Shown here piece by piece: positions 1 to 22,609 of a stretch of 22,609 bases of DNA. The stretch is from positions 1 through 22,609 of the IMG/VR virus record IMGVR_UViG_3300037189_029083; one strand, written 5' to 3'. Below the pieces are notes generated by a model, which saw only the letters and a program-made list of their open reading frames with translations, had not been told where the DNA came from and made no database searches. Position numbers and translations under genes: made by a program. Every line of letters begins with the position of its first letter. Positions within the stretch are counted from its first letter, which is position 1. Source of the stretch: a virus.

Positions 1-339
1 GTGTCAATAGCTCCAATAGGAGACCAGAACTACCAGCTCCTCGGACAGAAGCGCAACTCAGCAATTAAGCTCATAGCATCTTATGGAGATCGAATCCTTG
101 TCACCGATGTTGTCGATTCAACCAACGGCTTCTGCTTTCAGGAGGATAATATCGCAACTGATGTGGATGGTTCTGGTAATACATCTCTTATCGGAGCACA
201 TAGCAGAAGATGGTATTGCTCCAGGCGAAGGTTGATACTTGGAGCCGGTGTCTGGAATATTGGATTAGTGGTTGTTTGCGACGTTGATAAGTGTCACTTC
301 ACTGCGCGCAATGCAAATATCGAGATTTTCTACCGTTAG
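1..339 (+). CDS. C-terminal part of a virion (probably tail) protein, cut by the window edge
   Basis: An open frame runs from the first base to a TAG at 337-339 and most likely continues upstream of the window. The first codon is GTG, but no ribosome site can be judged there. The last 112 residues show no recognisable motif. They alternate hydrophobic and polar residues in short stretches and end in NIEIFYR, which suits a beta-rich virion protein. The next gene starts 27 bases later with its own GAGGAG ribosome site. In T7-like gene order the position just before the internal virion proteins is held by the tail nozzle (gp12) or a small adjoining gene, so a tail protein is an inference from place only. 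An internal stretch (HSRRWYCSRRRL, about residues 67-78) is unusually basic and could mark a local sequence error. Confidence 0.55.
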   Translation: MSIAPIGDQNYQLLGQKRNSAIKLIASYGDRILVTDVVDSTNGFCFQEDNIATDVDGSGNTSLIGAHSRRWYCSRRRLILGAGVWNIGLVVVCDVDKCHFTARNANIEIFYR

Positions 340-366
340 ATCTATACTTAATAGAGGAGTTTTACA

Positions 367-1083
367 ATGGCAGCAGGAGCATTGACGGGAGCATTAGTTG
401 GAACAGCGCTTGCACCAGGCGTTGGAACTGCTATCGGAGCAGCAGGTGGCGCTCTTATAGAGAATATGCCAAAGCTACTGGGCAACGAGCAGTCCAGATA
501 TGTAAGGAAGCGTCTCGATGAACTCCAACGTATGCAGGAGATGGGAACGCTGGGACTTACTGAGGAAGAGAAGAAAGCAATCTTCGGCTCTCAACAGGCT
601 CAGATACAGGGACAGTTGCAAGCTGCTCAGGCACAGTCAAGGGCTGCTGGCGCTGCAGGAATGCAGGGAGCAGGAGCTGCACAACTTCAGGCTGCAAAGG
701 CTGCTGAGACTCAAGCTGCGCTAACTGCACAAACTCAGCGCGGTCTCGAAGCTGCTGACATCGAACGCAAGCGTCAGCAAGAGCAAGAGATTGAAAAGCT
801 AATATCGATGAAGGCTCAGAAGCAGAAGGAACGTCAGGAAGCAATTGCTGAGATTGGTTCTGCAGCATTTACTGGCGCAACTGAAGCTGGCTTCTCAGAG
901 TTTATCACTGGCGCTTCGCCACAGCAACCAGCTGGTTTGTCTAACAGAGAGTTGCAGATACAAGTTGATACTATGAATCAGAATCTTCCAATGGATAGAC
1001 AAACTTCTGTTGAAGAACTGAGAGAGTTGTTAGAAATGGGCGCTGATCCAGGATTCTTCAAAAGGTTGATGGGGAGCTACTGA
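367..1083 (+). CDS. Internal virion / DNA-ejection protein candidate (T7 gp14 position)
   Basis: This is a 238-residue protein with an ATG start and GAGGAG about 8 bases upstream. The N-terminus (about residues 3-30) is a Gly/Ala-rich hydrophobic segment of glycine-zipper type (GALVGTALAPGVGTAIGAAGGAL), able to insert into a membrane. The middle (about 70-150) is an Ala/Gln-rich then Lys/Glu/Gln-rich helix with coiled-coil character. The C-terminus is acidic. This layout and its place directly before two larger helical proteins match the first of the three T7-type core proteins (gp14, 196 residues in T7), which are ejected and form part of the conduit through the envelope. No sequence motif proves this; it rests on domain layout and synteny. 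The stop is one base before the next start, so the genes are co-transcribed and probably translationally coupled. Confidence 0.6.
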   Translation: MAAGALTGALVGTALAPGVGTAIGAAGGALIENMPKLLGNEQSRYVRKRLDELQRMQEMGTLGLTEEEKKAIFGSQQAQIQGQLQAAQAQSRAAGAAGMQGAGAAQLQAAKAAETQAALTAQTQRGLEAADIERKRQQEQEIEKLISMKAQKQKERQEAIAEIGSAAFTGATEAGFSEFITGASPQQPAGLSNRELQIQVDTMNQNLPMDRQTSVEELRELLEMGADPGFFKRLMGSY

Positions 1084-1084
1084 T

Positions 1085-2716
1085 ATGCCAAAAGTTATTT
1101 CTGTTCCAGAAGGTCTATACTTTGTTGGCACTGAAGAGCAGCGTCCTATTGCTCAGACTAATGCTGGCAGATATATTGAAGCATTTACTAAGAGCCGCGA
1201 GAAGGCTTTTAATCTTGCTCTAGAGCAGGCGATGCTCGATGTTGAAAATGAAAAACTGCGTTATGAGACTGAAGCAAGTTTCATAGCTGACAGGCAGAAA
1301 GCTCTTCAGAAGAGAATCGGAGATATTGAAAAGTCTCTTGCTGATATTGAACAGGGAAGAGTTGATGCCACTAATGAGATGCGTAAATACGGTCTTGGGC
1401 TTGGCGTCGATATTGCAAAGAAGAATGCTGATCTTGAAGCTAATAGAAAGAAGGCAGAAGCTGAAAAAGCATTTCCATCAGTTGGTTCCAGTTGGTCTGT
1501 TCAGACAGGCGATGGTTCTACGTTTGGCACTGCTGAACGCAAAGGAGCTAATCTGTCTGAAGCAGAGCAGAGAGAACTTGCAGAATCCTCTGCAGCAGGC
1601 GGAGGAAATCCAATTACTGCAGCTAAGAATTATGGAAGAAAGTTGCAAGCAGCTGAAGGCGCTGAAAATCCAACTGTTCTGAAAACAAAGCAAGCAGCTT
1701 TAGTCGAGAATGAAAAAAAGCAGCGAGCAATGAGATTAGGAATATCTGTTGAAGAAGCAGAAATACAAGTCCTTGGAGAACTAGATGCTGATGGAACTCT
1801 AGATTCATTTGTTGACGCTTATTTGGATTCAAAACCGCCACCTCCTGTAAGTGGTGATGGAGCAGTTTCACTAAGATCAGGTTCAGAACGTGGATACGCA
1901 ACTGAGAATAAGTATGGAAAAATTGATGAGACCACTGTTGGAGCTCCAACTGCGCAGCAATATGATGTTGAAAAGTTTGATCCAAAGCAATTGGAAGCTA
2001 TGAAAGCAGGACTAGAGCAGCAACTTCTAAGTCTTGATCTTCCACTTCCTCCAGAACAAGACCTTATTACAGCAGCTCGCAGACTATACAGGGATAGGTT
2101 TGGTCCAACAACCGGTGGCCGCGCTGGATTTGAGGAGCGTCTGCGTTCTGCTGCTTTGGTTAATCAGCCTGATCGGGGAGCAGGAACTATAGAGAACTTT
2201 AGGAGACTTAATGTTCCTGAAGCAAGTGAAGAGACCAAGCGCTCTCTGATGGATCAACCTACTGGTATGCTAGCCTCGACACGCAAACCAATACTTGATT
2301 TGTCTCAGTTTGACGCGTCTGCTTTAGAGGCATCTAGAATGGCCTCAGAGACACCGGCAGTTACAGCCCCTATGGAACCTAAGCTACGCCCGCAGGATGT
2401 CTTCTTGGCATCAAATCAAGCCAAGGAGAAGGCTTCTAAGCCATCTGCCAATAGGTATCTGTTGTCAAGATATTTGGAAGGAAAGAAACTGGCTGAGCAA
2501 GGTTCGAGGTTGGACAGACTAATTAACTCTGGGCCAGGCAAAGTTGCGTCACAAGTATACTCTGGTAACATATCAAAGAACTTACCACTCAGCAAGACAC
2601 TAGAAGAGATTACATTTACTTATGCTGACGATCCAGAAGCAAGAGATAGAGCTATAGATATAGCAATGGCGCTTGACCTCAAGTCAGAAAATTCAAAGAA
2701 GATGCCAACAGCCTAG
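1085..2716 (+). CDS. Internal virion protein candidate (T7 gp15 position), helical
   Basis: This is a 543-residue protein starting one base after the previous stop; GGGGAG at about 1072-1077 can serve as ribosome site. Residues 25-130 are a long charged helix of coiled-coil type rich in Glu, Lys, Ala and Gln. Later parts are polar and disorder-prone (for example PPPPVSGDG near 250), with scattered helices to the end (LPLSKTLEEITFTYADDPEARDRAIDIAMALDL). No enzymatic motif or membrane segment is evident. It lies between the gp14-like gene and the giant gene in one operon, as gp15 does in T7, although T7 gp15 is longer (747 residues). Being part of the ejected core is an inference from order and composition. 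A tail or head-interior structural protein remains possible. Confidence 0.5.
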   Translation: MPKVISVPEGLYFVGTEEQRPIAQTNAGRYIEAFTKSREKAFNLALEQAMLDVENEKLRYETEASFIADRQKALQKRIGDIEKSLADIEQGRVDATNEMRKYGLGLGVDIAKKNADLEANRKKAEAEKAFPSVGSSWSVQTGDGSTFGTAERKGANLSEAEQRELAESSAAGGGNPITAAKNYGRKLQAAEGAENPTVLKTKQAALVENEKKQRAMRLGISVEEAEIQVLGELDADGTLDSFVDAYLDSKPPPPVSGDGAVSLRSGSERGYATENKYGKIDETTVGAPTAQQYDVEKFDPKQLEAMKAGLEQQLLSLDLPLPPEQDLITAARRLYRDRFGPTTGGRAGFEERLRSAALVNQPDRGAGTIENFRRLNVPEASEETKRSLMDQPTGMLASTRKPILDLSQFDASALEASRMASETPAVTAPMEPKLRPQDVFLASNQAKEKASKPSANRYLLSRYLEGKKLAEQGSRLDRLINSGPGKVASQVYSGNISKNLPLSKTLEEITFTYADDPEARDRAIDIAMALDLKSENSKKMPTA

Positions 2717-2725
2717 GAGATTCCG

Positions 2726-5700
2726 TTGACTCCAGAAGAGAAGAAAGCCTTTCTTGAACGTATCAGAGCAGATCGTGCTGCAAAGCAAGCTGCTCAAACT
2801 CCAGGAGTTACTACAGGACCATTGCCTAGAGGCGCTATAACTGGTTCGCCAAAACCTCCTCCTACTACACGCAGTCCTGAGAATGAAGCATATCTCGAGC
2901 GCATCAGGGCTGATCGTAGAGCAAAGGCTGGTATTACTACAGGTCCAACTCAGGAACCTGCTCCAGGTATTACTCCAGCTGAAGCAAAGATAGAAACTAA
3001 AAAGTCTGAACTAACTCAGGCAACTGCAGAAACAAGGGAAGCTCGCGGCAAACTGCGTGAGCAGCTAGCTCTGAAGTATGCTAATGCTCCTCTAACTGAT
3101 GAAGAAAAGCGCAACAAGATAGAAGCTGAGATTTCAGCTATAGCTGAGCCAATGTATGTTGGTGGATTTGAAGGTCCTATTAGGCCATATGGTGGTCCAG
3201 CATTTGGTATTGAAATACCAGGTATAACACCATCGCGTATTCCTGAGGGAGCAAAGGCAGCGCCAGGTATCTCTGGACCAATGGACGTGCTAGGAGTTTT
3301 GAGTCCAAAGGTTGAAATTCCAAAGCAGTCTGAGCAGGCTCTTATTGATTATCCATTCGACGACCTTGCTTTTGAACAATCAATAAAAGCTCTCAATGAT
3401 GCAGACAAAGCCCAGAGTCGTGCATCTTATAACGCTTTCAAGAAGACTTACGACAAGTATAGAAAGACTTTCCCATCCATATCATCAGGTGGTATCCTGG
3501 ATATGGTGCAGAAGAAGATTCAGGATATTCCTAACAAGCAAGTTGTATTCAATCCTGTTGCTGGCGGATATGAGAATCCTCTGTTGCGTGCAGTCCAGAT
3601 GCAGGGAACTACTGGAACTCTATACGATTTAGACGAGATACAGTCTGACTATTACAAAGAAGTTGCCAAAGAGTTGATTCCATTTCAGACTGATCAACTA
3701 AGGCAACAGCTTGCAAATAAGACAAAGACTCAAGAAACTAGAGACCGTTTTGGTATCGTTATATCCAGCAAACAAGTCCCACTAACTCAGGAAGACATAG
3801 AGCAAGAAGTCAAGAGGGCAGTATCATCAGGTCAAATAGGCGGAACTGACATCTTCACAGATCCAGAGAAGATGAAACAGTTTATGAAGAATCCACAGAA
3901 CTTTGCAACAAGAACTTGGACTGGTGGTCTTGAGTTTCCAGGCGGAGCAACAGTTGAATCTCCAGCGATGTGGTTCGTTAGAGCAGCAACTGCTATTCCT
4001 AACGCTATAGCTGGTGCAGTTGGTTTTGGTTATGGAACTGTAACAGGCGTTCAGGAAGCAAGAGAAGCAGCGCGTGATGAAAAGTATAAACCAAAAGGCG
4101 AAGGTCTTGGTGTTGGACTTGCTTCTAACATTGCAGCAAACGTGGCTGAGGTTGGTGGTTATGGAAAGGAATTTGGCGACATCATAAAGTATAATCCAAA
4201 TCCAACTATCAATCAATTTGAAGGTGCTGCAATAGTTGCTGGAACAGTTGCAGACATAATTGGTTTTGGCGATATTGCTATTGTTGCTGGTGGCGCCGGT
4301 GCTATTCGTGGAGCTGTAGCTGCTAAAGCAGCAACTGCCGCAGCTGGTATCAAAGGAATTGACAGACTGTCAGACGTTATTTCAGTTGCAGCAAAGACAG
4401 GCGCTGCAGACTATCTGAACTCTCTTCCATTAATCGGCAGAATGGCTGAGAAAGTAAGTCCAACTGATATAAGAGTTGTATATGGCAGCAGACTTGCTGA
4501 TGAGATTGATGCTGCAGATAACTTTGCAAAACTATATGACGGTTATATTGCAAAAGGTCTCAGCAAGAGTGATGCACTTCAAGCAGCAACAGATGATTTG
4601 GTAAAAACAGGTCTTGATAAAAGCAGCTTCTTTAACAAAACTAAAACTCTAGATCCAGATGCAGCACGTAAGTTAGCTGAAGATACAGTGAAAAGTGTAA
4701 CAGACTACAAATACTATGATGAAGTAAGGAATGCTACAAATAAGTGGGAAGCAGGTGGAGAACTTACTGCTGCTGAACAGAAACTAATTGCTCCTTATAT
4801 TAGAAGATCTAGTATGGTTTCTGCAGAAACTTCTAAACTACTTACTCAACTTGCAAGAGATATTGGTGAGACTGCTGGAAGAGTTGATCTTAACCTTGCC
4901 AGTCAAGTTGTTCGTAAGGGGCTAGCACAAGGTATCAAGAACTTTGCTAGATTTGATACCGCAGTGAAGCAAATTGACGATGCACTATCTACAGCTAGAA
5001 TTAAAGGAACTCAACTTAAAGCTCTGTCAAGAAACGTTGTTGCATCTGAAGATGTTATCAATAAGACAATAGAAACATATAAAAATAGTTTCTTCTACAA
5101 AACCGTTATTGAACCAAGTAAACAAATAGTCAAAGCAGTCTATGGTGGTAACGTTTTAGATGCTTATGAATTAACTCCAGAAATGAAAAAGTTTATTTCA
5201 AAAGCTGTATCAGTATCACGCATAGATAATAAGCTAATTGAAAGTGATGCTACCAGAATACTAGAGTTACTTGCTGAAAATAAGATAACTCTTGATGACT
5301 TAAGACTATTGAACGACTTACACGTTGAAGGTATTGCATTAGGACGAGCCGGAGCACTACCAAAGACTGCACTAGCTACAGAAGGGATGCTAGCAAAAGG
5401 AGCTGAAAAAGTTGCACCTTCACTACAGCTCAGGCGCACAGCAGCACAAGAAAAGCGGTTGCAAGAAATAACAAGAAACACACCAGTTGTTATAGGCAGA
5501 ATTACTAACGCAATAAATAATTCAATTAGTCCAATCAAGAACCTTGTAACTCCATATCAGAAGCTGCTTATTGATGATGCAATGAGAGAGATGGGCTCAC
5601 TTTCAAATAGATTGAAGAGTGAATTCAAGCGTATTAATACTGATGCAGAGTTTGCTGCTGCATACGGTGTTACTAAAGATTCTAGCACTGAAGAGAAGAT

Positions 5701-8683
5701 ATTTGCTCTAGCACGCGGAGCTTATGCAACAGCTGACGAAGCAACAAAGGCTGCAGTGAGTCCTGTATTCATAGATGAACTATTAAAGTCTATGATATTC
5801 GGAGCAAATAAGTCTAGGCTAGCTCAGGCTTGGTCTCCAGGTTATGACTATGGTATGAGTGTATTAGAAGACACTGATGAATTCATAAAGCTCAGAGAGT
5901 CATTGCTGAACTCTACTGTTAAGCAAATTTCAGATCAACTTGAATATATTGCAGACACACTAGACGCAATTGTAAAAGGTAATACAAACCAGAAATTGAA
6001 AGCTGTTAGTGGCATCGAAGCATTTGCAGTCAATAAGAAGAGATTGTCAGAGGTTGCTGCAACTGTCTATGGCAGAATGAAAGCAAACGAGATAAAGGCA
6101 AAAGCTCTAAACAGAGTATTGCAAGAAACAATGTTTGAACTGTCTGATACTTCTAAAATTGTAAGTCAGCTTTTTACAAGACTAGATATTCCAGGAAAAC
6201 CAAGCAAACTTTTGGTCACTCCTAATAAATTGTTGGAAGCAATTTCTAAGAACAACAATCTATTTAATCAACTTGCAAATCGATATAGAGAAAATAAGAC
6301 AGTTGTTTTGCCAGTTACAGTAGATGCAAAGTTACTTACCAAAAACTTTGTTGAATTCTATAAAGAAATAAAAAAGAAAGGCACATTCGATAAACTGTAT
6401 GAAAAGTATAAGTCACTAGAGAAAGCTAAGGGAATAGACGTTCCATCAAAGCAAGACATTGATAAAATAAGTTTTGCTGTTCATATCGAACAAAACCTAA
6501 ATGACTATGCTGATATTCTTAGCAAGAAGATACTTTCTACAGAGTATGTTCCTGGAGGTCCTAGGACTTTAAGTCCAGAACAGATTGTTCTAGAAATACA
6601 GGATAATTTAGATGGCTATTCTGATATTTTAAGTAATTACAGACTAGCAGATATGAATGAACTAGGAGGAATGCGCGAGCCCTATCCAGCAGACAAGATA
6701 AATAGAATTTTGTATTCGCTTATTGCTGCTGATATAGAATTTCCTTGGATTGATAATTTAATATCAAATATCAATAAAAGCAATGTTGGAGATTTGCAAA
6801 CTCTCTTCTTACAAGCAATGGATAGACTTGGAGTAAAGACACCTGATAATGATAAGATAGCTAGATTTCTATCTAACTTGCTAACAAGCGAATCTATGAA
6901 AGCTACTGATGCAGATATAAAAGCACTTACCGCTGGAGTATTTGAAAGAGTTGGTTCGACAAGAGGAATACTAGAAGACCTACAAATAACTCGCCAGAAA
7001 CTAGTTGAGAGTAATGCCGTAAATATTGGAAAGCCTTACAAAACATTTGAGAAACTAGCAAGTGGTAAGTTAGACATTAATCAATTTACCTCTCCAGCCC
7101 TTGTTGACGAGTTTGTGAAAGAACTAGGTCTTAATGCAAACTACAACAATATGCTGAAAGAACTTGCTCTACTATCTCAGGAAGCAAGAGGAGGTAATGG
7201 CGCAGCTTTCTGGACTGCAAGACGTATTGACAATCTTATAAATCTAGCTCACACTACTTTCTATAATGCTGCACTCTATAGCAGACCTTCATTCCACGGT
7301 GTCAATATGTTCTCTGCACCGCTACTACAATCATTTTCTACTGGTCGTGTTCCAGTAATAGAAGATGTCCTTCGTGGAAAGATGCCAGGACAATCAGCAG
7401 TCAAAGCAGGACAGATTGTTTTTGATGGTTCAAGAACTGCTAATCCAGTTGTTCGTAATAGAATTGCTGCAGTCGATAAGTTTGGCAATTCATATACATT
7501 TGGTCAGCTTCACGATCTAGCAATAAGCAAAGGTCTATTTGTTACAAGAGCAAAAGCAGAATTGTCACCATCATTTCTTAACGATATTAAAGAACTATAC
7601 AGCAAAGATGGAATACTGAAAGACTACGGTTTGAATGCAAACTTGTTTTCACGTGACTTTTCTGGTTCTCAGTTTGCAAACTATACTGATAGAGTCTGGA
7701 GAATGACATCAGTTATAGATGCTCTAGAAGATGGCAAGACGCTCGACCAAGCATTTGATGCAGGTCGCAAGAGTCTCTATGATTACAACAATCTAACTGA
7801 CTTTGAGAGAGAGTGGATTGCTCCATATGCAAGAAGAGTATTCGTGTTCTATAACTTCAGGCGCCAGTCAATAGGTCAGTTTATGAGTAACCTTGCATCT
7901 AATCCTGGCAGAGTTATTCGTCAGATGAGACTTGCAAAGGAAACCTCAGATATAATGGTCGGTGACCAAAACGCACACGACCTGTCTTTCTACTTCGATC
8001 CAAACTTTGGAACCTCAGCAATTGCATTGAAGATGAGGCCAGCGCAAACAAGAAATCAGGGAGAGATACTATCTACATTTGCGCTGCCAACTCAGGATGG
8101 ACTCAACTTTGCTGCAAGCCTACTCTCAAATCCAGTTGGATTCCTAATTGGTTCTGAATTCCCAGCAAAGCAAGGCAGGTCGTTTGAGGGAACTATGGCA
8201 GCTGAGATGTTGAGTCCAACTGCAAAGATAGCGCTAGCTATAGCCGGCGGCAAACCAATTGTGTCAAGTCAGAAGATGATGAAGAACTACATACCTCCAG
8301 AGCATATGGTTCTGTTCAGTCTTGCTGGTCTTGATGATAACGTTATTGATTACTTTAATGTAAAAGAGGTTGATTCAACCGACAAAGAGAACTCGCTCGA
8401 TGGTAAGAGCTTCTATGTCGATGACACTAACTTCGATCTCTATAAGCGTCTTGTTGTCGTTGCAGAAACAACAGGAGTTAAATCAGCAGCAACTTATTAT
8501 GGAAGACTAATCGGAAGTCCAGCACTACAGGGAGCATATCCAGATAGCGCTCTCTCTTTCGCTGGTATTACTCCAAAGAGTGGAGCGCAAATTAAAGAGG
8601 CAGCACAAACAAGAGCAGCACAGGAACAATTGAAAGAATTTGGACAAGAAACTGAGTCAGTTGAGAGTTATCGTTTCCGTTAA
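2726..8683 (+). CDS. Giant 1985-residue virion/ejection protein (T7 gp16 position)
   Basis: The start is TTG at 2726, chosen because AGGAGA lies 5 bases upstream, overlapping the previous stop. Two near copies of a short element, LERIRADR(A/R)AK...G(V/I)TTGP, occur at about residues 9-33 and 54-75. A disordered Pro/Gly-rich stretch follows to about 210. Two hydrophobic Ala/Gly-rich segments (about 418-440 and 498-545) could insert in a membrane. Most of the remainder is long amphipathic helix. Near residues 1692-1720 is a conserved-looking block, DFEREWIAPYARRVFVFYNFRRQ. From memory it resembles the 'FER..mrr.fPFy.w.R' block in large virion or polyvalent phage proteins. Place and size suggest a DNA-ejection protein like T7 gp16 (1318 residues), but no lysozyme or transglycosylase motif is obvious. 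The gene, especially 4500-7200, is clearly richer in A+T than the packaging genes. Confidence 0.6.
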   Translation: MTPEEKKAFLERIRADRAAKQAAQTPGVTTGPLPRGAITGSPKPPPTTRSPENEAYLERIRADRRAKAGITTGPTQEPAPGITPAEAKIETKKSELTQATAETREARGKLREQLALKYANAPLTDEEKRNKIEAEISAIAEPMYVGGFEGPIRPYGGPAFGIEIPGITPSRIPEGAKAAPGISGPMDVLGVLSPKVEIPKQSEQALIDYPFDDLAFEQSIKALNDADKAQSRASYNAFKKTYDKYRKTFPSISSGGILDMVQKKIQDIPNKQVVFNPVAGGYENPLLRAVQMQGTTGTLYDLDEIQSDYYKEVAKELIPFQTDQLRQQLANKTKTQETRDRFGIVISSKQVPLTQEDIEQEVKRAVSSGQIGGTDIFTDPEKMKQFMKNPQNFATRTWTGGLEFPGGATVESPAMWFVRAATAIPNAIAGAVGFGYGTVTGVQEAREAARDEKYKPKGEGLGVGLASNIAANVAEVGGYGKEFGDIIKYNPNPTINQFEGAAIVAGTVADIIGFGDIAIVAGGAGAIRGAVAAKAATAAAGIKGIDRLSDVISVAAKTGAADYLNSLPLIGRMAEKVSPTDIRVVYGSRLADEIDAADNFAKLYDGYIAKGLSKSDALQAATDDLVKTGLDKSSFFNKTKTLDPDAARKLAEDTVKSVTDYKYYDEVRNATNKWEAGGELTAAEQKLIAPYIRRSSMVSAETSKLLTQLARDIGETAGRVDLNLASQVVRKGLAQGIKNFARFDTAVKQIDDALSTARIKGTQLKALSRNVVASEDVINKTIETYKNSFFYKTVIEPSKQIVKAVYGGNVLDAYELTPEMKKFISKAVSVSRIDNKLIESDATRILELLAENKITLDDLRLLNDLHVEGIALGRAGALPKTALATEGMLAKGAEKVAPSLQLRRTAAQEKRLQEITRNTPVVIGRITNAINNSISPIKNLVTPYQKLLIDDAMREMGSLSNRLKSEFKRINTDAEFAAAYGVTKDSSTEEKIFALARGAYATADEATKAAVSPVFIDELLKSMIFGANKSRLAQAWSPGYDYGMSVLEDTDEFIKLRESLLNSTVKQISDQLEYIADTLDAIVKGNTNQKLKAVSGIEAFAVNKKRLSEVAATVYGRMKANEIKAKALNRVLQETMFELSDTSKIVSQLFTRLDIPGKPSKLLVTPNKLLEAISKNNNLFNQLANRYRENKTVVLPVTVDAKLLTKNFVEFYKEIKKKGTFDKLYEKYKSLEKAKGIDVPSKQDIDKISFAVHIEQNLNDYADILSKKILSTEYVPGGPRTLSPEQIVLEIQDNLDGYSDILSNYRLADMNELGGMREPYPADKINRILYSLIAADIEFPWIDNLISNINKSNVGDLQTLFLQAMDRLGVKTPDNDKIARFLSNLLTSESMKATDADIKALTAGVFERVGSTRGILEDLQITRQKLVESNAVNIGKPYKTFEKLASGKLDINQFTSPALVDEFVKELGLNANYNNMLKELALLSQEARGGNGAAFWTARRIDNLINLAHTTFYNAALYSRPSFHGVNMFSAPLLQSFSTGRVPVIEDVLRGKMPGQSAVKAGQIVFDGSRTANPVVRNRIAAVDKFGNSYTFGQLHDLAISKGLFVTRAKAELSPSFLNDIKELYSKDGILKDYGLNANLFSRDFSGSQFANYTDRVWRMTSVIDALEDGKTLDQAFDAGRKSLYDYNNLTDFEREWIAPYARRVFVFYNFRRQSIGQFMSNLASNPGRVIRQMRLAKETSDIMVGDQNAHDLSFYFDPNFGTSAIALKMRPAQTRNQGEILSTFALPTQDGLNFAASLLSNPVGFLIGSEFPAKQGRSFEGTMAAEMLSPTAKIALAIAGGKPIVSSQKMMKNYIPPEHMVLFSLAGLDDNVIDYFNVKEVDSTDKENSLDGKSFYVDDTNFDLYKRLVVVAETTGVKSAATYYGRLIGSPALQGAYPDSALSFAGITPKSGAQIKEAAQTRAAQEQLKEFGQETESVESYRFR

Positions 8684-8684
8684 G

Positions 8685-8695
8685 ATATTTAACTA
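8685..8695 (+). promoter_or_regulatory. Promoter-like element ATATTTAACTA before the small virion genes
   Basis: ATATTTAACTA follows directly after the stop of the giant gene and precedes the GGAG ribosome site of the next gene. It matches the recurrent intergenic element ATATTTA(T/C)-CTA seen upstream of other units (15981-16000, 16859-16870), in the same orientation relative to the gene. Only 25 bases separate the two genes, so a start here would sit very near the ribosome site. That lowers confidence. Confidence 0.25.
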
Positions 8696-8708
8696 AACAG
8701 GAGCAGCA

Positions 8709-9074
8709 ATGTCAGAGTATAAGCCAGATCCACAGTTCGAGTCACCAATCCCAGGTAAGAAGGCCGGCGCTCCAAAGGCGCAGAAAGTTCCTCCTAAGAA
8801 GTATGCGAAGCAGAAGGAAGCTCCAAACGAGGATGTCTATACTGACGTAAAGCCAGTCAAGGGCAAGCAAGGTTCTGGCGGCGGCAAGGGATACAAGTCT
8901 TCTGGTGTCCAGGCTCCAGCAAATCCAGCGGAAGCGATATACGATACTCCACCAAAGCGTCCAGGCAAGTCTTCCATCGATGAACTACCAGGACAGCTCA
9001 CTGCTCCAGTCAAGGTTCCTTCCAAGCCAAAGCCTGCACCAATGAAGGTGAAGTCTCCTCCAAAGGGCAAGTGA
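8709..9074 (+). CDS. Pro/Lys-rich, probably disordered small virion-region protein
   Basis: This is a 121-residue protein with an ATG start and GGAGCAG upstream. It is made almost wholly of Pro, Lys, Ala, Gly and Ser, with short repeats such as PxKxxxPxK and a closing PAPMKVKSPPKGK. No folded domain or membrane segment is evident. The strong positive charge and lack of hydrophobic residues suggest an unstructured nucleic-acid-binding or linker protein, perhaps packaged with DNA. I do not recognise a family. It lies in the virion operon between the giant ejection protein and a 46-residue basic protein (3 bases apart), so co-expression late in infection is likely. Confidence 0.65.
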   Translation: MSEYKPDPQFESPIPGKKAGAPKAQKVPPKKYAKQKEAPNEDVYTDVKPVKGKQGSGGGKGYKSSGVQAPANPAEAIYDTPPKRPGKSSIDELPGQLTAPVKVPSKPKPAPMKVKSPPKGK

Positions 9075-9077
9075 GTT

Positions 9078-9218
9078 ATGGCGATAAAGAAGACTAAGAA
9101 AGGATACTACGCCACCAGTTCAACTGGTCGTAAGCTGTCCAAGAAGCCAAAGACTAAGAAGGCTGCAATGAAGCAGCTTGCAGCAGTAGAGATTAGCAAA
9201 GCACGGAGGAAGAAGTGA
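9078..9218 (+). CDS. 46-residue very basic protein
   Basis: ATG at 9078 opens a 47-codon frame ending in TGA at 9216-9218, which overlaps the GTG start of the next gene (GTGA). The product begins MAIKKTKKGYYATSSTGRKL and ends ISKARRKK. About a third of its residues are Lys or Arg, with a predicted helix KAAMKQLAAVEISKARR at the C-terminus. Small proteins of the form 'KKGYYV.S..GK.LSKKPKSKKAA..QLAA.E..K' are familiar from phage genomes, from memory and without a search; their role is not known. DNA or RNA binding is likely from composition. No strong ribosome site is visible (GGGCAAGTGAGTT upstream), so translation may depend on coupling to the preceding gene. Confidence 0.7.
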   Translation: MAIKKTKKGYYATSSTGRKLSKKPKTKKAAMKQLAAVEISKARRKK

Positions 9219-9607
9219 GCTACCACATATCGACTTATGAGACTATCCTGGATGTGAATACAACCTATTCAACTCAGGACTCACAGCCTATCAACCTTGC
9301 ACAGGAGACTGGAGCACCTTACTTCTACGGTAAGATTTCTCTGGGCTATGTGGAATTCTCAGTATCTGGTCTCGATGCAGTAGGTTCTCTATCGCTTCGT
9401 CTCTGCACTGATGCTGACGGTCACCACGCTCTTGGTGAGTGGTCATCTCCAGTAATCTGGGGACTGAGCTCAAGTGGAGCAGCTGGAACCTGCACCTGGA
9501 AGACTGAACTTCCTTGGGGACAGTATGGAACTGACGTCTATGCCTTCGTCAAGACTGACACAGGTTCAGTCCTAGTATCGAAAGTAACCTTTGTAGTGGA
9601 GGACTGA
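9215..9607 (+). CDS. Beta-rich virion protein, first of three tandem genes
   Basis: This is a 130-residue protein starting with GTG at 9215; GGAGGAAG a few bases upstream decides this start. The sequence is rich in Ser, Thr, Val, Gly and aromatics in alternating pattern and lacks long helices or membrane segments, as in beta-sandwich capsid-decoration or tail proteins. Its general plan (polar start, 'VEFSVSGLDAVGSLSLRLCTDADG', Gly/Ser turn, 'VYAFVKTDTGSVLVSKVTF' end) parallels the two following genes at 9609 and 10024, so it may be a diverged paralogue. The next start follows one base after its stop. The specific role is unknown. Confidence 0.65.
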   Translation: MSYHISTYETILDVNTTYSTQDSQPINLAQETGAPYFYGKISLGYVEFSVSGLDAVGSLSLRLCTDADGHHALGEWSSPVIWGLSSSGAAGTCTWKTELPWGQYGTDVYAFVKTDTGSVLVSKVTFVVED

Positions 9608-9608
9608 T

Positions 9609-10019
9609 ATGGCCGGCACAGCTCTATTCTACCACCGTATTCCTAACACGACTTCACTCAACCTTACTACTACTAATGCTGTTGCACGTTCGTATGCGAT
9701 GAATCTCAATGCTGCACAGTCTTCGACTGTCGGCAATGGAACGTTCAGAGGTTTCCTCAACACCATCACCATCAACTTCACCACACTCGTTACTGCTGCT
9801 TCTGTTGTTGTAACAGTTTGTAAGGATGCTGCCGGTGACCAGCCAATTGGCGCCTTCACAATCAACCTCCAGACTGGCGTGACGACTGCTACTTCTGGCG
9901 GCGGCTCAGTGAAGCTGGACATTGGAACCTACCTCACATCACCAACAGTCTACTTCTTCTTCAGGACAAACGCAGGAACTCTAACGCTCACTAATTGTGA
10001 ATTGACCTGGACGGAGTGA
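9609..10019 (+). CDS. Beta-rich virion protein, second of three tandem genes
   Basis: This 136-residue protein has an ATG start and GGAGG about 8 bases upstream. It is highly enriched in Thr, Asn, Ser and Val, with almost no Lys or Glu, typical of beta-structured phage surface proteins. Clear correspondence with the next gene: 'GTFRGFLNTITINFTTLVTAASVVVTVCKDAAGD' against 'AKWNGIIESVVINYTTATGIASILSFLSRDANGD', then 'VTTATSGGGSVKLD' against 'GTTTATSGCIRLNYD', and a shared ending 'FFFRTNAGTLTLTNCELTWTE' against 'LFLRTNAATCIVTSVEVTWRE'. The two are tandem duplicates. A tail or head decoration role is inferred from composition and neighbours. Confidence 0.7.
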   Translation: MAGTALFYHRIPNTTSLNLTTTNAVARSYAMNLNAAQSSTVGNGTFRGFLNTITINFTTLVTAASVVVTVCKDAAGDQPIGAFTINLQTGVTTATSGGGSVKLDIGTYLTSPTVYFFFRTNAGTLTLTNCELTWTE

Positions 10020-10023
10020 TAAA

Positions 10024-10440
10024 ATGGCTTCACTATCCCGACTAAAGCACAAGGTCATACAGACACCGAACCTAGCACTCAGCGCTACCTATGCAACTAC
10101 CAGAACTGTTCAAATACCACTGTATCAGGACGCGCCTGGTATCGTTGGTAATGATGCAAAGTGGAACGGTATTATCGAGTCAGTTGTTATCAACTACACC
10201 ACTGCTACTGGTATCGCTTCTATCCTGAGCTTCCTATCCAGAGATGCTAATGGTGATGCTGGTCTTACTCAATCGACTACTACAAACGTCGTTACTGGAA
10301 CTACGACAGCTACATCTGGCTGTATTAGACTGAACTATGACCTCACACTTGCACTGAACCAGATCAATCTGTGGCTCTTCCTAAGGACGAACGCAGCAAC
10401 TTGCATTGTCACATCAGTAGAAGTAACTTGGCGTGAATAA
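10024..10440 (+). CDS. Beta-rich virion protein, third of three tandem genes
   Basis: This 138-residue protein has an ATG start and GGAG shortly upstream, within the stop of its paralogue. It is paralogous to the gene at 9609 over its whole length, with shared blocks INYTTATG-, SRDANGD, TTATSG and the C-terminal LRTNAAT...TWRE. The N-terminal 20 residues (MASLSRLKHKVIQTPNLALS) are more basic than those of the sister protein, which may reflect a different attachment surface. The final A of its TAA is the first base of the next ATG. Side-by-side diverged copies suggest hetero-oligomeric decoration or receptor-variation parts, but function is not shown. Confidence 0.7.
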   Translation: MASLSRLKHKVIQTPNLALSATYATTRTVQIPLYQDAPGIVGNDAKWNGIIESVVINYTTATGIASILSFLSRDANGDAGLTQSTTTNVVTGTTTATSGCIRLNYDLTLALNQINLWLFLRTNAATCIVTSVEVTWRE

Positions 10441-11240
10441 TGTCTAAGCCCTATGTTCAGCCTAAGCTCAAGCAGACTTACAACAATGATAAGAAGTCTC
10501 GTGAGCAGACAACACAGGACTTAGACCTATTCACCAATACTTTGAGAGGTATCGTCCCCGGAAGCGGTGGCGGCACGACTAATTTCCTGAGGGCTGACGG
10601 CTCTTGGGCAGCACCGCCAGGAGGCGGAGGATTACCACCAGATGGCACATACGCAGATATTCAAGTCACAGGACTTGGGACAAGTTGGACTCTCGTCTCT
10701 CCGGTTAATACAACCAGGCTCGCAACAGGCACAGCCTCAACGACAACCTGGCTTCGTGGAGATTCAACCTGGTCAGCTCTCCCTGGTTTCACGACAACAG
10801 ACGCAGGAACAGTCCCACCTTCAGGTGGTGGCACCACCAATTTCCTTCGAGCTGACGGCAGCTGGACTATCCCAGCAAACTTCACATCAGTCGCTCCAGG
10901 CTTCACACCAGCATCAGGTGGAGGAACCTCTAACTTCCTCAGAGCAGACGGAACTTGGGCAGCACCTGGAGGCGGTGGAGCTGTCACAAGACTGACGCTG
11001 AGTGCTCCATCTAACTCTGGAACTGAGTGGAGCTCTACAGTCTCTGTTGCAGGAGCGACAGCATCTTCTAAAGTTTCCTCTGCATTGGTCCTCAACTCTT
11101 CGCTGGACCAGAACGGATACGATGAGCTACAACATATGAATGTGTGGGCAGTTCCAGCTTCAGGTCAGATTACTTTCACACTCACTCATAGACTCGGTCG
11201 ATTCACCGGTCCCTTCTATGTCGATTACTCTTTAAGCTAA
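10440..11240 (+). CDS. Tail/fibre protein with repeated 'NFLRADGSW' elements
   Basis: This 266-residue protein overlaps the preceding stop by one base. After a polar, probably helical N-terminus (1-35) come four copies of a repeat typical of phage tail-fibre and receptor-binding proteins: GGTTNFLRADGSWAAP (about 43-59), TASTTTWLRGDSTWSALP (98-115), GGTTNFLRADGSWTIP (129-145) and GGTSNFLRADGTWAAP (160-176). Gly-rich linkers separate them. The last 85 residues are a distinct beta-rich domain ending TFTLTHRLGRFTGPFYVDYSLS. The repeat family is established knowledge; the receptor role here is an inference. It is short for a full fibre and may be an adaptor or an accessory fibre. Confidence 0.8.
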   Translation: MSKPYVQPKLKQTYNNDKKSREQTTQDLDLFTNTLRGIVPGSGGGTTNFLRADGSWAAPPGGGGLPPDGTYADIQVTGLGTSWTLVSPVNTTRLATGTASTTTWLRGDSTWSALPGFTTTDAGTVPPSGGGTTNFLRADGSWTIPANFTSVAPGFTPASGGGTSNFLRADGTWAAPGGGGAVTRLTLSAPSNSGTEWSSTVSVAGATASSKVSSALVLNSSLDQNGYDELQHMNVWAVPASGQITFTLTHRLGRFTGPFYVDYSLS

Positions 11241-11250
11241 AGGAAGACAA

Positions 11251-12039
11251 ATGTCAATCATTACAAGAACAGATGGAACCTACATACCAGTAAGAGAGGC
11301 ACGCTCTACTACAGGAACTCTAGCAGCACTGAACGCTGAGGTTGTATTGGCACTGAGCGGAGATGCTTCTACACTTATCCAACTGTCAGCAGCAGCTGCA
11401 GTTACTATGACAGTATCGTTTGAAGGTTCGATAGACGGTGGCGTCAATTACTTTCCAGTCCTGGCAATACCTTATGCAGCAACAGTAGGAACTATTCCAG
11501 TCCTGTCGCAGCCAATGATTTCAGAAGCCTTCTCTGCTGTCATACCATACAGAGTTTATGCTCTGGCTACAGGTCAGCTCTCCAATGTGAGAGTAAGAGT
11601 TTCAGCCTGGACATCAGGAACAGTCTCTATCGCTATGCGTTCTGGACCTGAGCAGGAGATTCATCCTAACCTCTTCAACAGAACTTCTACTCTCTGTGTG
11701 ACGGCTACTGGAGCGGCGGCAGCCGCTGTTACAGCTACTCTTCCTGCTGTTGCTGGTCTTCGTCACTACATCGACAACATCACCATCACCAGGTCTGCCA
11801 CTGCTGCTCTGACTGCAGCTGCTGCGCCTGTCTTAGTAACGACAACTAACCTACCAGGAACTCCAGCATTCACCTTCGGTTCAGACGCTGGTGGTATCGG
11901 TGTCGATAAGACTGTAACCTTCGACGCTGGTGGAACTGGTCTGGCTGCAGCAGCTATAGGAACTGCTACGACCATAGTGTGTCCAGTCTATACTGGTGTC
12001 ATATGGCGTGTGAATGTCATCTATCGTCTTGGTCTGTGA
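11251..12039 (+). CDS. Beta-rich virion protein, Ala/Thr/Val-rich
   Basis: This is a 262-residue protein with an ATG start and AAAGGAAG upstream. The composition is dominated by Ala, Thr, Val, Ser and Gly with very few charged residues. A first half (MSFEGSIDGGVNYFPVLAI-type turns, 'VTMTVSFEGSIDGGVNY') looks like an Ig-like or jelly-roll beta domain. A second half contains low-complexity blocks ATGAAAAAVTATLPAVAG and SATAALTAAAAP and ends VIWRVNVIYRLGL. It closes the structural block before the lysis-type genes. A tail spike, fibre partner or head decoration protein fits. No enzyme motif is visible. Confidence 0.65.
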   Translation: MSIITRTDGTYIPVREARSTTGTLAALNAEVVLALSGDASTLIQLSAAAAVTMTVSFEGSIDGGVNYFPVLAIPYAATVGTIPVLSQPMISEAFSAVIPYRVYALATGQLSNVRVRVSAWTSGTVSIAMRSGPEQEIHPNLFNRTSTLCVTATGAAAAAVTATLPAVAGLRHYIDNITITRSATAALTAAAAPVLVTTTNLPGTPAFTFGSDAGGIGVDKTVTFDAGGTGLAAAAIGTATTIVCPVYTGVIWRVNVIYRLGL

Positions 12040-12048
12040 GGAGTAGCT

Positions 12049-12378
12049 ATGGAAGAAGTAGCATCAGTTCTCAGTCTTGCCTCTGGTCCAGCTGGAGGTC
12101 TAATAGTCTGCTTCAGTATCCTCTGGTGGATAGGGAACCGGGCGCTACCAGTCTTCCAGAAGTATTTAGAAGACCAGAACCAGACGCTGAGAGACTTAGT
12201 TACTTCTATAGATGTAACAGTCCAGGAGCATAAGAAAGACAGAGCAGTGTTCGAACAAGCTATAGCCTCTCTCTCAGTGAATATCGCCTCAGTAGATGAG
12301 AGACTGGCTATAGTGGAGACAGAGATAGAAGAAGTTAGAGACGACATCACAGATGTGAAGGGGAAACTGAACCTATGA
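12049..12378 (+). CDS. Single-pass membrane protein with coiled coil (holin/lysis-associated candidate)
   Basis: This 109-residue protein has an ATG start and GAGGAG overlapping the previous stop. Residues 13-33 (GPAGGLIVCFSILWWIGNRAL) form one strong hydrophobic membrane segment. The remaining 75 residues are a heptad-like charged helix (VASVDERLAIVETEIEEVRDDITDVKGKL). A short membrane anchor plus coiled coil directly after the tail genes is a common layout for phage lysis accessory proteins of the holin, XhlA or spanin class, but the exact class cannot be fixed. The TGA overlaps the next ATG (ATGA), showing tight coupling to the 58-residue gene that follows. Confidence 0.6.
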   Translation: MEEVASVLSLASGPAGGLIVCFSILWWIGNRALPVFQKYLEDQNQTLRDLVTSIDVTVQEHKKDRAVFEQAIASLSVNIASVDERLAIVETEIEEVRDDITDVKGKLNL

Positions 12379-12551
12379 ACGAAGAGATAGACAGGAACTT
12401 AGAGTCGAGAGTTAGAGCTCTAGAGAAGTGGGCTTCTGGTCTTGAAGAGGAGCTTAAGACAGCTACTCTACTACTGAAGGGAGCTAATCTTCAGACTGAT
12501 AAGCTCTCTATAATAGTCCAGAAACTAAGAGGAGGAGACTGTGAATCCTGA
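12375..12551 (+). CDS. 58-residue coiled-coil protein in the lysis block
   Basis: ATG at 12375 overlaps the previous TGA (ATGA), and the frame runs 58 codons to TGA at 12549-12551. The product, beginning MNEEIDRNLESRVRALEKW, is a single charged amphipathic helix with a Leu/Ile heptad pattern, no membrane segment and a Cys near its end (GGDCES). Its last 11 bases overlap the GTG start of the next gene. It may pair through its coil with the C-terminal coil of the preceding membrane protein. That partnership is inferred only from adjacency and helix type. Confidence 0.6.
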   Translation: MNEEIDRNLESRVRALEKWASGLEEELKTATLLLKGANLQTDKLSIIVQKLRGGDCES

Positions 12552-12750
12552 ACAAGTATTAGTGAAGGTGCCCTGGAAGGACGTTGCTATAGTAGTTTCC
12601 AGACTGATTAAGTTCTCCAAGGGAGGTATCTCTAAGGACGAAGCTAAGGAGTTGGTCTCTCTAATAGCTCTATTAGGAGCTCAGGTCTCTCTTGCTATAG
12701 GTCCAGAACTATCAGAGACTGAACCAGTATCTAAGAAGAGGAAGAAGTAG
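12541..12750 (+). CDS. Small protein with hydrophobic helix and basic tail (possible holin)
   Basis: The GTG start at 12541 is supported by GAGGAGGA 4-10 bases upstream. The 69-residue product has an N-terminal amphipathic part (VPWKDVAIVVSRLIKF), a hydrophobic helix at about 36-54 (AKELVSLIALLGAQVSLAIG) and a C-terminal KKRKK. A size near 67 residues with a basic tail resembles T7-type holins, but the hydrophobic helix is marginal as a membrane span, so this is a weak call. It is the last gene of the plus-strand late block. A strong hairpin follows 50 bases downstream. Confidence 0.55.
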   Translation: MNPEQVLVKVPWKDVAIVVSRLIKFSKGGISKDEAKELVSLIALLGAQVSLAIGPELSETEPVSKKRKK

Positions 12751-12795
12751 ATGTTCGTCTATGACGTTGAACTTATACTAGCTGGTTCTCTATAA

Positions 12796-13379
12796 ACAAA
12801 TCGGGAGGATAAGTTACCTTATCCCCCCGACCGAGCCATCATCTTTCCGCGGCTCTTTCTAAACAAACTCTATTCGAAGTAAGGTTGGTGATATGCGATG
12901 TCCTTAATAGAGTTTGCTCAGACTGAACGATTACGTTCTTATATCTAAATAGTATCCTCAGCAGCAGAGTGTTTAAATTATTTTATGCTGTTTCTGGAGA
13001 CAGAAGGGCTTTAGCCCTGTATCAGCTTCTTTGCTCGAGTATATTTCGCAGTTGGTGACCTCAAAGTTTTTGGCGTCTTCGACCAACCACTTGTTGCCAG
13101 CCTTATTCGCTTCCTGTTGCAGGCGTTGCTTAACGTTTCTGCAGGGCTACTTACGAATAAACCTGGAGGAGAATAGAGCCTCCCTTTCGAGACTTACTGG
13201 ATAGCTAACATCGAAGTTAGATTTAGGCTCGTGTCCTTACTATGTCAGCTTCAAGACATAATAAAGTATCAATCACCATCTCAGCCGGAATCACACCGTG
13301 CAGTCTCTCTATCAACCATTACTCTGCTGCAATCAAGGCAGCTATGTTCTTACATATCTAATTATATGGTCCAGCAACT
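12796..13379 (+). ncRNA. 584-base gene-free region rich in inverted repeats; candidate structured RNA (strand uncertain)
   Basis: No convincing gene is visible on either strand. Inverted repeats are dense. There is a 13-bp hairpin (12801-12830), GAGCC/GGCTC (12833-12837 with 12851-12855), a perfect 10-bp AAACTCTATT/AATAGAGTTT (12865-12874 with 12906-12915) and GAACG-ATTA-CGTTC (12925-12938). Further ones are CAGCA/TGCTG (12962-12966 with 12986-12990), AGGGC-TTTA-GCCCT (13005-13018), GGAGG/CCTCC (13165-13183), CTAAC/GTTAG (13205-13220) and GCTGC/GCAGC (13326-13342). The loop sequence GGTTGGT (12883-12889) can pair with ACCAACC (13082-13088), a possible long-range contact. The plus strand is favoured because the region follows plus-strand late genes. 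Large phage RNAs such as GOLLD and ROOL are of comparable size, but I did not recognise their sequence here. Confidence 0.4.
12801..12830 (+). terminator. Strong hairpin after the late operon (terminator or RNA-processing site)
   Basis: TCGGGAGGATAAG and CTTATCCCCCCGA form a 13-bp stem with one A-C mismatch and a TTAC loop, 50 bases after the last gene of the late block. No U-run follows (CCGAGCCATC), so it is not a standard Rho-independent terminator. It may stop a phage polymerase, protect the 3' end of the late message, or be the first stem of the structured region. Confidence 0.5.
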
Positions 13380-13850
13380 TCAGTAAAACTCAAGTGAAAT
13401 TTTCTTGATAAAACCTGCATCTTCTACTTCCTGCCACTTCATTGTAGTGCAGATAGCATTGTGGCGATTGAAAGTGCGGCGGCCTTTCAGAAATCTCTTC
13501 AAGTCAGAAGAGCGATAGAGATAGCAAGCCCGCTCCCAGATGTTAATGAAGGCAACAACATCAGCATTGCCGCTCATCCAACCTATAGGTCTTCCAGCCT
13601 TAGTGGTAAGCTCAACACAGACAGTCTCATAGGCCCGCTTGTTCTGCCAGTCCCAACCGTCGTTAGACTTCACCTCTATCTGCAGGCCCTTATACTTCAT
13701 ATCAAAGCCCATATAGTAGTTGTCTGGCTTCTGGCTAATCCACTCAGTTCGCTCATCGCTCTCGCGCAGCTTATTATAGAGTTTGCCTTCCCACAGCTTG
13801 CCCGTATCCAAAGACTTCATCCCTTCCTTAGTATGCCAGTCGCTTATCAT
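13380..13850 (-). CDS. PD-(D/E)XK-type nuclease (endonuclease I / junction resolvase-like)
   Basis: This 156-residue protein is on the minus strand. ATG at 13848-13850 is chosen for the very good GAGGTGAT ribosome site just upstream. The core FDMKYKGLQIEVKSND gives Asp50, Glu59 and Lys61, the D-(x)8-ExK signature of PD-(D/E)XK nucleases, with Glu21 in the preceding helix (WEGKLYNKL). Length and spacing resemble T7 endonuclease I (149 residues; Glu20, Asp55, Glu65, Lys67), which resolves branched DNA before packaging. The tail (SGNADVVAFINIWERACYLYRSSDLKRFL) has the usual strand-helix pattern following such a core. The resolvase role is an inference; another phage nuclease is possible. It is a single gene, divergent from the small-gene operon at 13950. 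Confidence 0.65.
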   Translation of the reverse strand: MISDWHTKEGMKSLDTGKLWEGKLYNKLRESDERTEWISQKPDNYYMGFDMKYKGLQIEVKSNDGWDWQNKRAYETVCVELTTKAGRPIGWMSGNADVVAFINIWERACYLYRSSDLKRFLKGRRTFNRHNAICTTMKWQEVEDAGFIKKISLEFY

Positions 13851-13859
13851 ATATCACCT

Positions 13860-13890
13860 CATCGGTTTTTATCGCCGATGAAATAAATAT
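13860..13890 (-). promoter_or_regulatory. Promoter-like element and leader hairpin of the nuclease gene
   Basis: Reading the minus strand, AATATTTATT (ATATTTAT at 13890-13883) is followed by the hairpin CATCGG-(9)-CCGATG (13880-13860) and then GAGGTGATATATG, the ribosome site and start. Similar leaders lie before the minus-strand genes ending upstream at 15949 and 16589. The promoter role is inferred from recurrence. Confidence 0.4.
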
Positions 13891-13920
13891 TATGAAGACT
13901 TGTAATAATCCAGCTTTCCA

Positions 13921-13949
13921 GTATATTTATATGCAGGAGGGGAGGAGAT
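13921..13949 (+). promoter_or_regulatory. Promoter-like element and ribosome site of the three-gene plus-strand operon
   Basis: ATATTTAT at 13923-13930 is followed by ATGCAGGAGGGGAGGAG, a long purine-rich ribosome site, and ATG at 13950. It is divergent from the equivalent element at 13883-13890, 40 bp away. Because ATATTTAT is close to the reverse of the T4-type late core TATAAATA, the direction of each element in this divergent pair cannot be settled by eye. Confidence 0.4.
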
Positions 13950-14033
13950 ATGCTTGATATGCCTATAGTTGTTCCAAGACTTGACGCCCTAACACCATCA
14001 ACCGCGCGCTGCTATTTGGAGAAATCCCTATGA
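13950..14033 (+). CDS. 27-residue small protein, first gene of a mini-operon
   Basis: ATG at 13950 follows AGGAGGGGAGGAG at ideal spacing. The frame of 28 codons ends in TGA at 14031-14033, overlapping the ATG of the next gene (ATGA), the same overlap used throughout this genome. The product is MLDMPIVVPRLDALTPSTAR followed by CYLEKSL. It has no membrane segment or recognised motif. The strong ribosome site and precise coupling are the reasons to call it real. It may act as a leader that drives translation of the next gene, or as a very small phage effector. Confidence 0.55.
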   Translation: MLDMPIVVPRLDALTPSTARCYLEKSL

Positions 14034-14242
14034 GAAACCGATTCGTCCCAGGAGACCTTGCCCAAGTAGGCTTACCACGCTGTAAGGAGAGTCAGCTTCA
14101 GACAGTAATGGTAGTCCATATAGAGGAGCCTAATAACACAGACCGTATATACACCGTATTAACAGCCCACGGTTCATACGAGAAGGTATATCAGGAACGC
14201 TTCATCAGGCCACTCTCTCGTATAGAAGGCGCCAAGATATGA
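14030..14242 (+). CDS. 70-residue small protein, SH3-like strand pattern
   Basis: This protein overlaps the preceding gene by four bases and the next one by four bases (ATGATAG). The sequence pattern FVPGDLAQV...QTVMVVHIEE...RIYTVLTAHGSYEKVYQERFIRPLS is that of a small five-stranded barrel: 'PGD.v.v', a central strand pair and a closing 'rfirpl'. This is typical of SH3-like or KOW-like domains that bind nucleic acid or protein. The next gene shows the same plan, so the pair may be diverged duplicates. The function is unknown. Position between a nuclease and a strand-switched island of small proteins suggests an early or accessory role. Confidence 0.65.
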   Translation: MRNRFVPGDLAQVGLPRCKESQLQTVMVVHIEEPNNTDRIYTVLTAHGSYEKVYQERFIRPLSRIEGAKI

Positions 14243-14439
14243 TAGCCGAGGATTATGTTCCCTCTCCAGGTTCCATAGTAGAGCTCTGCATAGGCGGTAA
14301 TCGCTGGCATCCAGCCATTGTCGTGGAGATGGAACATAAACCATACACTAAAGAAGAGCCATACCAGTATAGGTGCGTCTTGCTCTGCGAGGGAGCCATC
14401 CATACTATCTGGCATCCTCAGCTAATAAGAGAAGTATGA
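14239..14439 (+). CDS. 66-residue small protein, SH3-like, possible paralogue of the preceding gene
   Basis: The start overlaps the TGA of the preceding gene. The sequence YVPSPGSIVELCIGGNRWHPAIVVEME...YQYRCVLLCEGAIHTIWHPQLIREV follows the same plan as the previous protein: 'PG..V.l', 'h.a.vv.hE', 'Y.vll..G......p..irp/rev'. I do not recognise a family. It is the last gene of the mini-operon. The hairpin GAGGC-TCT-GCCTC (14448-14460), the 22-bp repeat array and a terminator follow directly. Confidence 0.65.
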   Translation: MIAEDYVPSPGSIVELCIGGNRWHPAIVVEMEHKPYTKEEPYQYRCVLLCEGAIHTIWHPQLIREV

Positions 14440-14462
14440 GAAAGGGCGAGGCTCTGCCTCAC

Positions 14463-14543
14463 TGTTGTCCGGCGTCTTGTTAACGGTTGTCCGGCGTCTT
14501 GTTAATGGTTGTCCGGCTTGCAGAAACGGTTGTCCGGCGCCCC
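14463..14543. repeat. Four direct repeats of TTGTCCGGC at 22, 22 and 21 bp spacing
   Basis: TTGTCCGGC starts at 14465, 14487, 14509 and 14530. The first two units share GTTGTCCGGCGTCTTGTTAA (about 20 identical bases), the third and fourth keep GGTTGTCCGGC. Spacing of two helical turns puts all copies on one face of the DNA. The fourth copy runs into the terminator stem that follows. A protein-binding array, origin iterons or an RNA element in the 3' tail of the mini-operon are all possible. Confidence 0.75.
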
Positions 14544-14563
14544 TTTATGGGGCGCTTTGTTGT
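14537..14563 (+). terminator. Rho-independent terminator of the plus-strand mini-operon
   Basis: GCGCCCC (14537-14543), loop TTTAT and GGGGCGC (14549-14555) form a perfect 7-bp GC stem, followed by TTTGTTGT. It lies 100 bases after the stop of the 66-residue gene and faces the oppositely oriented terminator at 14594-14626. Confidence 0.8.
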
Positions 14564-14574
14564 CTCTAACCTAT

Positions 14575-14587
14575 TGACAATTTGTCA
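14575..14587. promoter_or_regulatory. 13-bp perfect palindrome TGACAATTTGTCA (candidate operator)
   Basis: TGACAA-T-TTGTCA is a perfect inverted repeat with one central base, extended on the right to TTGTCAC. Its half-site is the same TGACAA found in the phased array at 16750-16815. It lies between the two convergent terminators, where nothing else explains it. Confidence 0.45.
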
Positions 14588-14593
14588 CAAGAA

Positions 14594-14626
14594 ATAATAA
14601 AAGCGGCATCAGTTCCCTGTGCCGCT
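14594..14626 (-). terminator. Rho-independent terminator of the minus-strand island
   Basis: Read on the minus strand, AGCGGCA and TGCCGCT (14626-14602) form a perfect 7-bp stem with an 11-base loop, followed by TTTTATTATTTC. It ends transcripts from the 14663-16589 genes. The nearest stop codon is about 40 bases upstream of it. Confidence 0.8.
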
Positions 14627-14662
14627 CACCACGCCCTCTCTCTCGCCTCTACCAAAAACAAA

Positions 14663-14920
14663 TCAATTGATTAGAATGTCTATCGGCCAATCGCCCAACC
14701 AAGTCTCCGCATTACCGCCGACGCTCGTCTCAACAGTCTTCTTCTCGCCGTAATGCCATACCTCGTAGTATTCAACTCTGATTGCATTGCCCTCGTCATC
14801 CACATCCCAGTCCAAGTCGTCCCCAATAAGACGCAGGACATTGATTGGGCCTCGTGTTGTCTGAACAATCTGGCCCATCTCCCAACGCTGTGGCAACTCT
14901 TCTACTTGTTCTCTTGTCAT
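14663..14920 (-). CDS. 85-residue acidic protein, unknown function
   Basis: ATG at 14918-14920 on the minus strand is preceded by GGGAGGAGAGAGCG, a good ribosome site. The protein is acidic (for example LIGDDLDWDVDDEGNA) and rich in Trp and Gly, with no membrane segment or known motif. The pattern 'GQIVQTTRGPINVLRLIG...RVEYYEVWHYG' looks like a small beta-barrel. It is the last gene of the minus-strand island, with its own promoter-like element upstream (14943-14950) and the terminator just downstream. An early host-interaction role is a guess from size, charge and strand. Confidence 0.65.
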   Translation of the reverse strand: MTREQVEELPQRWEMGQIVQTTRGPINVLRLIGDDLDWDVDDEGNAIRVEYYEVWHYGEKKTVETSVGGNAETWLGDWPIDILIN

Positions 14921-14942
14921 CGCTCTCTCCTCCCTTCAGATA

Positions 14943-14950
14943 ATAAATAT
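14943..14950 (-). promoter_or_regulatory. Promoter-like ATATTTAT before the 85-residue gene
   Basis: On the minus strand GGAGATATTTATTATCTGAAGG lies directly upstream of the ribosome site of the 85-residue gene. The core is identical to those at 13883, 13923 and 15991. It suggests that this gene can be transcribed apart from the upstream pair. Confidence 0.4.
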
Positions 14951-14978
14951 CTCCAAGCAGGAGTAAATACCGGATTAA

Positions 14979-15362
14979 TCAAAGTATTTCAACAGCTCGT
15001 CCCCTATCTGCAGGCTCTATGGTGAGCTTGCCCCTGAAGACTGTTAGCCTCCTCAGTGACTGCCAACACGTTGTCTCTCCATCCAGCTCCACGAAGTAGC
15101 CACACACCTTCTTGCCGTCCAGCAGCATCTCCCTCCTCTGCGAGCGATTGCGTATGAGGAAGCATTCGATAGCATCCTCCTCCCATGAGAAGGCGTCCGC
15201 GATGACCGCGGCCGCTTCCTCCTCCTCTCCATCCGCTATGCTATTGGCCCACGTCCAGAGCCCATCCAAGTCCCACGACCATATGTCTGGACCGCGACAG
15301 CTCCTCACCACCATCTGGGGCAATGCCTCTCCCTCTATCCTGAGCAGCGTTCCCCTCTTCAT
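14979..15362 (-). CDS. 127-residue protein of the minus-strand island, unknown function
   Basis: The start is taken at ATG 15360-15362, not at an upstream ATG 13 codons earlier. It shares bases with the preceding stop (TGATG) and has GAGGTG just upstream. The product begins MKRGTLLRIEGEALPQMVV and contains an acidic run (DGEEEEAAAVIADAFSWEEDAIE, middle). The C-terminal half is more basic (RNRSQRREMLLDGKKVCGYFVELDGE). No family is recognised and no membrane segment is present. Overlap with the 195-residue gene means both are made from one message. Confidence 0.6.
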   Translation of the reverse strand: MKRGTLLRIEGEALPQMVVRSCRGPDIWSWDLDGLWTWANSIADGEEEEAAAVIADAFSWEEDAIECFLIRNRSQRREMLLDGKKVCGYFVELDGETTCWQSLRRLTVFRGKLTIEPADRGRAVEIL

Positions 15363-15949
15363 CACAGCACCTCGCTGATTGCAGAGCGCTGCTCTTCCCA
15401 CTTCCTATCCACATAGACAGAGAAGTATTGGGAAGTCTCGACATCATCGAGCCATCCAGACGGGAATAGCACTTCATTGTCCCGCTCGAATAGAAGGCAA
15501 GTAGTCTCCTTTCCCCCCTTCATATCCAGCAATCGCAGAAGAACAGGACTGTGGTCTCCCGTTACATTGCATCCCCAGTCACTCCAATCCACAGAGATTT
15601 CGTCCTCGTCCCAGTCATAGTCGAACTGCTGAGCGATTGCCGCTTCCATATCAATGCCATCCGGTCCCAAGCGTTCGTGTAGTTCCTGCCAATCCTCCTC
15701 CTCCAGCAAGCGCTCGAACATCTTGGCTCGCTTCCAGTGAAGACCGTCCTCCTTCAGTCCTTCAATAACATCCCTGAAGACATAGCTCCAATTGACTGGA
15801 CAGCTCCATCCAGCGTCGAGATACTCCTGCAGGATTTTACCACCAACATAGTCCCTATCGCACTCATAGAGCTCGACCTTCTTATCGGCATCCAGGACCA
15901 TCCACTGCACATCATCAACAACAATAACATTACCGGCTTCGATAGACAT
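15362..15949 (-). CDS. 195-residue highly acidic protein, paralogue of the 16080-16589 gene
   Basis: The start is set at ATG 15947-15949 because the product then begins MSIEAGNVIVVDD, like its paralogue (MSIEVGSLFVF), and GGAGAGATGCG lies just upstream; an upstream in-frame ATG has no such support. The two proteins share a WxxxVNW-Y(V/F)F block, an EEEDWQELHERLGPDGI / AEKEWDKLEHIIPQQGI block, and a (L/I)FPS...DD ending. About 46 Asp/Glu against 18 Lys/Arg give a net charge near -28, with many Trp. Strongly acidic small phage proteins often bind host DNA-binding proteins or mimic DNA; that is only a possibility here. It has its own promoter-like element and leader hairpin. Confidence 0.65.
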   Translation of the reverse strand: MSIEAGNVIVVDDVQWMVLDADKKVELYECDRDYVGGKILQEYLDAGWSCPVNWSYVFRDVIEGLKEDGLHWKRAKMFERLLEEEDWQELHERLGPDGIDMEAAIAQQFDYDWDEDEISVDWSDWGCNVTGDHSPVLLRLLDMKGGKETTCLLFERDNEVLFPSGWLDDVETSQYFSVYVDRKWEEQRSAISEVL

Positions 15950-15965
15950 CGCATCTCTCCTGTTA

Positions 15966-16000
15966 GTGGGAGTATCACCGTCCCACATAGATAAATATTA
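15966..16000 (-). promoter_or_regulatory. Promoter-like element and leader hairpin with GGTGATA loop
   Basis: On the minus strand TAATATTTATCTATGTGGGA (16000-15981) leads into the hairpin GTGGGA-CGGTGATAC-TCCCAC (15986-15966), then AACAGGAGAG and the start at 15949. The parallel leader at 16608-16645 has the same CTATGTGG junction, arm plan and GGTGATA in the loop, which makes chance unlikely. Confidence 0.5.
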
Positions 16001-16014
16001 CTCTACTTCGTCAA

Positions 16015-16072
16015 GTGTTCAACACGCCTAAACTTGTAACGGGATTGTAACAAAGCGCGAACGAACGCGAAC
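16015..16072. repeat. Short repeats and palindrome between the two paralogous genes
   Basis: The interval contains the 11-bp palindrome GTGTTCAACAC (16015-16025), two TTGTAAC copies 11 bp apart (16034, 16045) and two GCGAAC copies 10 bp apart (16057, 16067). All are in one gap between minus-strand genes. Clustered, helically spaced short repeats suggest protein binding, but each is short. Confidence 0.35.
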
Positions 16073-16079
16073 AACCTAA

Positions 16080-16589
16080 TCAACAAATCACTGCAAATCT
16101 ATCCTCTTCGTCGAAGTAATCGTCATCACTCCCATCAAACCTCTTGTCCATTAGTCCATCGCAAGAGGGAAAGATAATCCACTCATCTTCAACTCCATAC
16201 CGATAATAAGTCTTTGGCCTATCCTCAAAGTGGTAAAAACCTAAATATTCTTGTAGAACTTCACTAATCAAATCCTCTCGCGAGAATATTCCTTGTTGTG
16301 GAATAATATGCTCGAGCTTATCCCATTCCTTCTCTGCGCAGAGATTGCTAAACTGTTGAAGTTCTTCTTCACACCAGTTCTTTCGATAGCTATCGATTAT
16401 GTAGTTGAAATACCTATTCCAATCAACAAAAGTTGGCCAACGCGAGGTAAGCTTACCAATAATCTCTTCTTTCAAATACCTAAGAAGAATATCACCTTCG
16501 TCAAGAACTCGGATTGAACTCTCGTTCAAACTCTGGACAATGAACTTCTCACCACGAAATACAAATAGACTACCAACCTCAATGGACAT
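16080..16589 (-). CDS. 169-residue acidic protein, paralogue of the 195-residue gene
   Basis: ATG at 16587-16589 on the minus strand follows AAGGAGTGAGCG. The product begins MSIEVGSLFVFRGEKFIVQSL and shares its plan with the 195-residue neighbour: a beta-rich N-terminus, a WPTFVDWNRYFNYII block, a helical EKEWDKLEHI block and an IIFPSCDG...DDDYFDEEDRF acidic ending. It lacks roughly 25 residues of the central acidic loop of the paralogue. No catalytic motif or membrane segment is seen. It is the first gene of the minus-strand island and is separated from its paralogue by a gap with repeats and a second promoter-like element, so the unit appears to have been duplicated together with its control region. 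Confidence 0.65.
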   Translation of the reverse strand: MSIEVGSLFVFRGEKFIVQSLNESSIRVLDEGDILLRYLKEEIIGKLTSRWPTFVDWNRYFNYIIDSYRKNWCEEELQQFSNLCAEKEWDKLEHIIPQQGIFSREDLISEVLQEYLGFYHFEDRPKTYYRYGVEDEWIIFPSCDGLMDKRFDGSDDDYFDEEDRFAVIC

Positions 16590-16607
16590 CGCTCACTCCT
16601 TGTTTGC

Positions 16608-16645
16608 GTGGATGTTATCACCTCATCCACATAGATTAATTATCT
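16608..16645 (-). promoter_or_regulatory. Promoter-like element and leader hairpin of the first island gene
   Basis: On the minus strand AGATAATTAATCTATGTGG (16645-16627) leads into a perfect 7-bp hairpin GTGGATG-AGGTGATAA-CATCCAC (16630-16608), then CAAGGAGTGAGCG and ATG at 16589. The loop GAGGTGATA is itself an extended match to the anti-ribosome-site sequence, although no start codon follows it closely. Confidence 0.5.
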
Positions 16646-16749
16646 TCTTCCAGCACAAAATGTTTAACTTGCTCAAAATATTTTTCATTCAAAACAAAAT
16701 GAATATTCAATCGCGATTGAAAACTCAGAGTAAATTTAGAATTTGCTTT
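16646..16749. other. AT-rich stretch containing a 16-bp perfect palindrome
   Basis: This gene-free stretch is clearly AT-rich (runs such as AAAATATTTTTC and AAAACAAAATGAATATTC) and adjoins the phased repeats. At 16706-16721 it holds TTCAATCGCGATTGAA, a perfect palindrome and a plausible dimeric-protein site. An AT-rich unwinding region beside iteron-like repeats is a usual origin layout. Confidence 0.5.
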
Positions 16750-16815
16750 GTGACAATTGCGTGAAATGTTTGTGACATTTGTGTGACAACTGTGTGACAA
16801 TCTGGTGACAACGTG
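16750..16815. repeat. Six tandem 11-bp repeats, consensus GTGACAAYTGT
   Basis: Units start at 16750, 16761, 16772, 16783, 16794 and 16805, each exactly 11 bp apart: GTGACAATTGC, GTGAAATGTTT, GTGACATTTGT, GTGACAACTGT, GTGACAATCTG, GTGACAACGTG. GTGACA is kept in five of six. One repeat per helical turn would present every copy on the same DNA face. The array lies in a gene-free region about 450 bp upstream of the TerS candidate. Origin iterons, a TerS-binding packaging site and a regulator array all fit. Confidence 0.85.
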
Positions 16816-16838
16816 GGACGGGATGGGCTGGGGCTGGG
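16815..16838 (+). other. Canonical G-quadruplex motif
   Basis: G-runs at 16815-16817, 16820-16822, 16825-16827, 16830-16833 and 16836-16838 are each separated by two bases (AC, AT, CT, CT): GGG-N2 repeated with five runs. This satisfies the strict G3N1-7 quadruplex rule with very short loops. It begins on the last base of the phased repeat array. Confidence 0.8.
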
Positions 16839-16962
16839 CTAGTGTGTAGAGTAAATTAAATATTTACCTAGGCCGTGGGCCATAGGAATTATAAAATTTT
16901 CTATTAGTGGAAAGCCGCTTTTCAAATCGAGCTCTAATTCCTAAACTTTTACTCCCCAGCCC
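16825..16962. repeat. Nested inverted repeats in the leader of the packaging operon
   Basis: GGGCTGGGG (16825-16833) is the exact reverse complement of CCCCAGCCC (16954-16962), and TAGGAATTA (16883-16891) of TAATTCCTA (16935-16943). Inside lie GTAAAT-5-ATTTAC (16851-16867) and CCTAGGCC-GTG-GGCCATAGG (16867-16886, one bulged A). In RNA or as a cruciform this gives an ordered multi-stem fold. The outer left arm is part of the G-quadruplex tract. Confidence 0.6.
16859..16870 (+). promoter_or_regulatory. Promoter-like AATATTTACCTA ahead of the packaging genes
   Basis: AATATTTACCTA resembles AATATTTATCTA of the 15981-16000 element and points toward the packaging genes. A separate AT-rich TATAAAATTTTC lies at 16890-16901 and could be a sigma-70 type -10. 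The message leader would be about 100 bases. Confidence 0.35.
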
Positions 16963-16989
16963 TAATACTTATAGAACACAAGGAACAAG

Positions 16990-17256
16990 ATGCAACAGCC
17001 ACACAACACCGAACCAATCAAGCTAGCCGCGGGCGACAGAATAGAGATCTGCGGATCTCCAATAAACGCGTGTCTCTTCACAGTCCTGGAAGCCCTACCT
17101 TACACAACACATCCAGGACCTATAACAAAGAGCAAGCTATTAGTTAGTGGAAAGGGGGGAACCGGTTGGATAGATATAGAGCGTCGCGGAAACCGCGCCG
17201 CCTGGACAACCTGGGGAAGCGAAATCAAGGGGCCTTACGGTCCATTAGACATATAG
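16990..17256 (+). CDS. 88-residue protein, unknown, first gene of the packaging operon
   Basis: ATG at 16990 is preceded by AAGGAAC. The product, starting MQQPHNTEPIKLAAGDRIEI, shows a beta-rich pattern (AAGDRIEICGSPINACLFTVLEAL ... SKLLVSGKGGTGWIDIERRGNRAAWTTWG) with 'aGD.i.i' at the start, again reminiscent of small SH3-like barrels. The GKGGTG run is glycine-rich but not a nucleotide-binding loop in context. No family is recognised. It is separated by 9 bases from the TerS candidate. Confidence 0.6.
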   Translation: MQQPHNTEPIKLAAGDRIEICGSPINACLFTVLEALPYTTHPGPITKSKLLVSGKGGTGWIDIERRGNRAAWTTWGSEIKGPYGPLDI

Positions 17257-17265
17257 GGGGATGTG

Positions 17266-17529
17266 ATGGAAAAGAAGTATTCAAAAGCTATTGCTGCCTG
17301 CAACAAGCGTGACTCGCTGGAACTGAGCTGGGAGCTTATCCGTGTTTGCCTCCAGGACCTGGACAACGGCAATCCCCCAGAGCTGGGCAAGACTGTTGTT
17401 ATCGAACTGGTAAAGACCGTCTCGGCCGCGGAGCGGCAAGCAGGTATGCCAGGCAGCAAGGTGGATCAGGTTGCTGCTGAGCCTCCAGCCAAGGATATGG
17501 ACCGCATCAAGGACTGGTTGAAGGGCTAA
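17266..17529 (+). CDS. Terminase small subunit candidate
   Basis: ATG at 17266 is preferred over the adjacent GTG at 17263; GGGGG lies 5-9 bases upstream of either. The 87-residue product is helical, MEKKYSKAIAACNKRDSLELSWELIRVCLQDL with a later SAAERQAGMPG and a C-terminal acidic-basic helix DMDRIKDWLKG. Its stop shares a base with the ATG of the large terminase. Direct coupling to TerL, helical content and a length near that of T7 gp18 (89 residues) make a DNA-recognition small subunit the best guess, but no helix-turn-helix can be proved by eye. If so, the phased GTGACA array upstream is a candidate binding site. Confidence 0.45.
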   Translation: MEKKYSKAIAACNKRDSLELSWELIRVCLQDLDNGNPPELGKTVVIELVKTVSAAERQAGMPGSKVDQVAAEPPAKDMDRIKDWLKG

Positions 17530-19025
17530 TGGCGAGACCACGCAATCCACCAAAGCTGGAAGAGGTATTAAAGGATCCTGTCCTATTCATATCTCGCCTC
17601 TCCATCGTGGATAAGAAGGGCAAGCTGGTAAAGATGAAGCCCCAGGGGGAGCAGATCTCTATCATCCAAGCCTTGCATAGCGGCGATGACGTCCTCATCC
17701 TCAAGCCCCGTCAGATCGGTAGCACCACAGCAGTGGCCGCCTACTTCTTCTGGAAGTGGTATGTGAGCGATAGCCCCACAACACACGTTATCCTCTCCCA
17801 TAAGATGTCGTCATCCCAGCATATCTTCAAGATGTTCAAGCGCTTCTGGCAGGGGCTTCCCGGGGACTTGCAACGCGAGTTGTCTGTTACTTCTAACTCG
17901 ACAATGACCTTAAAGGACACTGGCGCCACGCTGCAGGCACACACCTCAGCGGGCGACGGTGGCCTACGTTCCTTCTCAGCCTCCTCCATCCACATCTCAG
18001 AGTTTGCCTTCACGGACAACGCCGATGAGTTGAAGGCCACCGCTGTCGCTGCCCTTAACGGCGGCCAGCTCTGCATCGAGTCCACAGCCAACTACTGGGG
18101 CGATGCCCTGCACAATGAGATCCAGCTGTGGGAAGCTGATATGGTGGAGTGGCGCTTTCTCTTCTTCCCCTGGACTGAGCACGAGGGCTACAGGTTGGAA
18201 GCGCCGTGGGACTGGGAACAAGATCCTGAAAGTCAGCTTACGAGAGAACAACAATACTGGATGGCGAAGCAAGTGGGCAAGCTAGGCTGGACCAAGTTCC
18301 GCCGAGAGTATCCCCTTACAGTTGAAGATGCCTATGCCCAGACCGACGGCGCCTGGATTCCAGCATCACTCTTCGAAGACTTCAACGTTATCAAGGGGGA
18401 ACCAGATGGCATCGTCTTTGCAAAGCTGGACTACAACGACAAGTATGCTATCGGCGTTGACGTGGGCGCTGGCACCGGCGGAGACTTCTCAGCCCTGGTC
18501 GTAATGTCAGCCCTAACAGGCGACATCGTAGAGATACGCCGCGCCAACGATCTAACACCAACAGAGTGGGCTGATGTTGTGGCCGATGCCAGCAGAAAGT
18601 GGCGTGATGCAAAGGTCCTTGTCGAATCTAACGGCACCTGGGGCGGTGTTGTTCTAACCGAGCTGCGTCATATGCGCATCCCCTTGTGGAAGACCGGTGA
18701 GGGCAAGGACTGGATCACCAACGCCTCCAACAAGCCTATTATGCTGGAGAGCATAAAGGATCGACTCCTGAAGGGGCAACTCAGAAATCTAGACCACTGG
18801 ACAATGAGCGAACTGCGCTCCTTCAAGGTAAACGACCGCGGCGAACCGTTCTGCCCACGCAACGGCATCCATCACGGTGACACTGTTATGGCACTTGCCT
18901 GCTGCATCCAGTGTCTTGAGTCTGTGGCACCGCCAACGCAAGCCTACCTTCCAGACTGGTTAAAGCTGCGTCGTCTACAAAGAGCGCAAAATTCTGGAAA
19001 TATGGAAGCACTTCGTCGTTATTAG
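17529..19025 (+). CDS. terL: Terminase large subunit (packaging ATPase and nuclease)
   Basis: This 498-residue protein starts one base inside the preceding stop. The ATPase half has a Walker A-type loop PRQIGSTT (60-67, Ser where classical loops have Lys), a Walker B-like strand ending IHISEFAF with Glu158, and the coupling motif LCIESTAN (181-188). The nuclease half has GVDVGAGTGGDFSALVV (Asp311, Asp319), VESNGT (Glu367) and HGDTVMALACC (Asp451), the acidic triad of RNase H-like TerL nucleases. It pumps DNA into the prohead through the portal and cuts it at the end of packaging. The Lys-less loop occurs in other TerL lineages, so activity is expected. Portal follows after 28 bases. Confidence 0.95.
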   Translation: MARPRNPPKLEEVLKDPVLFISRLSIVDKKGKLVKMKPQGEQISIIQALHSGDDVLILKPRQIGSTTAVAAYFFWKWYVSDSPTTHVILSHKMSSSQHIFKMFKRFWQGLPGDLQRELSVTSNSTMTLKDTGATLQAHTSAGDGGLRSFSASSIHISEFAFTDNADELKATAVAALNGGQLCIESTANYWGDALHNEIQLWEADMVEWRFLFFPWTEHEGYRLEAPWDWEQDPESQLTREQQYWMAKQVGKLGWTKFRREYPLTVEDAYAQTDGAWIPASLFEDFNVIKGEPDGIVFAKLDYNDKYAIGVDVGAGTGGDFSALVVMSALTGDIVEIRRANDLTPTEWADVVADASRKWRDAKVLVESNGTWGGVVLTELRHMRIPLWKTGEGKDWITNASNKPIMLESIKDRLLKGQLRNLDHWTMSELRSFKVNDRGEPFCPRNGIHHGDTVMALACCIQCLESVAPPTQAYLPDWLKLRRLQRAQNSGNMEALRRY

Positions 19026-19027
19026 AG

Positions 19028-19053
19028 ATAATTATTCTTACAGGAAGGACTAG
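19028..19053 (+). promoter_or_regulatory. Gap before portal with promoter-like ATAATTATTCTTA and ribosome site
   Basis: ATAATTATTCTTACAGGAAGG resembles ATAATTAATCTATGTGG of the 16624-16645 element in the first dozen bases, then supplies the AGGAAGG ribosome site of the portal gene. A promoter here is only suggested by that likeness. Confidence 0.25.
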
Positions 19054-20682
19054 ATGGCCAGAACAGAGAGAGACAGAATCAATTTCATCAGGGCTGCACA
19101 GCAGCAGCACACTGATTACTGGGATACGCTGCGTCCAGAGATGAAGCGCTATCGCAACGCCTACCTCACCAAGTTCTATTCCGACTCCGACTTTATCGAT
19201 GCCTCAGCCATCCGCGTTGAGACAGCCGATGCCTACGCCGCCATCGAGTCGGTGATGGGCTCACTCTTCACAAAGTATCCTGGTATGGAAGTTGCCCCAG
19301 ACATTCGCGGCAAGGGGGACATCGCCATCACGAAGGAGATAACGAATAACTGGTTGCGCAAGTGTCGCGACCAAATTGAAAACGCCGCCCGTATGGCTCT
19401 CATCTACACGCACTCCTTCCTCAAGCTCGCGCCTCGCGAGAGTAACAATATGCTAGATAAGATTGCTATGCGGGCGGTTCCACCTTGGCAGGTTATTCTA
19501 GACCGCGATGCCGCGGCCTGGGAGGACAGCAGGTTTATCGGTCACGTTTACTGGCTCTCAGTTGATGAGGCCAATCAGAAGTTTGGAACCAAGAAATGGC
19601 AGGGCACACCACAGAAGGATTACTTCACAGACTACGAAAGGAACACAGACAGAAGCTATCGCTCCAACGGTGATTCACCAGATCTACCTAACGAATACCT
19701 CTACATCGAGATCGTCGAGATGTATGACTTCCTCAATAACGAACTGCTATTCTGGAGTCACTGTTATAAGAATGGCGAAGAACTACTGTCTCGTGATGCT
19801 ATCCCAGTTCTTACCTATGATGGTCGCCCTATGTCCAACTTGGTTCCACTCTATTTCTCTCGCTCTCCAGATCGTCCGATGGAGGGCTACTCTGCAATGG
19901 CCAGAATCTACGACCAGTGTTTTGAGAAGAACATCCTCAGAACCTTCTGGGCCAATGCCGTTCGTCGCGACTCACGCCAGTATATCTACAAGGAAGGCGT
20001 GTTCGATGAGGAGGCGCTGGCCAAGATCACAGCCGGCGTTGACGGCGCAATGATTCCAGTCGACAACGACACCATCAGCGGCCTCATCGATCAGGTTCCA
20101 GTTACTCCAATCTCTTCGAACCACGCTGCCTACCTCAACTACGTTGAGCAGGATCTGAACAAAGGTTCGCTCATTGCCGGCTTTACTCGCGGTGAAGCAA
20201 GCAAGGCAACAGCAACAGAGGTAACCGCGCTCATGCAGTATACCGCCTCTGAGCTGGGCAAGATGGCCCGCGATAGAGACTCAGCAATGGAAGCAGCAAT
20301 CCTGCTCTATGTTCGTATGCTCATCCCCCTGCTGGACGATGGTGACGACTCTGTCATCGTTACCTCAGAGGGCGCCAAGGCACTCACACCATCCCGTATC
20401 GACGCCGACTGGAAGTTTTATGCAACCGACGGCGGTTCAACTCCAATGAACGACATCATCAAGAAGACTCCGCTCATCCAACTGTTCCCACTGCTTGCTC
20501 AGCTGGGCGTTCCAATGAACAAGGTTCGCGACGAGATTGTTCGCCTCTATAACCTGCCTCCTTCCTTTACTGAAGAGGCAACTGACCTTCCAGCCAATAT
20601 GGAAGTTCCTAATAACGTGGGCTCTGCCGCTGTTCCTGTTCAATCGCCGTCTGAGATCTCAGGCGCCATCGGTGGTAGCTGA
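19054..20682 (+). CDS. Portal protein (head-tail connector)
   Basis: This is a 542-residue protein with ATG at 19054 and AGGAAGG upstream. The N-terminal helical part (about 5-60, RDRINFIRAAQQQHTDYWDTLRPEMKRYRNAYL), the helix AYAAIESVMGSLFTKYPGMEV and the core with VPPWQVILDRDAAAWEDSRFIGHVYWLSVDEANQKFG are typical of podovirus-type portals, as are the Pro- and Arg-rich 'LYFSRSPDRPMEGYSAMARIYDQ' and the later helix 'GEASKATATEVTALMQYTASELGKMARDRDSAMEAAI'. It should form the dodecameric ring through which TerL drives DNA and to which the tail attaches. Length is normal for the family (T7 gp8 is 536). The next gene starts on its last base. Confidence 0.9.
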   Translation: MARTERDRINFIRAAQQQHTDYWDTLRPEMKRYRNAYLTKFYSDSDFIDASAIRVETADAYAAIESVMGSLFTKYPGMEVAPDIRGKGDIAITKEITNNWLRKCRDQIENAARMALIYTHSFLKLAPRESNNMLDKIAMRAVPPWQVILDRDAAAWEDSRFIGHVYWLSVDEANQKFGTKKWQGTPQKDYFTDYERNTDRSYRSNGDSPDLPNEYLYIEIVEMYDFLNNELLFWSHCYKNGEELLSRDAIPVLTYDGRPMSNLVPLYFSRSPDRPMEGYSAMARIYDQCFEKNILRTFWANAVRRDSRQYIYKEGVFDEEALAKITAGVDGAMIPVDNDTISGLIDQVPVTPISSNHAAYLNYVEQDLNKGSLIAGFTRGEASKATATEVTALMQYTASELGKMARDRDSAMEAAILLYVRMLIPLLDDGDDSVIVTSEGAKALTPSRIDADWKFYATDGGSTPMNDIIKKTPLIQLFPLLAQLGVPMNKVRDEIVRLYNLPPSFTEEATDLPANMEVPNNVGSAAVPVQSPSEISGAIGGS

Positions 20683-21137
20683 TGCCGCTGTATGAGTTTG
20701 TATGCGAGCGGCACGGCACGTGGGAGATGATTGCTGCTCACACCGTTGAAACACTTGCCTGCCCAGACTGCGGCGAGGAATCAAAGCGCATCTTCTCACT
20801 CTGCGCCAGGACAACTGCCCACTGGGGAGACAGCGACTGGGGCATCAATGGTCACTATGATGCTGGACTCGGTCAGCGCGTATTCAGCAGAAGTCACCAG
20901 GATAGGTTGTTAAAGGAACGCGGTCTCATCCGTGAGAGTGACCTTGGCGGTGATAAATTCGTCGATGACTACAAGACAAAGGCCTTTGCTGAAAGAGACA
21001 GGTTAGATAAAGTAACAAATACCTACACAGATAATCTAAAGAAGTATGGTGGCGACAAGATGAAAGCAGTTGTCGATACCTTTCCAGCACACGAGATGTT
21101 AGCCCAGCCAGATAAAACCACATCAACAGGAGTTTGA
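20682..21137 (+). CDS. FmdB-like zinc-ribbon protein with phage-specific C-terminus
   Basis: This 151-residue protein shares its first base with the portal stop. The N-terminus MPLYEFVCERHGTWEMI...LACPDCGEESKRIFS is an FmdB-type zinc ribbon, with Cys8, His11, Cys27 and Cys30 as likely ligands; the first pair is C-x2-H where the common form is C-x2-C. Residues 45-151 have no known domain: polar, helical, with KERGLIRESDLGGDKFVDDYKTKAFAERDRLDK. Such ribbons are frequent beside portal genes in phages (from memory), with unknown task; DNA or protein binding during head assembly or packaging is plausible. Confidence 0.8.
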   Translation: MPLYEFVCERHGTWEMIAAHTVETLACPDCGEESKRIFSLCARTTAHWGDSDWGINGHYDAGLGQRVFSRSHQDRLLKERGLIRESDLGGDKFVDDYKTKAFAERDRLDKVTNTYTDNLKKYGGDKMKAVVDTFPAHEMLAQPDKTTSTGV

Positions 21138-21138
21138 G

Positions 21139-21684
21139 ATGCCAATGGACGAGATGAAGAAGATGGACCTTGAAGCTATGAAGAACGATATGATGGCAAT
21201 GGAAGAAACTGCCGATATGCGTGAGGACGAACTGTATGCCAAGGCTGCTCCCTCAGGACGCTTCACCGGCAAGACTGTCAATGCACTTATCGACGCTGCC
21301 AACCGCCTGCTGCCATTGTTCGGCATCAAGGACCAGCATCCACGCGTTGAAGGCGATATGCAGACCAAGCTGCCCACCTCACTGATGAGGCTTCTGTCTA
21401 TGGTAGCCGCTGCTATTGGGGACGCTGTTGATGAAGGTATGCTGTCTGAGGATGCCGTTGTTATGCTGGATGGCATAAGCGACGATGCAGGCCTGCAGGC
21501 ACTTGCTGGCCGCCTCAATATGGCAGCAAAGTCTCCCCAGTTCAAGAAGTTCCTGAAGTCTCCAAAGAAGGTCTCGGTTGAAGTCGAGGTCGAGAGTGGC
21601 GGCGAAGGAGAGGAAGGCGGTGAAGCATCGCCCGAAGAGATGAGCCCAGATGATATGGACGCAATGTTCGCGTCGAGGATGTAA
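21139..21684 (+). CDS. 181-residue helical head-region protein, unknown
   Basis: ATG follows the preceding stop by one base, with CAGGAG upstream. The N-terminal 30 residues are strikingly rich in Met with acidic and basic residues (MPMDEMKKMDLEAMKNDMMAMEE). A compact helical middle (VNALIDAANRLLPLFGI ... LMRLLSMVAAAIGDAVDEGMLSEDAVVMLDGI) follows, and the C-terminus (from about 148) is strongly acidic (VEVEVESGGEGEEGGEASPEEMSPDDMDAMF). It lies between portal and scaffold, so a head-assembly accessory protein is likely. I do not recognise the family; the Met-rich start and acidic end would suit a transient assembly partner. Confidence 0.65.
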   Translation: MPMDEMKKMDLEAMKNDMMAMEETADMREDELYAKAAPSGRFTGKTVNALIDAANRLLPLFGIKDQHPRVEGDMQTKLPTSLMRLLSMVAAAIGDAVDEGMLSEDAVVMLDGISDDAGLQALAGRLNMAAKSPQFKKFLKSPKKVSVEVEVESGGEGEEGGEASPEEMSPDDMDAMFASRM

Positions 21685-21687
21685 CAA

Positions 21688-22521
21688 ATGAGCACCACAG
21701 CAGCCACGCCAGAAATGGCACCTGCAGCCACCACGGAGACATCGGCAGCTGCAGACAATAGTAACCTTGGGGCCACTGCACAGAGTGTCCCCGTTAGTCA
21801 ATCTGATGCCTCCGTTGATGAGTATGAGCTGAGCCTAGAGGATCTAGCTGCAGCGGACTTTGGAAACGATCCTGCGATGCAGGGCACACACAAGGGAATC
21901 CCAGACTACAAGAAGATACTGGAGCATATTCCAGAGAACGGAAGAAAGTTGGTCCAGAACCTGAGGGCTAGCTACACACAGAAGACTCAGGAGATCGCCG
22001 AGCTGAAACGCGCCCTAGAGTCAGAGAAGCAGAATCTACAGAAGCAGCGTGAATTGCTATCAGAGTCAGAGTTTGCTAAGAACGTGAGGGAGATAGCCAG
22101 CAAACCTGTTGAATCGGATCCCTGGTCGGATGAAGGTCTGCAGGAGCGCATCAACCAGAAGGCTGCTCAGATGATGCAGCAGATGCTGGAGCCCTTGCAG
22201 CAAGATCTTGAAGTCCAGAAGCGTCAGGCTGCGCTTGACTCGTTCAAGGTAAAGCATCCAGATATGACATCGGACGAGCTCCGTGTTCCCATCGCAAAAT
22301 TACTGATGGAACGCCCAGAGCTTAAACTAGAAGATGCATACTATCTAGTAAAGGGACAGAAGAGTATTGAACAGTCAGCTCAGGAAAAGCAAGTGAGACA
22401 AGTCCAGAAGGAAGTTCTCAAGAAGACATCAACTGGCAACGCTGTTCGCAATGCTCAGCCACCAAAGTTCAAATCGGCCTGGGAAGCATATCAATATCAC
22501 AAGGCCAATGGAACAAAATGA
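21688..22521 (+). CDS. Capsid scaffold protein candidate
   Basis: This 277-residue protein starts 3 bases after the previous stop. Residues 1-40 are disordered (Ala/Thr/Ser/Pro). An acidic patch YELSLEDLAAADF (about 46-58) follows, then a long charged coiled coil at about 88-130 (TQKTQEIAELKRALESEKQNLQKQRELL) and a Gln/Met-rich helix (QMMQQMLEPLQQDLEVQKRQAALDSF). A basic C-terminal region ends PPKFKSAWEAYQYHKANGTK. Acidic-disordered start, central coil and basic C-terminus located between portal and the expected capsid gene are the standard scaffold layout (T7 gp9 is 307 residues). The basic tail would bind the coat protein. The ATG of a possible next frame overlaps its stop (ATGA). Confidence 0.8.
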   Translation: MSTTAATPEMAPAATTETSAAADNSNLGATAQSVPVSQSDASVDEYELSLEDLAAADFGNDPAMQGTHKGIPDYKKILEHIPENGRKLVQNLRASYTQKTQEIAELKRALESEKQNLQKQRELLSESEFAKNVREIASKPVESDPWSDEGLQERINQKAAQMMQQMLEPLQQDLEVQKRQAALDSFKVKHPDMTSDELRVPIAKLLMERPELKLEDAYYLVKGQKSIEQSAQEKQVRQVQKEVLKKTSTGNAVRNAQPPKFKSAWEAYQYHKANGTK

Positions 22522-22609
22522 GAATTAAGAATTTCAAGAGTATAGTTACAAGTATCGTGCAACTCCTCCCTACGACATCATCGAACCGAAAGGTCACCGT
22601 GAAATGGAA
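22518..22609 (+). CDS. Possible partial gene at the right edge (frame uncertain)
   Basis: ATG at 22518-22520 overlaps the scaffold stop in the ATGA form used elsewhere here and opens a frame to the window edge (MRIKNFKSIVTSIVQLLPTT...). No good ribosome site precedes it. In another frame, 22529-22609 reads EFQEYSYKYRATPPYDIIEP and on to GHREME, which looks more protein-like but has no start codon before ATG 22604. Either the first frame is real, the gene begins at 22604 (AAAGG upstream), or there is a base error or frameshift near 22540. In T7 order the capsid gene would follow. Confidence 0.3.
   Translation, partial: MRIKNFKSIVTSIVQLLPTTSSNRKVTVKW

Follow-up and report, generated by a model that had tools for sequence, protein, structure and literature searches.

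The parC centromere of plasmid R1 has its 11-bp direct repeats grouped in clusters within a control region, and headful packaging (pac) sites are located near TerS genes, upstream of the terminase genes. For a replication origin of the lambda-O type, an initiator of some 250–300 aa is required. Iterons accompanied by an AT-rich unwinding tract are known from lambda and the Stx phages (PMC7466680). The Pho box is made up of 11-nt direct repeats, with seven conserved and four less conserved positions (PMC4415409), and the control of phage genes by host PhoB is known experimentally from cyanophages (PMC10976474). Operators and iterons in phased arrays are familiar, and the element described here is in itself ordinary. 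It lies in a 22.6-kb linear virus record (22,609 nucleotides) from a small, uncultured phage, the whole of which was analysed and is referred to below as the window.

The array and its control region

The array (16750–16815, plus strand) consists of six 11-bp units of the form GTGACA-N5, recognized by direct reading and by independent detection. The units start at 16750, 16761, 16772, 16783, 16794 and 16805, a step of 11 bp throughout, and the core is GTGACA in units 1, 3, 4, 5 and 6 and GTGAAA in unit 2, which bears out a preliminary description of six units spaced 11 bp apart, five of them with an intact GTGACA; the final GTGACA stops at 16810, and the end point of 16815 takes in the last spacer. 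The consensus printed in that description, GTGACAAYTGT, was overdrawn: conservation is limited to GTGACA plus the following A/T, with a pairwise identity of 0.94 for the core and 0.36 for the spacer, and the proper consensus should be GTGACA-N5, or TTGTCAC-N4 on the minus strand. The word and the 11-bp phase have, thus, been kept, and the array did not arise by a recent tandem duplication. A neutral tandem repeat or an assembly artefact is extremely improbable given these identities (94% and 36%), because slippage or an artefact would have copied cores and spacers alike, although another tandem array is present nearby (14464–14539) and unrelated short repeats are found upstream of TerL in several relatives.

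The phasing of the array is far above chance. Five of the six hexamers in the 11-bp register are identical, versus a maximum of two (39 runs) or three (one run) in 40 Markov-1 sequences, each of window length, so the earlier statement that the phasing is not a chance product holds. The lag-11 score of the array is 33/44; the best score at any lag in block-shuffled sequence averages 23.1 (sd 1.1). Four exact consecutive units, represented in the window by units 3–6, occur in 17 of 2.9 million viral contigs. We infer that the array is a binding site for a DNA-binding protein, cooperative binding along one face of the DNA being the natural reading and one that fits a conserved core with free spacers.

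The array is contained in a non-coding divergent region of 400 bp (16590–16989), the main control region of the slot described below, delimited from the ORF table and the sequence, in agreement with the gene-free setting originally proposed; no plus-strand gene can cross the array, because a GTGACA every 11 bp places TGA in all three plus-strand frames. The AT-rich neighbourhood mentioned in the same proposal is found to the left (16639–16749; 27% GC in the adjacent 100 bp), where the flank contains the palindrome CAATCGCGATTG, but less so to the right (45% GC). G-rich tandem 5-mers (GGGAC GGGAT GGGCT GGGGCT GGGCT; 16815–16841, plus strand) adjoin the array. A promoter-like site of the leftward gene, TAAACA-16-GATAAT (16639–16666, minus strand), was identified by consensus match, 84 bp from the array; its score is ordinary, and promoter-like sites are no more numerous in the control region than in shuffles. 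No DnaA boxes were found within the window, Rfam and tRNA searches gave no match, and the RNA fold of 16840–16990 had a z of −0.48. Cumulative GC skew, which had been suggested as a means of locating an origin, tracks gene direction and does not locate one.

Neighbouring genes and relatives

The array lies between divergent transcription units, and its TGTCAC strand points to m16589 (16083–16589, minus strand), an orphan ORF of 169 aa encoding an acidic protein (pI 4.4), which is the first gene downstream of that strand. The next ORF considered here, m15949 (15365–15949, minus strand; 195 aa, pI 4.2), is a paralogue of m16589 (E 2e-5). A degenerate two-unit version of the array with an 11-bp step, TTGTTACAATCCCGTTACAA, is located upstream of m15949 (16034–16053, minus strand) and could be a chance occurrence; 23 sites with up to three mismatches were seen versus 18 expected. 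Searches for homologues of m16589, m15949 and ORF16990 (see below) found none, a family search with m16589 gave no significant match, this gene is not a recognizable phosphate gene, and its predicted structure (pLDDT 38) is unusable. On the minus strand, the two acidic-protein genes share a 5′ leader (15945–16000 for m15949, 16589–16640 for m16589) with a small hairpin (GTGGGA..TCCCAC and GTGGATG..CATCCAC) directly after a sigma-70-like −10 element.

The first rightward gene, ORF16990 (16990–17253, plus strand), is an orphan of 88 aa from the ORF table, and is followed by a candidate small terminase gene, TerS (17263–17529, plus strand; 87–88 residues, predicted all-helical), and by the large terminase gene, TerL (17529–19025, plus strand; phrog_2, E 1.3e-24). 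The 87-residue protein had been put forward as a TerS candidate before, and it is the right candidate, as 26 relatives have a homologue, directly before TerL in most of them. The model of this protein has a pLDDT of 83 and gave no significant match in PDB or BFVD; its fold does not, therefore, bear on DNA binding. The array precedes the TerS candidate by about 450 bp, as might be expected of a packaging site (pac or cos) bound by a TerS ring, and among the matches listed, 20 other array-bearing records have a TerL, with the array upstream of it in 17 of the 20 and within 4 kb in 10 of the 20 (4.1 expected for uniform placement, P 0.002), an enrichment that may overstate the link to packaging and merely reflect the concentration of non-coding DNA at module borders. 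However, the GTGACA array is absent from all of the relatives searched, which were gathered via TerL and portal, and few of these have a strong periodic signal upstream of TerL. One relative, L259, has at this place an 11-bp phased array of a different word (ATAGATAGG; ATAGATAGGTT type; L259:14–85), which precedes its TerS by about 75–145 bp; in L004, repeats of 7 and 8 bp are found upstream of TerL. The same phasing at the same place in relatives, which had been proposed as a check, is thus not kept on the terminase side, although 26 of them share the TerS candidate. Because relatives that share the TerS family do not have the array, a conserved packaging site for TerS, a leading reading in the preliminary description, appears very unlikely.

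The window belongs to a group of podoviruses of about 30 kb and is collinear with its relatives. Three of these, G006 (29.9 kb), G007 (30.4 kb) and G008 (32.6 kb), have terminal overlaps of 87, 199 and 123 bp, respectively, which suggests that they are complete circular sequences, each about 30 kb long. These three podoviruses (L320–L325) encode a giant protein of 1.7–2.0k aa, and G007 has an ORF resembling a GIY-YIG endonuclease, by sequence resemblance only, between TerS and TerL (L323:15646–15942 / L322:2–403). In comparison with G007, the window is missing only the capsid-to-tail part (about 7.4 kb), which is structural in the complete relatives, and it thus contains in full the slot that separates the late tail/lysis genes from TerS (about 12.75–17.26 kb). 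The array sits in this slot, which is variable and non-structural in the group, between the leftward acidic-protein genes and the terminase operon. A Prim-Pol/VapE replication gene occupies the slot in G008, and no replication gene was seen in G006 and G007. The slot proteins of the window are small (66–195 aa), and those searched gave no significant family match and no match to ParM/ParR-like genes; no recognizable initiator was found in the window, and the initiator family PF09681 is absent from the 14 relatives examined. Some complete-looking podoviruses of about 30 kb appear to be without a recognizable replication gene, and the array occupies the primase-polymerase slot of a relative. The tandem array at 14464–14539 has a 22-bp unit (GTTGTCCGGCGTCTTGTTAACG, 3.5 copies) and is located between convergent genes, beside a terminator-like hairpin (14536–14556).

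With a probability of roughly 0.45, the array is tentatively interpreted as a tandem operator for an oligomerizing regulator, OmpR/PhoB-like or other, which would bind head-to-tail and is probably encoded by the host. A protein recognizing TTGTCAC/GTGACA would bind side by side, head to tail, with one subunit per helical turn, and the 7+4-bp unit corresponds to the grammar of OmpR/PhoB-type winged-helix regulators. The bound protein would set the transcription of m16589 and its paralogue m15949, and might also control the divergent ORF16990-TerS-TerL operon. Because a recognizable regulator is missing from the phage, we infer, as we do for the direction of control, that the binding protein is probably that of the host. 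The operator is favoured because it requires only a regulator, possibly the host's, whereas an origin requires an initiator, which is absent from the slot; the divergent genes and the two-unit element before the paralogous m15949 provide a setting that fits an operator. A regulator array had been ranked last among the readings first proposed, and it suits the local layout best. The points against it are that neither a regulator gene nor homologues of the controlled genes were found, that 84 bp separate the array from the predicted promoter of m16589 and that the two-unit element could be due to chance.

The TGTCAC word in other phages

A scan for three exact units returned at least 119 viral and at least 119 bacterial loci, these counts being samples. 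Among the matches listed, 48 of 120 viral arrays fall inside an ORF, according to a mechanical ORF call, and 27 distinct array-bearing phage ORFs have PHROGs matches mostly to replication initiation protein, DnaD-like loader, replisome organizer and O-like families, with Pfam Phage_rep_org_N (PF09681) matching a few of them. These initiator counts rest on Pfam and PHROGs, a purpose-built initiator HMM having been set aside as circular. Among the 17 contigs that have a row of four exact units, 4 are such initiator genes. Many in-gene arrays are followed by tandem repeats of 5–6 bases, which resembles the layout of iterons and unwinding tract in lambda and the Stx phages (PMC7466680), and the isolate Escherichia coli phage vB_EcoM-606R7 has both the array and the 5–6-mer repeats within its O gene. 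A purine follows TGTCAC in 95% of the units within initiator genes and in five of the six units of the window. TGTCAC-purine 11-bp iterons inside O/DnaD-like initiator genes are found at L345:1008–1060 and in L026, L040, L061 and L117, followed by purine-rich 5–6-mer repeats (e.g. AGATAAAGATACAGATAAAGATAC) that may act as an unwinding element. The recurrence of this array in the O/DnaD-like initiator genes of very different phages, which did not come up in the titles and abstracts retrieved by searches of open-licence papers, provides a simple handle for phage origins. In-gene arrays always have TGTCAC on the coding strand, but this polarity was dropped as evidence, because GTGACA in 11-bp steps places stop codons in every frame of the opposite strand. 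GC content 5′ and 3′ of the arrays displayed no class-wide asymmetry, HMO-2011-type isolates related to some array-bearing contigs had no array in the regions scanned, and a BLAST search with an idealized array against isolate phages yielded no match.

The use of the TGTCAC word as an iteron of phage initiators counts against an operator in the window, and favours origin iterons, in which a lambda-O/DnaD-type initiator would bind the six units, the AT-rich left flank would melt and the host helicase would be loaded. The 5–6-mer repeats that follow many in-gene arrays, the purine in five of the six window units and the Prim-Pol/VapE gene in the slot of G008 are consistent with this possibility, as are the intergenic phage arrays, a mixed set whose neighbours include primase, helicase and integrase families, none of which is among the listed families of control ORFs (array neighbours compared with control ORFs of the same loci, best 25 families each). 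However, the AT-rich flank of the window array lacks 5–6-mer unwinding repeats, the slot has no recognizable initiator, PF09681 is missing from the 14 relatives, the segment missing from the window is structural in relatives, and the complete-looking G006 and G007 have neither array nor initiator. The initiator would have to lie in the missing segment of about 7 kb, be unrecognizable or come from the host or a prophage. The earlier suggestion of origin iterons thus gains strong support from the recurrence of TGTCAC in phage initiator genes and loses from the phage itself having no recognizable initiator; though doubtful, it is the main alternative to the operator. It is very unlikely that the phage has dropped its own replication genes and that lambda-O-type iterons recruit an initiator from the host, a resident prophage or a co-infecting phage; if true, this would constitute replication piracy by a full-size podovirus.

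Other arrays are found in promoter settings. The arrays of L024 and L067, with a word nearly identical to that of the window, closely precede sigma-70-like promoters (in L024, TTGACT-17-GATAAT follows directly; in L067, the array lies before a TTGACA element), those of L051/L101 lie between divergent early genes and TerS, and at L090:2883–2910, three TGTCAC units are located directly upstream of a phage pstS-like gene and are likely to be a Pho box in a phage. The arrays most similar to that of the window in sequence or setting occupy promoter regions, which argues for an operator; against it, no −10 enrichment at a fixed distance (10–11 nt) was detected across all intergenic arrays. One form of operator would be a set of three 22-bp host Pho boxes, through which phosphorylated host PhoB would activate m16589 upon phosphate starvation. 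TTGTCAC-N4 matches the 7+4 unit and is similar to CTGTCAT (5/7 bases), the L090 array at a pstS-like gene is comparable, and a possible −10 element read from the sequence, TAAATT (16733–16738, minus strand), lies 11 nt past the last TTGTCAC, which is the distance found at Pho-type promoters. Nevertheless, such boxes seem unlikely, given that no recognizable Pho genes are present downstream of the bacterial arrays among the matches listed, that the −10 spacing is not general and that m16589 does not resemble a phosphate gene. As the settings include initiators, promoters and terminases, the word and its phase serve more than one protein family and cannot alone name a function.

Comparison with known systems

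The window array resembles headful pac sites in its place, and differs from them in its absence from relatives with a homologous TerS. It is similar to parC of plasmid R1 in its 11-bp repeats, but no ParR/ParM-like gene is present among the slot proteins searched. Like the lambda and Stx-phage origins with their O-protein iterons (PMC7466680), it has multiple direct repeats, and the AT-rich stretch beside them may correspond to the unwinding tract; the O-like genes of other phages carry the same TGTCAC 11-bp units; unlike them, it is located outside any initiator gene, with no initiator found and no purine 5–6-mer repeats. With respect to the Pho box and the tandem operators of the OmpR family (PMC4415409), the window differs in having six units, a distance of 84 bp to the predicted promoter and no phosphate gene, and is alike in its 11-nt repeats, with seven conserved and four loose positions, and in the closeness of TTGTCAC to CTGTCAT.

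Follow-up and report, generated by a model that had tools for sequence, protein, structure and literature searches.

Upstream of the packaging genes of an uncultured phage, a G-rich tract with five G-runs, GGGACGGGATGGGCTGGGGCTGGG (16815-16838, plus strand), directly adjoins an array of phased 11-bp repeats. The stretch analyzed, hereafter the window, is a linear virus record of 22,609 bp and represents a fragment. The tract is real and unlikely to have arisen by chance, with the caveat that the motif was picked from the whole window. A possible reading, and the one that we tentatively prefer, is that the region is the promoter or packaging-start (pac-like) control region of the packaging operon, with the G-tract as a lineage-specific component; the quadruplex as such probably arises as a by-product or forms facultatively.

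Results

A strict quadruplex motif at the edge of a phased repeat array

The gene-free divergent region spans 400 bp (16590-16989) between a leftward and a rightward ORF, and has a GC content of 38% versus 47% for the whole window. From left to right it contains a leftward promoter candidate, an AT-rich stretch (16640-16745) adjoining the repeats, a palindrome, the 11-bp units, the G-tract, AT-rich inverted repeats, and a C-tract (Table 1). The six units read TGTGACAATTG/CGTGAAATGTT/TGTGACATTTG/TGTGACAACTG/TGTGACAATCT/GGTGACAACGT, and the G-tract is in register with the unit that would come next. The first-pass annotation had placed the tract in a gene-free setting, abutting the phased repeats and upstream of the packaging genes, and in this it was right; the start of the tract, given there as the final base of the repeats, has to be corrected to the first base past the sixth unit. 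An alternative TRF reading with a 22-bp period extends to 16819, past the start of the tract. A sigma-70 promoter overlapping the repeats was considered and rejected, being at chance level.

The sequence of the tract is exactly as first described: five G-runs (3, 3, 3, 4, and 3) with 2-base loops throughout (AC, AT, CT, and CT), and hence a G-quadruplex motif by the sequence definition G3+N1-7 x4. Both strands of the 22.6 kb were scanned, and this is the sole strict G3+ quadruplex motif found; the contig's highest G4Hunter score (1.96) falls at the same place. Among dinucleotide-shuffled windows, 3% contained any G3+N1-7 motif and 0.7% one with loops of 1-2 nt, while five runs appeared in 0/300; shuffles of the intergenic region gave a quadruplex motif in 0/5000. 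The proposed five-run motif with exact 2-base spacing is thus borne out, beyond what shuffling produces.

Table 1. Coordinates of genes and sequence elements in and around the divergent region of the window.
Feature	Position	Strand	Basis or remark
Divergent small gene, function not assigned	16080-16589	-	ORF
Sigma-70-like promoter candidate, leftward gene	16639-16666	-	Number of such sites about that expected from shuffles
Palindrome TTCAATCGCGATTGAA, 16 bp, operator-like	16706-16721		Palindrome search; longest perfect palindrome of the window
Six 11-bp phased units, four with exact TGTGACA	16749-16814	+	Repeat search
G-rich tract (GGGNN)x5, strict quadruplex motif	16815-16838	+	Motif scan, shuffles, G4Hunter
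Candidate multibranched leader RNA closed by GGGCTGGGG/CCCCAGCCC stem	16825-16962	+	Fold prediction
CCCCAGCCC, possible 3' arm of leader stem	16954-16962	+	Perfect complement of 16825-16833
88-aa ORF, first gene of packaging operon	16990-17256	+	ORF; preceded by AAGGA ribosome-binding-like site
Putative small terminase (terS); stop overlaps TerL start	17263-17529	+	Synteny only; family kept in relatives
Terminase large subunit (TerL)	17529-19025	+	phrog_2, 1.3e-24
Portal protein	19054-20682	+	phrog_156; SU10_portal slightly below cut-off

Genes on either side of the region

No protein family matched the putative TerS. Its structural model (pLDDT 82.9) is an all-helical bundle, and a fold search with this model returned weak helical-bundle matches alone and no TerS match. 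On the other side, the two adjacent leftward genes at 15362-16589 start alike (MSIEAGN/MSIEVGS), are 27% identical over their length, and have similar upstream DNA (CACATAGAT..); going by these sequences, they are probably a duplication. Further left, the leftward protein encoded at 13380-13850 has an EVK core that is kept in 9 relatives and looks nuclease-like by eye, with no confident family match.

Relatives share the position of repeats, not the motif

Searches with TerL yielded 40 viral loci, 38 of them at 50-90% TerL identity and two distant (22-23%). A strict quadruplex motif near terS or TerL is absent in 37 other loci of TerL relatives, and the only one found among the relative loci (L038) lies on the minus strand, well downstream of TerL. 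The whole records of eight relatives contain scattered three-run matches and nothing more. Upstream of terS, the DNA of relatives with 50-67% TerL identity is entirely unlike that of the window and contains no quadruplex motif, and the contig of the one relative at 90% identity (L005) ends inside TerL. No relative emerged from viral scans with the 88-aa ORF, the putative TerS, the divergent gene, or a 19-mer from the leader, or from a search of GTDB genomes with the TerL alignment. Searches of phage and plasmid DNA with the intergenic region found no other public copy, and its comparison with all TerL relatives gave no convincing match (best E 0.007, in L023).

A terS-like gene could be placed in 20 loci, representing 18 lineages (L007 merged with L008, and L010 with L016), and the preceding 300 nt were scored for direct repeats against dinucleotide shuffles, scores of at least 15 being counted. 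Significant short direct repeats precede terS in 6/18 lineages (the window, L004, L027, L031, L010/L016, and L021) versus 1/255 random segments of the same contigs. The repeat units are lineage-specific, for example, TCACATA and GTGCCGCA in L004 and the G-rich TAGATGGGGATAGG in L031; those of L021 and L027 have a common ATAGG-type core. G-clusters on the sense strand before terS also tend to rank high for the contig that carries them (mean rank 0.22, leaving the window out), and both L031 and L008 have G-rich stretches ahead of terS. G-richness before terS as a clean conserved trait is weakened, however, as other homologous positions deviate too. What recurs in the relatives is the position of the repeats before terS, and not the quadruplex motif.

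In 24/33 relatives, the contig covers a shorter distance upstream of TerL than downstream, and four of the six longest relative contigs (L012, L019, L032, and L039) begin within ~1 kb upstream of TerL. The contig ends have no single end point in common. A bias of viral detection can explain both patterns; the starts near TerL could also reflect a physical end or a hypervariable region.

Slippage, leader RNA, and quadruplex formation as alternatives

A 9-nt segment inside the G-tract, GGGCTGGGG (16825-16833), is perfectly complementary to CCCCAGCCC, located 120 nt downstream, a pairing that the first-pass annotation had overlooked; in shuffled-flank trials, such a complement arose by chance in 0.5% of cases. 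This pairing bears on two of the alternatives to a control region, none of which is exclusive of it or of the others, so that the likelihoods we attach to them partly overlap.

The G-tract might simply be a neutral pentanucleotide simple-sequence tract, generated by replication slippage and devoid of function, which we regard as rather unlikely, though far from negligible. Its GGGCT/GGGNN tandem character, picked up by TRF as an 11-bp period with 90% match at 16820-16840, would be explained in this way, as would its lack of conservation in a phage group whose terS-upstream DNA turns over fast. On the other hand, slippage would not account for the register with the 11-bp array, and the exact complement would have to be a coincidence.

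It is also unlikely, to a slightly greater degree, that the tract serves mainly as the 5' arm of a structured leader RNA controlling the stability or translation of the packaging-operon mRNA, the quadruplex being incidental or a competitor of the stem. The modeled leader would be closed by the perfect, GC-rich 9-bp pairing, enclose hairpins formed by GTAAAT/ATTTAC and TAGGAATTA/TAATTCCTA, and stop 27 nt ahead of the start codon. The predicted fold has an energy of -50 kcal/mol and a z-score of -3.86 for ends that were picked after viewing the fold, but z falls to -2.35 for 16815-16975 and to -1.8 for 16800-17000, and fixed 140-nt tiles give -1.5 to -1.9, which is ordinary for the window. Moreover, even with a cut-off of E<=10 the covariance models of Rfam 15 gave no match to the region, the L008 leader shows no more structure than is usual, and no close homologue was found.

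A true G-quadruplex, formed in the non-template DNA or in RNA and tuning the packaging operon or priming replication by slowing the polymerase or by holding an R-loop, seems improbable to us. The five runs, the short loops, and the contig-wide G4Hunter maximum are what such a structure would call for, and a quadruplex-aware RNA fold places a quadruplex in runs 1-4 (16815-16832), at -55.7 versus -50.0 kcal/mol without it, with the fifth run and last part of the tract in a 6-bp stem. The gain varies from 1.7 to 5.7 kcal/mol with the flanks, being smaller (~2) with longer ones, and the energy terms for quadruplexes are rough. Against it, the relatives' packaging loci lack the strict motif, their whole records have scattered matches only, and the G-runs show no demonstrable conservation.

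TGTGACA arrays in other viruses

Triple TGTGACA arrays with 11-bp spacing, of which the window has a copy at 16771-16799, occur in 52 viral contigs (L042-L093; 43 distinct arrays), compared with 11 contigs (13 arrays) for the reversed 7-mer used as a control. These contigs have very different GC contents, and the spacers differ in most arrays. We rejected the array as a pointer to one named system, since the flanking genes (integrase, terminase, primase, and methylase) have no common function; the triple array may be a regulator or replication site in common use. That the repeats and the G-tract constitute a replication origin, with iterons, an AT-rich stretch, and a G-tract, is very unlikely: the AT-rich stretch beside the repeats and the many viral arrays, a few of them next to replication genes, would suit an origin, but the mixed flanking genes do not, the skew curve tracks gene orientation, and no initiator or replication gene is among the proteins identified in this fragment record (nine scanned with Pfam and eight with PHROGs).

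Discussion

A possible control region for the packaging operon

We tentatively favor a promoter or pac-like control region because the elements lie directly upstream of an operon with TerL and portal genes, because direct repeats are enriched before terS across the lineages, because the pac site of SPP1 has comparable repeats at the promoters of its small terminase gene, and, as a weak trend, because G-clusters before terS rank high in their own contigs. The 11-bp phasing of TGTGACA would allow one protein contact per helical turn on a single face of the DNA, the arrangement one would expect of a promoter regulator, or of a small terminase that forms a ring and wraps DNA at a pac-like site. 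The G-tract would be a lineage-specific element at the edge of this array and, upon rightward transcription, might act as a quadruplex or as the 5' arm of the leader-closing stem. Protein binding, a packaging or regulatory role, and transcription through the tract are all what we infer here. Several observations speak against a pac-like site: the 88-aa ORF intervenes between the G-tract and the putative terS, which is itself placed by synteny only and whose helical model has no telling match; the L010 repeat, one of the six cases, falls inside an ORF that is coding; the trend in G-clusters is blurred by deviations at other positions; and the contig passes unbroken through the region.

Comparison with known systems

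A close parallel is offered by the Bacillus phages SPP1 and SF6. According to the published account (PMC4737164), the SPP1 pac site comprises three sets of direct repeats across the promoters and the start of the small terminase gene, the boxA repeats of SPP1 are absent from SF6, and adjacent helix-turn-helix motifs in the terminase ring are spaced by roughly one turn of DNA, so that a model with wrapped DNA is feasible. The same account (PMC4737164) describes single DNA-binding domains of SF6 as having little sequence preference, so recognition of the repeats there would not have to depend on each base. By analogy, the phased, lineage-specific array upstream of terS fits the pattern of this system, or else that of a promoter-regulator array. 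As in SPP1 and SF6, short direct repeats in the window stand upstream of the putative small terminase gene, in what would be a promoter region, and are poorly conserved among relatives, and the near-one-turn spacing suits a wrapped ring. Unlike SPP1 and SF6, the window has an extra ORF between the repeats and the putative terS and a different terminase family, as well as a G-rich quadruplex motif, of which the available part of the SPP1/SF6 account (PMC4737164) makes no mention.

Two further comparisons concern regulation. Given that the units read TGTCACA on the other strand, they are Pho-box-like, although this is a resemblance only and no Pho gene was identified in the window; the boxes of OmpR/PhoB-type regulators are likewise 11-bp direct repeats. 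The tract resembles bacterial and viral promoter or leader G-quadruplexes in that a strict motif of four runs lies ahead of an operon on its sense strand; unlike them, it lacks conservation across relatives.

The G-tract belongs to a known type of motif, and the phage group that carries it is unstudied. If the region is a packaging-start site, it would show where the recognition site lies in a group of uncultured phages that is as yet undescribed and whose repeats upstream of terS vary with lineage; if not, the tract is one further G-rich tract in a promoter region. We consider it highly improbable that a quadruplex beside helically phased small-terminase sites acts as a structural mark, that is, a stalling or cut-site signal, with G-rich terS-upstream tracts turning over rapidly in the group (compare L031 and L008). 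Should this be true, a quadruplex as a packaging mark would, as far as we are aware, be new for tailed phages; searches of a partial set of open-access papers on quadruplexes together with phages or packaging turned up no report of one at a phage packaging site.

Other structured segments of the window

Between convergent gene blocks, ~630 nt (12751-13379) contain no convincing gene and are strongly structured, above all on the minus strand (-201 kcal/mol, z -5.2 from 20 shuffles), with no Rfam match; 12800-12930 resembles back-to-back terminator hairpins, and comparable two-strand structure follows the late genes of L018, L023, and L027. The segment 14464-14560 has a 22-bp repeat, GTTGTCCGGCGTCTTGTTAACG, in 3.5 copies and, after them, a terminator-like hairpin, GCGCCCC/GGGGCGC. 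The strongest fold z-score of the window (-7.6) belongs to 10401-10540 on the minus strand, which spans a gene junction.
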